Shown here: positions 1 through 64,000 of the stretch, one piece after another
Layout: every line of letters begins with the position of its first letter
Numbering within the stretch: position 1 is the first letter of the stretch
Source: an uncultured Lachnoclostridium sp.
Lineage (GTDB): Bacteria > Bacillota > Clostridia > Lachnospirales > Lachnospiraceae
Assembly: GCA_946499505.1 (NCBI GenBank)
Contig: CAMMSL010000009.1
Span: 1 to 64,000, forward strand
DNA length: 64,000 bases
Reading direction: 5' to 3'
Notes under the pieces: model-generated
What the model was told of the DNA's origin: nothing
The model's input: the letters and a program-made list of their open reading frames with translations, nothing else
Databases searched by the model: none
Translations under genes and position numbers: made by a program

Positions 1-154
1 AAATCAGGGATATAGCCATTTTTTCTTTCTTAAACTGTCAAAGACGGGAGTATACTATAAAAAGTCATGGATTTACAATATTTTCATAATGTTTTTGTTG
101 ATTTATGCAAAACCTGTCTTTATAATAATAATAGCTGTTTTTAGGAGGAATAGA

Positions 155-2167
155 ATGGATAATAATAATAAAAATAAAGACCCGAATCACAACCGGCAGG
201 GCTGGGGAATTATCCTCGTAACAACCCTGCTGGTCACTTTTATAGTGATGGGGCTATACTCTATGATGCAAGGATCCGGTCCAGAGGAGATCAGCTATGA
301 TAAGTTCCTTTCTCTGATCGATGAAGGAGAGGTCCAGGAGGTAAGTCTTAACAGTGATCGGATTTATATTACGCTGACTGACGAGGCACGCCAGAAAGAG
401 CTTCATGAAACCGGACGGATCAGTAATCCCGGGAATGTCTGGAGCCAGCTGCAGGATCAGATGCATTCAGGGAGCAGTACCGGAGATGAAGGCGAGAGAA
501 ATCCGGATTATTACACTGGATATGTCAACGACTACACTCTGGTGGACAAACTCGAGAAAGCAGGGGTTGAGTTCGGAAGTGAGCCCGCTGATACAATGGG
601 GCAGACACTTCTCGAACTGTTTCTGACTGTGATCCTCCCGATCGGTCTGATGGCTCTCATGCTTGTGTGGCTGATGCGAAAGATGACCAAAGGCGGAGGC
701 GTGATGGGTATTGGGAAAAGCAATGCCAAGATGTACATGGAGAAGGAGACAGGCGTTACATTCCAGGATGTGGCTGGTGAGGACGAGGCGAAAGAATCCC
801 TGCAGGAAGTGGTGGATTTCCTTCATAATCCGGGAAAATACAGCGGCATCGGTGCAAAACTTCCCAAAGGAGCTTTGCTTGTAGGCCCGCCGGGAACCGG
901 AAAGACACTCCTTGCCAAAGCGGTGGCAGGCGAGGCGAAAGTGCCGTTCTTCTCTTTGTCTGGTTCTGCATTTGTGGAGATGTATGTGGGTGTGGGAGCT
1001 TCCCGTGTCCGTGATCTTTTCAAGCAAGCTCAGCAGCAGGCTCCGTGTATCGTATTTATCGATGAGATCGATGCTATAGGAAAGACTCGTGATTCTTCAC
1101 TTGGAGGAAATGACGAGAGAGAACAGACACTCAACCAGCTTCTTGCGGAGATGGACGGATTTGATACAAATAAAGGTCTCCTGATCCTGGCGGCAACGAA
1201 CCGTCCGGAGATCCTGGATCCGGCGCTTTTACGCCCGGGACGTTTTGACCGAAGGATCATCGTGGACAAACCGGATCTGAAAGGCCGTGTGGAGATTCTG
1301 AAAGTACATGCAAAAGACGTGCGCATGGACGAGAGCGTGGATCTGGAAGCAATCGCGCTTGCAACTTCCGGTGCGGTCGGCTCGGATCTTGCCAATATGA
1401 TCAATGAGGCTGCCATCAATGCAGTGAAGCATGGCAGACAGGTTGTGAGCCAGAAAGATCTCTTTGAGGCGGTGGAGGTCGTTCTTGTCGGGAAAGAGAA
1501 GAAAGACCGCATCATGAGCAAGGAAGAGAGACAGATTGTTTCCTATCATGAGGTGGGACATGCGCTGGTTACGGCACTTCAGAAGAATACAGAGCCGGTG
1601 CAGAAGATCACAATCGTGCCGAGGACGATGGGGGCTCTCGGTTATGTGATGCAGACACCGGAGGAAGAGAAATTCCTGAATACGAAGAAAGAGCTGGAGG
1701 CTATGATCGTCGTAGCTCTCGGCGGGCGCGCTGCGGAGGAGCTTGTCTTTGATACAGTGACGACTGGGGCAGCCAATGATATTGAGCAGGCGACTAAGAT
1801 CGCCCGCGCAATGATCACGCAGTACGGCATGTCTGAACGTTTCGGCCTGATGGGGCTTGAGTCCATCCAGAACCGTTATCTGGACGGAAGAGCCGTATTA
1901 AACTGCGGTGATGCCACAGCCGGTGAGATCGATGAAGAAGTCATGAAGATGCTGAAAGCAGCATATGAAGAGGCTAAAAAGCTCCTTGCCGAGAACCGAG
2001 AGGCTCTTGATAAGATTGCTGCGTTCCTGATCGAGAAAGAGACGATCACAGGCAAGGAATTCATGAAGATATTCCGGGAAGTGAAAGGAATACCGGAACC
2101 AGATGAAACAGAGGAGAACAATGTGGGAGAACGTGAAGGACGCATTGTCATGAAACATGGAGAATAA
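155..2167 (+). CDS. ftsH: ATP-dependent zinc metalloprotease FtsH
   Basis: Membrane-bound AAA+ protease that extracts and degrades membrane and short-lived cytosolic proteins as a hexamer. From the chosen start (670 aa) I see a membrane segment at about 17-38, an extracytoplasmic region to about 150, a second membrane segment at about 151-176, Walker A GPPGTGKT at 244-251, Walker B IVFIDEID at 299-306, the arginine-finger stretch RPGRFDR near 360 and the zinc motif HEVGH at 465-469. The frame is open back to position 89, but AGGAGG at 143-148 sits 6 bases before the ATG at 155, so the upstream 22 codons are probably not translated. HEVGH replaces the usual HEAGH. Its 3' end overlaps uvrC by 11 bases. 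Confidence 0.95.
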
Positions 2168-4007
2168 TAATTTTGATATTCAGGAAGAATTAAAGAAACT
2201 GCCGGGACGTCCCGGGGTATATATTATGCACGACGAGAAAGATCACATCATTTATGTCGGCAAGGCAATCAGCCTGAAGAACCGGGTACGGCAGTATTTC
2301 CAGAGCAGCAGGAACAAGGGTGTCAAGATCGAGCAGATGGTGACACATATCCGGCGGTTTGAGTATATTGTTACAGACTCTGAGCTGGAGGCTCTTGTCC
2401 TGGAATGCAACCTGATCAAAGAGCATCATCCGAAATATAATACGATGCTCATGGATGACAAGACCTATCCGTTTATAAAAGTAACGACCAGCGAAGCTTT
2501 TCCCAGGGTAGTGTTATCACGAAAAATGCTAAAGGATAAGGCCCGGTATTTCGGGCCTTATACAAGTTCTCAGGCTGTCAGGGACACCATAGACCTGATC
2601 CATAAGCTGTATCACTTAAGAAGCTGCAACCGCAGTCTTCCCAGAGATATCGGGAAAGAGCGGCCCTGTCTGAACTATCATATCAAACAGTGCGAAGCTC
2701 CCTGTCAGGGATATATTTCACAGGAGGAATACGGCAGAGCGGTAAATGAAGTCCTGCGGTTTCTGAATGGAAATTATGACACAGTCCTTGGGGAATTGGA
2801 AGAGAAGATGAACGCTGCTTCTGAAGCGCTGGAATTCGAGCGCGCGATCGAGTACAGAGAACTGATCAATAGTGTAAAAAAGGTTGCCCAGAAGCAGAAG
2901 ATCACAGATTCAAGCGGCGAGGACAGGGATGTCCTTGCGGTCGCTTCCCAGGAAGAGGATGCGGTCGTTCAGGTATTTTTTATTAGAGGAGGCCGTCTGA
3001 TCGGAAGAGATCACTTTTACCTGCGGATCACAAAAGGCGAGAGTGCTTCAGAGACATTAAACAGTTTTATTCTGCAGTATTATGCAGGAACGCCATTTAT
3101 TCCCGCTGAGCTGATGCTCCAGGATGAAGTGGAAGACCGGGAGATCCTGGAGACATGGCTTTCTTCCAAGCGGGGACAGAAAGTGACGCTGAGAGTGCCG
3201 AAGAAAGGGACAAAAGAGAAACTGGTGGAACTCGCTCAGGAAAATGCAAAGATGGTGCTTACCAAGGATAAGGAACGTCTGAAGCGTGAGGAGGGGCGGA
3301 CGATCGGTGCGGTGAAAGAAATCGCAGCCCTGCTGGGACTGGACGAGGTTATCAGGATGGAGGCTTATGATATCTCAAATACAAACGGATTTGAGTCTGT
3401 AGGTTCCATGGTTGTCTATGAGAGAGGCCGCCCGAAGAGAAATGATTATCGCAAATTCAGGATCAAAGGGATCAAGGGCGCAGATGATTACGGCAGTATG
3501 AGAGAGGTATTAAACCGGCGTTTTACCCATGGGCTGCGGGAACGACAGGAAAATGCGGAACTTGGAAAATTCACTGCGTTCCCGGACCTGATCATGATGG
3601 ACGGAGGCAGAGGACAGGTCAATGTGGCGCTCCAGGTGCTCGAGGAACTGCATCTTGATATTCCGGTGTGTGGTATGGTAAAGGATGATCATCACCGCAC
3701 AAGGGGATTATACTATCATAATGAGGAAATACCTATCGACAGGTCTTCGGAAGCCTTCCGGCTGATCACCAGGATCCAGGATGAGGCACACAGGTTTGCT
3801 ATTGAATACCACCGCCAGCTGCGCGGCAAAGGACAGGTACACTCCATACTTGACGACATTGAGGGGATCGGGCCGGCGCGCAGAAAAGCACTGATGAGGG
3901 AATATCTCAGCCTTGACGAGATAAAGAAAGCCTCTGTGGAGGAACTGTCAAAAATACCGTCTATGAATGAAAAAGCGGCGGAATCTGTATACAAGTTCTT
4001 TCACTAG
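2157..4007 (+). CDS. uvrC: UvrABC excinuclease subunit C
   Basis: Makes the dual incisions in nucleotide excision repair. The 616-aa product has the N-terminal GIY-YIG nuclease ([19 protein letters not shown], about 19-37), a central UVR helical motif around the stretch [15 protein letters not shown], the RNase H-like second nuclease half, and C-terminal helix-hairpin-helix repeats ([14 protein letters not shown] onward). Length is normal for the family. The start lies inside the end of ftsH and has no well-spaced Shine-Dalgarno sequence of its own, so translation is probably coupled to ftsH. mfd, which acts in the same repair pathway, lies 50 kb away in the same window. Confidence 0.95.
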
Positions 4008-4048
4008 TGTTATGATAAAAAGAACAGGAGAAAGTGAGGAGAGAATCT

Positions 4049-4981
4049 ATGGGACAAGGGATAAAGTTAAGTGAGATTGCAGAAAAAATGAATCTGAAAA
4101 ATCTTACACCTGAAGTTGATATGGTTGAAAAGGTGGTCAATGTACCGGATGTCAATCGACCGGCACTGCAGCTTGCAGGATTTTATGACCGTTTTGATTC
4201 AAACAGGGTACAGATTATCGGAAATGTAGAAAACAGATACGTTCAGACGCTGAGCGAAGAGCAGCGTCAGGAAACATACGAAAAACTGCTGCAGCATCCG
4301 ATCCCGTGTATTGTGTTCTGCCGTGATGTTGTGCCTGAGGAAAGCTTCCTTAAAACTGCAGTGAAGTACGGCGTTCCGATCTTTAACACTGCGAAGCAGA
4401 CGTCGGACTTCATGGCGGAGATCATACGATGGATGAATGTCCGTCTGGCTCCATGCATTTCTATTCATGGAGTGCTTGTGGATGTATACGGCGTAGGCGT
4501 GCTGATCATGGGGGAGAGCGGTATCGGAAAGAGCGAGGCGGCTCTTGAGCTGATTAAGAGAGGACACCGTCTTGTGACGGACGATGTTGTTGAGATCAGA
4601 AAGGTGAGCGATGAGACACTGGTGGGTACTGCTCCGGAGATTACAAAGCATTTTATCGAGCTGAGGGGTATCGGTATTGTCGACGTTAGGTCTATGTTCG
4701 GTGTCCAGAGTATAAGAGAGACACAGAATATCGATCTTGTAATCACACTGGAAGACTGGAGCAGAGACAAAGAATATGACAGGCTCGGCCTTGAGGAGGA
4801 GTACACAGAATTCCTCGGAAATAAAGTGGTATGTCACCGCATTCCAATCCGTCCGGGAAGAAATCTTGCGATCATTGTAGAGTCCGCTGCTGTCAACCAC
4901 AGACAGAAACAGATGGGCTACAATGCAGCTGCTGAGCTCTATAAAAGGGTTCAGGAGAATATTGCAAAAAAGAAAAAATAG
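4049..4981 (+). CDS. hprK: HPr(Ser) kinase/phosphorylase
   Basis: Bifunctional enzyme that phosphorylates and dephosphorylates HPr at its regulatory serine, the sensor step of carbon catabolite control in Gram-positive bacteria. Visible are the P-loop GESGIGKSEAALEL in the middle of the 310-aa protein and the HprK signature ELRGIGIVDVRSMFGVQ with the following RETQNIDLVI. A GTG at 4034 also opens the frame, but GAGGAG at about 4036-4041 fits the ATG at 4049, which begins MGQGIKLSEI. The next gene, a glucokinase, starts 26 bases after the stop, which fits joint control of sugar uptake. Confidence 0.95.
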   Translation: MGQGIKLSEIAEKMNLKNLTPEVDMVEKVVNVPDVNRPALQLAGFYDRFDSNRVQIIGNVENRYVQTLSEEQRQETYEKLLQHPIPCIVFCRDVVPEESFLKTAVKYGVPIFNTAKQTSDFMAEIIRWMNVRLAPCISIHGVLVDVYGVGVLIMGESGIGKSEAALELIKRGHRLVTDDVVEIRKVSDETLVGTAPEITKHFIELRGIGIVDVRSMFGVQSIRETQNIDLVITLEDWSRDKEYDRLGLEEEYTEFLGNKVVCHRIPIRPGRNLAIIVESAAVNHRQKQMGYNAAAELYKRVQENIAKKKK

Positions 4982-5007
4982 GAATGAGAGAAAAGGAGAG
5001 CAAAGCC

Positions 5008-5946
5008 ATGAAGTATTGTTTTGGAGTAGACATAGGAGGAACTACGGTAAAGATGGGTCTCTTTGAGGAGTCGGGCACGATTCTTGATAAATGGGAGATC
5101 ACGACGGATACCTCTGAAGAGGGAAAGGCAATTCTGCCGAATATTGCAGCATCGATTGAGAAGAAGATCGAGGAACATGAGCTGGATAAAAATGATATTG
5201 CAGGAATCGGTGCAGGGGTTCCGGCTCCTGTGACCGCGGAAGGTGTCGTAAACGGAAGTGCAAATCTGGGCTGGACATATAAGGAAGTTAAGAAAGAACT
5301 TGAAGAGCTGACAGGGCTTACCTCTTATATTGCAAATGATGCTAATGTAGCTGCTCTCGGCGAAATGTGGAAAGGCGGCGGAGAAGGCGAGAAGAATATG
5401 ATCATGGTAACGCTTGGCACCGGCGTCGGAGGCGGCATCATTATCGATGGAAAGATGCTTGTCGGCGCAAACGGCGCAGGCGGGGAGATCGGACATCTGT
5501 GTGTGAACTATGATGAGACAGACCGCTGTGGTTGTGGCAACAGAGGCTGTCTGGAACAGTATGCATCTGCTACAGGTATCGTACGTCTGGCAAAACAGAA
5601 ACTCGGTCAGGAGATGTGCACTACAATCCTGAACAAAGAAGATATTACAGCTAAGGATGTCTTTGATGCGGTGAAAGCAGGAGATGAGGTGGCAAAGGAG
5701 ATCGCCACTACATTCGGGAAATATCTGGGATATGGTCTGGCTAATCTGGCAGCAGTGACGGATCCGGCTGTTTTTGTCATCGGCGGCGGTGTATCGAAAG
5801 CGGGAGAAGTGCTCATCCCTTACATAAGAGAACCTTATATGGAGAGAGCATTTTTCGCAGACAAGAATGTGAGGTTTGTGCTTGCAAAACTTGGAAATGA
5901 TGCCGGGATCTGCGGTGCAGCAAAATTGGTATTGGATAATGAATGA
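5008..5946 (+). CDS. glcK: ROK-family glucokinase
   Basis: Phosphorylates glucose to glucose 6-phosphate with ATP in the cytoplasm. The 312-aa product has the N-terminal phosphate-binding motif GVDIGGTTVKMGLF, the second ATP-site segment GTGVGGGIIIDG, the ROK sugar-binding Glu/His segment (GGEIGHL) and the zinc motif CGCGNRGCLEQ. AAGGAGAG at 4993-5000 selects the ATG at 5008 over an in-frame ATG at 4984. It follows hprK closely and is the last gene before a strong terminator. Sugar specificity is inferred from the family; another hexose or ManNAc cannot be excluded. Confidence 0.88.
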   Translation: MKYCFGVDIGGTTVKMGLFEESGTILDKWEITTDTSEEGKAILPNIAASIEKKIEEHELDKNDIAGIGAGVPAPVTAEGVVNGSANLGWTYKEVKKELEELTGLTSYIANDANVAALGEMWKGGGEGEKNMIMVTLGTGVGGGIIIDGKMLVGANGAGGEIGHLCVNYDETDRCGCGNRGCLEQYASATGIVRLAKQKLGQEMCTTILNKEDITAKDVFDAVKAGDEVAKEIATTFGKYLGYGLANLAAVTDPAVFVIGGGVSKAGEVLIPYIREPYMERAFFADKNVRFVLAKLGNDAGICGAAKLVLDNE

Positions 5947-5981
5947 TCAGCAGATTATCTGAATAATAGCAAATTTCAACT

Positions 5982-6026
5982 AAAAAATTCCTTTCCGGAG
6001 TCGCTTGACCCGGAAAGGAATTTTTT
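5982..6026. terminator. Bidirectional intrinsic terminator between glcK and the penicillin-binding protein
   Basis: A perfect 17-bp stem, 5982-5998 pairing with 6010-6026, encloses an 11-base loop. The stem has an A-run on the left and a T-run on the right, so it can work in both directions. It separates the plus-strand glucokinase from the convergent minus-strand gene. Confidence 0.92.
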
Positions 6027-6037
6027 GTTAAAGATTT

Positions 6038-8689
6038 TTATTGGGCTGGTGTTTCACCGCCACCGGTCTCACCGCCGCCGATATTGCCGCCGCCGGTCTC
6101 ACCGCCACCGGTCTCACCGCCGCCGGTCTCACCGCCGCCGCCGGTCTCACCACCGCCGGTATTGCCACCGCCGGTATCGCCGCCGCCGGTATTGCCACCG
6201 CCGGTATCGCCGCCGCCGGTATTGCCGCCGCCGGTCTCACCGCCGCCGGTATTGCCGTCGCCGGTATTACCATTGCCGGTGTTCGTATCGCCGGTATTAG
6301 TGTTACCGGTATCATCAGAAGTATTTGTTTCTGAACCACTGTCAGATGTGTGCCTTTGGACATGTCCCGGACAACTTTCCGTAGGAAGGAAGTCTTTGTC
6401 AAAATAATCTGTTATTGCCGGGCAGCCGCTGACTGCAAGAAGTCCGGTCTCCGTACAGATTGATTTTTGCACGACAGAAGTCGGAATTTCAAAATCTTTG
6501 TATTCCAGATTCTGGTGGATCCGCTCCATGATGGCATTCCAGATGGTCAGGTGCCAGGAACCGTAACCTGACATGGATTTATTGGCATCATAACCGCCCC
6601 AGATACCTGCGGTATAGTAAGGAGTATAGCCCACAAACCAGCGGTCCACATAATCGTCTGTGGAACCGGTCTTTCCGGCTGTGGCCATGTTACTCAGGCC
6701 GGCACCATATCCTGTACCGCTGTTAACTACATCCTCCATTGCGCTCGTTAGAAGATAAGCTGTGGAATCCTTGATCGCTTCGTGTGTTGCCGGAGCAGTG
6801 TTATCAATCAGAACATTGCCGTCGTGATCGAGAATTTCTGTATAGAGGACCGGCTCCGTGTATGTGCCGCTGTTTGCGATAGATGCAAATGCGGCTGTAA
6901 GTTCGAGATTATATACACCTTCGGTGATACCGCCAAGAGCTGTTGCCTGTGCGATATCAGATTCTGTGATCGTGCTGAATGCAAAGTTATTTTTCAAATA
7001 CTCATAACCTGTTTTCAGACCGACATCATCGGTGAGAGTCTCTACAGCAATCGTGTTACAGGATATTTTGATTGCATCGCGGACTGACATAGCCCCTCGA
7101 TATCCACTGTAGGAGTTAGGCACATTCTGTCCACTCTCATATTCATATGGTTCATCTACCTTTGTCGTTGCAAGCGTGATCTTACCTTCATTCAGACCGG
7201 GAGCGTAAGTCGACAGGATCTTGAACACAGAACCAGGCTGCTGCGGATCATCTGTGGCACGGTTGAATGTAAGGTTGCCTGACTTTTCCCCGCGTCCGCC
7301 GACTATGGCTTTTACCTGCCCTGTGTACTGGTCCATGACCACGAAAGAGACCTGAGGCTGCAGTGTGATCGTGTATCTTTCATCCACAGAATCACCGGCG
7401 TCAGTATTGATATTGAGTGTTGCTTTATAAGCTTCGATCATCTGTAACGCCTCGTCTTCGGAAGAGAAGACAAGCGGATTCTCACTATCATAATTTTCGC
7501 TGATGAAAGTCCGGAGATTTTCCTTACTGTAGTTCTCGGAAGAACCATCTGCCCGGTGTATCGTCAAAGCGTATTCCAGACCGTATTCTGTTGCCGGATA
7601 ATAGCTTTCGTCCGATATTACTTCATCACAGATTGCCTGGATAGATGTATCCTGTGTGGACTTGATGGTAAGTCCTCCACTGTAAAGCAGGTTGTATGCC
7701 TGAGTCTCGGAATATCCTTTTTCATCCCTTAGATCCTGTACGACATCTTCAATCAGTGCGTCTGTAAAATAGGAGTAAGGCGTTGTATCTGCCGTCACGG
7801 CAGCGGTCTCGAGAATACGGTCGTATACCGGATCTGCCATGGCCTCGTCATATTCCGACTGATTGATGTATCCCTGATCCAGCATGTTGCCGAGAACGAC
7901 TTTACGGCGGCTTGCATTTTTATCAGGATTTGTCACAGGATCATAAGTGGTAGGATTCTGAGTTATGGCCGCGATGACCGCACATTCGGAAAGCGTCAGG
8001 TCAGCAGCATCTTTGTTGAAGTAACGGGTTGCAGCTGTCTGCACACCAAGACATCCCTGGCCGAGATTGATCGTATTCATATAGGCCTCAAGGATTTCTT
8101 CCTTGCTCATCTCTTTTTCAATCTGGAGGGCCAGATACTGTTCCTGCAGTTTTCGCTCAACTCTGTCAAAAAGCGTCTCCTCGTTGACGAAATCCGGGAA
8201 CACGTTGTTCTTGATCAACTGCTGGGTCAGAGTGCTGGCGCCTTCTGTAAAATGAAAGCCATTGGTAATACCTACAATTCCGGCTCTTATGATACCCTGA
8301 AGGTCGATTCCGTTGTGCTCGTAAAAACGTTCGTCCTCGATTGCTACAAATGCATGGGGGAGATACTCGGAATTTGCCGTAATCTCCGCATATGTTTTAT
8401 AGACACGGTTGGAATCGGAGTCTTTCAGAGTCTCGAGTACGTTCCCGCTCTGATCAGTAATATTTGTTGTATATCCCTGGGGAAGTATGTCATCTGCCGA
8501 GACAGCAGGAGTATTGTCTATGATCTTCTTGGCAAAGACCGCGCCTCCTATGAGACAGATGATTCCCAGAAGGAGTATACATATGATAAGAGCCTTAAAG
8601 AACCGTACGCCTACTCGTTTCTTTTTCATTCTCTTTTTAGAAGAAATACTCTTTTTTCTTCTGGAAAGGTTTCTTTTTCCGTAATTCAC
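6038..8689 (-). CDS. Class A penicillin-binding protein (PBP1A-type) with Gly/Thr-rich tail
   Basis: Bifunctional peptidoglycan synthase: glycan polymerisation by a GT51 domain and crosslinking by a transpeptidase. From the chosen start (883 aa) there is a basic cytoplasmic head, a membrane helix at about 31-53, the glycosyltransferase motif EDERFYEH near 118 with the later TEGASTLTQQLIKN, and transpeptidase motifs SVFK (near 488), SCN (near 540) and KTGS (near 670). The last 75-80 residues are a low-complexity tail of GGGxTGGG type. The frame opens at a TTG (8710) and ATG (8698), but AGGAGG (8704-8699) lies directly against that ATG; the GTG at 8689, nine bases further on, is the better start. 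Confidence 0.93.
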   Translation of the reverse strand: MNYGKRNLSRRKKSISSKKRMKKKRVGVRFFKALIICILLLGIICLIGGAVFAKKIIDNTPAVSADDILPQGYTTNITDQSGNVLETLKDSDSNRVYKTYAEITANSEYLPHAFVAIEDERFYEHNGIDLQGIIRAGIVGITNGFHFTEGASTLTQQLIKNNVFPDFVNEETLFDRVERKLQEQYLALQIEKEMSKEEILEAYMNTINLGQGCLGVQTAATRYFNKDAADLTLSECAVIAAITQNPTTYDPVTNPDKNASRRKVVLGNMLDQGYINQSEYDEAMADPVYDRILETAAVTADTTPYSYFTDALIEDVVQDLRDEKGYSETQAYNLLYSGGLTIKSTQDTSIQAICDEVISDESYYPATEYGLEYALTIHRADGSSENYSKENLRTFISENYDSENPLVFSSEDEALQMIEAYKATLNINTDAGDSVDERYTITLQPQVSFVVMDQYTGQVKAIVGGRGEKSGNLTFNRATDDPQQPGSVFKILSTYAPGLNEGKITLATTKVDEPYEYESGQNVPNSYSGYRGAMSVRDAIKISCNTIAVETLTDDVGLKTGYEYLKNNFAFSTITESDIAQATALGGITEGVYNLELTAAFASIANSGTYTEPVLYTEILDHDGNVLIDNTAPATHEAIKDSTAYLLTSAMEDVVNSGTGYGAGLSNMATAGKTGSTDDYVDRWFVGYTPYYTAGIWGGYDANKSMSGYGSWHLTIWNAIMERIHQNLEYKDFEIPTSVVQKSICTETGLLAVSGCPAITDYFDKDFLPTESCPGHVQRHTSDSGSETNTSDDTGNTNTGDTNTGNGNTGDGNTGGGETGGGNTGGGDTGGGNTGGGDTGGGNTGGGETGGGGETGGGETGGGETGGGNIGGGETGGGETPAQ
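6044..6300 (-). repeat. Tandem short repeat encoding (N/D/E)TGGG units
   Basis: The 3' end of the PBP gene consists of near-identical 12- to 15-base units built on GGCGGCGG(T/C) and ACCGG, encoding repeats such as NTGGGDTGGG and GETGGG. Unit order is irregular, with one extra G (TGGGGE) and one NIGGG variant, as expected for a tract that gains and loses units by slippage. The outer end is less regular (NTGDTNTGNGNTGDG). Confidence 0.85.
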
Positions 8690-8762
8690 GAATAACATCC
8701 TCCTTTTCAACTTCCATGATTATATCAAATATGTTCATATAAATAAAGTTAAAAATAAAATC

Positions 8763-8791
8763 TTCATATTTTCTACATTTTTTGATAATAT
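8763..8791 (+). promoter_or_regulatory. Possible sigma-A promoter of the YigZ-family gene
   Basis: TTCATA (8763-8768) and TAATAT (8786-8791) are separated by 17 bases in an AT-rich stretch about 50 bases before the ATG. The match is only moderate. Confidence 0.4.
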
Positions 8792-8839
8792 ATTAGAGTC
8801 AGTTTGTGGAGTGCGTTATATGACTGAAAGGAGGGGCTG

Positions 8840-9493
8840 ATGGACAGATATGATACCGTATACAGGGGCGGCACAGGAGAGTACATAGAGAAAAAATCCC
8901 GGTTTATCGCAGAGGTTTACCCTGTCGTCTCTGAGGATGAGGCGTTTGCTCATCTTGAAGAGGTAAAAAAGCGGTACTGGGACGCCAGGCATCACTGCTG
9001 GGCTTATGTGATCGGGCGCAATCCTGCATCAGAGCGGATGAGTGATGACGGAGAGCCCGCCGGGACTGCCGGGAAACCGATTCTTGAAGTGATACGCGGG
9101 CGAAATGTGACGGATGTGTTTGTGGTTGTGACGAGATATTTCGGCGGTACGCTTCTCGGGACAGGCGGACTGGTGCGTGCATATACGGCCGCGACTGCCG
9201 CAGCACTTTCGGATACTGTGATTATTACCCGGATTTTTGGATTTAAACTGGATATTTACACAGATTATACAGGACTCGGAAAGATACAATATCTTATCGC
9301 CCGGAGAGACCTGTATATTCTGGATACTGATTATACGGATAAGGTAGTTATCTCCTTACTTGTTCCGGAGGAGGAAGAGGGGGCTTTCACAAAAGAAGTG
9401 CTTGAAGGAACGAACGGCCAGGCCGTTATGGAGAAAAAAGGCAAATGCTGGTTTGCGCGAACTGAGAACGGGGTGGAAGTCTGGGAGCTATAA
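8840..9493 (+). CDS. YigZ/IMPACT family protein (UPF0029)
   Basis: A 217-aa soluble protein of the YigZ/YvyE family, related to eukaryotic IMPACT. The N-terminal half carries the family signature: HHCWAYVIG near 52, then SDDGEPAGTAGKPIL and VVVTRYFGGTLLGTGGLVRAY at about 75-115. The C-terminal half is the family's ferredoxin-like DUF1949-type domain. Family members are linked to ribosome or translation functions, but no enzymatic activity is settled. AAGGAGG about 6 bases upstream supports the ATG. It stands alone, divergent from the PBP gene and convergent with hpf. Confidence 0.9.
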   Translation: MDRYDTVYRGGTGEYIEKKSRFIAEVYPVVSEDEAFAHLEEVKKRYWDARHHCWAYVIGRNPASERMSDDGEPAGTAGKPILEVIRGRNVTDVFVVVTRYFGGTLLGTGGLVRAYTAATAAALSDTVIITRIFGFKLDIYTDYTGLGKIQYLIARRDLYILDTDYTDKVVISLLVPEEEEGAFTKEVLEGTNGQAVMEKKGKCWFARTENGVEVWEL

Positions 9494-9498
9494 AATAG

Positions 9499-9559
9499 AA
9501 ACCGCCTGCGAAAGCGGTATTTCATGGGGATTCATGAAGTACGTTTCCACAGGCGGTTT
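9499..9559. terminator. Branched inverted repeat between yigZ-type gene and hpf
   Basis: Outer arms 9499-9508 and 9550-9559 are perfectly complementary (10 bp) and enclose two smaller hairpins, ACCGC/GCGGT (9501-9505 with 9514-9518, an alternative pairing) and TTCATG/CATGAA (9521-9526 with 9533-9538). It lies between convergent genes, so a transcription end is likely, but it lacks a long T-run. Confidence 0.45.
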
Positions 9560-9574
9560 ATACTTTGACCTGAA

Positions 9575-10132
9575 TTATGAAAATTCGGGTTCGATCAGTC
9601 CGAAGGAACCGTCTTTTCTTTTATATACTACATTGACCTCGTCTGTCTCTGCATTGGAGAAAACGAAGAAGCTGTGTCCCAGAAGCTCCATCTGAATGCA
9701 GGCGTCTTCCGGATACATTGGTTTGATGCCGAATCTCTTCGTGCGCACGATGCGGATCTCGTCATCTTCGGGAGATTCTTCCTCAGAATCAATGAATTCT
9801 TTCCGGATGCTTCCGGTTGGTGCAGCCGAAGTGGGATGTCCCTGATTCTTTGCCACCAGCTTGTTTTTGTATTTGCGGAGCTGGCGCTCAATGATCTCTT
9901 CTACAAGATCGATGGATACATACATGTCATTGCTCGTCTGCTCTGAGCGGATGATGTTTCCTTTGACCGGGATTGTTACCTCGATCTTCTGGCGCCCTTT
10001 CTCTACGCTTAAGGTTACGATGATTTCTGTTTCAGGAGTGAAGTACCTCTCAAGCTTTCCTAATTTCTGCTCGATTGCGTCTTTGAGTCCTTGAGTTACT
10101 TCGATGTTTTTTCCACTGATGATAAAATTCAT
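9575..10132 (-). CDS. hpf: Ribosome hibernation promoting factor, long form
   Basis: Binds 30S subunits and pairs ribosomes into inactive 100S dimers in starvation. The 185-aa product has the N-terminal YfiA/HPF domain (MNFIISGKNIEVTQGLKDAI) and, after a linker, the C-terminal dimerisation domain beginning RIVRTKRFGIKPMYPEDA, so it is the long form typical of Gram-positive bacteria. AGGAG at 10146-10142 selects the ATG at 10132; eight further codons upstream are open but lack a site. It lies downstream of typA on the same strand with a 140-base gap containing a TATAAT, so it may have its own promoter. Confidence 0.95.
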   Translation of the reverse strand: MNFIISGKNIEVTQGLKDAIEQKLGKLERYFTPETEIIVTLSVEKGRQKIEVTIPVKGNIIRSEQTSNDMYVSIDLVEEIIERQLRKYKNKLVAKNQGHPTSAAPTGSIRKEFIDSEEESPEDDEIRIVRTKRFGIKPMYPEDACIQMELLGHSFFVFSNAETDEVNVVYKRKDGSFGLIEPEFS

Positions 10133-10272
10133 ACTGTTCAACTCCTTTTTGTTCATATTCTACATAAACATGTGTTAAATATGTGTATGTATTATGTAAA
10201 TATTATAACATGGAACAGCATTAATGTATAGAACGAATCACTTTAATCCGTGTGATTTTTCCGTTTTTATAT

Positions 10273-12099
10273 TTATTTCATATTTGCTCTTTTGCGCATT
10301 CTGGAATCAAGGATTTTCTTTCGGATGCGCAGAGATTTCGGAGTTACTTCAAGCAGCTCATCTGTATCTATGAAGTCAAGTGCCTGCTCCAGACTGAGGA
10401 TGCGCGGCGGCGTGAGCCGGAGGGCTTCATCAGCACTGGAGGAACGTGTATTCGTCAGATGCTTTGTCTTGCAGACATTGAGCTCAATGTCCTCGGCTTT
10501 TCCGTTCTGGCCGATGACCATACCTGCGTATACCCTTTCACCAGGTCCGATAAACAGTGTGCCGCGTTCCTGCGCGCTGTACAGACCGTAAGTGACGGCT
10601 TCCCCGGTCTCGAAGGCGATGAGTGATCCCTGTTTGCGGTACTGGATATCACCTTTGTACGGTGCATAACCGTCAAAACTTGTGTTCAGGATTCCGTTAC
10701 CTTTTGTGTCAGTCAGGAATTCTCCGCGGTAGCCGATAAGTCCTCTGGCCGGAATGGAGAACTCCAGGCGTGTGTAGCCGCCTCCTGTAGTGCCCATGTT
10801 CCGGAGCTCACCTTTTCTCTGCCCCAGTTTTTCGATCACGACGCCGGTGAATTCATCCGGAACATCAATATATGCCAGCTCCATAGGCTCCAGTTTCTTT
10901 CCATTTTCGTCTGTTTTATAGAGAACTTCCGCTTTGCTGACTGCAAATTCGTATCCTTCCCTGCGCATATTCTCGATGAGGACGGAGAGATGGAGCTCTC
11001 CGCGTCCGGATACTTTGAAGCTGTCTGTATTTTCCATTTCTTCTACGCGCAGGCTGACGTCAGTATTGAGTTCGCGGAAGAGACGGTCGCGCAGATGGCG
11101 GGAGGTTACATATTTTCCTTCCTGTCCTGCAAAGGGACTGTCATTTACGATAAACTGCATAGCGATAGTCGGCTCTGAAATCTTCTGGAACGGGATGGCC
11201 TCCGGCTTCTCTGGAGAGCAGAGAGTGTCTCCGATGGAGATATCGGAGATACCGGAGATCGCCACGATCGAACCGATCGTCGCTTCCTTTACCTCTACTT
11301 TATTCAGACCATCAAACTCATAGAGACGACTGATCTTTACTTTTTCCTTTTTGTCCGGATCATGATGGTTGACAAGGACCATTTCCTGATTGACGGCAAT
11401 CGTTCCGTTGTCTACTTTTCCGATACCGATGCGGCCTACATATTCATTGTAGTCGATGGTACTGATAAGCACCTGTGTCGGAGCATCCGGATCTCCCTCG
11501 GGAGCCGGAATATAGTCGAGGATCGTTTCGAAGAGCGGTTTCATGTCTCTTTCTTCGTCTGTGAGGTCCAGTACGGCTACGCCGGCTTTGGCAGAAGCGT
11601 AGACGAACGGGCATTCAAGCTGTTCGTCGGAAGCGCCAAGGTCGATGAAGAGTTCGAGTACTTCGTCGATCACTTCCTCCGGGCGTGCTTCCGGCCGGTC
11701 GATCTTATTGATGCATACAATGACTGGAAGATTCAATTCCAGCGCTTTTCTGAGTACAAATTTTGTCTGAGGCATAGCTCCCTCAAAGGCATCTACCACG
11801 AGGATGACACCGTTTACCATCTTGAGGACACGCTCCACTTCGCCGCCAAAATCGGCATGGCCTGGAGTGTCGATGATATTGATCTTTACTCCTTTGTAAT
11901 GTACCGCGGTATTTTTGGATAAAATGGTAATTCCACGTTCGCGCTCAATATCGTTGGAGTCCATGACGCGTTCCGCCACTTCCTGGTTTTCGCGGAATAC
12001 ACCACTTTGCTTTAAAAGCTCGTCGACCAGTGTTGTCTTGCCGTGGTCAACATGAGCGATAATTGCAATATTTCTTACATCTTCACGTTTTGTCTTCAT
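10273..12099 (-). CDS. typA: Ribosome-associated translational GTPase BipA/TypA
   Basis: GTPase of the EF-G/LepA superfamily that acts on the ribosome, mainly under stress or in 50S assembly. The 608-aa product shows G1 AHVDHGKTT, the G2 region ERERGITI, G3 [11 protein letters not shown] and G4 NKID, and ends with the BipA C-terminal domain ([26 protein letters not shown]). The frame is open to 12132, but the ATG at 12099 gives the family's normal length and start ([13 protein letters not shown]). The neighbour hpf also acts on ribosomes. Confidence 0.95.
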
Positions 12100-12182
12100 A
12101 TTCGTTAACACTCTTTCCTTATATAATGTCATAAATTGTAACTGTAACTTTCTTATTCTATCACAAAATCAGTATTTTACAA

Positions 12183-12348
12183 GTAACAGTTCAGCCATCG
12201 GGGGAGGAAGGGGACGGATTTATGCTTGCATAAAGATCCGTCCCCTTCCTCCCCCGATGAGCTGAGCGCCAGTATATGAGCAAAGATGCGGCGCAGCCGC
12301 GGTAAGCACGGAGTGCGGCTTTGCGAATGGCGTGGGCTGAACTGTTAC
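12183..12348. repeat. Nested palindromic intergenic element (MITE/REP-like)
   Basis: Perfect 14-bp terminal inverted repeats (12183-12196 and 12335-12348, arms GTAACAGTTCAGCC and its complement) enclose a second long palindrome: 12197-12219 pairs perfectly with 12236-12258 (23 bp), and the hairpin continues inward through TTTATGC/GCATAAA to a 2-base loop with one bulged G. The right half holds another foldable segment (AGCCGC 12295-12300 with GCGGCT 12315-12320, flanked by GCAAAG/CTTTGC). There is no transposase gene, so if mobile it would be non-autonomous. It fills the gap upstream of typA and the SSB-like gene, the only stretch over 300 bases here without a gene. Confidence 0.8.
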
Positions 12349-12478
12349 ATATGGAAAGAGAGCCATCGAGAAAGATGTCGAACGAATCATTGAAAAATCT
12401 GTTCTAAACATGACGGCTGATTCATAAATTTAGTATTGACTCAAAAATACCAGGAAGAGGAAGGGAGAACTACAGATT

Positions 12479-13108
12479 ATGTCAGATAAGATCATTGAGA
12501 ACAATCAGGTAACAGTCATAGGAACAGTGGTGTCAGAGTTTACATACAGCCACGAAGTGTTCGGCGAGGGATTTTATATGGTGGACATTCTTGTCAGGAG
12601 ACTGAGCAGCTCAAATGACAGGATCCCGGTCATGGTGTCAGAACGGCTGATCGATGTGACGCAGGATTACCGTAACCGGTGCATTATGGTAACGGGACAG
12701 TTCCGTTCCTATAACCGTCATGAAGAACAGAGGAACCGGCTTGTATTGTCGGTATTCGCACGGGAAATCGAGTTTGTGGAGGAAGAACCGGACGGCGCGC
12801 GGACGAACCACATCCTGCTGGAAGGCTATATGTGTAAACGGCCGGTATACAGGAAGACGCCGCTCGGGAGAGAGATTGCAGATCTTCTGCTGGCTGTGAA
12901 CCGTCCCTATGGAAAATCAGACTACATCCCGTGTATCTGCTGGGGAAGAAATGCACGTTATGCTTCCGGTTTTGAAGTAGGCGAGCACGTCAGGATACTG
13001 GGACGGATCCAGAGCAGGGAGTATGTAAAGAAACTTTCCGAGACAGAGACGGAGACAAGGACGGCATATGAAGTTTCAGTAAGCAAGCTGGAATGCGTGG
13101 AAGAATAG
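12479..13108 (+). CDS. SSB-like protein with two OB folds
   Basis: A 209-aa protein resembling single-stranded DNA-binding proteins. It appears to hold two successive OB-fold halves: NQVTVIGTVVSEFTYSHEV at about 9-27 and HILLEGYMCKRPVYRKTP near 110, the latter closer to canonical SSB (GREIADLLLAVNRPY, then SDYIPCICWGRNA). It lacks the acidic C-terminal tip of housekeeping SSB, so it is probably a paralogue and not the main replication SSB. GGAAGGGAG precedes the ATG by about 11 bases. It stands alone between the palindromic element and a terminator. Confidence 0.75.
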   Translation: MSDKIIENNQVTVIGTVVSEFTYSHEVFGEGFYMVDILVRRLSSSNDRIPVMVSERLIDVTQDYRNRCIMVTGQFRSYNRHEEQRNRLVLSVFAREIEFVEEEPDGARTNHILLEGYMCKRPVYRKTPLGREIADLLLAVNRPYGKSDYIPCICWGRNARYASGFEVGEHVRILGRIQSREYVKKLSETETETRTAYEVSVSKLECVEE

Positions 13109-13166
13109 ACGGGCGGCATGCCGGGCAAAGTGTGGACTGAGGTCACAGTGTTTGTTAAGGTTTGTT

Positions 13167-13214
13167 AAAAGGATATCATGTATTGAGATTAACTCTCAGA
13201 TATGATATCCTTTT
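13167..13214 (+). terminator. Intrinsic terminator after the SSB-like gene
   Basis: A 13-bp perfect stem, 13167-13179 with 13202-13214, continues inward through a second stem (TGAGA 13184-13188 with TCTCA 13194-13198) and ends in a T-run. It lies 58 bases after the SSB-like stop and just before dapB. Confidence 0.85.
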
Positions 13215-13247
13215 TATATATGGCAAAGTTACAGGAGGTTGAATATA

Positions 13248-14006
13248 ATGGTAAAATTTATGCTGCATGGATGCAATGGTAAGATGGGAAGAATGATCAC
13301 TGAGATCGTAAAAGGAGAGGAGAATGCAGTCATTGCTGCCGGTGTTGATGCTTTCACAGAAGTGCCGAACGATTATCCGGTATTCGACTCTGTTGAAAAG
13401 TGCGACATAGACGTGGATGTTGTCATTGATTTCTCCACGGCAAAAGCAGTCAACAGTCTTCTCGACTATTGCGTGGAGAAAAAACTCCCGGTGGTCCTCT
13501 GTACAACAGGTCTTTCAGAGGAACAGCTCAAAAAAGTGGAGGAGGCGTCAAAAGAGATCGCAATCCTCAAATCGGCAAATATGTCACTGGGGATCAATCT
13601 GCTGCTTAAACTGCTTCAGAGTGCGGCGAAAGTACTCGCACCTGCCGGATATGACATGGAGATCGTGGAACGGCATCATAATCAGAAGCTGGACGCTCCA
13701 AGCGGAACGGCGCTTGCACTGGCCGATTCCCTGAACGATGCACTGGATCAGGAATATCATTATGTATATGACAGAAGTCAGGTAAGGCAGAAAAGGGAGA
13801 AAAAGGAAATAGGAATCTCAGCTGTGCGCGGAGGAACCATCGTCGGCGATCACGAGGTGATCTTTGCGGGAACAGATGAAGTGATCGAATTCAAGCACTC
13901 GGCATATTCCAGAAGTGTATTTGCAAAAGGCGCTGTGGAAGCAGGCAAATATCTGGCTGGAAAAGCGGCCGGCATGTATGATATGGGAGATGTGGTCGGC
14001 CTGTAG
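13248..14006 (+). CDS. dapB: 4-hydroxy-tetrahydrodipicolinate reductase
   Basis: NAD(P)H-dependent reductase of the diaminopimelate/lysine pathway, supplying peptidoglycan crosslinks and, in spore formers, dipicolinate. The 252-aa product has the dinucleotide motif GCNGKMGRMI near the N terminus and the DapB signature ERHHNQKLDAPSGTALAL with the catalytic His and Lys. AGGAGG at 13233-13238 selects the ATG at 13248 over an upstream TTG. No other lysine gene is adjacent and I see no lysine riboswitch. Confidence 0.95.
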   Translation: MVKFMLHGCNGKMGRMITEIVKGEENAVIAAGVDAFTEVPNDYPVFDSVEKCDIDVDVVIDFSTAKAVNSLLDYCVEKKLPVVLCTTGLSEEQLKKVEEASKEIAILKSANMSLGINLLLKLLQSAAKVLAPAGYDMEIVERHHNQKLDAPSGTALALADSLNDALDQEYHYVYDRSQVRQKREKKEIGISAVRGGTIVGDHEVIFAGTDEVIEFKHSAYSRSVFAKGAVEAGKYLAGKAAGMYDMGDVVGL

Positions 14007-14075
14007 AACAATGCTTTAATGTTAAAAAGAAGCAGCCCTTTAATATGTGACTACGGAGAGAGTCAGGAGGAAGAA

Positions 14076-16028
14076 ATGAAAAATCTTGAAACCAGGTATC
14101 TGGAGCGGCTGTCTGATCTTTATCCTACGATCGCGGCGGCGTCCACGGAGATCATCAACCTTCAGGCAATACTGAACCTGCCGAAAGGAACGGAACATTT
14201 TCTGACAGATGTGCACGGAGAATACGAGGCTTTTTCCCATGTGCTTAAGAACGGATCGGGTTCTGTCCGCCGTAAGATCGATGACGTGTTCGGAAATACA
14301 ATGAGCATCCGGGACAAGCGGTCGCTTGCAACGCTGATCTATTATCCGAAACAGAAGATGGATATGATCAAAAAGACAGAGGCAAATATGGACGACTGGT
14401 ATCGGGTCCATCTCTATCTGCTGATCGAAGTGAGCAAGCGGGCAGCGAGCAAGTATACCAGATCGAAGGTAAGAAAGGCGCTTCCAAAAGATTTTGCCTA
14501 TGTGATCGAGGAATTAATTACTGAGAAAGCAGAAGTGAGCGATAAAGAGTCCTATTATAATGAAATCATCTCTACCATCATAAGAATCGGCAGGGCGGAA
14601 GATTTTATCGTGGCGATCTCGGAGTTGATCCAGCGGCTTGTGGTCGATCATCTCCACATCGTGGGCGATATTTATGACAGAGGTCCGGGACCGCATATTA
14701 TAATGGACAAGCTCATGACGTATCATTCACTGGACATTCAGTGGGGAAACCATGATGTCCTGTGGATGGGAGCGGCTGCCGGACAAAGAGGATGTATTGC
14801 CAATGTGATCCGAATCTGTGCAAGGTACGGCAACCTGGATATTCTGGAAGAAGGGTATGGCATTAATCTGCTACCATTGGCTACATTTGCCATCAAGGTG
14901 TATAAAGAAGATCCATGCACCTGCTTTAAACTGAAAGTGCCGGACCGGCCGGATACCGATGAGATGCAGATGAATCTCAGGATTCACAAGGCAATTTCTA
15001 TCATACAATTTAAAATTGAAGGACAGATCATTAAGAGACAGAAATCTTTCCACCTCGAGAACCGTGCGTTGCTGCACAGGATCGACTATGAGAAGGGAAC
15101 AATAGAGCTGGAGGGAAAGGAATACCGTCTCCTGGACACGAATTTCCCAACGATAGACCCGGAAGATCCGTACATGCTGACGGAAGAAGAGGAAGATATC
15201 ATGGAACGCCTGGAAAAAGCGTTTGTCAACTGCGGGAAGCTCCAGCAGCATATGCGTTTTCTGCTGGCAAAGGGCGGCCTGTATAAGGTGTATAATGATA
15301 ATCTCCTTTATCATGGATGTGTTCCCCTTGATCAAGACGGCGGTCTGAAAGAGACAGAAGTCTATGGGAAGCAATACCGGGGCAGAGAGCTCTATGATGC
15401 TCTGGATGCTTATGTGAGAAAAGGATTTTTCGCTCTTGATAAAAAGGAGCGGGAAGACGGCAAGGATATCATGTGGTATATCTGGCTCCATCCGGATTCA
15501 CCGCTATTCGGTAAAAATAAGATGGCGACTTTTGAACGGTATTTCATTGCTGAAAAAGAAACACATGTAGAGAAGAAGAATCCGTATTATTCGTACATAG
15601 AAAATGAAAATGTGATCGACAATATTATGAGAGAATTCGGACTTGATCCGGCGGAGGGGCATATTGTCAACGGACATGTGCCGGTCAAAAGAAAAGATGG
15701 AGAGAGTCCGGTGAAATGCGGCGGCAAGGTCATGGTCATCGACGGAGGGTTTTCCAAAGCGTATCAGAAGCAGACCGGGATTGCGGGCTACACGCTCATT
15801 TACAATTCTTACGGACTCCTGCTGGTGGCACATGAGCCGTTTGAATCCACGGAGGACGCAATTGAAAAAGAAAATGACATCCACTCTGAACTTACAGTTG
15901 TCCAGAGGGTCCATGACCGTATCCTGGTCGGTGATACGGACAACGGAAGGGAGCTTAAGGAACAGGTAAAAGATCTGGAGCGGCTGCTTGCGGCTTACAG
16001 AAACGGCGAGATTATTGAAAAACTATAG
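14076..16028 (+). CDS. fbp: Fructose-1,6-bisphosphatase, class III
   Basis: Gluconeogenic phosphatase of the Firmicutes-type class III, which is much larger than class I and II enzymes. The 650-aa product has a calcineurin-like metal site in pieces: [11 protein letters not shown] near 47, [11 protein letters not shown] near 200, [14 protein letters not shown] near 225, and a later VNGHVPVK and MVIDGGFSK segment. AGGAGG at 14065-14070 selects the ATG at 14076; the open frame back to 14019 is unsupported. It lies 69 bases after dapB and 17 bases before the sigma factor, so the three may be co-transcribed. Confidence 0.93.
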
Positions 16029-16045
16029 AAAAGGTGCAATTGATT

Positions 16046-16879
16046 ATGGAAAAAGAACAGCTGACCCCGGAAGAAAAAGTGTCAGAACCTCTGCAGATCT
16101 ATCTGAATGAGATCGGGCAGATCCCGCTTCTGAGCGAGGAGGAAGAACGCAGTCTCGGAGAGAAGAGTGCCAAAGGTGATGAGGATGCCAGAAAGAGACT
16201 TTCAGAGGGAAATTTAAGATTGGTGGTCTCTCTGGCAAAGCATTATACCGGCAGAGGCATTCCGCTTATGGATCTGATACAGGAAGGAAATATGGGGCTG
16301 ATGCGCGCAGCCGAAAAATATGATTATACGAAAGAAAACCGGTTTTCTACTTACGCATCCTGGTGGATCAAGGAAGCCATGCAGAGGGCGATCGACCAGC
16401 AGTCCCGGGAGATCCGTGTTCCGGTACATGTGGCTGAGAATATGAAGCGTGTGCAGAAAACAGCCAGGGAGCTCCAGCAGTCACTGGGACGCGATGCAAC
16501 CCCCAAAGAAATCGCGGAGAAACTGGGCGATAAGACAGAAGAGGATGTGAAAAATATTATCAATTACCTGCAGAGCCCGGTATCTCTGGAAACACCCGTT
16601 GGTGACGACGGGGAGAACAGTCTGGGAGATATGGTAGAGGACAGAACAGAAATGACTCCAGAGGAGGCGATGAATGCTCTGGTGCAGCAGGAGGAAGTAA
16701 AAGAGCTTCTGGAGACGCTGGGAGACAGAGAGCGGCAGGTTATCCGCCTGAGATACGGGCTCGATGATGAAAAACCCCACACGCTGGAGGAAATCGGTGA
16801 AATTCTCGGTGTTACCAGAGAACGGGTGCGGCAGATTGAAGCAAGGGCATTGGAAAAGCTCAGAAAAAACGCAAAATAG
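16046..16879 (+). CDS. Sigma-70 family RNA polymerase sigma factor (RpoD-like, short)
   Basis: A 277-aa sigma factor with regions 1.2 ([20 protein letters not shown]), 2 ([20 protein letters not shown], then [20 protein letters not shown]), 3 and 4 ([20 protein letters not shown], then [22 protein letters not shown]). It lacks region 1.1 and the long insertion of primary RpoD. Region 2.4 and 4.2 residues resemble primary sigma, so it probably reads sigma-A-like promoters: either a group 2 factor or a compact housekeeping factor. The GTG at 16034 is also in frame, but AAGGTG at 16031-16036 fits the ATG at 16046. It follows fbp closely. Confidence 0.85.
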
Positions 16880-16882
16880 TTT

Positions 16883-16911
16883 TTGTTAAAAAGATCTCTT
16901 TCGTGTATAAA
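16883..16911 (+). promoter_or_regulatory. Sigma-A-type promoter of the small lipoprotein gene
   Basis: TTGTTA (16883-16888), a 17-base spacer and TATAAA (16906-16911) lie about 60 bases before the lipoprotein start. Confidence 0.65.
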
Positions 16912-16971
16912 TATTGAAAATGTGCAGATAGTAGAAGTACAACAATATTTATGGAAAGGGAGACTGCTTTT

Positions 16972-17316
16972 ATGAAAAAAATGAAGAAGCTTCTGCTGCT
17001 TATGACATGTACATTCGTACTTTTGGGGGCAACTGCCTGCGGCAGCAGGGATAATGCAGACAACGGTGCTGACCAGTCCACTACAGATACTGAAAGAGAT
17101 GATAACAATGGCACGGACAGCAGCAATAATGATACTACTGAAGATAGAACGATGAATGATGCGACAGAAGGAGACGGAATTCTGGATGACGCTGTGCACG
17201 ATGTAACGGACGGCGTGGACGACGTCACCGATGATGTGACAGACGGAATCGATAAAGCAGCGGATGATATGACGGATAGTAATGAGACTCAGGATAATGC
17301 GCAGAATAATCGATAA
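16972..17316 (+). CDS. Small acidic secreted lipoprotein, function unknown
   Basis: A 114-aa protein with a lipoprotein signal peptide: basic MKKMKK, a hydrophobic core LLLLMTCTFVLLGATA, then Cys followed by Gly. The mature part is extremely rich in Asp, Thr, Asn and Ser and contains repeated DDVTD/DDVTDG-like segments, so it is probably unstructured or a surface spacer. GGAAAGGGAG about 10 bases upstream supports this ATG over the one at 16951. No family recognised. Confidence 0.75.
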   Translation: MKKMKKLLLLMTCTFVLLGATACGSRDNADNGADQSTTDTERDDNNGTDSSNNDTTEDRTMNDATEGDGILDDAVHDVTDGVDDVTDDVTDGIDKAADDMTDSNETQDNAQNNR

Positions 17317-17342
17317 TATGTTGCAGTAAAATTTGAAGAGAA

Positions 17343-17389
17343 ACAGATACTGCCGCAGGAGGATCAGGTCTTCCTGCGGCAGTATCTGT
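17343..17389. repeat. Perfect 18-bp inverted repeat without a T-run
   Basis: 17343-17360 pairs perfectly with 17372-17389 around an 11-base loop. Downstream there is no T-run on the plus strand; the minus strand is only mildly T-rich. It lies between the lipoprotein gene and hisA, 47 bases before the hisA start, so it could be an RNA 3' stabiliser, a weak terminator or a leader structure. Confidence 0.75.
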
Positions 17390-17436
17390 GATGAGGGAAG
17401 TCAAAAGAACAGCAATAAGCAGAAAGAGAGAAAAAG

Positions 17437-18210
17437 ATGAGATTCAGACCATGTATCGATATACATAACGGAAAGGTAAAGCAGATCGTCGGAGGCAGCC
17501 TGAGGGATGAAGGCGATCAGGCCAGTACGAATTTTGCTTCAGAATTTGGAGCGGCATTTTATGCAGAACTTTACAAAAAGGACAAACTCAGCGGAGGCCA
17601 TATTATTCTGCTGAACCCTGCCGGCTCCCGGTATTATGAAGATACAAAGCGGCAGGCTATGGAGGCTCTTGCGGCATATCCGGACGGCATGCAGATCGGA
17701 GGAGGCATTCACGCAGGAAACGCACGTGACTTCTTGAATGCGGGAGCCAGCCATGTGATCGTGACTTCCTATGTGTTTCAGGACGGTGTCTTTCAAAGGA
17801 ACAATCTGGATAGGCTGCTCTCGGCAGTGGGAAAAGAACATATCGTACTGGACTTAAGCTGCAGAAAGAGAGAGGACGGCTATTATGTGGTGACGGACCG
17901 GTGGCAGAAGTTCACGGATATGAGACTGACAGAAGATGTGCTGACAGAGCTGGCGGACAGCTGCGATGAGTTCCTGATCCATGGCGTGGATGTGGAAGGA
18001 AAACGATCCGGGATGGAGGAAGAGCTTGTACGCATGCTGGGAGAGTGGCGCGGAATTCCGGTCACATATGCCGGCGGCATCAGTTCTATGGAAGATCTGG
18101 AGCACTTTGCGGCAGCAGGCGGTGGAAACGTTGACTTCACCGTTGGGAGCGCCCTGGATCTGTTCGGGGGAAAACTGCCTTATGATAAAGTGAAAAGATA
18201 TAGAGGCTGA
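17437..18210 (+). CDS. hisA: Phosphoribosylformimino-AICAR ribotide isomerase, eukaryote-type HisA
   Basis: Amadori isomerase of histidine synthesis (ProFAR to PRFAR), a TIM barrel. The 257-aa sequence matches the eukaryotic HIS6-like branch more than usual bacterial HisA: MRFRPCIDIHNGKVKQIVGG at the N terminus, GGHIILLNPAG, QIGGGIHAGNARDFLNAGAS in the middle, and VTYAGGISSMEDLEHF with VGSALDLFGG near the end. No other histidine gene is nearby. A GAAAGAGAGAAA stretch precedes the ATG, a weak ribosome site. Confidence 0.85.
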   Translation: MRFRPCIDIHNGKVKQIVGGSLRDEGDQASTNFASEFGAAFYAELYKKDKLSGGHIILLNPAGSRYYEDTKRQAMEALAAYPDGMQIGGGIHAGNARDFLNAGASHVIVTSYVFQDGVFQRNNLDRLLSAVGKEHIVLDLSCRKREDGYYVVTDRWQKFTDMRLTEDVLTELADSCDEFLIHGVDVEGKRSGMEEELVRMLGEWRGIPVTYAGGISSMEDLEHFAAAGGGNVDFTVGSALDLFGGKLPYDKVKRYRG

Positions 18211-18239
18211 ACTGTAAATGTAAACAAGTTATGAACTTG

Positions 18240-18268
18240 TTGAATTAGCTTTCCGTTAGTGTTAAAAT
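18240..18268 (+). promoter_or_regulatory. Sigma-A-type promoter of secA
   Basis: TTGAAT (18240-18245), a 17-base spacer and TAAAAT (18263-18268) give a start point near 18275, about 60 bases before secA. The leader contains a GC-rich stretch that could pair (GTGCATCGGGGC with GTGCGCCGGTGC), not clearly a known element. Confidence 0.6.
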
Positions 18269-18335
18269 GGAAAACGTAAGTGCATCGGGGCTGTGCGCCG
18301 GTGCAAGACTATTTATAAGGAGTTAATTGGGTAAT

Positions 18336-20915
18336 ATGGGTATTATAGAGAAGATTTTCGGCACCCACAGCGAGAACGAACTGAAGCGGATCTACCCGAT
18401 CGTTGACAGGATCGAGTCCATGGAGCCTGAGATGAAAGCACTCTCTGATGAGGAACTTAAAGGCAAGACCAGAGAGTTCAAGGAGCGTCTGAGTGAGGGA
18501 GAGACCCTGGACGATATTCTTCCGGAAGCATATGCAGTCGTGAGAGAAGCTGCATTCAGAGTCCTCGGGATGCGCCATTACAGAGTACAGCTCATCGGCG
18601 GAATCATTCTTCATCAGGGACGTATCGCTGAGATGAAGACCGGTGAAGGTAAGACACTTGTGTCTACACTTCCGGCATATCTGAATGCGTTGGAAGGAAA
18701 AGGCGTCAATATCGTTACAGTCAATGACTATCTGGCAAAACGTGACGCTGAGTGGATGGGAAAAGTCCATGAATTCCTCGGACTTACAGTGGGCGTTGTG
18801 CTCAACGGAATGGACAATAAGGAACGCCGGGAAGCATATAACTGTGATATCACGTATGTGACAAACAATGAGCTTGGTTTTGATTACCTGCGTGATAATA
18901 TGGTCATCTATAAAGAACAGCTGGTGCAGAGAGGACTTCATTTTGCAATCATCGATGAGGTCGATTCTGTCCTGATCGATGAGGCAAGAACACCGCTTAT
19001 CATTTCCGGACAGAGCGGAAAATCAACTAAGCTGTATGAGGCATGCGATATTCTGGCACGTCAGCTCGAGCGGGGCGAAGCCAGCGGAGAATTCTCCAAG
19101 ATAAACGCGATTATGGGCGAGGAGATCGAGGAGACCGGAGATTTCATTGTCAATGAGAAAGAGAAGACGGTCAATCTGACAGAAGACGGTATCAAGAAAG
19201 TGGAACAGTTCTTCCACATTGAGAATCTGGCAGATCCGGAGAATCTGGAGATCCAGCACAATATCATACTGGCGCTGCGCGCGCACAATCTGATGTTTAA
19301 AGACCAGGATTACGTGGTGACGCCGGAAGGCGAAGTTATGATCGTCGATGAGTTTACCGGACGTATCATGCCGGGACGCCGTTATTCCGACGGACTTCAT
19401 CAGGCAATCGAGGCGAAGGAGCATGTGAAGGTCCGCCGGGAGAGCAAGACACTGGCAACGATCACATTCCAGAACCTGTTCAATAAATTTGATAAGAAGA
19501 GTGGTATGACTGGTACGGCTCTTACGGAGGAAAAGGAATTCCGTGATATTTATGGAATGGACGTTATCGAGATCCCGACGAACAAGCCGGTACAGCGTGT
19601 GGATCTTGAAGATGCTGTTTACAAGACTAAGAAAGAGAAATATAAGGCTGTTATCGATGAAGTGAAGAGAGCTCATGCAAAAGGACAGCCGGTGCTTGTC
19701 GGTACGATCACGATCGAAGTGTCTGAGCTGTTGAGCGGAATGCTGAAAAAAGAAGGCATCAAGCACAATGTACTGAATGCGAAGTATCATGAGCAGGAGG
19801 CTGAGATCGTAGCCGACGCCGGTGTTCATGGTGCAGTGACTATTGCTACCAACATGGCAGGCCGTGGAACAGATATCAAGCTGGACGATGAGGCAAGGGC
19901 AGCAGGGGGATTGAAGATCATAGGTACAGAGCGGCATGAGTCAAGGCGTATCGATAATCAGCTCCGCGGACGAAGCGGACGTCAGGGCGATCCCGGAGAA
20001 TCTCGTTTCTATATCTCTCTGGAGGATGATCTGCTGCGTCTGTTCGGTTCTGAACGTCTGATGAGCGTGTTTAATGCGCTTGGCGTACAGGAAGGTGAAC
20101 AGATTGAACATAAGATGCTTTCAAATGCCATTGAATCTGCTCAGAAGAAACTGGAGATCAACAACTTTGGAATCCGTAAGAATCTGCTTGAGTATGACCA
20201 GGTTATGAATGAGCAGAGAGAGATCATCTACGGAGAGAGACGCCGGGTGCTCGATGGCGAGAGTATGAGAGATACGATCTATAATATGATCACAGAGTAC
20301 GTGGAAAATATTACAGACCGTTTTGCTTCTCCGGAGGCAGACTCAGAAGACTGGGATATCAAAGGCCTTGATGTCAATCTCCACAATGTGATCCCGCAGC
20401 TGGAGCTGCCGACAGAGAAAGAGTGCCAGGATATGCGCCAGAAAGAGCTCAAACATCTGTTAAAAGAACGTGCGGTCAAGGCGTATGAGGCGAAAGAGGC
20501 AGAGTTCCCGGAGGCAGAACAGATCCGTGAGATCGAGCGTGTCGTTCTTCTGAAAGTCATCGATGCAAGATGGATGGATCATATTGATGATATGGACCAG
20601 CTCCGCCAGGGAATCGGACTTCAGGCATATGGCCAGAGAGACCCGCTTGTGGAGTACAAGATGACAGGTTACAATATGTTCGGTGAGATGACGAACATGA
20701 TCGCAGAGACAACGATCCGTACGCTCTTCCACATCCGCGTGGAACAGAAAGTAGAACGTGAAGAGGTTGCGAAAGTGACCGGCACGAACAAAGACGACAC
20801 TTCGGTTCGCGCACCGAAGAAACGTGCGGAGAAGAAGATTTATCCTAACGATCCGTGTCCGTGTGGAAGCGGAAAGAAATACAAACAGTGCTGCGGCCGT
20901 AAAAAAGTCGGCTGA
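18336..20915 (+). CDS. secA: Preprotein translocase ATPase SecA
   Basis: Motor that drives unfolded preproteins through SecYEG. The 859-aa product has the N-terminal DEAD-like segment [17 protein letters not shown] (near 100), the DEVD-type box [21 protein letters not shown], the preprotein crosslinking region, the second helicase domain ([32 protein letters not shown]), and a C-terminal zinc motif ([19 protein letters not shown]) that binds SecB or ribosomes. AAGGAG (18317-18322) is far from this ATG (13 bases) and close to an in-frame TTG at 18327 (4 bases), so the start may be three codons earlier. prfB follows 47 bases on. Confidence 0.96.
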
Positions 20916-20962
20916 GGCCGAAAGCAATTTTCAAAATGAAATTTGAGAAAGAGGTGAATAAG

Positions 20963-22082
20963 GTGGTTTTATTAGATGAATTAAAGTCAAGACTGACTGC
21001 ATATGAAGAACCGCTGAAAGATCTGAGGGATTCACTTTGACTTAGCGTCAAAGAAGCTTAGAATCGAAGAATTACAGAAAAGACTGGAGGAACCCGGTTT
21101 CTGGGATGATCCAGAAGTTTCCCAGCAGGTGATGAAAGAACTGAAGAATCTTCAGGATTCTGTCAAGCAGATCGAACAGTTATGCTCAGATTATGAGGAC
21201 ATGAAGCTGCTGATCGAGATGAGTGAAGAAGAACCGGATGAGGATACTTCAAAAGAGATCGAGGAGGAACTGGAAGCATTTGAGACGACGTTTGAAGAGC
21301 TTCGGATCAGTACGCTTCTGACAGGTCCTTATGACAAAGACAATGCCATCGTGACGCTCCATGCGGGAGCCGGCGGTACGGAGTCCTGTGACTGGGCGGG
21401 CATGTTGTACCGCATGTATACAAGATGGGCGGAGAAAAAGGGATACGACGTGGAGGAATTGGATTATCTGGAGGGAGATGTAGCCGGCATCAAGGGCGTT
21501 ACCTTTGAAGTAAAAGGCGAGAATGCCTACGGCTATCTGCGCTCTGAGAAAGGCGTGCATCGTCTGGTGCGTATTTCACCGTTTAACGCGGCCGGGAAGA
21601 GGCAGACATCTTTTGCGTCCTGCGATGTGATCCCGGATATTGAGGAAGATATCGATATTGAGATCAATGATGATGATCTGAAGATCGATACTTACCGGTC
21701 CAGCGGTGCGGGAGGCCAGCATATCAACAAAACATCATCTGCTGTGCGTATCACCCACCTTCCGACCGGAATCGTAGTGCAGTGTCAGAATGAACGTTCC
21801 CAGCATATGAATAAAGATAAGGCGATGCAGATGCTCAAATCCAAGCTTTATCTGATGAAACAGCAGGAACAGGCTGAGAAAATGTCGGATATCAGGGGCG
21901 AGGTCCGGGATATCAATTTCGGAAACCAGATACGTTCCTATGTCATGCAGCCCTATACTCTTGTGAAAGATCACAGGACCAACACAGAGGTCAGCAATGT
22001 AAACGCCGTGATGGACGGCAATATCGATCCGTTTATCAATGCATACTTAAGTGCTGAAACGGGACAGCCGGCAGAAGAATAA
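20963..22082 (+). CDS. prfB: Peptide chain release factor 2 (programmed +1 frameshift)
   Basis: Recognises UGA and UAA stop codons and releases the peptide. The gene needs a +1 frameshift: frame one runs from GTG 20963 through 25 codons to CTT (21035-21037) and hits TGA at 21038-21040; skipping T21038 continues with GAC at 21039 through 347 codons to 22082, giving about 372 aa. The product has the SPF stop-recognition motif (RISPFNAAGKRQTSFAS) and the catalytic GGQ loop (SGAGGQHINKTSSAVRITH). AAAGAGGTG at 20948-20956 supports GTG 20963; GTG 20954 is an in-frame alternative. secA precedes and hom follows on the same strand. Confidence 0.93.
21025..21041 (+). promoter_or_regulatory. prfB +1 recoding site
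   Basis: GAGGGA (21025-21030) acts as the internal Shine-Dalgarno-like stimulator, followed by the slippery CTT TGA C (21035-21041). This is the well-known RF2 autoregulation signal: low RF2 lets the ribosome slip past the TGA. Confidence 0.92.
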
Positions 22083-22134
22083 AACCGGTTTGAATAAATC
22101 AACAAATCAAAGAGTACGTAAGAAGGAGAAAACG

Positions 22135-23352
22135 ATGGTAAATATAGCAGTAATGGGATACGGTACCGTGGGTTCCGGAGTCGTGGAAGTGATCAATACG
22201 AATGGAGACGTGATCAATCAGCGCGCGGCCAATGAAATTAATATTAAATATGTGCTCGATCTCAGAGATTTCCCCGGAGATCCGATCCAGGAAAAAATTG
22301 TTCATGATGTGGATGTGATCATCAATGATCCGGAAATCCGTATCGTAGTTGAGGTGATGGGCGGCATTGAGCCTGCATATACATTTGTGAAACGCTGCCT
22401 TGAGGCGGGAAAGAGCGTTGTTACGTCCAATAAAGCTCTGGTTGCGAAGCACGGGGCAGAGCTCCTTTCCATTGCCAGGGATAGAGAACTTAATTTCCTG
22501 TTTGAAGCGAGCGTGGGCGGCGGGATCCCGATCATCCGCGCACTGAATTCCTGTCTGACAGCAGATAAGATCGAAGAAATCACAGGTATCCTGAACGGAA
22601 CGACCAACTATATGCTCAGCAAAATGTTCTATGAGGGAGCTGACTATGACGAAGTTTTGAAGGAAGCCCAGGACAACGGATATGCGGAGCGCAATCCGGA
22701 AGCGGACGTGGAAGGATACGATGCCTGCCGCAAGATTGCAATTCTTTCTTCCCTTATCTCCGGACAGCAGGTTGATTTTGAGGATATTTATACAGAGGGT
22801 ATCACAAAGATCACGAAGAATGATATGCTCTATGCAAAGAAGATGGGCATGACGATCAAACTGATCGCGTCCAGTAAACGCCATGATGATCATGTGCATG
22901 CGATCGTGGCGCCTATGCTTTTGAACAAAGAGCACCCGCTCTATAGTGTAGATGATGTGTTCAATGCCGTATTCGTACACGGAAATATGCTTGGAGACGC
23001 TATGTTCTACGGCAGTGGTGCAGGTAAGCTTCCGACAGCCAGTGCGGTTGTGGCTGACGTGGTGGACGAGGCAAAGCATCTGCATAGAAATATCATGACA
23101 ATGTGGAAGAATGAGAAACTGACGCTCCTTCCTATCGAAGATACAGAAAAAAGATTCTTTGTCCGGATCAGCGGCAGTGCGGATGAGCGCATCGGAGAGA
23201 TTGAAAACGTATTCGGACTGGTTCAGAAAGTTACGGTTGACGAACTTAATGACGAGTTTGGTATTGTGACAGAAGTGATGACGGAAGGAGAATATCAGAA
23301 GAAATCTTCTCAGATTGATGGAATCCTTCATATGATCCGTATTGAAGACTAG
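22135..23352 (+). CDS. hom: Homoserine dehydrogenase
   Basis: Reduces aspartate semialdehyde to homoserine, the branch to threonine and methionine. The 405-aa product has the NAD(P) motif GYGTVGSGVV at the N terminus, the catalytic-domain signature with GGGIPIIRALNSCLTADKIE and GILNGTTNYMLSKM, and a C-terminal ACT-like regulatory domain (KRFFVRISGSADERIGEIE). AAGGAG at 22121-22126 selects the ATG at 22135; the frame is open further up into prfB but without a site. The following gene probably performs the next step. Confidence 0.94.
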   Translation: MVNIAVMGYGTVGSGVVEVINTNGDVINQRAANEINIKYVLDLRDFPGDPIQEKIVHDVDVIINDPEIRIVVEVMGGIEPAYTFVKRCLEAGKSVVTSNKALVAKHGAELLSIARDRELNFLFEASVGGGIPIIRALNSCLTADKIEEITGILNGTTNYMLSKMFYEGADYDEVLKEAQDNGYAERNPEADVEGYDACRKIAILSSLISGQQVDFEDIYTEGITKITKNDMLYAKKMGMTIKLIASSKRHDDHVHAIVAPMLLNKEHPLYSVDDVFNAVFVHGNMLGDAMFYGSGAGKLPTASAVVADVVDEAKHLHRNIMTMWKNEKLTLLPIEDTEKRFFVRISGSADERIGEIENVFGLVQKVTVDELNDEFGIVTEVMTEGEYQKKSSQIDGILHMIRIED

Positions 23353-23382
23353 GATGCTGTAGACTGATAACAGGAGGAAAAA

Positions 23383-24615
23383 ATGAAATATATTGTGATC
23401 TTATGTGACGGGATGGCTGATGAGCCGCTTGACAGGCTGGATGGAAAAACTCCGCTGGAAGCCGCCCGCACTCCGAATATGGACCGTCTTGCAAAGTCCG
23501 CGGAGATTGGAATGGCGCGTACAGTGCCGGAAGGAATGGCGCCGGGGAGTGATACGGCAAATCTGTCAGTGATCGGGTATGATCCCCGGATATACTATTC
23601 CGGACGTTCTCCTCTGGAGGCTTTAAGTATCGGTGCGGACATGGGGAAAGATGACGTGTCTTTCCGATGCAATCTTGTCACTTTGTCAGAGGGCGAAGAG
23701 CGATACGAGGATCATACAATATTAGATCACAGTTCCGGAGAGATCAGCACGGAAGATGCCGCTGTCCTGATTGAAGCTTTAAAGAATGAGTTCGCACATG
23801 GCAGTGTATCTGAACGCCCCTGCTATGCACCCGGATATACGTTTTACGTGGGAACAAGCTACCGCCATCTGTTGATCCAGAATAACGGGAAGGTAGTGGA
23901 TTTGACAGCTCCTCATGATATATTGACAAAACGGATCGGAGACTATCTGCCTTCAGATCCTGTGCTGCGGGATATGATGGTCAGAAGCTACGACATCCTG
24001 AAAGATCATCCGACCAATGTGAAGCGCCGTGCGGAGGGGAAAAATCCTGCTAACTCTGCGTGGTTCTGGGGAGCGGGAACACGGCCTGCGCTGACCTCAT
24101 TTGAAGAGAAAAATGGTGTGAAAGGGGCTATGATCTCTGCAGTTGACCTGTTGAAAGGAATTGCAGTGGGAGCCGGGATGCACAATATTATCGTAGAGGG
24201 TGCTAACGGCGGCCTTCATACGAATTACCGGGGAAAGGGGCAGGCAGCAGTAAAAGCGCTGACGGAAGATGGCTATGATTTTGTCTATGTACATATCGAA
24301 GCGCCCGACGAGATGGGGCATCAGGGAAGTGCGGAAGATAAGATCAGCGCCATTGAGTATATCGACGATCAGGTGATCGGTCCGGTAGTGGAAGCTCTTG
24401 AGAACGCAGATGTTGGATTCCGCATGCTCATCATGCCGGATCATCCGACACCGGTGCGTGTGCGCACCCATACATCAGATCCTGTGCCATATATGATCTA
24501 TGACAGTACAAATCCGGTTCAGGGAAAAGAGAGTTATAGTGAGAAGACCGGTCAGGAGACAGGTATCTTTATTGAAAAAGGATATACTCTGATCGATCAT
24601 TTGCTTGAAAAATAA
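23383..24615 (+). CDS. ApgM-type phosphomutase-family protein, probable homoserine kinase
   Basis: A 410-aa member of the alkaline-phosphatase-like superfamily related to archaeal cofactor-independent phosphoglycerate mutase: MKYIVILCDGMADEPLDRLD with the metal-binding Asp, GSDTANLSVIGYDP with the nucleophile Ser/Thr region, and late metal ligands in HIEAPDEMGHQG and IMPDHPTPVRVRTHT. Proteins of this branch next to threonine genes have been proposed to be an alternative homoserine kinase. Its place 30 bases after hom, with no ThrB in sight, supports that reading. GGAGGAAAAA precedes the ATG. Phosphoglycerate mutase activity is the alternative. Confidence 0.78.
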   Translation: MKYIVILCDGMADEPLDRLDGKTPLEAARTPNMDRLAKSAEIGMARTVPEGMAPGSDTANLSVIGYDPRIYYSGRSPLEALSIGADMGKDDVSFRCNLVTLSEGEERYEDHTILDHSSGEISTEDAAVLIEALKNEFAHGSVSERPCYAPGYTFYVGTSYRHLLIQNNGKVVDLTAPHDILTKRIGDYLPSDPVLRDMMVRSYDILKDHPTNVKRRAEGKNPANSAWFWGAGTRPALTSFEEKNGVKGAMISAVDLLKGIAVGAGMHNIIVEGANGGLHTNYRGKGQAAVKALTEDGYDFVYVHIEAPDEMGHQGSAEDKISAIEYIDDQVIGPVVEALENADVGFRMLIMPDHPTPVRVRTHTSDPVPYMIYDSTNPVQGKESYSEKTGQETGIFIEKGYTLIDHLLEK

Positions 24616-24636
24616 AAGATCCGAAGAGAAATATTT

Positions 24637-24701
24637 CAGCCGGAATACAGGCTGGCGCACAGGAGGCGCTTGCCTGTATTCCGGCTGCTTTGTGTTTTTT
24701 G
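24637..24701 (+). terminator. Terminator after the hom operon
   Basis: A perfect 16-bp stem, 24637-24652 with 24672-24687, is followed by CTTTGTGTTTTTT. It lies between the convergent ApgM-type gene and the DUF4097 gene. Confidence 0.88.
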
Positions 24702-24724
24702 AGAATATCAGTTTCCCGGTTCTG

Positions 24725-25687
24725 TCAATCCGGCTTCATTTCGATATCGCCGCTCTCCGCGGTGAATTCTATCATTTTATTCCCATCAGCCTGTGATGTG
24801 TAGATCATCTCTGCAATATCTGTGGCATCCAGCCTTCCGGGAGCGTTGTCGGGAATGGTGATCACTCCGTATTCCGTGCTGAGATTAAATGTATATTCGT
24901 TCAGCGGGTCGTGGAGCAAAAGAGATGTGTCTCCGTATTCATTGACTCCGGTCAGTGTTTCAAGCCCTGCGGCCTCAAGGAGAAGGTCTCCGCATTCGAT
25001 TGTCAGATCTGCCGTTTTTACATTCATGGAATTAAATTCGGAATCTCCATATTCATTTATAAAACTGAGCTTATCTACAGACGAAGCATCGGCCTCAAAA
25101 TCTCCGGCTGAAATATCAATATCAGCGCTTGCAAATGTGCTGTCCGTCAAATCCATATCACCGTAGTCGAGATTGATATCCGCATGCTCTGCTTTTATCT
25201 GCTGTATGGAGAGATTACCATAATCGTTATAGACTGTAAGATCGGAAAGCTGCAGACCTTCAGGAATATACAGGCGTATTTCAGGGGTTATGTTTTCCGA
25301 ATCTGTTCCGGGGCCGAAGAAATAAACTCCGTTGACCACTGCACCTGTATCTCCGTGAGTGAAGTGGAGTGTGCCGTCAGAGATTTTGCAGGATGGTTCA
25401 TTATAATCGCCGTCCAGAGTGTATTCGAGATAGAAGTGATCGTCATCTGACGGTTCAAGTATAATATCAGCCTCGGAACCTATATTGATATCCAGAGAAG
25501 AAAAGCTGCCGATCTGTGTTTTCTCCAGGATATACGGCTGCCGCTGGGTGGCGGAAGAACGCAGCCCGTTTCGTGTGATTTTAAAGCCCGGCCATCCGCC
25601 GGCGGCCATTCCGGCGCATGTGAGAAGAACGCCGGCGCCCATTAAGCAGGTGGAAAGGATAAGAATTTTTTTTGTGAGTGGTTTCAT
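24725..25687 (-). CDS. DUF4097-type membrane-anchored beta-repeat protein
   Basis: A 320-aa protein with one N-terminal membrane segment (about 8-30) and a long extracellular stretch of short beta repeats rich in Asp, Gly and Tyr, of the type NDYGNLSIQQIKAEH, LDYGDMDLTDS, NEYGDSEFNSM, NEYGDTSLLL. This pattern is characteristic of DUF4097 proteins, thought to form beta-helix-like surface structures. The ATG overlaps the stop of the DUF1700 gene by 4 bases (ATGA), so the two are translationally coupled. Function unknown; context suggests an envelope-stress sensor or effector under PadR control. Confidence 0.82.
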   Translation of the reverse strand: MKPLTKKILILSTCLMGAGVLLTCAGMAAGGWPGFKITRNGLRSSATQRQPYILEKTQIGSFSSLDINIGSEADIILEPSDDDHFYLEYTLDGDYNEPSCKISDGTLHFTHGDTGAVVNGVYFFGPGTDSENITPEIRLYIPEGLQLSDLTVYNDYGNLSIQQIKAEHADINLDYGDMDLTDSTFASADIDISAGDFEADASSVDKLSFINEYGDSEFNSMNVKTADLTIECGDLLLEAAGLETLTGVNEYGDTSLLLHDPLNEYTFNLSTEYGVITIPDNAPGRLDATDIAEMIYTSQADGNKMIEFTAESGDIEMKPD

Positions 25688-26268
25688 TTTTTATGTCCTC
25701 CTTTCGTGATCTTACTCAGCAGCACGGAAAACTTTCTCACACACCAGCGGAAGAAAAGTATTGCTCCGTATATAAAAAGTATTCCGATTCCCGCACAGAA
25801 AAGTCCGAGACCGATGCAGCATACTCCGTCTGCAAAAGACTGGAACAGAAGCGCTGCACCACCGGCCACACTGAGAATTCCTGCTGCAGCTATTCCCACT
25901 GCTGCAGCTATGATGCTCAGGATCACAGCACCTAGTGTGAGGAGAAGGGCACCGGCTACGATGATCACGCACAGGGCTAAGGGAACCGCAATAGGTGCCG
26001 CAAAAATGGCGAGAATGGCAATCCACACTGCGGAGAGGCCTTTTTTGATCGTTTTCGGCGGCTCTTTTACATTTGCGGCAGCCAGATCTACGATCAGTGC
26101 TTTGGCTGCTTCCTCCGGGGAACCAAGGTCTTCTATAGCCTGCTGTTCCTGATCGGGACCTGCCTCTTCAAAATACTCTTCAAAGTACTCCACTGCTCTG
26201 TAATAATCATCTTTCGGAAGGCGGCGGAGTTTGTGTGTCAGTATCTTCATATATTCACTTCTGGTCAT
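25684..26268 (-). CDS. DUF1700 family membrane protein
   Basis: A 194-aa protein with a soluble N-terminal helical part (MTRSEYMKILTHKLRRLP, then DYYRAVEYFEEYFEEAG) typical of DUF1700, followed by several hydrophobic segments (about 78-110, 112-140 and 145-172) and a basic C terminus. Related proteins appear between a PadR regulator and a DUF4097 protein in many Firmicutes. The start overlaps the PadR gene by 14 bases and the end overlaps the DUF4097 gene by 4 bases, so the three form a tight operon. Confidence 0.85.
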   Translation of the reverse strand: MTRSEYMKILTHKLRRLPKDDYYRAVEYFEEYFEEAGPDQEQQAIEDLGSPEEAAKALIVDLAAANVKEPPKTIKKGLSAVWIAILAIFAAPIAVPLALCVIIVAGALLLTLGAVILSIIAAAVGIAAAGILSVAGGAALLFQSFADGVCCIGLGLFCAGIGILFIYGAILFFRWCVRKFSVLLSKITKGGHKK

Positions 26269-26581
26269 CTGAGATCCCTCCTTTTACAATGTCATCGATA
26301 ATGAATTTAAATGTCTCCCATTCCTTAACAAGCTCTTGCCGTCTCTGCCTGCCGTTTGGAGTAATTCGGTAATAACGCCGGTTACGACCCTGATACTGCT
26401 GATCATAAGTTTCCACATATCGGTTTTCCTGGAGCCGTTTGAGCACAGGGTACAGGGTGGAATCTTTTGACGGTATGGCGCGTTTGATGATCTGGCTGAT
26501 CTGATAGCCGTAGGCGTCGCCCTCGGCAATGACAGACAGAACAAGGAAATCCATCATGGAAGAGTTTGCTGTAAATGTCAT
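26255..26581 (-). CDS. PadR family transcriptional regulator
   Basis: A 108-aa winged-helix repressor: MDFLVLSVIAEGDAYGYQIS, the recognition region KDSTLYPVLKRLQENRYVET, and the wing GRNRRYYRITPNGRQRRQEL. A second possible start is the Met at residue 9 or 10. It heads the DUF1700/DUF4097 operon and probably represses it. Small PadR proteins respond to membrane stress, drugs or phenolic compounds; the signal here is unknown. Confidence 0.9.
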   Translation of the reverse strand: MTFTANSSMMDFLVLSVIAEGDAYGYQISQIIKRAIPSKDSTLYPVLKRLQENRYVETYDQQYQGRNRRYYRITPNGRQRRQELVKEWETFKFIIDDIVKGGISDDQK

Positions 26582-26658
26582 AAACTCAGTCCTTTCTTAA
26601 AATTTATATGTTTGGAGATTTTATATATTAAATCAAAACATATATTTAATTCATTTAT

Positions 26659-26687
26659 ATTATATTTTGTATAATATATATTGTCAA
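26659..26687 (-). promoter_or_regulatory. Consensus promoter of the padR operon
   Basis: On the minus strand TTGACA (26687-26682), a 17-base spacer and TATAAT (26664-26659) match the sigma-A consensus in all 12 positions. Just downstream a 9-bp inverted repeat, TATATGTTT (26605-26613) with AAACATATA (26636-26644), could be a PadR operator, although its 22-base spacing is wider than usual. Confidence 0.85.
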
Positions 26688-26723
26688 CACATATGGAGAT
26701 TCTTTAGAAAATCTTTGGAATTG

Positions 26724-26752
26724 TTGATAAGAACAGGAAAATAGGATAGTAT
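26724..26752 (+). promoter_or_regulatory. Probable promoter of the acetyltransferase gene
   Basis: TTGATA (26724-26729), 17 bases, TAGTAT (26747-26752), about 33 bases before the ATG. It is divergent from the padR promoter. Confidence 0.55.
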
Positions 26753-26784
26753 AAGACCATATCTGTAACTGGAGGTAAAAACAA

Positions 26785-27228
26785 ATGATACGAAAAATGA
26801 CAGAAAATGACAGGGAATTATATATAAGGATGGCAGAAGAATTTTACAGTTCGGATGCAGTGCTCCACCCGGTTCCGCATGAGTATTTTGAAAGGACTGC
26901 GGATGAGGCGCTGAGGTCTGATGCATATGCGGAAATCTATCTGCTGGAATATGAGGGCAGGACAGCCGGATATGGTCTGACGGCGAGAACATTTTCACAG
27001 GAGGCGGGAGGACAGGTGCTCTGGATCGAGGAACTCTATATCAGAGAAGAATACCGCTCCAGAGGATTAGGCAGGGAATTTTTCTCCTTTATAGAAGAAA
27101 AAAACAGCGGAAAGATTGCACGGCTCCGTCTTGAAGTGGAAGAAGAGAACACAAGGGCGATCTCTCTGTATAAAAGACTGGGGTATGAAGTTCTTGACTA
27201 TAAACAGATGGTAAAAGAATTGAAATGA
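26785..27228 (+). CDS. GNAT family N-acetyltransferase
   Basis: A 147-aa single-domain acetyltransferase: MIRKMTENDRELYIRMAEEF at the start, beta strand VLWIEELYIREEYRSRGLGR with the acetyl-CoA pyrophosphate loop (RSRGLG), and the late EENTRAISLYKRLGYE motif. The substrate cannot be read from the sequence; small single GNATs of this kind often modify protein N termini or small amines. CTGGAGGT precedes the ATG. It has its own promoter and is divergent from padR. Confidence 0.88.
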   Translation: MIRKMTENDRELYIRMAEEFYSSDAVLHPVPHEYFERTADEALRSDAYAEIYLLEYEGRTAGYGLTARTFSQEAGGQVLWIEELYIREEYRSRGLGREFFSFIEEKNSGKIARLRLEVEEENTRAISLYKRLGYEVLDYKQMVKELK

Positions 27229-27269
27229 ATACATGTATACAATTTGATATAAATTCTTTGAATCCGCCA

Positions 27270-27299
27270 TTGCATGTTACTATACAACAATGCTATAAT
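27270..27299 (+). promoter_or_regulatory. Promoter of the DUF5717-DUF5716-TPR cassette
   Basis: TTGCAT (27270-27275), an 18-base spacer and a perfect TATAAT (27294-27299) lie about 50 bases before the first gene of the cassette. Confidence 0.65.
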
Positions 27300-27347
27300 T
27301 CATAGTAGCGTATTTTGCCATTCGGGCAGAAGTAGAATTGTGAGTAG

Positions 27348-30300
27348 GTGACTGATTTGAAGAATAAGATCAAACGTTTTGCCAAAGGAGATTTTCATAT
27401 TCCTCAGCCGGAGATTATTTTTCCGGAGACAAGGATCATAATGCGCGTCGGCGAGGGTGAAAAATACAGAGGGAGTTTCTCCCTGCAGAATCAGGGGGAA
27501 GGCACGATCCGCGGGCTCGTGTATCCCTCTTCTTATCGTGTGCATTGTGATGAACAGGGGTTTGATTCTAATCCGGTGAATATTTACTATACATATGACG
27601 GGACCGGGCTGGTCCCGGGCCATGTAGAACACGGTAAGTTTACGATTGTCTGCAATGGCGGAGAATTTTATATTGCTTTTACAGCGATCATAGAGAAGCC
27701 ATACGTAATGACAAGTTATGGCAAGGTACAGAGCCTGGATGATTTCAAAAAACTCTCTTTTCGAGATGCGGCCGAGGCGGTCAAGCTGTTCCGGTCAAGG
27801 GATTTTTATGAGATCCTGAAATATGAGGATAAGAGAATACAGGCTCTCTATGACAATATGCGCCGCTGGGAACTGGATCAGCAGGCACTGGAGGAGTTCC
27901 TTGTCGGATGCAAGCAGAAAGAAAAAATCTTCCTGACGCTCGAGGAGGAAAGCAGGGCGTTTATTTCATTGACAGAGCCGCGCAAAGAGACATTTGCGAT
28001 CAAGAAAAATACATGGGGGTATCTTGAAATCGACGTGAAGACTGAGGGAGACTTTCTGTACGTTGAACATACCCGTATTACTACAGAAGAATTTATAGGG
28101 AATTCCTACCGCCTTGAGTACTTTCTTGATACAGAAAAACTGCATAAGGGAAGTAATTATGGACGGATCGTACTGGAGTCGCCTTATGAGACTCTGACGT
28201 ATGAAGTGGTAGTCGAGAAAGATATTGTCCGCGATGAGGATCACAGAGCGAATGACCGCGAGTTTGTCGGAATCCTCAAAAACTATCTGAAATATGAGGG
28301 CGGGAAGATGCAACTCGACGACTGGGTGGAAGAGGCCATACGCAGGATTAAACATCTTCGTGAGATGGATGAGAGTAATGAATATTATCTTCTTGCCCAT
28401 GCTCACATCTGCCTGATCGGAAAGCGGATGGATGAGGCAAAATGGCTGCTGGAATCTTATAATTATAACAGATTCGCAATCGGGAAAGATATTGAATTGA
28501 GTTCTTACTATCTTTATCTGACTACTCTTTTGTCCAATGACACGATCGGACAGCGTAAAGTTGCAGAAGAACTTTCGAAGTCTTTCATGAAACATCCTGA
28601 CAGCTGGAGGATCCTCTGCATGCTTGTAGAGGTGGATTCTGAATATAAGATATACAGCGAGAGACTGCGGGCTCTTGAAAAGCAGTTCTACGAGGATAAG
28701 TCTCACAGCATCTGGTTCTATCTGCAGGCATTCCGGTGTTTCCGGGATAAGAGTTCTTCTCTGAAGAAGCTCGGTATGTTTGAAGTCCAGGTACTGCTCT
28801 TTGCGGTGAAGTATAAGCTGATGACAAGGGAACTGGCATTGTATACGGCCAATCTTGCCAGTCAGATGAAAGTGTTTGATCGTCACCTGTATGATGTTCT
28901 TGTCCAGGCGTACGATATGTATAATGAATCTATGATCCTGACTGCGATCTGTACGCTTCTTATTAAAGGAAACTGTATGGACAGCTGTTATTTTAAATGG
29001 TATGAAAAAGCTGTGGAAAATGAGCTGAAGATCGCTCAGCTCTATGAATATTATATGGCAACTGTCCGTCCGGAGCAGTTCCATAAGCCGCTGCCCAGAT
29101 CTGTATATTTGTATTTTATGCACGGAAATAATCTGGATTACAATAAGTGTGCATTCCTTTATTCTAATCTCATCACATATGAGGATGAATCCAGTGAGAT
29201 TTATGCCCATTACCGGGATGAGATGGAAGCTTTTGCATGGAATCAGCTGGACCGTCGGAATATAAATGAACAGCTCAGGATCATCTACAAGAGATTTGTC
29301 GTAGAATCAGCTATGAATCCGGAGCGCATAAAAGCTTTATATGATGTCTGCCATGCATATTGGATCACGACAAAGGTACGGAATATGAAATATGTCCATG
29401 TGATCGCAGAAGACGGCACGATCACACAGAAAGCTCCTTATACAGAAAAGGGGGCACGAGTTTTTTTGTATTCCAAGACAGACCGACTTGTCTGGGAATC
29501 GAAGGATGGAAGACATTATACTGACTCTATTCCATACGAGAGCAAGCGGCTGTTCTATGAACTTCGGTATATGGATATGTGCAGGAAATATATCAATGGA
29601 CTGCGCAGGAACAGGTCAGAAGAACAGACCCAGGAGCTTACGCTGGAAGTAGTCCATGAAAACGGGCTTGAGAATTATGCGGAGGAAGAGATTTTCGGAC
29701 TTTGCAGCAAGACAATCCGTGAAAATAATTATGAGAATGACGATTTTCTCACCTATGTCTGCTTTGAACTGTTTAAGAAGCAGCAATATGATAAAGTCAT
29801 CCTGACTTATCTGGCAAATTATTACTGCGGCGCCACTTCGGATATGAAACTGCTCTGGCGTGAGGCAAGAGACTATGAGATCCATACCCATAAACTTGCC
29901 GAGCGAATTCTGACCCAGATGCTTTTCTCGGAGGAATTGTTCCAGGAGGCACAGATCTTTGAACAGTATTATGCGGAAGGAGCTTATTTCAGGCTCCAGC
30001 AGGCATATCTGACCTATGTCTCGAGAGAATATGTGGTGGAAGAACGCAAGATTGGACGCAGTGTGATCGATATTATCTGCCGGGAATATGAAAAGGGAGA
30101 AGACACGGGTGATATCTGTAAGATTGCCGTACTGAAATATTATTCTCAGAGGGAATACAATACACAGACCCGCAGGACTTTAAAGAAATTTCTTCAGGAA
30201 CTATGTGGAAAACAGATTTATTTCCCGTTCTTCCTCTCCTATGAGAAAGAATGGCTGATCGAGCTGCAACTCTGGGACAAGACTCTGATCGAATATAAAG

Positions 30301-30650
30301 GGCAGAAGGGCAGCAGGGTCATGCTTTATTACCAGCTGCAAAAAGGCGGCGAGGAGCAGGCCGATTATTCGACAGAAGTGCTGACTCCGATGTATGAAAA
30401 TCTTTATGTGAAGAAGTTTGTCCTGTTTGCCGACGAGAAACTAAAGTACTATTTTAAAGAGACAATAGACGGGAATTCTTACCGCAGTGACAAAGAGACG
30501 TGTGTCAGGACAGCTGAACCCGGTGAACAGGGAAGATACGGCCGCCTGAACGATATCTTGATGGAGAAAGACGGAAAGGCAAGAAAGAGAAAGATGCAGG
30601 CATATGCGTTGGAAGATGCAGTAGCAGTGCATATGTTCACACAGGAATAA
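27348..30650 (+). CDS. Large Ig-like plus helical-repeat protein (DUF5717 family), function unknown
   Basis: A 1100-aa protein without signal peptide or membrane segment. Residues about 20-118 and 200-295 read as two beta-sandwich (Ig-like) domains: the first has YRGSFSLQNQGEGTIRGLVY, the second LEYFLDTEKLHKGSNYGRIV. From about 300 to 900 the protein is almost wholly helical with repeat-like spacing (YYLLAHAHICLIGKRMDEAK, WRILCMLVEVDSEYKIYSER), suggesting an alpha-solenoid of TPR type; the end returns to beta character (KLKYYFKETIDGNSYRSD). I match it to DUF5717 from memory. A TTG at 27357 with AGGTG six bases upstream may be the true start instead of GTG 27348. The DUF5716 gene follows after 16 bases. 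Confidence 0.75.
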   Translation: MTDLKNKIKRFAKGDFHIPQPEIIFPETRIIMRVGEGEKYRGSFSLQNQGEGTIRGLVYPSSYRVHCDEQGFDSNPVNIYYTYDGTGLVPGHVEHGKFTIVCNGGEFYIAFTAIIEKPYVMTSYGKVQSLDDFKKLSFRDAAEAVKLFRSRDFYEILKYEDKRIQALYDNMRRWELDQQALEEFLVGCKQKEKIFLTLEEESRAFISLTEPRKETFAIKKNTWGYLEIDVKTEGDFLYVEHTRITTEEFIGNSYRLEYFLDTEKLHKGSNYGRIVLESPYETLTYEVVVEKDIVRDEDHRANDREFVGILKNYLKYEGGKMQLDDWVEEAIRRIKHLREMDESNEYYLLAHAHICLIGKRMDEAKWLLESYNYNRFAIGKDIELSSYYLYLTTLLSNDTIGQRKVAEELSKSFMKHPDSWRILCMLVEVDSEYKIYSERLRALEKQFYEDKSHSIWFYLQAFRCFRDKSSSLKKLGMFEVQVLLFAVKYKLMTRELALYTANLASQMKVFDRHLYDVLVQAYDMYNESMILTAICTLLIKGNCMDSCYFKWYEKAVENELKIAQLYEYYMATVRPEQFHKPLPRSVYLYFMHGNNLDYNKCAFLYSNLITYEDESSEIYAHYRDEMEAFAWNQLDRRNINEQLRIIYKRFVVESAMNPERIKALYDVCHAYWITTKVRNMKYVHVIAEDGTITQKAPYTEKGARVFLYSKTDRLVWESKDGRHYTDSIPYESKRLFYELRYMDMCRKYINGLRRNRSEEQTQELTLEVVHENGLENYAEEEIFGLCSKTIRENNYENDDFLTYVCFELFKKQQYDKVILTYLANYYCGATSDMKLLWREARDYEIHTHKLAERILTQMLFSEELFQEAQIFEQYYAEGAYFRLQQAYLTYVSREYVVEERKIGRSVIDIICREYEKGEDTGDICKIAVLKYYSQREYNTQTRRTLKKFLQELCGKQIYFPFFLSYEKEWLIELQLWDKTLIEYKGQKGSRVMLYYQLQKGGEEQADYSTEVLTPMYENLYVKKFVLFADEKLKYYFKETIDGNSYRSDKETCVRTAEPGEQGRYGRLNDILMEKDGKARKRKMQAYALEDAVAVHMFTQE

Positions 30651-30666
30651 GGAGGTTGTCTTTTAC

Positions 30667-31950
30667 ATGGGACAAGGCAGTATCATTGGTTATGAGATAA
30701 ACGAAAAGACATGTCAAATAAGTTTTTACAATGATGAAGAATTGGAGCCGGATACCCTGGAGGTAGATTCCGATAATTACCAGATCCCTCTGATCATCGG
30801 TAAACTCAGAGATACATGGGCGTACGGAAAAGAGGCAAAACGACTTGTAAGCATCAAGGAAGGCTTTACAGTTACCAGACTGCTCAGCAAAAGCCTTGCA
30901 GGTGACAAGATTGAGTTTGGGGAAGAAACCTACGATGCGGTCTGGCTGCTTTCTCAGTTCATCCAGATGTCATTGCAGTCATTCCCGGTGATTGACGGCA
31001 TCGTGTTTACTGTCCCGACGCTTACAGAAGAACTGGCACAGATGCTGCGAGGGATTGCGTCCCGGATGAATATTGATAAAAGACATGTTTTTATACAGGA
31101 CTATAAGGAAAGTTTCTGCAATTACCTGTTTTATCAGCCAAAGGAGCTTTGGCAGTATGATGCGGCTCTGTTTTGCTGTGACAGAAACGAGATCAGAGCC
31201 TACATGCTCCGGCGACTTCGTCCGGGGCTGGGTGGTGGAAAGACTACATTTGTGACAGTAGATGAAGTGGCCAGCGCCCACATGAAAGAACTGGCAATGG
31301 TATATCCGGTACTCAATGAAGACAAAGCAAAAGAAGCGGATGCCATGTTCTGCAAATTTATCGAGAGTGTGTTTGATAAGAGGATCGTATCTTCTGTATT
31401 TCTGACGGGGGAAGGGTTTGAAAACAACTGGTATCCGAAAGCACTCCGTGTTTTGTGTAATGGAAGACGTGCTTTCATTGGGAACAATCTCTACAGTAAA
31501 GGCGCATGCTATACTGCTTACAGAAAGCTTTATATGCATATCGAGAACCCGGTCTATCTTTCTGAAGATAAACTGACCGACCAGATTACTGTAAATATGC
31601 GCGTGGATGGTCAGGAAATGTGGTATCCGATCGTATCCTGGGGAGCTCACTGGTACGAATCCAATAACCAGTGGGAGGTACTCTGTGAGGATATGGATGA
31701 GATCGAGTTCCATATTGAGTCCCTAATCCAGGGCAATGTGCGGACAGAAAAGATCTCGCTTGCCCGTCTGCCGAAACGTTCGGAATATTCTGTTCGTCTG
31801 CAGCTTGAGACGATTTTCCTCGACAATAAGACATGCAGGATTACTGTAAGAGATGCAGGATTTGGAGATTTCTTCCCGGCGACCGATTTTCATGCTGAGA
31901 AGACGATACATTTAGGAGGCAACGATGGGAAATTTAATTCTTTGTCATGA
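30667..31950 (+). CDS. Degenerate actin/Hsp70-fold protein (DUF5716 family), function unknown
   Basis: A 427-aa cytosolic protein. Its order of segments recalls the Hsp70/actin ATPase fold: an N-terminal GYEINEKTCQISFYN where Hsp70 has phosphate loop 1, GIVFTVPTLTEELAQMLRGI at 111-130, HVFIQDYKESFCNYLF at 140-155 (Hsp70 NEPTAAALAY position), YDAALFCCDRNEIRAYML at 164-181 for phosphate loop 2, and SSVFLTGEGF at 242-251 with AFIGNNLYSKGACYTA at 269-284 for the adenosine site. The nucleotide-binding Asp/Gly residues are poorly kept, so ATP use is uncertain. The C-terminal 130 residues look beta-rich, like a substrate-binding domain. AAGGAGG precedes the ATG; the end overlaps the TPR gene by 26 bases. 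Confidence 0.7.
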   Translation: MGQGSIIGYEINEKTCQISFYNDEELEPDTLEVDSDNYQIPLIIGKLRDTWAYGKEAKRLVSIKEGFTVTRLLSKSLAGDKIEFGEETYDAVWLLSQFIQMSLQSFPVIDGIVFTVPTLTEELAQMLRGIASRMNIDKRHVFIQDYKESFCNYLFYQPKELWQYDAALFCCDRNEIRAYMLRRLRPGLGGGKTTFVTVDEVASAHMKELAMVYPVLNEDKAKEADAMFCKFIESVFDKRIVSSVFLTGEGFENNWYPKALRVLCNGRRAFIGNNLYSKGACYTAYRKLYMHIENPVYLSEDKLTDQITVNMRVDGQEMWYPIVSWGAHWYESNNQWEVLCEDMDEIEFHIESLIQGNVRTEKISLARLPKRSEYSVRLQLETIFLDNKTCRITVRDAGFGDFFPATDFHAEKTIHLGGNDGKFNSLS

Positions 31951-32692
31951 CAGACATGCCACACATCCCTATGAGATCACAAGGATACACTGCCGTATCT
32001 TTACGATCGAAGAACTGTGCTACTATCTTTGCAATAATCTCTACCTGATCGACTATACGATCATGAATGCACAGCTCTGTGACTGGCTCGATGAAGAGCT
32101 GGGAATGGATAAACTGGCTTCTGATCTGAAAGACGTGCTCCGTCTTCACGGATCCGTGGAAAAATTCGTTCTCACGATCCTGAAAGCATCAAGAATTTAC
32201 AGGGAGCCGGAGATGATCCGCATTCAGAATGTCCTGGAGCATCTAAAAAATCAGAAAGACATCGAGCGGCAGAAATATAAAGGCGATAATCTTCTGGAGA
32301 GCGGAGAAGTGGAAGAGGCGATCCTTGTCTATCAGGCAATCCTTAATCAGGAAAAAGATGAGTCTGTAGACGAAAAATTTTACGGCAAGATCTATGCCGG
32401 CCTTGGAGCAGCATACGGACGTTTGTTCCTGTATCAGGAGGCTGCCCGCATGTATGACAGAGCATATCAGATCTGCCAGGATAAGGCGTTGATCAAACCA
32501 TATCTCTATGCGTCGTATAAATACATGTCGCTTGAGGAATACCATATACTTATCACAAAACAGGATGATTACATGGAAATCAATGCACAGATGCGCCGCG
32601 AGATTGACGAAATACGAGAGAATATGCCTGAAGAGACGGATCCTGACCTCATAGAGAAATGGAAGCGCCAGCACAGGAGAAATCACGCATAG
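31925..32692 (+). CDS. TPR-containing protein of the DUF5717/DUF5716 cassette
   Basis: A 255-aa soluble protein. The first 110 residues are a helical domain of unknown type (RIFTIEELCYYLCNNLYLID). From about 115, helices pair like TPRs: YKGDNLLESGEVEEAILVYQ, then YAGLGAAYGRLFLYQEAARM and YDRAYQICQDKALIKPYLYA, followed by a charged C-terminal helix. AGGAGG (31916-31921 region) lies inside the end of the DUF5716 gene, and the 26-base overlap suggests coupled synthesis. TPR domains often bind Hsp70-type partners, which fits the neighbour, but this is inference. Confidence 0.72.
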   Translation: MGNLILCHDRHATHPYEITRIHCRIFTIEELCYYLCNNLYLIDYTIMNAQLCDWLDEELGMDKLASDLKDVLRLHGSVEKFVLTILKASRIYREPEMIRIQNVLEHLKNQKDIERQKYKGDNLLESGEVEEAILVYQAILNQEKDESVDEKFYGKIYAGLGAAYGRLFLYQEAARMYDRAYQICQDKALIKPYLYASYKYMSLEEYHILITKQDDYMEINAQMRREIDEIRENMPEETDPDLIEKWKRQHRRNHA

Positions 32693-32707
32693 TACCCCAT
32701 AAGAATC

Positions 32708-32830
32708 CGGATATAGTATCCGCTGAAACTTAGGTTTGACAGATGGATATCCGTGTGATAGAATACAACGGTAACTTTACCGTAGTGCAGTGACTCATTG
32801 GTAGAGAGAAAAAGCAATGTCGGATATCCG
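32708..32830 (+). promoter_or_regulatory. Promoter with three CGGATA/TATCCG dyads upstream of the amino-acid transporter
   Basis: TTGACA (32736-32741), 17 bases and TAGAAT (32759-32764) form a good promoter. Dyads: CGGATA-TAG-TATCCG (32708-32722) upstream, GGATATCC (32745-32752) inside the -35/-10 spacer, and CGGATATCCG (32821-32830) in the leader just before the ribosome site. A further palindrome, ACGGTAA-CT-TTACCGT (32768-32783), sits at the expected start of transcription. Confidence 0.7.
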
Positions 32831-32850
32831 GCGATGGAGGTAATGTGATT

Positions 32851-33687
32851 ATGAAAAAGAAAGTATTAAGTGTGTTGCTTTGTGCAGGTATGGCAGTTTC
32901 TATGCTGGCGGGCTGTGGTTCCGGGAACTCAGATTCTGCATCCGATGCAGGCAAAGATACAGAACAGAGCAGTGAGAGCGAAAGCGATAAGGCATATGTC
33001 CAGGATAAGGGAACGCTTGTTGTAGGTATCACAAACTTTGAACCTATGGATTATCAGGATGACAACGGCGACTGGATCGGATTTGATGCAGATATGGCGA
33101 AGGCTTTTGGTGAAAGTCTGGGCGTGGATGTTGAATTTGTAGAGATTGACTGGGACAACAAGATTCTTGAGCTCGACAGCAAGACCATCGACTGTGTATG
33201 GAACGGTATGACGCTTACAGACGAGGTGACAAGCTCCATGGAGTGTACAGATGCATATCTGAACAATGCGCAGGTTGTTGTTGTGCCGGCGGACAAAGCT
33301 GACCAGTATCAGGATGAAGACAGCTTATCTGACCTGAATTTTGCTGTTGAAGCAGGAAGCGCAGGAGAAGAACAGGTCAGCGAGAGAGGTCTGAACTATA
33401 CTGCAGTGACAGCACAGGCAGACGCTCTGATGGAGGTCGCTGCGGGAACCTCGGATGCGGCAGTGATCGATTCTCTGATGGCAGCAGCTATGATCGGAGA
33501 GGGAACAAGCTATTCTGACCTTACATATACAATCAGCTTAAACAGTGAAGAGTACGGCGTAGGATTCCGCAAAGGCTCTGATCTGGCGGAAGAGCTGAAC
33601 AATTTCTTTGCACAGAGCTATGAGGATGGAACAATGCAGGCTTGTGCGGAGAAATACAAAGTACAGGCTGCACTGATCGAGCAGTAA
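32851..33687 (+). CDS. Amino-acid ABC transporter substrate-binding lipoprotein
   Basis: A 278-aa extracellular binding lipoprotein of the polar amino-acid type (SBP family 3). Signal peptide MKKKVLSVLLCAGMAVSMLAGC ends with the lipobox LAGC at Cys22; an Asp/Ser-rich linker follows. The mature domain shows LVVGITNFEPMDYQDDNGDW, IGFDADMAKAFGESLGVDVE and the hinge IDCVWNGMTLTDE. GGAGG (32836-32840) supports this ATG; the GTG at 32845 is too close. The permease and ATPase genes follow directly. The bound amino acid is not evident; cystine or glutamine-like substrates are both possible. Confidence 0.9.
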   Translation: MKKKVLSVLLCAGMAVSMLAGCGSGNSDSASDAGKDTEQSSESESDKAYVQDKGTLVVGITNFEPMDYQDDNGDWIGFDADMAKAFGESLGVDVEFVEIDWDNKILELDSKTIDCVWNGMTLTDEVTSSMECTDAYLNNAQVVVVPADKADQYQDEDSLSDLNFAVEAGSAGEEQVSERGLNYTAVTAQADALMEVAAGTSDAAVIDSLMAAAMIGEGTSYSDLTYTISLNSEEYGVGFRKGSDLAEELNNFFAQSYEDGTMQACAEKYKVQAALIEQ

Positions 33688-33712
33688 TTAAAAAAGAGAC
33701 AGAGGTTGCAAC

Positions 33713-34399
33713 ATGGATTTGATAATGGAACAGTTTCCTATTGTTTTCAGTGCACTGAACGTAGGATTTTTACAGACGTTAAAACTGTTTTTTGTGACAC
33801 TTCTGGGAGCAATCCCGCTGGGACTGGTCATATCTTTCGGATCGATGTCACGGTTCAGACCGCTAAGCTATATTACAAAGATTATTGTATGGATCATCAG
33901 AGGTACTCCTCTGATGATCCAATTGCTGATTATCTTTTATTTTCCGGGGATCGTTCTGGGCAATAATATCTGGGGCGGAAGCGAGAGCGGAAGGTTTCTG
34001 GCGGCGTCAGTCGCTTTTATCTTCAATTACGCCTGCTACTTCTCCGAGATTTACAGAGGCGGCATCCAGGGAGTGCCAAAGGGCCAGGAAGAGGCAGGAC
34101 TTGTGCTGGGCATGACCAGAAGCCAGATTTTCTTTAAGGTTACGCTGCTCCAGATGATCAAGCGTATCGTGCCGCCGATGGCAAATGAGATCATCACGCT
34201 TGTAAAGGATACCTCACTTGCACGTATCATTGCGCTGCAGGAGATCATATGGGCAGGGCAGGCGTTCTTAAAAGGATCACAGGGCATTGCCGGTGAGATC
34301 TGGCCGCTGTTCTTTACCGCTGTCTACTATCTGATCTTCAGCGGAATTCTGACGGTCCTTCTGGGACGTCTTGAGAAGAAACTGGATTATTTCAGATAG
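33713..34399 (+). CDS. Amino-acid ABC transporter permease
   Basis: A 228-aa integral membrane protein of the HisM/GlnP type. It has about five hydrophobic segments, starting with [20 protein letters not shown], the N-terminal family motif [19 protein letters not shown], and the cytoplasmic EAA loop [20 protein letters not shown] that contacts the ATPase. It lies 25 bases after the binding-protein gene and 11 bases before the ATPase gene. Confidence 0.93.
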
Positions 34400-34410
34400 G
34401 AGGGAAGCAA

Positions 34411-35196
34411 ATGGCGATTCTTGAAGTAGAACATTTAAGTAAGAATTTTGAACGTACGGAGGTGCTCAGGGATATCAGCTTTTCGCTGGAAAAAGGAAAA
34501 GTACTGTCCATTATCGGTTCCTCCGGAAGCGGTAAGACAACGCTGCTCCGGTGTCTGAACTTCCTTGAACGTCCGGATGGAGGCTCAATCCGTGTGAACG
34601 GAGAGACATTATTCGACATAAACGATCCAATCACGACTCAGGAAGCAGAGATACGCAGGAAGAGACTGCATTTCGGTCTGGTGTTCCAGTCATTTAATCT
34701 GTTCCCTCAGTATATGGCTCTCGGCAATGTCATGCTCGCTAAAGAGCTCCTTGAGAAAGAACGTCCGGATTATAAGTCAAAAAAGAAAGAAATACATGCG
34801 CAGATTGAGCAGGAGGCGAAAAATCTGCTGGATCAGATGGGACTTTCAGACAGAATGAACAATTACCCGCATCAATTGTCGGGAGGACAATGCCAGCGTG
34901 TCGCGATTGCGAGGGCACTTGCACTGAAACCGGACATTTTGTGCTTCGATGAGCCGACATCTGCACTTGACCCGGAGCTGACAGGAGAGGTGCTGAAAGT
35001 GATCCAGTCTCTTGCAGATCAGGAGACGACCATGATCATCGTCACTCACGAGATGGCGTTTGCCCGGGATGTTTCGAGTCAGGTGATCTTCATGGATGAC
35101 GGCTGTATCCTGGAACAGGGAACGCCGGAGGATGTGTTTGAAAATCCGAAAGAAGAGCGTACACGGCAATTTTTGTCACGTTACACAAAAGGTTAA
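34411..35196 (+). CDS. Amino-acid ABC transporter ATP-binding protein
   Basis: A 261-aa ABC ATPase of the GlnQ/HisP type: Walker [21 protein letters not shown] near 34, Q-loop [13 protein letters not shown], signature [19 protein letters not shown], Walker [15 protein letters not shown] and the switch His in [15 protein letters not shown] 25-residue charged insertion ([18 protein letters not shown]) precedes the signature helix domain. AGGAGGGAAGC precedes the ATG. It completes a three-gene importer. Confidence 0.95.
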
Positions 35197-35422
35197 AAAA
35201 TGGCAGATGAATTATAGGCAAAATTGATAAATCTGACATTATTTATTAGACATACTTATAAAATGCCTTGCGATAAAATAATGAGCCGGGCAGATACAAG
35301 GCAGGGGGGATTGTTGATTTTCCACCTGCCTTATATTATAATCGAATTTGCAGACGGGCTTATGATCTGCCAGTCTGCACGAAACAGATTACCTGAACAG
35401 ACCAGTAAGGAGCAGGATTTAG
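35197..35422 (+). promoter_or_regulatory. Structured leader upstream of purF, unidentified
   Basis: This 226-base gap holds an imperfect hairpin, AAGGCAGG (35298-35305) with CCTGCCTT (35325-35332) plus an inner GG/CC, followed by an A/T-rich stretch, then a second hairpin, TGCAGAC (35349-35355) with GTCTGCA (35373-35379). The first could end the ABC operon or act as an attenuator for purF. I see no known purine or PRPP riboswitch core and no certain promoter. Confidence 0.4.
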
Positions 35423-36850
35423 ATGACAGAATTTAGCAGGGTATCTACCGGACTCGGTGAGGAATGCGGAGTCTTTGGAGCTTATGATATGGACGGGCAT
35501 GATGTGGCACCGTCAATTTATTATGGATTGTTTGCATTGCAGCACAGAGGACAGGAGAGCTGCGGAATTGCAGTGACAGATACAAAGGGGCAAAGAAAAG
35601 TCCTTTCAAAGAAAGGGCTTGGCCATGTAAATGATGTGTTTGACGAGGGAACTTTACATGAACTAAAAGGAAATCTCGGAGTGGGACATGTCCGTTACTC
35701 TACGGCAGGAGGAACCAGGGTCGAGAATGCGCAGCCGCTAGTGATCAACTATGTAAAGGGTACACTGGCGATCGCTCATAATGGAAATCTCGTCAATGCG
35801 ATCGAGCTGCGAAAGGAACTCGAGTATACCGGAGCGATTTTCCAGACGACGATCGATTCGGAAGTGATCGCGTATCATATCGCAAGGGAACGGTTGAATA
35901 CAGGGACTGCTGAAGAAGCAGTGAAGAGTGCGATGAAAAAGATAAAGGGCGCTTATGCTCTCGTCGTTAACAGCCCTCGGAAGATGATCGGGGCAAGGGA
36001 TCCTTTCGGACTTAAGCCTTTGTGTATCGGGAAACGCGACAACACCTACTTCCTCGCATCCGAGAGCTGTGCGATCACGGCAGTGGATGCAGAGTTTGTA
36101 CGCGATGTGCAGCCGGGTGAGATCGTAACGATCACACAGAAGGGGATTGCATCGGATATGAGCATGGCTGTCCCGGAGGAGAAGCGTGCAAGGTGCATCT
36201 TTGAGTATATCTATTTTGCACGAACGGACAGCAGGATCGATGGGGTTGACGTCTATCATTCAAGGATACTGGCAGGGAAAGCTCTGGCAGAGTCTTATCC
36301 GGTGGAAGCGGATCTTGTGGTCGGCGTTCCGGATTCCGGACTGGTGGCCGCAAAGGGATATTCTGAATATTCGGGAATCCCGTATGGTATGGCTTTTCAC
36401 AAGAACAGCTATGTGGGAAGGACTTTTATCAAGCCAAAGCAGAGTGACCGGGAGTCAAGTGTAAAGATCAAACTGAATGTGATCCCGGAGGTAGTGAGAG
36501 GAAAGAGGATCGTCATGGTCGATGATTCTATCGTGCGGGGAACGACTTGTGCGAATATCATAAAGATGCTGAAAAGCGCAGGGGCAACGGAAGTACACGT
36601 ACGTATCAGTTCACCGCCGTTTCTGCATCCCTGCTATTTCGGAACGGATGTCCCTTCCGATGATCAGCTTATTGCCCATTCACATACACCGGAGCAGATC
36701 CGGCAGATGATCGGGGCAGACTCATTGGGATATATGGAGATCAGTAAACTGAAGAATATGGTTGGCGACTTAAAGTACTGTGATGCATGCTTTACAGGAA
36801 ATTATCCTATGGAAGTTCCGGGAGAGGATATCAGCCACGCTTTTGAATGA
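35423..36850 (+). CDS. purF: Amidophosphoribosyltransferase
   Basis: First committed step of purine synthesis: PRPP plus glutamine to phosphoribosylamine. The 475-aa product is of the Bacillus type: a 14-residue propeptide precedes the nucleophilic Cys15 (EE-CGVFGAYD), followed by the glutaminase motif LQHRGQESCGI, the PRTase loop RIVMVDDSIVRGTT, and four Cys positioned like the 4Fe-4S ligands (ARCIFEY, HPCYFGT, CDACFTGN). AAGGAG at 35407-35412 precedes the ATG. purB follows 52 bases later. Confidence 0.96.
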   Translation: MTEFSRVSTGLGEECGVFGAYDMDGHDVAPSIYYGLFALQHRGQESCGIAVTDTKGQRKVLSKKGLGHVNDVFDEGTLHELKGNLGVGHVRYSTAGGTRVENAQPLVINYVKGTLAIAHNGNLVNAIELRKELEYTGAIFQTTIDSEVIAYHIARERLNTGTAEEAVKSAMKKIKGAYALVVNSPRKMIGARDPFGLKPLCIGKRDNTYFLASESCAITAVDAEFVRDVQPGEIVTITQKGIASDMSMAVPEEKRARCIFEYIYFARTDSRIDGVDVYHSRILAGKALAESYPVEADLVVGVPDSGLVAAKGYSEYSGIPYGMAFHKNSYVGRTFIKPKQSDRESSVKIKLNVIPEVVRGKRIVMVDDSIVRGTTCANIIKMLKSAGATEVHVRISSPPFLHPCYFGTDVPSDDQLIAHSHTPEQIRQMIGADSLGYMEISKLKNMVGDLKYCDACFTGNYPMEVPGEDISHAFE

Positions 36851-36902
36851 TACGGCCTGTCCGTGTATTAATAATAAAAATGATAAAAAGGAGATTGCAA
36901 TT

Positions 36903-38336
36903 ATGTCAAATGACCGCTATGTAAGCCCGCTTTCTGAGCGCTACGCAAGTAAAGAAATGCAGTACATTTTTTCACCGGACAAAAAGTTCCGTACCTGGAG
37001 AAGGCTCTGGATTGCTCTGGCTGAAACAGAGAAAGAGCTGGGACTCAATATTACGGACGAGCAGATCGAAGAGCTGAAAAGCCACGCGGATGACATCAAC
37101 TATGATGTGGCAAAAGAGAGAGAAAAAGTTGTCCGTCATGACGTTATGTCCCACGTCTATGCCTATGGTGTTCAGTGCCCTAAGGCAAAGGGAATCATCC
37201 ATCTCGGCGCTACGTCCTGTTATGTAGGAGATAATACAGACATCATCATCATGTCTGAGGCGTTGAAACTGGTGAGAAAGAAACTGATCAATGTGATCGC
37301 AGAACTGGCGAAATTTGCGGATGCGCAGAAAAGCCAGCCCACACTTGCCTTCACGCATTTCCAGCCGGCACAGCCTACAACAGTAGGAAAACGTGCAACT
37401 CTGTGGATGCAGGAATTTGAGATGGATCTGGAGGATCTGGACTATGTACTGGGAAGCCTGAAGCTGCTTGGTTCCAAAGGCACGACAGGAACGCAGGCTA
37501 GTTTCCTCGAGCTCTTTGACGGGGATCAGGAGACAATTGACAAAATCGATCCGATGATTGCGGAAAAGATGGGCTTTAAGGCATGCTATCCTGTATCCGG
37601 ACAGACATATTCCAGGAAGGTGGATACAAGAGTACTCAATGTACTGGCCGGAATTGCGGCAAGCGCCCATAAGTTCTCCAACGATATCCGTCTCCTTCAG
37701 CATTTAAAAGAAATCGAGGAACCATTCGAGAAGACGCAGATCGGTTCTTCCGCCATGGCATATAAGAGAAATCCGATGCGTAGTGAACGTATCGCCTCTC
37801 TGTCCCGCTATGTAATGATCGATGCCCTGAATCCTGCGATCACATCGGCAACGCAGTGGTTTGAACGTACCCTGGATGATTCTGCCAACAAGCGGTTGAG
37901 CGTTCCGGAGGGGTTCCTTGCCATCGACGGTATCCTGGATCTGTGCCTGAACGTAGTGGACGGCCTCGTGGTATATCCGAAAGTGATCGAGAAGCATCTG
38001 ATGTCTGAGCTGCCGTTTATGGCGACAGAAAATATCATGATGGATGCAGTAAAAGCAGGTGGGGACAGACAGGAACTGCATGAGAAGATCCGTGAGCTTT
38101 CCATGGAAGCCGGGAAAAATGTAAAAGAAAAAGGACTGGATAATAATCTGCTTGAACTGATCGCAGCGGATCCGGCTTTCAATCTGAGCCTGGAGGATCT
38201 GCAGAAAACGATGGATCCGTCAAAATATGTGGGACGTGCAAAAGAACAGGTAGAAGCATATCTTAAAAATGTGATCAATCCGCTCCTTGAAGAGAATAAA
38301 GAAGTGCTTGGCATGACGGCGGAGATCAATGTGTGA
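36903..38336 (+). CDS. purB: Adenylosuccinate lyase
   Basis: Cleaves SAICAR and adenylosuccinate in purine synthesis. The 477-aa product has the fumarase-superfamily features: HLGATSCYVGDNTD near 100, FTHFQPAQPTTVGKR near 155, and the signature loop GSSAMAYKRNPMRSERI near 285. The frame is open back to 36780 inside purF, but AAGGAG at 36888-36893 with nine bases of spacing selects the ATG at 36903 (MSNDRYVSPLSERY). It is probably co-transcribed with purF and ended by the hairpin at 38375. Confidence 0.96.
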   Translation: MSNDRYVSPLSERYASKEMQYIFSPDKKFRTWRRLWIALAETEKELGLNITDEQIEELKSHADDINYDVAKEREKVVRHDVMSHVYAYGVQCPKAKGIIHLGATSCYVGDNTDIIIMSEALKLVRKKLINVIAELAKFADAQKSQPTLAFTHFQPAQPTTVGKRATLWMQEFEMDLEDLDYVLGSLKLLGSKGTTGTQASFLELFDGDQETIDKIDPMIAEKMGFKACYPVSGQTYSRKVDTRVLNVLAGIAASAHKFSNDIRLLQHLKEIEEPFEKTQIGSSAMAYKRNPMRSERIASLSRYVMIDALNPAITSATQWFERTLDDSANKRLSVPEGFLAIDGILDLCLNVVDGLVVYPKVIEKHLMSELPFMATENIMMDAVKAGGDRQELHEKIRELSMEAGKNVKEKGLDNNLLELIAADPAFNLSLEDLQKTMDPSKYVGRAKEQVEAYLKNVINPLLEENKEVLGMTAEINV

Positions 38337-38374
38337 TCCCGGAATTTCCCGGCAGACCGTATAAAGAAAACCGC

Positions 38375-38413
38375 AAAGGAATGTTGCTAAAGATTGCGAC
38401 ATTCCTTTTTCTC
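38375..38413 (+). terminator. Terminator after purB
   Basis: Stem 38375-38387 with 38396-38408 (13 pairs including one G-T), 8-base loop, followed by T-rich sequence. Confidence 0.85.
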
Positions 38414-38436
38414 TGGTATCTTATTTTCTGAAGAAT

Positions 38437-38460
38437 CCTATGGAAAATATTTCCATAAGG
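38437..38460. repeat. AT-rich inverted repeat before the LRR surface protein gene
   Basis: CCTATGGAA and TTCCATAAGG flank AATAT, with one bulged base. It lies about 30 bases before the start of the next gene and may be a leader hairpin or operator. Confidence 0.4.
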
Positions 38461-38490
38461 CTGTTGTGGTGATGAAAGGAAAGGGAGACA

Positions 38491-39534
38491 ATGGAATTAC
38501 ACGAGATACTTTACGAAGAACGGTTTTCTGCAGATGTACTGTCAAGGTTTACAAAAATGATACTGGTATTTCTGGTATTCTTTACGATGGCAGCAAATGT
38601 ATGTTTTAGCAATCCGGCTGCCGGACAAAACATATCATCTGCCCCTGAGACAGTCTTGCCGATCAGCTCAGATGCGGAGAGTAATGTGGGATTGGATGAA
38701 GCAGATGCGCTATTTGTCACTGAACTGGTGCTGCAGCCGATCATTTCTGGATCAGATAAATTTATGATTTCTGCGGATCCGGCATCGGCAGTAGTATTTC
38801 CGGCAAAGGTGGAGAATGGTATTTTGGATATGCTGGAAAAGACTGCAGCAGCTGTACCAGATGAATCTGAGGCAACAGTACCGGAAGGGCCTGCATTGTC
38901 CGTGCCGGATGGCCCCACAGCGGTGATACCGGAAGATACCGCGACAGTGATGCCGGAGGAACCTGAAGCAATAGTGCCGGAAGATCCTGCCGTATCTGTG
39001 CCGGAAGAACCTACAGTTCCGATTCCGCCCGAGAATGCCGTATCCGAAAGTGTAACTGGCGTGATCGATGGATTTCTTGTCAATGAATCCGGTATCATTT
39101 ACGGGATTTCAGATCCTGATCTGGTTGTAAATGACGGATATCTTGAGTTCCCGGCTGAGGGATGTACAGGGATCGCCGCGGGAACATTCGGCGGCGGGCT
39201 TCCATCTGTCCGCGAGATTTTTATCCCGGCTAATATTACATATATTGAAGAGGGCGCTTTTTCAGGACTTACGAATATGGAATGGTTTGAAATGGAATCA
39301 ACGGGTGCTTATTATACAGAAGAAGGCATACTCTTCTCTGAAAGTGGAACGTGCCTTCTGGCGTTTCCTGCCGGACGGACCGGCAATTATAAAGTGCCGT
39401 CCCATGTTGAGCGGTTTGCAGCCGGAGCCTTTGACAGTGCTCAAATCGAGGTGCTCGATGCGACGGCATGCACTCTCACAGATGTTTCCGGTATCCCGGA
39501 AAATATCAGCCTGCTTGTCAGAGAAACGCCCTAG
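38491..39534 (+). CDS. Secreted or anchored protein with Pro-Glu repeats and a BspA-type LRR domain
   Basis: A 347-aa protein: short N-terminal cytoplasmic part, one hydrophobic segment at about 23-45 (signal or anchor), then a linker, then at about 117-183 a run of VPE-type repeats (VPEGPALSVPDGPTAVIPED, MPEEPEAIVPED), then a domain of about 150 residues with leucine-rich units of the BspA/LRR_5 kind (IFIPANITYIEEGAFSGLTN, KVPSHVERFAAGAFDS). No sortase motif or membrane segment is seen at the C terminus. AAAGGAAAGGGAG precedes the ATG. It probably sits at the cell surface; binding partner unknown. Confidence 0.72.
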   Translation: MELHEILYEERFSADVLSRFTKMILVFLVFFTMAANVCFSNPAAGQNISSAPETVLPISSDAESNVGLDEADALFVTELVLQPIISGSDKFMISADPASAVVFPAKVENGILDMLEKTAAAVPDESEATVPEGPALSVPDGPTAVIPEDTATVMPEEPEAIVPEDPAVSVPEEPTVPIPPENAVSESVTGVIDGFLVNESGIIYGISDPDLVVNDGYLEFPAEGCTGIAAGTFGGGLPSVREIFIPANITYIEEGAFSGLTNMEWFEMESTGAYYTEEGILFSESGTCLLAFPAGRTGNYKVPSHVERFAAGAFDSAQIEVLDATACTLTDVSGIPENISLLVRETP

Positions 39535-39629
39535 TATTGTTGAAGAATCCTCTGAATTGTTTTATAATATTGGGTATATTACAGAAACATGACCTGCTGA
39601 TGTAGAGGCAGCAGAAGGGAGGGATCTTT

Positions 39630-40382
39630 ATGAGAGAGAAAAACATGCTTCAGATTTTAAAAGACAGCAGATATACTGTAGTCTTAAGCGGAGCCGGACT
39701 GATGGTTGAGAGCGGGTATCCGCTTCTGCGCGATGGAAAAGAATCCTATGAAATAGAAGAAAAATATGGATATTCTTTTGAGGAGATATTCAGCAGCGCA
39801 TTCTATTCCGCGAGAAAAGACCTGTTTTTCCGTTTTTATAAAGAATTCATCCTGAAGGCAACGGAAGTCCCGCCCGGAAAGGGATTTTATGCCCTGAAAA
39901 CCCTGCAGGATCACGGGCTGATCGATTCGATCATCACCCGGCGGATCGCAGGGCTTGAAGATCGGGCAGGGTGCAGGAATGTGCTGAATATGAAGGGGAC
40001 GATTTATGAAAATGTGTGTCCTTCCTGTGGGAGAAAATACCCTGTTGAATATATGAAAGAGGCAAAAGGGGTACCGCTTTGCGAAAAATGTATGACTGCC
40101 ATCCGGCCGCAGGTATGTCTGTTCGGAGAGATGCTCAATAACGCGCTTGTTACAAGAGCTGCGGAAGAGGTCGGGAAAGCAGATACTTTGCTGGTGCTCG
40201 GTGCCAATCTGACAACGCCTCTGTGCAGTCAGTTCCTGCAGTATTATACCGGACCAAACCTGATCCTTGTTACAGAGAAAGAGCACTATTCGGATCAGAG
40301 AGCGGACATCATCATCCGCGGAAGATGCGATGAATTCCTTGCCGACATGGTATCTGAATATGAAAAGCAAAATAAAGACTGA
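39630..40382 (+). CDS. Sir2-like protein lacking the catalytic His
   Basis: A 250-aa homologue of NAD-dependent protein deacylases. The nucleotide-binding start SGAGLMVESGYPLLR (20-34), the zinc ribbon Cys130, Cys133, Cys151 and Cys154 and the IRPQVCLFGEML segment are kept. The active-site motif TQNID reads TRRIA (103-107), the catalytic His of the usual LHG motif is Lys122 (NMKG), and the late GTSL motif reads GANL. So NAD may still be bound, but normal deacylase chemistry is unlikely. GGGAGGG precedes the ATG; gltX follows after 15 bases. Confidence 0.82.
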   Translation: MREKNMLQILKDSRYTVVLSGAGLMVESGYPLLRDGKESYEIEEKYGYSFEEIFSSAFYSARKDLFFRFYKEFILKATEVPPGKGFYALKTLQDHGLIDSIITRRIAGLEDRAGCRNVLNMKGTIYENVCPSCGRKYPVEYMKEAKGVPLCEKCMTAIRPQVCLFGEMLNNALVTRAAEEVGKADTLLVLGANLTTPLCSQFLQYYTGPNLILVTEKEHYSDQRADIIIRGRCDEFLADMVSEYEKQNKD

Positions 40383-40397
40383 AATTGGAGAGAAGAA

Positions 40398-41861
40398 ATG
40401 AGTAACCGAGTAAGAACAAGATTTGCACCCAGCCCGACAGGCAGGATGCACGTGGGCAACTTAAGAACTGCGCTTTATGCGTATCTGATCGCGAAACATG
40501 AGGGAGGAGACTTTATCCTGCGTGTGGAAGATACGGATCAGGAGCGTTATGTGGAGGGAGCCACGGATATTATATACAGGACACTTGCAAAGACAGGACT
40601 GATCCATGATGAAGGACCGGACAAGGACGGTGGATACGGACCATATATTCAGAGTGAGAGACAGGCATCAGGTCTTTATCTGAAATATGCAAAGCAGCTT
40701 GTGGAACAGGGGGACGCATACTACTGTTTCTGCGATAAAGAGCGTCTTGAATCGCTGAAAACATCTGTATCTGAGGACGGGACTGATATTGTTGTATATG
40801 ATAAGCACTGCCTCGGCTTAAGCCGCGAAGAGGTGGAGGCCAATCTGGCGGCGGGAAAACCGTGGGTGATCCGCCTGAACGTGCCGAATGAAGGAGAGAC
40901 TACGTTCCATGACGAGATATACGGTGATATTACGGTCCCGAACTCAGAACTTGACGATATGATCCTTATCAAATCAGATGGTTTCCCGACTTATAATTTC
41001 GCTAATGTGGTGGATGACCATTTAATGGGAATTACACACGTGGTAAGAGGCAATGAGTATCTGGCGTCAGCTCCGAAGTACAATCGCCTCTATGAAGCGT
41101 TCGGGTGGGAAGTACCTGTGTATGTACACTGTCCGCTGATCACAGATGAGAACCATAAAAAACTGAGCAAACGCAGTGGCCATTCTTCTTATGAAGATCT
41201 TATTGACCAGGGATTTGTCTCAGAGGCTGTTGTCAATTATGTGGCTCTTCTGGGGTGGTGTCCTTCTGACAACAGAGAGATTTTTTCACTGGAAGAACTG
41301 GTAAAAGAATTCGACTATCACCATATGAGCAAATCTCCGGCAGTGTTTGACACGACGAAGTTGAAATGGATGAACGGGGAATATCTGAAGGCAATGGACT
41401 TTGATAAATTCTACGAGATGGCGGAACCTTATATCAGGAAGACGGTTACAAAGGACTACGATCTCAGAAAGATAGCCGCGCTTGTCAAGACCAGGATCGA
41501 GATTTTCCCGGATATCAATGACCAGATTGACTTTATCGAGGAACTTCCGGATTATGACTGCGAGCTCTACAGGCACAAGAAAATGAAGACGGATCCGGAA
41601 AAAGGCCTGGCTCTTTTAGAAGAGGTGCTCCCCCTTCTGGAAGCTCAGGAGGATTACAGCAATGATGCGCTGTTCGAGATGCTCAAGGGATTTGCCGGCG
41701 AGAAAGGATACAAGATCGGATATGTGATGTGGCCGCTGCGCACGGCTGTTTCCGGAAAGCAGAGCACGCCGGGCGGTGCCACAGAGCTGATGGAAGTATT
41801 TGGAAAAGAGGAATCTCTGCGCAGGATCCGCAGAGGGATAGAGAAGTTACATGAAGTTTAA
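40398..41861 (+). CDS. gltX: Glutamate--tRNA ligase
   Basis: Class I synthetase charging tRNA-Glu (and in organisms with GatCAB, tRNA-Gln). The 487-aa product has the HIGH-equivalent [20 protein letters not shown] near 11-30 and the KMSKS-equivalent [15 protein letters not shown] near 255, with a C-terminal helical anticodon-binding domain. The Sir2-like gene lies 15 bases upstream and the helicase start overlaps its end by 11 bases. No T-box is present upstream, so regulation is not tRNA-sensing here. Confidence 0.96.
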
Positions 41862-43683
41862 TGACATGCAGCAGAAAGCGGTCGTTCACAGAACCGGGCC
41901 CTGTCAGGTATTGGCAGGGCCCGGTTCGGGTAAGACGCTCACGGTCGTAAACCGGATCCGATATCTGATCGAAAAGTGTAATGTAAGGCCTGAGGAAATC
42001 CTGGTCGTTACATTTACCCGGTATGCGGCTGCTGAGATGAAATCAAGACTGGCCGCTCTCATGGGCAGAAAAAACATTCCTGTGACAGCGGGTACTTTTC
42101 ACGGGATTTATTACGGGATTCTGAAATGGGCTTACAAATTTGACAGCCGCAATATTCTTTCAGAAGAAGAAAAGTATCAGATCCTCAGATCTGTCATATC
42201 CGGACAGGATCTGGAGGTGTTCGATGAGGAGGACTTTCTCAGGGATATTGCGGAAGAGATCGGAAAGATCAAAAATAACAGGCTTCCGGTGGACGAATTC
42301 GTGTCTGCAAAAGTGAATGCAGGGGCATTTCGGGATATATACCGGGCGTATGAAGAAAGGCGGAAGTCTCTCAGAAAAATAGATTTTGACGATATGCTGG
42401 TCGTGTGTTATGAGCTCTTCCGGTCCAGACCGGATGTGCTTGCCATGTGGCAGAAGAAGTTCCGATATATCCTGGTGGATGAATTTCAGGATATCAACCG
42501 CGTGCAGTATGATGTGATCCGCATGCTCGCCCTCCCGGAAAATAATCTCTATGTTGTTGGAGATGACGATCAGGCGATTTACGGTTTCAGGGGTGCTGAT
42601 TCCGAGCTGATGTTTCAGTTCCTTAAGGATTACCCGGATGCTGAGCAGATCGTGCTGGGAACAAATTATCGTTCTACGGGAAATATCGTGAAAAATTCTC
42701 TGAAAGTGATCAGTCATAATAAGAGGCGTTTTCAGAAAGAGCTGAAAGCAGTAAAGGACAGCGGAAAATGCCTGCATGTCCAGGAACTTGGGAGCCCGGC
42801 AGAAGAAGCAGAGTATGTGGCGGATCAGATTGAAAAGTATATTGACACCGGAAATGCCGCGGAGGAGACTGCTGTCCTGTTCCGGATCCATACAGATGCC
42901 CGTCCTCTTGTGGAGGAACTCATCAAACGGCATATCCCGTTTCAGATCAAAGAGCATCTTCCCAATATTTATGACCATTTTATTGCAAAAGATATACAGG
43001 CTTATCTGCGTCTGGCAATCGGCAGCAGAGAACGGAGGGATTTCCTTCAGGTTATGAACCGGCCGAAACGCTATATCGGCCGGGACAGTCTTTCGGGGAC
43101 AAAGATTTCGTTTGAGGATATCAGGAAATTTTACTGTGACAAGGACTGGATGATGGATCGGATCGATCAGTTCGAGTGGGATGTGAAAATGCTGACAAAG
43201 ATGGCGCCCTATGCAGCAATCCAGTACATCCGCAAGCGGATCGGATATGACGACTTTATCAAGGATTATGCCTATACTCATAATGTGGACCGCGCGGAGC
43301 TGAATGAAATCCTTGCCGAGCTGGAGGAGTCGGCAAAGCCCTGCTCATCTATTGAAGAATGGTTCCGGCATATTGAGGAGTACACAGAAACATTGCGCCT
43401 GAAAGAACGGCAGAAAAGTATGGACCAGGAAGGTGTGCGGCTGATGACTCTGCACGCCGCCAAAGGACTTGAGTTTGATGCTGTCTGGCTTATCGAGGCC
43501 ATGGAGGGTCAGATCCCCTATAAAAAGGCAAAGACGGATAAGGAGACAGAGGAAGAGAGAAGGCTGTTCTATGTGGGAATGACAAGAGCAAAGGAGCAGC
43601 TTACGGTCTGCTATACAAAAACAAAAAACGGGAAAGCTGCAGAACCTTCCCGTTTTGTAGATGAATTATTGGAAGACGGATAA
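41851..43683 (+). CDS. UvrD/PcrA-type superfamily 1 DNA helicase
   Basis: A 610-aa ATP-dependent DNA helicase: Q motif [16 protein letters not shown], Walker [16 protein letters not shown], motif Ic [16 protein letters not shown], Walker [16 protein letters not shown], motif [19 protein letters not shown], motif [18 protein letters not shown] and motif [17 protein letters not shown]. It is about 100-130 residues shorter than PcrA, mainly in domains 1B/2B and the C-terminal tail, so it is a compact paralogue. It starts within gltX with a weak ribosome site, suggesting coupling. A terminator-like hairpin lies in its last codons. Confidence 0.9.
43623..43656 (-). terminator. Terminator of the DUF1292 gene, embedded in the helicase coding end
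   Basis: AAAACGGGAA (43625-43634) pairs with TTCCCGTTTT (43647-43656), 10 bp. Read on the minus strand the stem ends in TTTTTTGT, a good intrinsic terminator for the gene whose stop is at 43689. It overlaps the last codons of the plus-strand helicase. Confidence 0.75.
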
Positions 43684-43688
43684 ACGGC

Positions 43689-43994
43689 TTACTCGATGTC
43701 ATCCAGGTCAATATCGCCGAAATCCTGATCTTCCATCCATTCGTTAAATGCTTCAGATACCCGGTCAAATTCTTCGTCCTCCAGAATATTTTCAAGCCCG
43801 GGTTCCTCCTCTTCGCCATTGTCGATCAGACGGTAGAGATAGATCTGGCCGTCATCGCTTTCCCCGTCATCATTTAAGGGAAGCAGCGCGATGTACTGCT
43901 GTCCATCGACTTCAAAAATGGTGAGGACATCGCATTCCAGTTCCTCATCATTTTCCAGTGTCAAAGTTACAGTGAGTGATTCATTTTCATTCAT
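43689..43994 (-). CDS. DUF1292 family protein
   Basis: A 101-aa acidic protein of the YrzB/DUF1292 family: VTLTLENDEELECDVLTIFE, then QQYIALLPLND and QIYLYRLIDNGEEEEPGLEN, with an Asp-rich C terminus (EDQDFGDIDLDDIE). The family is common in Firmicutes and has no settled function. AAGGAG at 44009-44004, nine bases before ATG 43994, decides the start; the open frame upstream to 44129 is not supported. Convergent with the helicase (5-base gap) and divergent from the lipoprotein gene. Confidence 0.9.
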   Translation of the reverse strand: MNENESLTVTLTLENDEELECDVLTIFEVDGQQYIALLPLNDDGESDDGQIYLYRLIDNGEEEEPGLENILEDEEFDRVSEAFNEWMEDQDFGDIDLDDIE

Positions 43995-44053
43995 ATGGTC
44001 TTTCTCCTTTGGCATGCCCGTTGATTTACGGCATTTATGTACCATGATGGTAT

Positions 44054-44082
44054 CAGATAGCGAGGGAAAAAGCAAGTTGCAA
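44054..44082 (-). promoter_or_regulatory. Probable promoter of the DUF1292 gene
   Basis: Minus strand TTGCAA (44082-44077), 17 bases, TATCTG (44059-44054). Confidence 0.45.
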
Positions 44083-44086
44083 TCTA

Positions 44087-44114
44087 TTGACATTCCCCTG
44101 AAACACGGTAGAAT
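44087..44114 (+). promoter_or_regulatory. Promoter of the sugar-type binding lipoprotein
   Basis: TTGACA (44087-44092), 16-base spacer, TAGAAT (44109-44114), about 45 bases before the ATG. Confidence 0.65.
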
Positions 44115-44158
44115 GAAAGAGAAGAGCACTAGAAAAACCGGATCAGGAGGAATACGAA

Positions 44159-45148
44159 ATGAAGAAAGAGAAAACGATACTTGTCCTGATGGCTTTATTT
44201 GCGGTACTTTTTATTTCGGGATGTAAACAGAACGTAGGTACTCCTGAGGATAATGCTGTAGTAGAAGAAACAGAGGAAGAAGAGGATCAGACGGGTGGCC
44301 ATATTTATGGATTCTGCGCTTCGGATCTGTCAGATCCTTTTTATGATGTGTTGAAAGAATCGGTAGGGACCACCGCCAGTGAAGAGGGGAGCCGTATGCT
44401 CGTGCGAGATGCGGACGGTGATGCAGAACTGCAGATCAGCCAGATCCGGGAACTGATCGGCAAGGAAGTAGAAGCGGTCTTTCTCTGCCCGGTGGATCCG
44501 TCTGCGGTCACGCCCGCCCTGGAGGCACTCGGTGAGGCGGATATTCCTGTTGTGAATCTGGATGTGCGGGTGGACGAGACCGGACTGACGGAAGCGTTTG
44601 TGGGCTCGGATGATTATAATGCGGGAAAACTATGTGGTGAGGATCTGACCGGCAGAAAGCCGGACGGAGGTTCGGTAGTGATCGTTGACAGCCTGGATTC
44701 TGCAGCGGCCAATGAGCGCATCACAGGTTTTGAAGAGGCGATCAGCAAGGTGGGCTTTGAAGTTATGAGGATCGATACAGGAAATGATTACACCACGATC
44801 CCGGGTCAGCTTCGGGAGATCCTTACTGGCGGAGAACAGATAGATGCCATTATGTGCGCGGACGACTGTATGGCTGAACAGGTGCTGGAAACGCTGGATG
44901 CAGAGGAGAGAAATGATATTCCTGTATACAGCGTAGGGGGATCCCCGGCGGTGAAGACCGCCCTGGCGGATCTCGCCAGCCCGATGACGGGAGTCGGGGC
45001 AAGGTCCCCGATCAATATGGGGAAGACAGCCGTAAAGACAGCGGCTGCGATCCTGGAAAACAGTGCCTATGAACCGGAGACATATGTTGAGACGTTCTTT
45101 ATCGATAAGGATAATGTAGACATGTATGGAACAGATGGCTGGCAATGA
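44159..45148 (+). CDS. Orphan sugar-type ABC substrate-binding lipoprotein
   Basis: A 329-aa lipoprotein of the periplasmic-binding-protein/LacI-like fold (RbsB type). Signal peptide MKKEKTILVLMALFAVLFIS ends at the lipobox ISGC (Cys22), followed by an acidic linker. The mature part shows IYGFCASDLSDPFYDVLKES, LISGxxxDAIF-like AVFLCPVDPSAVTPALEA, GSDDYNAGKLCGEDL and a late MTGVGARSPINMGKTAVKTA. No permease or ATPase lies nearby, so it either serves a transporter encoded elsewhere or acts as a sensor partner. GGAGG precedes the ATG. Its stop overlaps an in-frame ATG of the next gene. Confidence 0.85.
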   Translation: MKKEKTILVLMALFAVLFISGCKQNVGTPEDNAVVEETEEEEDQTGGHIYGFCASDLSDPFYDVLKESVGTTASEEGSRMLVRDADGDAELQISQIRELIGKEVEAVFLCPVDPSAVTPALEALGEADIPVVNLDVRVDETGLTEAFVGSDDYNAGKLCGEDLTGRKPDGGSVVIVDSLDSAAANERITGFEEAISKVGFEVMRIDTGNDYTTIPGQLREILTGGEQIDAIMCADDCMAEQVLETLDAEERNDIPVYSVGGSPAVKTALADLASPMTGVGARSPINMGKTAVKTAAAILENSAYEPETYVETFFIDKDNVDMYGTDGWQ

Positions 45149-45162
45149 GAAAGGAACGGAAT

Positions 45163-46947
45163 ATGAAGAAGATAACAGGAAGACCACAGCCCTTTGGCAC
45201 TGTAGTCGAAGGGACAAAAGTAAATTTTGCATTGCGTGTTCCCGCGGGAAAGGAATGTGAGCTTTTACTGTACAGAGAGGGAAAGACAAGACCGGAATGT
45301 ACGTTTGACATGCCGGAGAACGAGGGGATCGGAGAAGTACGCTTCCTGGCAGTTGACGGCATTGATGCCGGACAGTATGAATATAATTTCCGTATAGACG
45401 GGAAAGTATGTCTTGATCCTTATGTGAGAGAAGTCGCAGGCAAAGAGGCTTTTGGGAAAAAGAGAGATCTTCAGAAACATGAGATCCGCGGGAAGATCGT
45501 TTCACCGGAGTATGACTGGGAAAATGACCGGAGACTTCATCTCCCGTGGAATGAAGTCGTGGCATACAGCCTCCATGTAAGAGGATTTACGAAGCACAGT
45601 TCGTCAAGAGTGATCCACAAAGGGACTTATCTCGGACTTATTGAGAAAATTCCTTACCTGCAGCAGCTCGGCATCAATCAGATCCAGTGCATGCCGGTCT
45701 ATGAATTTGAAGAATGCGGGAAGACAAAAGTCAATTACTGGGGATACGGACCGGCTCATTATTTTGCGCCGAAAGAAGCGTATGCTGCAGGAAATTCGGC
45801 TGTCCATGAACTTAAAGATATGGTCAAAGAGTGCCACAGGGCCGGGATCGAGGTGGTTCTGGAGATGCCTTTCACAGAAGGTGTACCCGCGCAGACTGCG
45901 CTGGAGTGCCTGAGATTTTATATGCTCGAGTATCATGTGGACGGTTTCGTCGTAAATCCGTACTGTGTGCCATGGGAGATGCTCTGTGAGGACCCGTTGC
46001 TCAAGGATATCAAGCTGATGAGGAAGGACGATGCATTCCAGAATATCATGCGGCGGTTCCTCAAGGGCGATGAGAATATGGTAAATGATGTGATATGGGC
46101 TCTGCCGCATCATTCCGCTTCAGACGGGAAATGTAACTATATCACTACGCAGACGGGATTTACCCTGTGGGATCTTGTTTCCTACGACTGTAAGCACAAT
46201 GAAGCCAACGGTGAAAACAATACGGACGGACCGGATTATAATTACAGCTGGAACTGCGGAGCAGAAGGACCGAGCCGCAAGCGCGCTGTCACGACGCTCA
46301 GAAAAAATCAGGTGAGAAATGCCTTTGCACTCCTGCTTCTGGCGCAGGGCACGCCCTGCATTCTTGCGGGGGATGAGTTCTACAACAGTCAGAAGGGAAA
46401 TAATAATGTCTATTGTCAGGACAATGAGATCGGATGGGTTGAGTGGAATAAATTAAAGACTGACGATACGCTTTTCAATTATGTCAGGGAGCTGATCGCT
46501 TTCCGAAAGAAACATCCGTGTCTTCACCGTGCAGAAGAACTCAAAGGTCTGGACCGGACGGCATGCGGAGTGCCGGACGTGTCCTATCACGGTGAAAATG
46601 CATGGCAGGTAAAATCAGAAGTGTACAGCAGGCAGCTCGGGGTGCTTTATGCAGGAGAGGACCTGGGAGACACAGAATGTTTTATCGCATATAACATGCA
46701 CTGGCTTCCCCATGATTTTGCATTGCCGTCCCCGGGAAAGGAGAAGAGATGGTGTCTCGTGGCCGACACAGAGAAAGGATTTGTATCTGCGCCGGTTCTG
46801 CTGGAAGACCAGAAGAAGATTGCTCTCCCGGAGAGGAGCATCGTTGTCCTTGTGAGTGAAAAGCAGCCGAAAAAGGCAAAGAAGCCGTCTCCGCGGACAA
46901 GGGCAAGAAAAACAGTGACAAAAATCGGAGAACAGGAGCAACAATGA
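45163..46947 (+). CDS. GH13 (isoamylase/GlgX-like) homologue without catalytic residues
   Basis: A 594-aa protein with the layout of glycogen-debranching enzymes: N-terminal CBM48-like domain (GRPQPFGTVVEGTKVNFALR), then a GH13 barrel with CMPVYEFEE (176-184), VNYWGYGPAHYFAPKEAYA, LVSYDCKHNEANGENNTDG and AQGTPCILAGDEF. Yet the four conserved regions are altered: region I reads VLEMPFTEG, region II DGFVVNPY has Asn265 where the nucleophile Asp stands and Val263 for the Arg, no general-acid Glu is seen, and region IV reads TTQTG (Thr331 for Asp). It is therefore probably a non-hydrolytic glycan-binding or regulatory protein. AAAGGAACGG precedes the ATG. The end overlaps the next gene by 4 bases. 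Confidence 0.85.
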   Translation: MKKITGRPQPFGTVVEGTKVNFALRVPAGKECELLLYREGKTRPECTFDMPENEGIGEVRFLAVDGIDAGQYEYNFRIDGKVCLDPYVREVAGKEAFGKKRDLQKHEIRGKIVSPEYDWENDRRLHLPWNEVVAYSLHVRGFTKHSSSRVIHKGTYLGLIEKIPYLQQLGINQIQCMPVYEFEECGKTKVNYWGYGPAHYFAPKEAYAAGNSAVHELKDMVKECHRAGIEVVLEMPFTEGVPAQTALECLRFYMLEYHVDGFVVNPYCVPWEMLCEDPLLKDIKLMRKDDAFQNIMRRFLKGDENMVNDVIWALPHHSASDGKCNYITTQTGFTLWDLVSYDCKHNEANGENNTDGPDYNYSWNCGAEGPSRKRAVTTLRKNQVRNAFALLLLAQGTPCILAGDEFYNSQKGNNNVYCQDNEIGWVEWNKLKTDDTLFNYVRELIAFRKKHPCLHRAEELKGLDRTACGVPDVSYHGENAWQVKSEVYSRQLGVLYAGEDLGDTECFIAYNMHWLPHDFALPSPGKEKRWCLVADTEKGFVSAPVLLEDQKKIALPERSIVVLVSEKQPKKAKKPSPRTRARKTVTKIGEQEQQ

Positions 46948-47477
46948 TAAAAGCACTGGCGCATTTTCATACGATCACAAAGCATAAGATCCTGGTCATG
47001 AAAGAATGTTTCCGGGTGGGGCTGTACCGGCAGGGGCTGCTCCACGATCTTTCCAAGTACAGTCCCACGGAGTTCCGGGTCGGCTGTAAATATTATCAGG
47101 GAACAAGGAGCCCGAATAACGCAGAGCGGGAGGATAAAGGATATTCCTCGGCATGGCTTCATCACAAAGGAAGAAACAAACATCACTATGAATACTGGAT
47201 CGATTACAGTCTGGATGGAAAACATGTGCTTGCAGGCATGAAGATGCCGGTCAGGTATGTGGTGGAGATGTTTCTCGACAGGATCGCTGCGAGCAAAGTC
47301 TATAAAGGCAGCAAATATAAAGACAGCGATCCCATTGAGTATTACATGAACGGAAAGGCGGGGGAGCTGATGCATCCCGAGACCCGCGCCCTGCTGGAAA
47401 AACTACTTCATATGCTGGCAGAGCAGGGGGAAGAGGAGACTTACCGTTATATTAAGAAAGAAGTTTTAAAAAAATGA
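46944..47477 (+). CDS. DUF5662 family protein
   Basis: A 177-aa cytosolic protein rich in His and Tyr: GLYRQGLLHDLSKYSPTEF at about 26-44 and SAWLHHKGRNKHHYEYWID at about 69-87. The spaced H-HD-HH pattern with a mostly helical prediction resembles a metal-dependent HD-type phosphohydrolase, but this is inference. I match it to DUF5662 from memory. The ATG overlaps the stop of the GH13-like gene (ATGA), so they are coupled. Confidence 0.75.
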   Translation: MIKALAHFHTITKHKILVMKECFRVGLYRQGLLHDLSKYSPTEFRVGCKYYQGTRSPNNAEREDKGYSSAWLHHKGRNKHHYEYWIDYSLDGKHVLAGMKMPVRYVVEMFLDRIAASKVYKGSKYKDSDPIEYYMNGKAGELMHPETRALLEKLLHMLAEQGEEETYRYIKKEVLKK

Positions 47478-47482
47478 TAGAA

Positions 47483-47541
47483 GCCCCGGACGGGTACTGA
47501 AAACGGCGGACAGCCGGTCTGGTACACGCCCGGGGTTTTAT
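47483..47541. terminator. Terminator between DUF5662 and luxS
   Basis: GCCCCGG at the left pairs with CCGGGG(T) at the right within a 14-bp imperfect stem (CCCCGGACGGGTAC against GTACACGCCCGGGG), followed by TTTTATAT on the plus strand. It separates convergent genes. Confidence 0.7.
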
Positions 47542-47567
47542 ATCCCTCTTGTTTATCTGGATAAAGT

Positions 47568-48047
47568 TCATTCAGGATAATAGAGACGGGAGTCCTGAAT
47601 GTCCGTGAGGACTTCTGTGAGGAATCTGCGGGCCATATATTTTTCCATGGGCAGATTCATGTCCAGATAGTTACCGCAGTCCTTTGCAGACGCGCCCGGT
47701 ATCTCGCCCTCATAAGAAGCCATAAATGAGAACATTTCTTTCATGAGAGGTACGATATCATGGGAGGAGTAATCACCTGCAAGAAGCAGATAGAATCCGG
47801 TCCGGCAGCCCATAGGACCGAAATAGATCACCCGGTCCTGCCAGTCTTCATGATTTCTGAGGAAGGTGGCACCAAGATGTTCGATCGTGTGGACCTCTGC
47901 AGTATTCATCACCGGCTCATCGTTCGGACTTGTCATGCGGATATCAAAAGTAGTGATGACAGAGCCGTTTACATTATCCTTTCTGGAGACATAGATGCCT
48001 GGTTTCAGGCGGATATGGTCAATAGTAAAACTTGCGATTTTCTTCAT
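47568..48047 (-). CDS. luxS: S-ribosylhomocysteine lyase
   Basis: Cleaves S-ribosylhomocysteine to homocysteine and the autoinducer-2 precursor in the activated methyl cycle. The 159-aa product has the metal motif HTIEHLGATFLRNH (HxxEH) and the third ligand/catalytic Cys in GPMGCRTGFYLLLAG. AAAGGAAG at 48064-48057 selects the ATG at 48047; the frame is open further upstream without support. It is a single-gene unit with its own promoter and no pfs/mtnN nearby. Confidence 0.96.
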   Translation of the reverse strand: MKKIASFTIDHIRLKPGIYVSRKDNVNGSVITTFDIRMTSPNDEPVMNTAEVHTIEHLGATFLRNHEDWQDRVIYFGPMGCRTGFYLLLAGDYSSHDIVPLMKEMFSFMASYEGEIPGASAKDCGNYLDMNLPMEKYMARRFLTEVLTDIQDSRLYYPE

Positions 48048-48083
48048 AATAGACGCTTCCTTTCTCTGTGATCTGTCCTGTTT

Positions 48084-48112
48084 ATTATAGCTGTCCGGGC
48101 CGTAAAAAACAA
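48084..48112 (-). promoter_or_regulatory. Promoter of luxS
   Basis: Minus strand TTGTTT (48112-48107), 17 bases, TATAAT (48089-48084), about 37 bases before the ATG. Confidence 0.7.
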
Positions 48113-48132
48113 GGATTGCGTCAGTAAATGGT

Positions 48133-48161
48133 TTGCAAATATACCAGACAGAAGGTATACT
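48133..48161 (+). promoter_or_regulatory. Promoter of the histidine phosphatase gene with a TATACC dyad
   Basis: TTGCAA (48133-48138), 17 bases, TATACT (48156-48161). The spacer contains the dyad TATACC-N8-GGTATA (48140-48145 with 48154-48159) that overlaps the -10, a possible operator. Confidence 0.5.
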
Positions 48162-48221
48162 TATGTGCACAGGAACGAATCAGTCCTGTCTGCTTTATCA
48201 ATGATACGAGGAGGAATTACG

Positions 48222-48866
48222 GTGATATTATATATCGTTCGTCATGGCGAGACAGATTGGAATAAAATGCATAAAGTGCAGGGGAGGACAGATATCCCCC
48301 TGAATGATTACGGCCGCCGTCTTGCGGAAGAGACAGCAGAAGGAATGAGAGAGATCCCCATTGACCTCGGGTTTACAAGCCCGCTGCTCCGCGCAAAGGA
48401 GACGGCCCAGATCATCCTTGAGGGACGTGATATTCCGCTCTACGATGAGGAACGGATCCAGGAGATCAGTTTTGGGAGATACGAAGGTCTATATTGCGGC
48501 GGGGAGAACCGTGATCCGGACAGCGAGGCGTTTAACCGGTTCTTCAATGACACGGGAAATTACATTCCGCCGGAGGATGCCGAGACAATCCCGCAGCTTT
48601 ACGAGCGGACAGGAAGTTTCCTCAGGGAGATATCGGCAAGGGCGGATCTGGCGGATAAGAATATTCTTGTATCGACGCATGGCGCTGCCATGACATCACT
48701 TCTGAACAGGATTCGAGGTAATCTGTCGGTGGAACATTTCTGGAAAGATGAGGTCCCGCCGAACTGCTCGGTCACCATGGTGGAGATAAAAGACGGAAAA
48801 GCGCAGATTTTAAAAGAAGGGATGATCTTTTATAAAGAGAAGGTAAAAAAGTGGAAGACAGTGTGA
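48222..48866 (+). CDS. Histidine phosphatase superfamily (phosphoglycerate-mutase-like) protein
   Basis: A 214-aa protein starting ILYIVRHGETDWNKMHKVQG with the phosphorylated His of the RHG motif, then the second Arg/Glu region (GFTSPLLRAKETAQIIL, ISFGRYEGLYCG) and the late His in STHGAAMTSLL. This small broad-specificity type includes alpha-ribazole and sugar-phosphate phosphatases; the substrate is not evident. GAGGAGGA at 48208-48215 selects GTG 48222; the ATG at 48201 would place the site inside the gene. The MBL-fold gene follows after 35 bases. Confidence 0.85.
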   Translation: MILYIVRHGETDWNKMHKVQGRTDIPLNDYGRRLAEETAEGMREIPIDLGFTSPLLRAKETAQIILEGRDIPLYDEERIQEISFGRYEGLYCGGENRDPDSEAFNRFFNDTGNYIPPEDAETIPQLYERTGSFLREISARADLADKNILVSTHGAAMTSLLNRIRGNLSVEHFWKDEVPPNCSVTMVEIKDGKAQILKEGMIFYKEKVKKWKTV

Positions 48867-48901
48867 TACAATAGAAGAAAAGCGAAAAGGCTGGTGAGAC
48901 T

Positions 48902-50512
48902 ATGAAACTGACGTTTATCGGAGCGGCCCATGAGGTGACGGGAAGCTGCCATTTCCTTCAGGCAGCGGGGAAGAATATCCTGATCGATTATGGCATGGAG
49001 CAGGGACCGGATCTGTATGAGAATCCCGGACTGCCTGTCCCGGCATCGGATATCGATTATGTGTTTCTGACCCATGCCCATATCGACCACTCAGGAATGC
49101 TCCCGAGGCTTGCGAAAGAGGGGTTTAAAGGACAGATATTCGCAACATTTGCCACCGTGGATCTGTGTAATATCATGCTCCGTGACAGCGCGCACATTCA
49201 GGAATTTGAGGCGGAATGGCGCAACCGAAAAGGAAAAAGAGCCGGAAAACCGGAGTATGAACCGGTGTATGTGATGCAGGACGCTCTGGATGCGATCGAA
49301 CTTCTTGTGCCCTGCCAGTATGGTGAGAGGATCTCCATCTGTGACGGCATAGATATCCGCTTTACGGATGTGGGGCACCTGCTCGGATCGGCAAGCATCG
49401 AAGTGTGGGCAACGGAAGGTGATGTGACAAAGAAGATTGTTTTTTCCGGAGACGTAGGCAATACAGATCAGCCTATCATCAAGGATCCGACTTACACTGC
49501 GGCAGCAGATTATGTGGTCATGGAATCTACCTACGGCGACCGTATCCACACAGCAGAGAAACCGGATTATATCGGTGAATTTACGAGGATCATCAAGGAG
49601 ACCTTTGACCGGGGCGGAAATGTCGTGATCCCGTCGTTTGCGGTCGGCAGGACACAGGAGATGCTGTATTTTATCCGTGAGATCAAGGAGAAGAACCTCC
49701 TGCCGGAATATGCGGATTTTGATGTGTATCTGGACAGCCCGCTTGCTATTGAGGCGACAAAAGTATTCACCATGAATATGAGGGACTGCTTTGACAAAGA
49801 GGCCATGGAGCTTGTCAATTCGGGAATAAATCCTCTTGTATTCCCGGGACTGCACACATCGACGACAAGCGATGACTCCAAGATGATCAATTTTATCGAG
49901 AAACCGAAAGTGATCATATCCGCATCAGGGATGTGTGATGCAGGCCGTATCCGCCATCATCTCAAACATAATCTCTGGCGTCCGGAGTGTACGATCCTGT
50001 TTGTGGGATATCAGGCCAATGGCACACTGGGACGGAGACTGCTGGAAGGCGAGAAGAACGTAAAGCTCTTCGGTGAGCCCATCGAAGTCCATGCACGGAT
50101 CGAGAGCCTTCACGGCGTCAGCGGGCATGCGGATATGAACGGACTTCTGAGATGGGTGGGAGCATTCCGCACGCCGCTTCAGAGAGTTTTCGTTGTGCAC
50201 GGTGAAGATACGGTGACAGAGAAATTTGCCGACACGGTCCATGAACAGTTCGGTTACAGTACATGGGCGCCGTATCCGTGCTGTGAAGTGGATCTTCTCT
50301 CGAATGAGATCATAAGCGAAGGCGTCCGGATACCGGTGAAAGCAAAGAAACCAGCGCAGCGCAGGGCTGATTCCGCATTCGAACGTCTGGTGGCGGCAGG
50401 TAAGAGACTGCTTGATGTGATCTACAAAAATGAAGGACTGTCAAACAAGGATAAGGCGAAATTTGAGACGCAGATCAATAATCTGTCGGACAAATGGGAT
50501 ATGGATGACTGA
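48902..50512 (+). CDS. MBL-fold beta-CASP ribonuclease-like protein (CPSF/YSH1 type)
   Basis: A 536-aa metallo-beta-lactamase with a beta-CASP insert. Metal motifs: LTHAHIDHSGMLPRL near 57 (HxHxDH), GHLLGSASIEVW near 160, FSGDVGNTDQPI near 182. The beta-CASP part has PSFAVGRTQEMLYFIREI, DSPLAIEAT and SASGMCDAGRIRHHLKHNLW, then HGVSGHADMNGLL. The family cleaves RNA or DNA (CPSF-73, COG1236); bacterial members of this branch are little studied. A C-terminal extension of about 60 residues is charged. GGCTGGTGAG precedes the ATG. Confidence 0.9.
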   Translation: MKLTFIGAAHEVTGSCHFLQAAGKNILIDYGMEQGPDLYENPGLPVPASDIDYVFLTHAHIDHSGMLPRLAKEGFKGQIFATFATVDLCNIMLRDSAHIQEFEAEWRNRKGKRAGKPEYEPVYVMQDALDAIELLVPCQYGERISICDGIDIRFTDVGHLLGSASIEVWATEGDVTKKIVFSGDVGNTDQPIIKDPTYTAAADYVVMESTYGDRIHTAEKPDYIGEFTRIIKETFDRGGNVVIPSFAVGRTQEMLYFIREIKEKNLLPEYADFDVYLDSPLAIEATKVFTMNMRDCFDKEAMELVNSGINPLVFPGLHTSTTSDDSKMINFIEKPKVIISASGMCDAGRIRHHLKHNLWRPECTILFVGYQANGTLGRRLLEGEKNVKLFGEPIEVHARIESLHGVSGHADMNGLLRWVGAFRTPLQRVFVVHGEDTVTEKFADTVHEQFGYSTWAPYPCCEVDLLSNEIISEGVRIPVKAKKPAQRRADSAFERLVAAGKRLLDVIYKNEGLSNKDKAKFETQINNLSDKWDMDD

Positions 50513-50615
50513 TTTGTCAAGGACTAAAAGTTTATAAAATTTTCTGACTTCCGGAATATCTTATCCGTCAGGTGAGAATCATTCTAAATAGAAATTGCTT
50601 AGGAGGATTCTTGCT

Positions 50616-51398
50616 ATGATGGTGAACAAGGTTGAACTGTGCGGAGTGAATACGTCAAAACTTCCGCTTTTGAAGGAGGAGGAAAAGGCTGAACTTTTTG
50701 AACGGATCCAGGCCGGGGATGAAGAGGCGAGGGAAAAGTACATCAAAGGCAACCTGCGGCTTGTCCTGAGCGTGATCAAGCGCTTCGAAGGCAGCAGTGA
50801 GAATGCGGACGATCTGTTCCAGATCGGCTGCGTAGGACTTATGAAAGCGGTAGATCACTTTGATCCGTCCCGGATGGTGAAATTTTCTACTTATGCGGTC
50901 CCTATGATCATCGGAGAGATCCGCCGGTACCTCCGGGACAACAGCCCGATCCGGGTGAGCCGGTCGCTGCGGGACACGGCGTATAAAGCAATCTATGCAA
51001 AAGAGGGGTATATCCGCCGCTATATGAAAGAGCCCACGGTCCAGGAGATCGCGGATGAGATCGGGATATCCAAGGAGGATGTCGTGTTCGCTCTGGATGC
51101 GATCCAGAGCCCCATGAGCCTGCAGGAGCCGGTGTACAGTGACGGCGGAGATACCCTTTATGTTATGGATCAGGTCAGTGACAAAAAGAACAAAGAAGAA
51201 AACTGGGTGGAGGAGCTCTCGCTTGAGGCAGCCATGGAGCGGCTGAATGAGAGAGAGCGTTATATCATCACGCTGCGTTTTTTTGAAGGAAAGACACAGA
51301 TGGAAGTAGCGGATCAGATCAATATTTCCCAGGCTCAGGTGAGCCGTTTGGAAAAAAATGCACTGAAGACCATGCGAAGATATCTCCTGGGAGAATAG
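50616..51398 (+). CDS. sigG: Sporulation sigma factor SigG
   Basis: Forespore-specific late sigma factor. The 260-aa length equals Bacillus SigG, and the N terminus VNKVELCGVNTSKLPLLKEE is the SigG hallmark. Regions 2 (NLRLVLSVIKRF, STYAVPMIIGEIRRYLRD), 3 and 4 (RERYIITLRFFEGKTQMEVA, then DQINISQAQVSRLEKNAL) are present. AGGAGG at 50601-50606 with nine bases of spacing supports ATG 50616. Unlike in Bacillus, no spoIIGA-sigE pair lies upstream; the neighbours are the beta-CASP gene and a HAD phosphatase. Confidence 0.93.
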   Translation: MMVNKVELCGVNTSKLPLLKEEEKAELFERIQAGDEEAREKYIKGNLRLVLSVIKRFEGSSENADDLFQIGCVGLMKAVDHFDPSRMVKFSTYAVPMIIGEIRRYLRDNSPIRVSRSLRDTAYKAIYAKEGYIRRYMKEPTVQEIADEIGISKEDVVFALDAIQSPMSLQEPVYSDGGDTLYVMDQVSDKKNKEENWVEELSLEAAMERLNERERYIITLRFFEGKTQMEVADQINISQAQVSRLEKNALKTMRRYLLGE

Positions 51399-51434
51399 AC
51401 AGTAAGAAAAGATGCAAAAGCAGGGCAAAAAGAA

Positions 51435-51463
51435 TTGAAATTTCCGGTGCTTCATACTATCAT
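51435..51463 (+). promoter_or_regulatory. Probable promoter before the HAD phosphatase gene
   Basis: TTGAAA (51435-51440), 17 bases, TATCAT (51458-51463). An isolated AGGAGGG follows at 51466-51472, but no start codon lies at a usable distance. Confidence 0.5.
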
Positions 51464-51543
51464 ATAGGAGGGTTATACAGACTGTTATTCAAAGACAGCA
51501 TAAGACCGCAGCAGAACATATATGAGAGAGGATGAAGAAAGTC

Positions 51544-52206
51544 ATGTACAGAGCCTGTATATTTGATTTGGACGGAACACTGACTGACACTCTGGAATCA
51601 CTGACTTATTCGGTGAATGAGACGATGAAGGAGATCGGACTTCCGGAGATAACTTCTGAACAATGCCGGGAGTTTGTCGGAAACGGTGCAAAGGTACTGA
51701 TAGAAAAGACTTTAAAGGCATCAGGAGATGAAGAGTTGACCAGGTTTGATGAGGCATTTGCCGCTTACCAGCGCATATTTGACAAGTGCTGTACCTATCG
51801 TGTGAAACCTTATCCTGGGATACCGGAGATGCTCAGAGAAATGAAAGAACAGGGACTGCACCTTGGTGTGCTCTCCAATAAGCCGGATCGTCAGGCAGTC
51901 CACGTGGTGGAAGAAATTTTCGGAAAAGGCGTGTTTGACCACATTCAGGGGCAGAAAGATGGTATCCCCAGAAAACCGGACCCGACAGCAGTGCTTTCTA
52001 TAGCCGGGGAGTTTGGAATCTCACCGGCAGAAACGCTCTATATCGGTGATTCGGAAGTGGACGGCGCTACAGGAAAAGCTGCTGGAATGGATACAATACT
52101 GGTGTCCTGGGGATTCCGTTCCCGGGACGTGCTGGAGGCGGCAGGACCACTCTGCATAGCAGATACGACAGATAAGATACTGCAGATCATTAGAGAAAAG
52201 GAATAG
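51544..52206 (+). CDS. HAD-family phosphatase (phosphoglycolate-phosphatase-like)
   Basis: A 220-aa HAD hydrolase: nucleophile motif ACIFDLDGTLTDTLES, motif II LGVLSNKPDRQAVH, Lys in GIPRKPDPTAVLSIAGEF, and the Asp pair in TLYIGDSEVDGATGKAAGM. It resembles Gph/PpaX-type phosphatases; the substrate is inferred only from the family. ATG 51532 is also in frame, but AGAGG lies directly against it and 12 bases from ATG 51544, so the start is uncertain. An 87-aa gene follows after 4 bases. Confidence 0.85.
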   Translation: MYRACIFDLDGTLTDTLESLTYSVNETMKEIGLPEITSEQCREFVGNGAKVLIEKTLKASGDEELTRFDEAFAAYQRIFDKCCTYRVKPYPGIPEMLREMKEQGLHLGVLSNKPDRQAVHVVEEIFGKGVFDHIQGQKDGIPRKPDPTAVLSIAGEFGISPAETLYIGDSEVDGATGKAAGMDTILVSWGFRSRDVLEAAGPLCIADTTDKILQIIREKE

Positions 52207-52210
52207 AGAT

Positions 52211-52474
52211 ATGAGTGATTACAGTGAAGTATGTTTACAGACGTTTTTAAAAGATCAGGGAAAACTGTTTGATGAACCGGTGGCCCGGAATATGGAGGAA
52301 GCTGAGGCTTTCCTGGAAGACTGCATGGCAGTCGTAGTGGATTCTATCGATGAAGTAAGAGAGTATTTTGAAGAAGAGGGCGTGGATGTAGACGGACTTG
52401 GACCGGACGAACTGGAAGAGGCCTCTGAAGTCTTCCCACTCCCCGATGGGAAATATCTGATCGTAGAAGGGTAA
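52211..52474 (+). CDS. Small acidic protein of unknown function
   Basis: An 87-aa, strongly acidic cytosolic protein: CLQTFLKDQGKLFDEPVARN, then EEAEAFLEDCMAVVVDSIDE and an end with FPLPDGKYLIVEG. It looks like a small alpha/beta fold. Small proteins of this look recur in Lachnospiraceae and are sometimes named glyoxalase, for which I see no active-site support. AAAAGGAATAGAG precedes the ATG; it is probably co-translated with the HAD phosphatase. Confidence 0.7.
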   Translation: MSDYSEVCLQTFLKDQGKLFDEPVARNMEEAEAFLEDCMAVVVDSIDEVREYFEEEGVDVDGLGPDELEEASEVFPLPDGKYLIVEG

Positions 52475-52512
52475 GAAGATCGGGGAAAATATCCGCAGTT
52501 TCAGAATATTTG

Positions 52513-52545
52513 AAAGCCGCAGTTTATTTGACTGCGGCTTTTTCA
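52513..52545. terminator. Terminator between the small acidic gene and the FMN-bind-like gene
   Basis: AAAGCCGCAGT (52513-52523) pairs perfectly with ACTGCGGCTTT (52531-52541) around a 7-base loop, followed by TTTC. The right arm lies within the last codons of the minus-strand gene. Confidence 0.85.
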
Positions 52546-52958
52546 ACGGCTTCCCGTATCGCGTCCAGTATGATCTGGGATGTATAAGGTGCGTCTTCCG
52601 GCAGGGTGATATCGTCGAGGGACTGGGTCTCGCAGATCTGTTCGGCAATGTCCTCTATGGCCGGCTGTATGAGCGGAAACATGGTCGTCACCGTCTCGTC
52701 AAGATTGGAAAAACGTATGGAGTTGATCCGGGTTTCGTCAACGGCAACCTCTACCTCGAGATTTGTGTTGTTCAGTGTAAGGGCAGAGGTATAAATGCCG
52801 GGAGTATAGCGATTTCCCGTATCAGTCTGATCTGTCCTGCTGTCCGGCCGGAACATGATGACAAGAAGGATGATCAGTACGATCGCCAGTGCGGCAAAGA
52901 TCGCGGTATAGATGATCTCTTTCATATGCAGGACAATGATTTTAGTTCTGGAACCCAT
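52524..52958 (-). CDS. Membrane-anchored protein, FMN-binding-domain-like
   Basis: A 144-aa protein with one membrane helix (about 13-36, EIIYTAIFAALAIVLIILLV) and an extracellular domain that begins RYTPGIYTSALTLNNTNLEV and continues VAVDETRINSIRFSNLDETV, a pattern like the FMN_bind domain of electron-transfer and surface proteins. The usual Ser/Thr flavinylation motif is not clear. GGAGGT at 52970-52965, six bases before ATG 52958, decides the start; the frame continues to 53258 over the pth region but has no support there. Divergent from pth. Confidence 0.7.
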   Translation of the reverse strand: MGSRTKIIVLHMKEIIYTAIFAALAIVLIILLVIMFRPDSRTDQTDTGNRYTPGIYTSALTLNNTNLEVEVAVDETRINSIRFSNLDETVTTMFPLIQPAIEDIAEQICETQSLDDITLPEDAPYTSQIILDAIREAVEKAAVK

Positions 52959-53132
52959 AGAGTTACCTCCCGATTGATTTAACTGCCGGTGTACGGCGGT
53001 CTGCTTTTTTATTAAGTGTATGACTGAAAACAGGAAAATATTCACGGCTTTTACGTGACAAAGGAGAGCGGATACGGTAAAATAGCTTTTGCACTGAAAC
53101 AGAAAATGTTTATGACATGGAGGATGAAAGAC

Positions 53133-53717
53133 ATGTTTATAATAGCAGGGCTGGGGAACCCGGACAGACAGTATGAAGGAACGAGACATAATGTGGGATT
53201 TGATGTAATAGACAGGATTGCTGAAAAATACAATATATCTGTGGATGTTAAAAAGCACAGGGCGCTGCTAGGCAAAGGCGTTATAGAAGGGCAGAAAGTG
53301 ATCCTGGCAAAGCCCCAGACATATATGAATTTGAGCGGCGAGAGCATACGCAGTCTTGTGGACTACTATAAGATCGACGGCGAGCATGAGCTGCTTGTCA
53401 TTTATGATGACATCAATTTAGGGGTGGGACAGCTGCGGATCCGCGAGAAAGGAAGTGCCGGCGGACATAACGGGATCAAAAATATCATCGCTCATCTCGG
53501 CACGCAGGTATTCCCGCGGATACGCGTAGGAGTGGGAGAAAAACCGTCCCGATATGATCTGGCGGATTATGTGCTCGGACATTTTTCCAAGGCAGAGAAA
53601 GAACTGATGGAGGAAGGATATGACCATGCAGTGGACGCTGCAGGCATGATCCTTTCCGGACGGATCGGAGATGCAATGAGCGAGTATAACAGGAAGAAGA
53701 AAGAGACGCGGCCATAA
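53133..53717 (+). CDS. pth: Peptidyl-tRNA hydrolase
   Basis: Recycles peptidyl-tRNA dropped from ribosomes. The 194-aa product has the N-terminal MFIIAGLGNPDRQYEGTRHN with the catalytic His20-equivalent in TRHNVGFDV, the KPQTYMNLSGES segment and the LLVIYDDINLGVGQLRIRE/GSAGGHNGIKNI signature. GGAGG at 53119-53123 selects ATG 53133, giving the usual length; the open frame back to 53055 is unsupported. mfd follows 34 bases later, as in many Firmicutes. Confidence 0.95.
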   Translation: MFIIAGLGNPDRQYEGTRHNVGFDVIDRIAEKYNISVDVKKHRALLGKGVIEGQKVILAKPQTYMNLSGESIRSLVDYYKIDGEHELLVIYDDINLGVGQLRIREKGSAGGHNGIKNIIAHLGTQVFPRIRVGVGEKPSRYDLADYVLGHFSKAEKELMEEGYDHAVDAAGMILSGRIGDAMSEYNRKKKETRP

Positions 53718-53751
53718 CGCACGGCGATAGGAAAAGGGGACAGAATATCAC

Positions 53752-56700
53752 ATGCAGGCTTTACTTGCACCGCTTGGTGAACTTGCGGACTATCAGGAAA
53801 TCTTAAAAGGCAGGAAAAAGGGAGAAGGGATCATACAGATCGCAGGATGTGTCGGCTCGCAGAAGACGCATCTGATGTATGCGCTGGGCGATGGCTTTGA
53901 ATACAGGGTCATCGTTTTTCCCAGTGAGGAAAAGGCAAAAAAAGCCTTTGATGAATATCGTATTTTTACAGACGATGTGTACTTTTATCCTGCACGCGAC
54001 CTGCTTTTTTACTATGCAGATATCAAGGGAAATCTGCTCACTGACAGCCGGATGGGAGTACTGCGCGCCCTGATCGAGAAAGAAAGAGACAAAAGTATTA
54101 CAGTCGTTACCACAATGGATGCATTTCTGGACGGACTGGCAAGCCCTGCAGAACTGAAAAATCACAGGATTGAGCTTGCGGGAGGCGACGTGGTCGATCT
54201 GACAGAACTTGAGAAAAATCTGGCAGAGATGGGATATCAGAGAGAAAGCCAGATCGAAGGCCCCGGACAGTTTGCTGTGCGCGGCGGTATCATGGACGTA
54301 TTTCCGCTCACGGAAGAACTCCCTGTCAGAATTGAACTCTGGGGGGATGAGATCGATTCAATCCGAAGTTTCGACACAGAAAGCCAGCGCTCTGTAGAAA
54401 ATCTGGATAAGGTTACTGTTTATCCGGCTTCCGAGAACTGGAAAGAAGAGATGGAAACGGTACCTTTTCTGGAGTATTTTCCAAAAGAGAAGAGTATTCT
54501 GTTTCTGGATGAGCCCCAGCGTCTCCAGGAAACTGCGGAATCTGTGGAACAGGAGTACTTTGACAGCCGCGAGAGCAGGAACGCTTCAGACTTGTCTGAT
54601 GATGCGGGAGCAGACCTTACAGTATACGAGACAAAAGATATTATCAGCGCAATGAATCTTTACAGTGGGATCGCCATGACCACATTGGAGTCAAAGTGCG
54701 GTCTGTTCCGGGTGCGGGAGATTTATAGTATACAGGCAAAAGGAGTCAATCCGTATAACAATAGTTTTGAACTTCTCACCCGTGACCTGAAGCGCTTAAA
54801 GAGGAACGGATACAGAGTCGTCCTCTTATCCGGATCAAGAACAAGGGCAAAGCGCCTTGCTGAGGATCTGAGGGATTATGATCTGAGCAGTTTTTACAGC
54901 GAGGACATGGAGCGGCAGGTAAATCCCGGAGAGATCATGGTTTCATGCGGGTATGTGGCCGAGGGATATGAGTATCCTATGCTGAAATTTATGGTCATAT
55001 CGGAGATGGATATCTTTGGGAGAAAGAAAAAGAAGAAACGCAGAAAGAAATATGAAGGGCAGAAGATCCAGGATTTCGCAGAACTTAAGCCCGGTGATTA
55101 CGTTGTCCACGAAAACCACGGGATCGGAATCTATAAAGGAATAGAGAAGATCGAGGTAGAAAAAGTCGTCAAGGATTACATGAAGATTGCCTATGCAGAC
55201 GGAGGCGTGCTCTATATCCCGGTGGCACAGATGGACCTGATCCAGAAATATGCCGGAGCGGATGCAAGAAAGCCAAAGCTCAACAAACTGGGGACAATCC
55301 AGTGGGGCAGGACGAAAAGCCAGGTAAAGAAAGCAGTCCAGGCAGTGGCAGAAGATCTGGTGGAGCTCTATGCGGCCAGGCAGCAGTCGGAGGGATTTGT
55401 CTACGGACCGGATACTGTGTGGCAGAAAGAATTTGAGGAGATGTTCCCCTTTGAGGAGACCGAGGATCAGATTCAGGCGATCGAAGATACGAAACACGAT
55501 ATGGAAAGCACGAAGATCATGGATCGTCTGATCTGCGGGGACGTGGGGTACGGTAAGACAGAAATTGCGATCCGCGCGGCATTTAAGGCTGTCCAGGAGG
55601 GAAAACAGGTTGTTTATCTTGTGCCCACTACGATCCTGGCCCAGCAGCATTACAATACATTTGTCCAGAGATTAAAGGATTTCCCGGTCCGGATCGATCT
55701 TCTGTGCCGGTTCCGCTCGTCTTACCAGCAGAAGAAGACAGTGGAAGACCTGAAAAAAGGACTGGTGGATATTGTGATTGGGACCCACCGTGTCCTCTCT
55801 AAAGACGTGGGATTCAAAGATCTGGGACTTCTGATCATTGATGAGGAACAGCGGTTTGGAGTGACACATAAGGAGAAGATAAAAAAACTGAGGGAGAATA
55901 TAGATGTTCTGACATTGACGGCCACACCTATTCCCAGAACGCTGCACATGAGCCTGATCGGAATCCGGGATATGAGCGTGCTCGAGGAAGCACCTCAGGA
56001 CCGTATGCCGATTCAGACTTATGTTATGGAATATAATGACGAGATGGTGAGAGAGGCAATTGAGAGAGAACTTTCCCGTGGCGGACAGGTGTACTATGTC
56101 TACAACAGGGTCAATGACATTGCGGATGTTGCAGGGCATCTTCAGCAGCTGCTTCCGGAAGCAAATATTTCTTTCGCCCACGGACAGATGCGGGAGCGTG
56201 AACTGGAAGACATTATGTATGATTTTATAAACGGAGATATCGATGTGCTCGTATCCACAACGATCATTGAGACCGGACTTGACATACCGAATGCCAATAC
56301 TATGATCATTCAGGATGCGGACCGGTTCGGACTCTCCCAGCTCTATCAGCTCAGAGGACGTGTGGGACGCTCTAACCGGATGGCATATGCATTCCTTCTT
56401 TACCGCAGGGATAAACTCTTAAAAGAGGTGGCTGAGAAGAGGCTTGCTGCGATCCGTGAATTTACGGACCTTGGATCCGGTATCAAGATCGCCATGCGGG
56501 ACCTTGAAATCCGGGGAGCGGGTAATCTGCTCGGCGAAGCTCAGAGCGGCCACATGGAAGCGGTGGGGTATGACATGTACTGCAAGATGCTCAATGAAGC
56601 AGTGCTTAAACTCAAAGGCGAAGGGGAGGAAGAAAGCTTTACGACTACGATCGATCTGAATATTGACGCCTACATTCCGGATTCGTATATTAAAAATGAA

Positions 56701-57105
56701 TATCAGAAACTTGATATTTACAAGAGAATTGCGACTATTTCCAATGAGGAAGAGATGGATGATATGACAGAGGAATTGATCGACCGGTTCGGCGATATTC
56801 CGAAGAAAGTACAACAGCTTCTGCATATTGCAGCTTTAAAAGGCCTTGCACACTCTGCATATGTGACAGCAGTGGAGCAGAAAGGCGCAGACATACGGTT
56901 TACCATGTACGAGAGAGCTAAGATAGATCCTCAGAAGATTCCGGCAATGATCGCAAGCTACGGAAAAGACCTTGTATTCCGGACGGAAGAACCACCGTAT
57001 TTCCTTTATCATAAGTTGGGAAAGAGCGGAAAAGATACAGGGGAGACTGTACTTGATACGGTGCGGAGAGTGTTGGAGGATATCAGGGGAATCGCGATTT
57101 CGTGA
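53752..57105 (+). CDS. mfd: Transcription-repair coupling factor
   Basis: Removes RNA polymerase stalled at lesions and recruits UvrA. The 1117-aa product has the UvrB-like N-terminal module (GPGQFAVRGGIMDVFP), the RNA-polymerase-interacting domain (LKPGDYVVHENHGIGIYKGI), RecG-like helicase motifs (CGDVGYGKTEIAIRAAF, IDEEQRFGVTHKEKIKKL, TLTATPIPRTLHMSL, QLRGRVGRSNRMAYAF) and the C-terminal TRCF domain. Length is normal for the family. The K-rich stretch RKKKKKRRKKYEG lies in the linker before the RID. A PrsA-like gene follows with its own promoter. Confidence 0.96.
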   Translation: MQALLAPLGELADYQEILKGRKKGEGIIQIAGCVGSQKTHLMYALGDGFEYRVIVFPSEEKAKKAFDEYRIFTDDVYFYPARDLLFYYADIKGNLLTDSRMGVLRALIEKERDKSITVVTTMDAFLDGLASPAELKNHRIELAGGDVVDLTELEKNLAEMGYQRESQIEGPGQFAVRGGIMDVFPLTEELPVRIELWGDEIDSIRSFDTESQRSVENLDKVTVYPASENWKEEMETVPFLEYFPKEKSILFLDEPQRLQETAESVEQEYFDSRESRNASDLSDDAGADLTVYETKDIISAMNLYSGIAMTTLESKCGLFRVREIYSIQAKGVNPYNNSFELLTRDLKRLKRNGYRVVLLSGSRTRAKRLAEDLRDYDLSSFYSEDMERQVNPGEIMVSCGYVAEGYEYPMLKFMVISEMDIFGRKKKKKRRKKYEGQKIQDFAELKPGDYVVHENHGIGIYKGIEKIEVEKVVKDYMKIAYADGGVLYIPVAQMDLIQKYAGADARKPKLNKLGTIQWGRTKSQVKKAVQAVAEDLVELYAARQQSEGFVYGPDTVWQKEFEEMFPFEETEDQIQAIEDTKHDMESTKIMDRLICGDVGYGKTEIAIRAAFKAVQEGKQVVYLVPTTILAQQHYNTFVQRLKDFPVRIDLLCRFRSSYQQKKTVEDLKKGLVDIVIGTHRVLSKDVGFKDLGLLIIDEEQRFGVTHKEKIKKLRENIDVLTLTATPIPRTLHMSLIGIRDMSVLEEAPQDRMPIQTYVMEYNDEMVREAIERELSRGGQVYYVYNRVNDIADVAGHLQQLLPEANISFAHGQMRERELEDIMYDFINGDIDVLVSTTIIETGLDIPNANTMIIQDADRFGLSQLYQLRGRVGRSNRMAYAFLLYRRDKLLKEVAEKRLAAIREFTDLGSGIKIAMRDLEIRGAGNLLGEAQSGHMEAVGYDMYCKMLNEAVLKLKGEGEEESFTTTIDLNIDAYIPDSYIKNEYQKLDIYKRIATISNEEEMDDMTEELIDRFGDIPKKVQQLLHIAALKGLAHSAYVTAVEQKGADIRFTMYERAKIDPQKIPAMIASYGKDLVFRTEEPPYFLYHKLGKSGKDTGETVLDTVRRVLEDIRGIAIS

Positions 57106-57123
57106 TATATTTGTGATTCCTAC

Positions 57124-57152
57124 TTGTTACTTTTTTTAAAACACGTTATAAT
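57124..57152 (+). promoter_or_regulatory. Promoter of the PrsA-like lipoprotein gene
   Basis: TTGTTA (57124-57129), 17 bases, TATAAT (57147-57152). The leader contains a stem CGGGTAT (57164-57170) with ATACCCG (57191-57197) just before the ribosome site. Confidence 0.75.
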
Positions 57153-57215
57153 GTAGCAGTATGCGGGTATTGCATATATGTAGTATTATTATACCCGAAA
57201 AAGAGGAGGATACTT

Positions 57216-58289
57216 ATGGTACATTTCGGAAAAAAAGCTGCAGTACTGACAGCGGTGGGAGTCCTTGCGGCTACAACCGTGACGGGATGCAGTGGTTCGA
57301 TCAATACAGATGCAGTTGTTGCCACAGTAGGCGATGACGAGATCACCCTCGGAGTGGCGAACTTCTATGCAAGGATGACTCAGGGACAGTACGAGACTTA
57401 TTATGCAGGTATGATGGGAACTACTGGTGAAGCAATGTGGACACAGGAAGCCGGAGAGGACCAGACATATGAGGAATCTGTGAAAGACGGTCTTATGGAA
57501 AATCTGGAGAATATGTATCTCATATCCCAGCACGCGGCAGAGTATGATGTGTCGCTGACTGAGGAGGAAGAAGATGCCATCGCGGATGCAGCGGCACAGT
57601 TCGATGAAGATAATACGGATGAAGCGAAAGAAACTGTATCCGGATACCGCAAGGATATTGAAGAATTCCTCAGACTTGCTACAATTCAGACAAAGATGGA
57701 CAGCAAGATGAGAGAGGGCGTGGACGAGGAAGTGTCTGATGAAGAGGCGGCACAGAAAGCAATGAAATACGTCTTTTTCTCATATACAACGACGGATGAT
57801 TCCGGTAATTCCACAGAACTTACCGATGAAGAGAAAGAGAACCTGAAGACAGATGCCCAGTCACTTGTGGACAGAGTAAATGCGGGAGAAGATATTTCAA
57901 CTGTTGCTGAAGAGCTCGGACAGACGGCATACGATCTTACATTTGATTCGGACAGTACGAGTCCGAATGAGGACCTGATCGCTGCGGTTGACGCTTTCGA
58001 GACGGAAGGTCAGGTGACGGATGTGATCGAGGCGGACACCGGTCTTTATGTGGGACAGCTTACAAGCCTTCTGGATCGTGATGCGACAGATCAAAAGAAA
58101 ACTTCGATCGTAGAGGAGCGCAGGCAGGAACAGTATGATTCACTTCTGGAAGAGTGGAGAAATGCTACAGATATCAAGGTGGATGAGAAAGTCTGGGATA
58201 AGGTCGACTTTGAAGATACCGGGGTAACGATCATTACATCCGAGACAGAGGATACCTCTGAAGGAAACGCGGACGGTACATCTGAATAA
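57216..58289 (+). CDS. PrsA/SurA-like foldase lipoprotein
   Basis: A 357-aa secreted lipoprotein. Signal peptide MVHFGKKAAVLTAVGVLAATTVTGC has the lipobox VTGC at Cys25. The N-terminal region resembles the SurA/PrsA chaperone module (VVATVGDDEITLGVANFYAR), with long acidic helices; the middle (MKYVFFSYTTTDDSGNSTEL, then LVDRVNAGEDISTVAEELGQ) matches the place of a parvulin PPIase domain, but that domain is reduced, so it may act as a holdase only. AGAGGAGG precedes the ATG. It follows mfd, a common arrangement. Confidence 0.82.
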   Translation: MVHFGKKAAVLTAVGVLAATTVTGCSGSINTDAVVATVGDDEITLGVANFYARMTQGQYETYYAGMMGTTGEAMWTQEAGEDQTYEESVKDGLMENLENMYLISQHAAEYDVSLTEEEEDAIADAAAQFDEDNTDEAKETVSGYRKDIEEFLRLATIQTKMDSKMREGVDEEVSDEEAAQKAMKYVFFSYTTTDDSGNSTELTDEEKENLKTDAQSLVDRVNAGEDISTVAEELGQTAYDLTFDSDSTSPNEDLIAAVDAFETEGQVTDVIEADTGLYVGQLTSLLDRDATDQKKTSIVEERRQEQYDSLLEEWRNATDIKVDEKVWDKVDFEDTGVTIITSETEDTSEGNADGTSE

Positions 58290-58299
58290 ATAAGCAATA

Positions 58300-58336
58300 A
58301 AAAAACAGTGACCATTTTACGGTCACTGTTTTTTTA
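58300..58336. terminator. Bidirectional terminator after the PrsA-like gene
   Basis: A 15-bp perfect stem, 58300-58314 with 58322-58336, with a 7-base loop, an A-run on the left and a T-run on the right. It serves the convergent PrsA-like and cytidylate-kinase-like genes. Confidence 0.93.
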
Positions 58337-58377
58337 TATGCTGCGCTTTGCGGCGCGGGTTTTCAGCAGGTACGGGA

Positions 58378-58863
58378 TCAGATATATTCACATTTTTCGA
58401 AATAATGCATCAGGATATCCGCGCAGTTTTCTACGCCGAGTTCGGATGTATCGAGAATCATGTGATAATCATTTACATCGCCCCATGTTTTGCCTGTGTG
58501 TTCATAATAATAGGCAGCTCTTTCTTCATCAGTTGTCTCCACTTTTTCCTTTGCTTCGTCATAGCTTAAGTTTTCCTTTTGCATGATCCTGTGGATGCGG
58601 TCTTCCTTGTCTGCACATACGAAGATGTTCAGGACATTCATTCTGTCTTTCAGGATATCGGAAGCACAGCGGCCGAGGATAATACACGGTTTTTCCGCCA
58701 GTCTGCGTATGGCTTCCGCCTCACTCTCGTACATATGGTCGTTGACCTTCTGTTCAATGTACGCCTTGTCATATACAGGGATATGAAGCTGTTCGGAAAG
58801 TTCTTTTGCGATGATACTTGCACCGGTTCCGAAACGGCGGCTCATGGTGATTACTAATTTCAT
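58378..58863 (-). CDS. Cytidylate-kinase-like family protein
   Basis: A 161-aa P-loop-type protein of the cytidylate-kinase-like family (AAK6/PF13189 type): MKLVITMSRRFGTGASIIAK gives a loose phosphate-binding loop, then IPVYDKAYIEQKV, CIILGRCASDILKD and NIFVCADKEDRIHRIMQKEN. It is shorter than true Cmk and the P-loop lacks the usual GxGKS/T, so the substrate is unknown. AGGAGG precedes the ATG. It lies 42 bases after the flavodiiron gene on the same strand. Confidence 0.8.
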   Translation of the reverse strand: MKLVITMSRRFGTGASIIAKELSEQLHIPVYDKAYIEQKVNDHMYESEAEAIRRLAEKPCIILGRCASDILKDRMNVLNIFVCADKEDRIHRIMQKENLSYDEAKEKVETTDEERAAYYYEHTGKTWGDVNDYHMILDTSELGVENCADILMHYFEKCEYI

Positions 58864-58890
58864 AAGAACTCCTCCTTTGTATTCACAAAA

Positions 58891-58904
58891 ATCAGGTACC
58901 TGAT
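58891..58904. promoter_or_regulatory. 14-bp perfect palindrome between the flavodiiron and kinase-like genes
   Basis: ATCAGGTACCTGAT reads identically on both strands. On the minus strand it directly follows TATAAT (58910-58905 region) and is followed by T-rich sequence, so it could be an operator near a transcription start for the downstream gene, or a very small hairpin. Confidence 0.5.
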
Positions 58905-58905
58905 A

Positions 58906-60108
58906 TTATAACACTTCTTCTGCGATTTGTCTTGCAAGAGATTCTATTTCTTCCATCTGTGCTTCCTTTACAGAAGATTTGATCGTTACGGCAGCAACCA
59001 TAAGAGACATGTCTTTCATTTCACTGATCTTTGTGCTGATCAGTTTCGTGCTCTGCGGCGCCCAGCTTCCATTTCCGAGAACCGCAATGGTACGGTTTTT
59101 AAGAGCAAGGGCTTTCATGTCCTCCAGATAGTTGTCCATCAGAGGATAGATACCGTTATTATATGTAGGAGCAGCAAGTACAATGTGGCTGTACTTGAAA
59201 CTATCAGCGATCAGCTCAGACACGTGTGTCTTGGAGATGTTGTGCATGCGGATATCTTTGACCCCTGCCTCAGCAAGTTTTGCGGCAAGTATTTCAGCCA
59301 TATTTTCCGTATTGCCGTACATGGACGCATATGCGATCATGACGCCTTTTTCCTCCGGCTCGTATCTGCTCCATTTATCGTATTTCCCGATAATGTAATC
59401 AAGGTCGGTTCTCCAGATTGGACCGTGGAGCGGGCAGAGCATCTGAATGTCGAGGCCGGCAGCTTTTTTCAGCACAGCCTGAACCTGCATGCCGTATTTA
59501 CCGACAATATTTGTATAATAGCGGCGTGCTTCGTCAAGCCAGTCGCGGCCAAAATTTACTTCATCGTTGAAAATATTTCCGTTTAATGCTTTAAACGTGC
59601 CGAATGCATCCGCACAGAACAGAATTTTGTCTGTTTCATCATATGTCATCATGACTTCCGGCCAGTGTACCATCGGCGCCATAACAAAATGAAGTGTATG
59701 TTTGCCGGTACAGAAAGTATCGCCTTCTTTTACTATGACTTTTTTCCCCTCCAGATTGAAATTGAAAAACTGATCGATCATAGGGAAAGTTTTGGCATTG
59801 CCGATAATCTGCATATCCGGATAGCGCAGCACAAGCTCATCGATCATGGCGCAGTGGTCCGGCTCCATATGATTGACGATCAGGTAGTCCAGTGATCTGC
59901 CGTTTAAAGCTGCCTGAACATTTTCAAGGAACTGGCGTCCGACTGAATAGTCTGCTGAATCAAAGAGAACAGTCTTGTCATCAAGCAGCAGATATGAATT
60001 GTAAGATACTCCGTCTGACAGCGGGAAAATATTCTCGAACAGCTCGATGCGGCGGTCGCTGGCTCCCACCCAGTACAGATCGTCTGTAATTTTTCTGAAA
60101 CAGTGCAT
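58906..60108 (-). CDS. A-type flavodiiron protein (FprA/Rbo type)
   Basis: Reduces O2 or NO to water or N2O in anaerobes. The 400-aa product has an N-terminal MBL-fold diiron domain with ligands in NHMEPDHCAMI (HxExDH), VHWPEVMMTY, CADAFGTF and LCPLHGPIWR, and a C-terminal flavodoxin domain (VMIAYASMYGNTENMAEILA, then APTYNNGIYPLMDNYLED) that binds FMN. There is no rubredoxin extension, so a separate electron donor is needed. AGGAGG precedes the ATG. This marks an anaerobe that tolerates some oxygen exposure. Confidence 0.95.
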   Translation of the reverse strand: MHCFRKITDDLYWVGASDRRIELFENIFPLSDGVSYNSYLLLDDKTVLFDSADYSVGRQFLENVQAALNGRSLDYLIVNHMEPDHCAMIDELVLRYPDMQIIGNAKTFPMIDQFFNFNLEGKKVIVKEGDTFCTGKHTLHFVMAPMVHWPEVMMTYDETDKILFCADAFGTFKALNGNIFNDEVNFGRDWLDEARRYYTNIVGKYGMQVQAVLKKAAGLDIQMLCPLHGPIWRTDLDYIIGKYDKWSRYEPEEKGVMIAYASMYGNTENMAEILAAKLAEAGVKDIRMHNISKTHVSELIADSFKYSHIVLAAPTYNNGIYPLMDNYLEDMKALALKNRTIAVLGNGSWAPQSTKLISTKISEMKDMSLMVAAVTIKSSVKEAQMEEIESLARQIAEEVL

Positions 60109-60165
60109 GAAAAATCCTCCTTATAGAAAAAGATTGTGAATGAATAAACAATTATTACCGACTAT

Positions 60166-60193
60166 ATTCTACCATAAAAGTTAAATTTCGCAA
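60166..60193 (-). promoter_or_regulatory. Probable promoter of the flavodiiron gene
   Basis: Minus strand TTGCGA (60193-60188), 16 bases, TAGAAT (60171-60166), about 60 bases before the ATG. Confidence 0.5.
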
Positions 60194-60334
60194 TATGCAT
60201 ATTTATTTTCATGTCGGGAACTGCTATCATAATGCTGAAACCCGCGGTAAAACCGGAAAGACCGGGCTCATCGGGCAGATCCGGACGGAACGGACTGAAA
60301 CAGCGGCGAACAGAATTACAGGAGGAGTGAAAGT

Positions 60335-60682
60335 ATGTTATTTTTATGTTATCCGAAATGCAGTACATGTATGAAAGCGAAAAAATGGCTCGGAGAAAAA
60401 GGATTTGAATATGAACTCAGAGATATTAAAACAGAAAATCCGACAGCAGAAGAGCTCCAGGACTGGTGGAAAAAGAGCGGAATTCCATTGAAACGCTTCT
60501 TTAATACGAGTGGAAATCTTTACAAAGAAATGAAGCTGAAGGATAAACTGCCGGAGATGAGCGAGGAGGAGCAGATCAATCTCCTGGCATCAGACGGAAT
60601 GCTGGTGAAACGTCCGATACTTGTAGATGATGAAAAAGTACTCGTAGGATTCCGCCAGCAGGAATGGGAGGAAAAATTGTAG
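60335..60682 (+). CDS. ArsC/Spx family thioredoxin-fold protein
   Basis: A 115-aa protein of the ArsC/Spx/YffB family: LFLCYPKCSTCMKAKKWLGE with CxxC at 10-13, FEYELRDIKTENPTAEELQD, then the FFNTSGNLYKEMKLKD segment and RPILVDDEKVLVGFRQQEWE. Family members are arsenate reductases or RNA-polymerase-binding redox regulators. It lacks the C-terminal features of Spx that I could point to, so a reductase-like role is as likely. AGGAGGAG precedes the ATG. Confidence 0.88.
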   Translation: MLFLCYPKCSTCMKAKKWLGEKGFEYELRDIKTENPTAEELQDWWKKSGIPLKRFFNTSGNLYKEMKLKDKLPEMSEEEQINLLASDGMLVKRPILVDDEKVLVGFRQQEWEEKL

Positions 60683-60725
60683 TAAAAAATTTCATGACCG
60701 TCTCCTACAGTTTTTTTATGAATTA

Positions 60726-60754
60726 TTGACACATAGGAGAGCAGAGGGTAAAAT
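60726..60754 (+). promoter_or_regulatory. Promoter of the BMP-type transporter operon
   Basis: TTGACA (60726-60731), 17 bases, TAAAAT (60749-60754). The leader of about 110 bases contains GTTCCGG/CCGGAAC, a small hairpin near 60829-60851, not a known riboswitch. Confidence 0.75.
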
Positions 60755-60873
60755 ACTATAGTAGCTGTCCGAATACAAAGAAGTTTTCTGAGGTTAGGAT
60801 GGCGTTTTTATTAACAAGCAAGAGCGGTTCCGGGCAAAGCCGACCGGAACAACAGCAGAAAAGGAGGAAAAGT

Positions 60874-62046
60874 ATGAAAAAGAAGTTCATCAGCGTATTA
60901 TTGTGTGCGGCTATGGCAGTCACCCTGATCGCAGGGTGCGGAGCTCCGGCAGCAGAAACCGGCGGAAATGAGGGGGGAGAGTCTTCCTCAGCAGCATCAG
61001 AGGGGATTCCGAAAGATGAGATTAAAGTAGGATTTGTACACGTATCGGATCCGAGTGATATGGGGTATACATACAACCAGGACCTCGGTACTCAGGAAAT
61101 GCAGAAAACACTTGGTTTAAGTGACGACCAGATCGTAAACAAATACAATGTACCGGAAGGTGCCGAGTGTGATACGGCACTGAGAGAACTTGTGGATGCA
61201 GGATGTAACATTATCTTTGCGACAAGCTTTGGATTCGAAGATTATGTAAAAGAAGTTGCTGCAGAGTATCCTGACATCCAGTTCTGCCATGCAACGGGAT
61301 ATCAGGCGGCTGATTCCGGTCTGGACAACTTCCACAACTATTTTGCATCTATCTATGAAGGACGCTATCTGGCAGGTATTGCAGCAGGAATGAAGACAGA
61401 GACAAATAAGCTCGGCTATGTCGCTGCGTTCCCGTTTGCAGAGGTTATCAGCGGATATACCGCATTCTATCTGGGAGCAAAGAGTGTAAACCCGGATGTG
61501 ACAATGGACATCATGTACACCAATTCATGGAATGATCCGACAGTTGAGTCTCAGGTTGCTCAGGCACTGATTGACCGCGGATGCGACGTGATTTCGCAGC
61601 ACTCTGACTCAACAGCTCCTGCAACAACAGCAGAGGATAACGGTGTATGGCAGGTTGGATACAACAATGATATGATCGAGGCTGCTCCGCATGCATCCCT
61701 GATTTCTCCGCGTATCGACTGGGGAATCTATGTGACAGAAGCTGTTCAGGATGTGATCGATGGAAAAGAGATCCCGGTTGACTGGTGCAGAGGTCTGGAG
61801 GACGGCGCTGTTTATCTGTCACCTCTGAATACAGATATTGCTGCAGAGGGAACACAGGAAGCTATTGATGAGGCACAGGAAAAACTGATCTCCGGCGAGA
61901 TCCATGTATTCGACGGACCGCTTTCCGGTGTGAGCCCGGAGGGTGAAAAGTACGAAGTTCCGGAAGGTGAGTATTATCATGAGCAGGAAGAGTCTTCTGC
62001 ACCGTCCTGGCTGTATATCATTGACGGCTGCAATGTTGTTGAATAA
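60874..62046 (+). CDS. BMP-family (PnrA-like) ABC substrate-binding lipoprotein
   Basis: A 390-aa binding lipoprotein of the BMP/PnrA family, whose members bind purine nucleosides. Signal peptide MKKKFISVLLCAAMAVTLIAGC ends at Cys22; an acidic/Ser-rich linker follows. Mature motifs: KVGFVHVSDPSDMGYTYNQD, CNIIFATSFGFEDYVKEVAA, SIYEGRYLAGIAAGMKT and QALIDRGCDVISQHSDSTAP. AAGGAGG precedes ATG 60874; the frame upstream to 60799 lacks a site. The ATPase and permease genes follow. Confidence 0.9.
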   Translation: MKKKFISVLLCAAMAVTLIAGCGAPAAETGGNEGGESSSAASEGIPKDEIKVGFVHVSDPSDMGYTYNQDLGTQEMQKTLGLSDDQIVNKYNVPEGAECDTALRELVDAGCNIIFATSFGFEDYVKEVAAEYPDIQFCHATGYQAADSGLDNFHNYFASIYEGRYLAGIAAGMKTETNKLGYVAAFPFAEVISGYTAFYLGAKSVNPDVTMDIMYTNSWNDPTVESQVAQALIDRGCDVISQHSDSTAPATTAEDNGVWQVGYNNDMIEAAPHASLISPRIDWGIYVTEAVQDVIDGKEIPVDWCRGLEDGAVYLSPLNTDIAAEGTQEAIDEAQEKLISGEIHVFDGPLSGVSPEGEKYEVPEGEYYHEQEESSAPSWLYIIDGCNVVE

Positions 62047-62079
62047 TTTTCGGTAATTTTATATTTGTTACAAATACAG

Positions 62080-62105
62080 AGCCGTCTTCGGACGGCTTTG
62101 TTTGT
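62080..62105 (+). terminator. Attenuating terminator between BMP lipoprotein and ATPase genes
   Basis: AGCCGTC (62080-62086), UUCG tetraloop, GACGGCT (62091-62097), extended by weaker pairs, then TTGTTTGTA. Partial termination here would raise the amount of binding protein over transporter. Confidence 0.75.
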
Positions 62106-62216
62106 ATAGCAGTCCTTTCGCGGCAGAAACAAGACAGCAGCTGAAGAGCACACTTAAACGCGGACAGGCTGCGTTAATTACATGAAAAGAGAAAGAAAGA
62201 GAAGGAAGGTGAGATT

Positions 62217-63800
62217 TTGGGAGGAACATCAGAGTATGCAGTAAAGATGCATCATGTAACTAAGACATTCGGAAAGGTCGTTGCAAACAAAGATGTCAAT
62301 CTCGAATTGAAGACCGGAGAGATCCTTGCACTTTTGGGGGAAAACGGCAGCGGAAAGACAACTCTTATGAATATGTTGTCAGGTATTTATTTTCCGGATC
62401 ACGGTGAGATTTTTGTAAAAGGGCAGGAAGTTACGATTCGTTCACCGAAAGACTCGTTCGCTCTGGGGATCGGCATGATCCATCAGCATTTCAAACTGGT
62501 AGATGTGCTGACTGCGGCGGAGAATATTGTACTGGGACTTGACGGAAAAGCCACAGTGAATCGGAAAGAAATCAACAGGAAAGTGGCGGAGCTCGCAAAG
62601 CGCTACGGATTCGAAATGGATCCGGCAAAGAAAGTCTACAATATGTCTGTTTCGGAAAAGCAGACTGTAGAGATCCTGAAAGTCCTGTATAAAGGTGCGG
62701 ACATCCTGATCCTGGATGAGCCGACAGCCGTGCTGACTCCTCAGGAGACAGATAAACTGTTCGCCGTGCTCCGAAATATGAAAAAAGACGGTAAATCCAT
62801 TATCATCATTACCCATAAACTCAACGAGGTGCTCGCAATTTCAGACCGGGTAGCGATTCTCCGCAAGGGAGAATATATCGGAGTGGTCAATACAGCGGAG
62901 ACGGATCAGGCCCAGCTTACCGAGATGATGGTAGGTCGCCCGGTCAGTCTGGAGATTGAGAGGCCCAAAGTAGAGCGAGGTGAAAAACGTCTTCAGGTGA
63001 TCGACCTGACCTGTCTAAACGGTGACGGGGTAAAAGCTCTGGATAACGTGTCCTTTGATGCATATGGCGGTGAGATCCTCGGGGTTGCCGGCATTGCAGG
63101 CAGCGGCCAGAAAGAATTGTGTGAGGTCATTGCCGGACTGTATCCGTCTATCGGAGGATCTGTTTTGTATTTGGGCGAACACAACGGGATTCCTGTGCAG
63201 GAACGCATTCTGGGTCTGAAGCCGGACGAGATAGTAAAGAAGGGAATCTCTATGGCGTTTGTACCGGAGGACCGTCTGGGAATGGGGCTTGTTGCCGGAA
63301 TGGATATGACAGATAATGTGATGCTCAGAAGCTATAAATCGAAAAAAGGAATTTTTGTAGACAGGAAGGCGCCGAAGGAACTTGCGGAGAAGCTGATCGA
63401 TGAACTTGAGATCGTGACCCCGGGCGTGGATACTCCTGTAGGAAGGCTTTCCGGAGGAAATGTCCAGAAAGTGCTCCTGGGACGGGAGATTGCCTGTCAG
63501 CCTTCCGTGCTGATCGTGGCCTATCCGGTCCGGGGCCTGGATATCAATTCTTCGTACCGGATCTATGATCTGCTCAACGAACAGAAGAAAAGGGGAGTTG
63601 CGGTCATTTTTATCGGTGAAGATCTGGATGTGCTGATGCAGCTTTCCGACCGGATCATGGTCATGTGCGGCGGAAAAGTGAGCGGGATCGTGGATCCTCA
63701 TGAGGTTACCAAAGAGGATATCGGTCTTATGATGATCCATACAGAGCATCCGTTTGCGAAAGATAAGAAGGAAGACGAGAAAGGGGAGGTGACAGCATGA
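62217..63800 (+). CDS. Nucleoside/sugar-type ABC transporter ATP-binding protein (two NBDs)
   Basis: A 527-aa double ATPase of the RbsA/NupO type. First half: Walker A GENGSGKTTLMNMLSGIYFP near 39, signature region MSVSEKQTVEILKVL (divergent), Walker B LILDEPTAVLTPQE. Second half: degenerate Walker A GIAGSGQKELCEVIAG, signature LSGGNVQKVLLGREIA and Walker B LIVAYPVRGLDI, where the usual catalytic Glu is absent, as is typical for this class. The start is TTG 62217 behind AAGGTGAG; an in-frame ATG 30 bases on is the alternative. The permease gene overlaps its stop (ATGA). Confidence 0.9.
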   Translation: MGGTSEYAVKMHHVTKTFGKVVANKDVNLELKTGEILALLGENGSGKTTLMNMLSGIYFPDHGEIFVKGQEVTIRSPKDSFALGIGMIHQHFKLVDVLTAAENIVLGLDGKATVNRKEINRKVAELAKRYGFEMDPAKKVYNMSVSEKQTVEILKVLYKGADILILDEPTAVLTPQETDKLFAVLRNMKKDGKSIIIITHKLNEVLAISDRVAILRKGEYIGVVNTAETDQAQLTEMMVGRPVSLEIERPKVERGEKRLQVIDLTCLNGDGVKALDNVSFDAYGGEILGVAGIAGSGQKELCEVIAGLYPSIGGSVLYLGEHNGIPVQERILGLKPDEIVKKGISMAFVPEDRLGMGLVAGMDMTDNVMLRSYKSKKGIFVDRKAPKELAEKLIDELEIVTPGVDTPVGRLSGGNVQKVLLGREIACQPSVLIVAYPVRGLDINSSYRIYDLLNEQKKRGVAVIFIGEDLDVLMQLSDRIMVMCGGKVSGIVDPHEVTKEDIGLMMIHTEHPFAKDKKEDEKGEVTA

Positions 63801-64000
63801 GTTCACATGGTACACAGACAAAAGAGCCTCTGATAAGAATGGTAAAGAGAGATACAATGCCGCAGAGGAAAGCGTGGGGGATTCGTGCCATAGCGTTTAT
63901 CCTCTCTCTTGTGACCGGAGGGATCGTGATCCTTATGCTGGGGCATAATCCATTTTATGTTTATATTTCGATGGTAAAAGGAGCATGGGGATCAAGCACG
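63797..64000 (+). CDS. ABC transporter permease, truncated by the window edge
   Basis: Only 68 codons are visible. The product begins with a basic cytoplasmic stretch and one hydrophobic segment (IRAIAFILSLVTGGIVILML) followed by GHNPFYVYISMVKGAWGSS, the start typical of BMP-type/YufP-like nucleoside permeases. It overlaps the ATPase stop by 4 bases, with GGGAGGTG upstream. At least one further permease gene is expected to the right. Confidence 0.85.
   Translation, partial: MSSHGTQTKEPLIRMVKRDTMPQRKAWGIRAIAFILSLVTGGIVILMLGHNPFYVYISMVKGAWGSST

Follow-up and report, generated by a model that had tools for sequence, protein, structure and literature searches.

The window, i.e. the whole 64,000-nucleotide stretch of DNA analysed here (from an uncultured Lachnoclostridium sp.), contains three genes, termed A, B and C, together with a promoter and a conserved motif upstream of them (Table 1). 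The tight packing claimed for these genes in the preliminary description was confirmed from the ORF coordinates (16-base gap between A and B, 26-base overlap between B and C). Its assumption of a single promoter is backed by conservation of the TTGCAT-18-TATAAT arrangement in the window and 15 relatives, TTGC and TATAAT being unchanged across all 16 aligned upstream sequences. The promoter is missing from the output of the consensus promoter scan of the window, which reports a strong promoter-like site 3' of gene C (32736–32764) that may be the start of the next transcription unit. Gene A may alternatively start at TTG 27357 (yielding 1097 aa), since an extra base in two of the 15 relatives (loci L045 and L109) breaks the GTG frame, but not the TTG frame.

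Table 1. Features of the A-B-C locus (positions in the window)
Feature	Position	Strand	Description
Conserved motif ATACATGTATACAAT	27229..27243	+	Directly 5' of the promoter; possible operator
Promoter	27270..27299	+	TTGCAT 27270-27275, 18-base spacer, TATAAT 27294-27299
Gene A	27348..30650	+	1100 aa, GTG start; DUF5717_N + DUF5717
Gene B	30667..31950	+	427 aa, ATG start; DUF5716_C
Gene C	31925..32692	+	255 aa, ATG start

Little-altered copies of the motif ATACATGTATACAAT are found in most of the 16 upstream regions that were aligned, and the window contains one match (0.02 matches expected); the motif looks like a possible operator of a regulator. As a regulon marker it was rejected, since the genome contains just two exact sites, the second of which lies in the region of another gene, which we take to be a LysM-protein gene adjoining lexA. 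A PadR-like regulator gene and two more genes are encoded on the minus strand of the window (24725–26687) with a perfect TTGACA-17-TATAAT promoter (26687–26659), presumably forming a cassette of the PadR-DUF1700-DUF4097 type.

Comparison of the window with four relatives gave differences of 0.2–8.5 % at second codon positions and of 26–67 % at four-fold degenerate third positions, counts of four-fold sites being used in place of dS because NG86 dS was not computable. Since second codon positions differ far less than four-fold sites, A, B and C are considered real genes under purifying selection. The family names given previously hold: A scores 710.5 and 345.3 bits with DUF5717_N and DUF5717 (PF18984 and PF18983; cut-off 25), and B scores 344.7 bits with DUF5716_C (PF18980; cut-off 34.7). 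No Pfam family was found for C above cut-off, and NCBIfam yielded no match above cut-off for any of the three proteins. By curated score, A and B thus belong to families which carry numbers and no function. In agreement with the earlier statement that no function is described for them, a full-text literature search for DUF5717 or DUF5716 retrieved a single paper, unrelated by its title.

Among 299 genomes sampled across the phylum, A and B are present in the same four, all of them Lachnospiraceae, and full-length C was found in these same four (of 249 genomes searched); neither A nor B occurs in 14 control genomes. Within a sample of 250 Lachnospiraceae genomes, A is present in 245 and B in 244, mostly with one match each. 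Both are present in 242 and both absent from three (G327, G389, G522), i.e., presence agrees in 245 of 250; of the five genomes with A alone (G396, G426, G444) or B alone (G318, G496), four are at most 70 % complete. Roughly 97 % of the genera sampled from this dominant gut family thus retain A together with B. Since the genes are near-universal in the family and absent from every phylum-sample genome outside it, the task of A-B-C is likely to be basic and family-specific. Among the named records compared, the closest is a Mediterraneibacter (99 % identity in B).

Gene neighbourhood was compared in 120 loci, 80 found through B and 40 fetched at listed positions of A or B, so that presence of A and B is partly given by construction; A and B were found in all 120 and C in 118. 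The 80 loci mostly belong to Mediterraneibacter, Faecalicatena and uncultured Lachnospiraceae, the rest being records labelled Ruminococcus, Lachnoclostridium or Clostridium. C is missing at a contig end (L087) and in a Lachnospiraceae metagenome assembly (L112, 9262–9900), where it is cut off about 12 codons past its start, at the stop codon of B. Gene calling alone returned a clean A-B-C order for 104 loci, the others being mostly gene-calling failures, contig ends or fusions. In 100 of the 102 genomes with both coordinates listed, A is located immediately 5' of B on the same strand. Conservation across Lachnospiraceae, proposed earlier as a check on the cassette, is therefore evident. Of the two exceptions, G307 carries A near one contig end and B near another, probably reflecting a contig break; in G337, A is located on a different contig, away from contig ends, while B, C and a further gene (D, see below) stay together.

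Two of the 40 fetched loci have B and C joined in a single open frame (L123, about 720 aa; L126, about 690 aa), which argues for a direct partnership of their products. One genome has a gene for a Bax1-I (PF01027) membrane protein between A and B (L127, 7432–8241, minus strand). In the record of Ruminococcus faecis JCM 15917 (L085, 4690–7982 and 9253–10025), A as well as C is broken up into frames that overlap, due to sequencing errors or decay. Upstream flanking genes of the operon vary among 55 loci, and downstream genes, presumably those of an amino-acid ABC transporter, purF and purB, recur in about 15–23 of these 55. The flanks were dismissed as a functional clue, the recurring downstream genes being read as chromosomal position rather than function.

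For protein A, the structural model predicts two N-terminal PapD/MSP-like beta domains (about 22–117 and 193–294), a helical solenoid (296–668 and 739–972) and two more beta stretches (670–734 and 978–1053). The two Ig-like domains and the long helical repeat noted previously for this protein are borne out, and the two later beta stretches had been missed. With a pTM of 0.43, the arrangement of the domains is unsure. A sequence search for solved relatives of A gave weak matches only. Its beta domains resemble those of the PapD/MSP/ASH type (FimC, VAP-A, HYDIN, CEP192 SPD-2); in contrast to these proteins, A joins such domains to a long helical solenoid, and its host is a Gram-positive type of bacterium. 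The operon was not accompanied by any pilus system.

Protein C consists of a conserved N-terminal domain (about 1–105, with the motif IYTIEELCYYLCNN) followed by probable TPR repeats at about 110–205, as read from its sequence. The match to TPR_12 (E 7.7e-4 at 120–185) reaches 20 bits and thus remains below the cut-off of 30.1, and matches to TPR structures are weak (E 0.26 and 0.85). The C profile weakly matches 89 further genomes of the 249 (E 1e-7 or worse), mostly by the putative TPR part.

The model of protein B (built on 42 fairly similar sequences; top model 78.9, the other four 64.4 to 59.2) comprises a nucleotide-binding-domain-like part (1–290) and an SBD-beta-like part (305–415). 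The former is predicted to adopt the actin-type nucleotide-binding-domain fold of Hsp70 and superposes well on the N-terminal domains of Hsp70s (rmsd 3.7–4.7 over 267–286 residues). For the latter, eight predicted strands are consistent with the SBD-beta sandwich. This assignment is less sure than that of the N-terminal domain, since superposition of whole-length B on Hsp70s gives rmsd values of 8.4–18.6. A helical lid (SBD-alpha) is absent from the model: no helix of at least four residues is predicted after position 290, and the protein ends at 427. The best Foldseek match is DnaK without SBD-alpha (5obv, E 5.4e-17). Identity to Hsp70 structures in the fold alignments amounts to 9–15 %, and a sequence search for solved relatives of B found none.

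Three motifs of the Hsp70 nucleotide site, namely phosphate motifs 1 and 2 and the adenosine motif, are lost in B. Among 43 diverse B sequences, phosphate motif 1 ([DE]xG[TS]) occurs in none, its acidic residue alone being kept in all 43; the GG of phosphate motif 2 is found in two and that of the adenosine motif in none. The segment order of Hsp70/actin ATPases with most nucleotide-site residues lost, as read from the letters by the preliminary description, thus agrees with the predicted Hsp70 fold, and the structure prediction it called for returned an actin-type fold. Taken together, the model suggests B to be a lidless protein of the Hsp70 type, probably non-hydrolysing.

FtsA and MreB share the broader actin-Hsp70 ATPase fold; compared with them, B carries an Hsp70-like SBD-beta. 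Both were absent among the best 50 matches listed in each of two fold searches with B, and B showed no match to the NCBIfam ftsA model (TIGR01174) at E up to 1. In profile comparisons of B with actin-type proteins, the best match was to the N-terminal 130 residues of an Hsp70-like protein (538 aa) encoded in the genome of the window (probability 83), matches to MreB-like and FtsA-like proteins were poor, and none was obtained with the protein of L165, which is no DnaK and presumably a diol dehydratase reactivase. The gene of the 538-aa protein (C1; L164, 937–2553, minus strand) is separate from the A-B-C operon and its product has kept the phosphate motifs; the gene beside it is presumably transglutaminase-like.

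With DnaK and other canonical Hsp70s, B has the two-domain fold in common. It differs from them in the shorter N-terminal domain (about 290 versus about 380 residues), the absence of the lid and the loss of the phosphate motifs. Given the lack of the lid and the motif loss, a functional analogy may be drawn with Ssz1 of the ribosome-associated complex of yeast and other fungi, a non-canonical Hsp70 that is lidless, does not hydrolyse ATP and serves another protein as partner subunit; a comparable partnership may be suspected for B from the operon and the B-C fusions. However, Ssz1 still binds ATP and is partnered by a J-protein, whereas B is accompanied by a likely TPR-like protein and a PapD/solenoid giant; moreover, Ssz1 is fungal, whereas B is a bacterial protein that was encountered here in a single family.

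We therefore favour, with a probability of about 50 %, the reading that the operon encodes a complex around a lidless Hsp70-like B that runs no ATPase cycle. The guess of a chaperone- or scaffold-like complex made for this cassette is supported to that extent, assembly of the complex being inferred. Counting against this reading are the separate location of A in G337 and the lack of D from over half of the family genomes sampled. B would serve as a non-cycling Hsp70 subunit, the SBD-beta cleft of which may hold a partner peptide or client with low affinity in an Ssz1-like manner. C would dock straight onto B, as the fusions suggest, and A may act as a scaffold gathering B-C and clients. In lineages possessing D, the product of this gene could serve as a membrane tether. 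The assembly as a whole would fulfil a family-specific housekeeping task. With neither a lid nor an intact nucleotide site, B would be a bacterial addition to the few Hsp70s acting as partner subunits instead of as ATP-driven chaperones. A literature search, with most subscription journals outside its reach, found nothing on the A-B-C operon; neither the lidless Hsp70 nature of B, nor the family restriction, the B-C fusions, gene D or its link to an FtsA-like protein was found described earlier in that literature.

As to the task of the complex, the most promising lead points to division or envelope assembly and is weakly supported, by the co-occurrence of D with a longer FtsA-like protein. 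Gene D (about 395 aa) is located closely 3' of C in 16 of the 40 fetched loci, compared with 0 of the 80 found through B. Inspection of the alignment by eye revealed coiled-coil-like stretches flanking two hydrophobic segments, and D is likely to be a membrane coiled-coil protein; two D proteins scanned against Pfam matched no family above cut-off. Of 120 family genomes, 52 possess D (three of the 55 matches, with E of about 1e-4 to 1e-3, being discounted); the gene is absent from the genome of the window. In all 36 of these 52 genomes with both positions listed, D is 0.7–1.3 kb downstream of the B match.

Canonical FtsA above the curated cut-off is found in none of 100 family genomes, as opposed to 45 of 81 genomes of the phylum sample. 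A published account names an FtsA annotation for one Butyrivibrio genome group (PMC6912079). A longer FtsA-like protein is, by our assessment, encoded in 39 of the 100 family genomes (open frames of 422–1121 aa, most near 720); proteins of this longer kind are widespread across the phylum sample too, often alongside canonical FtsA. Five loci (L166–L170) encode FtsA-like proteins of 680–782 aa in a gene cluster, which we take to be of the polA-coaE-FtsA-like-yycJ type, with one extra gene in the interval from coaE to the yycJ-like gene in one case.

Comparison of D with the FtsA-like protein in the 100 genomes yielded 37 with both, six with D only, two with the FtsA-like protein only and 55 with neither (Fisher p 1e-18, kinship ignored). 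Kinship was considered by means of a tree of A, comprising 64 of these genomes (32 with both, 28 with neither, four with D only). Where independent pairs differ in both traits, the score is 6 to 0 in favour of agreement, and about three of the nine pairs differing in the FtsA-like gene are the same for D. The pair sign test gave a median p of 0.03 (range 0.03–0.06; 0.03–0.13 when taken from D). SpoIIE, used as a sporulation control, is not linked with this gene, as the Fisher test gave a p of 0.40 and the pairs stand at 1.2 against 2.1. Since the link between D and the FtsA-like protein was spotted post hoc with just two traits compared, and D is missing in the genome of the window, it is treated as a lead and not as a result on A-B-C.

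On this basis, the complex could be envisaged as a division scaffold that is anchored to the membrane by D and fulfils, at the septum, part of the role of canonical FtsA. The absence of canonical FtsA from the sampled family genomes, and the tracking of the FtsA-like protein by D even with kinship considered, point in this direction. However, 36 of the 81 phylum genomes are devoid of a canonical FtsA match and 35 of these, all outside the family, possess neither A nor B, so FtsA loss does not need the operon. Moreover, the predicted fold of B is that of Hsp70 rather than FtsA, the association with D was recognised in hindsight, and the genome of the window has A, B and C, yet lacks D and, by the criteria used, an FtsA-like protein (its ftsA search gave four matches, none above cut-off and none at the A-B-C locus). 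Replacement of FtsA, also missing where the operon is absent, was accordingly demoted from main explanation to a rival, and we regard it as unlikely. Likewise unlikely is the broader view that the family, after loss of canonical FtsA, organises division or envelope assembly by means of a family-defining scaffold, in which a non-cycling lidless Hsp70 has turned into a structural subunit of the A giant and is linked in many lineages through D to the FtsA-like protein.

The other of the two highest-rated rivals is a chaperone linked to ribosomes or translation, which would be the bacterial equivalent of the ribosome-associated complex, C replacing the J-protein partner. Nearness of B to Ssz1 is not special, since Ssz1, Hsp110 and DnaK tie in Z, and scans of the three proteins against Pfam and NCBIfam reveal neither a J domain nor a ribosome-binding domain. 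Such a role is therefore improbable. A conventional Hsp70 chaperone driven by ATP and assisted by two co-chaperones would agree with the predicted fold, the probable TPR partner and the invariant acid of phosphate motif 1, but loss of phosphate motifs 1 and 2 and of the adenosine GG, as well as the lidless model, make it very improbable. A mobile or defence cassette, conceivable for tightly packed uncharacterised genes, can practically be dismissed in view of purifying selection on all three genes, their near-universal and mostly single-copy presence in one family and nowhere else in the phylum sample, and the lack of any PADLOC or PHROGs match at E 0.1.

Compared with these readings, the non-cycling complex around B remains preferred. 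A role in sporulation was likewise considered and rejected: A and B are almost universal, whereas 33 of 100 family genomes have no SpoIIE match with a best E of 1e-50 or better, and the absence of linkage between D and SpoIIE also disfavours it. In the genome of the window, the SpoIIE match (C4:70959–72299, 466-aa frame) covers model positions 314–761 only, as in many family members, suggesting that the membrane part of SpoIIE may be missing or diverged.
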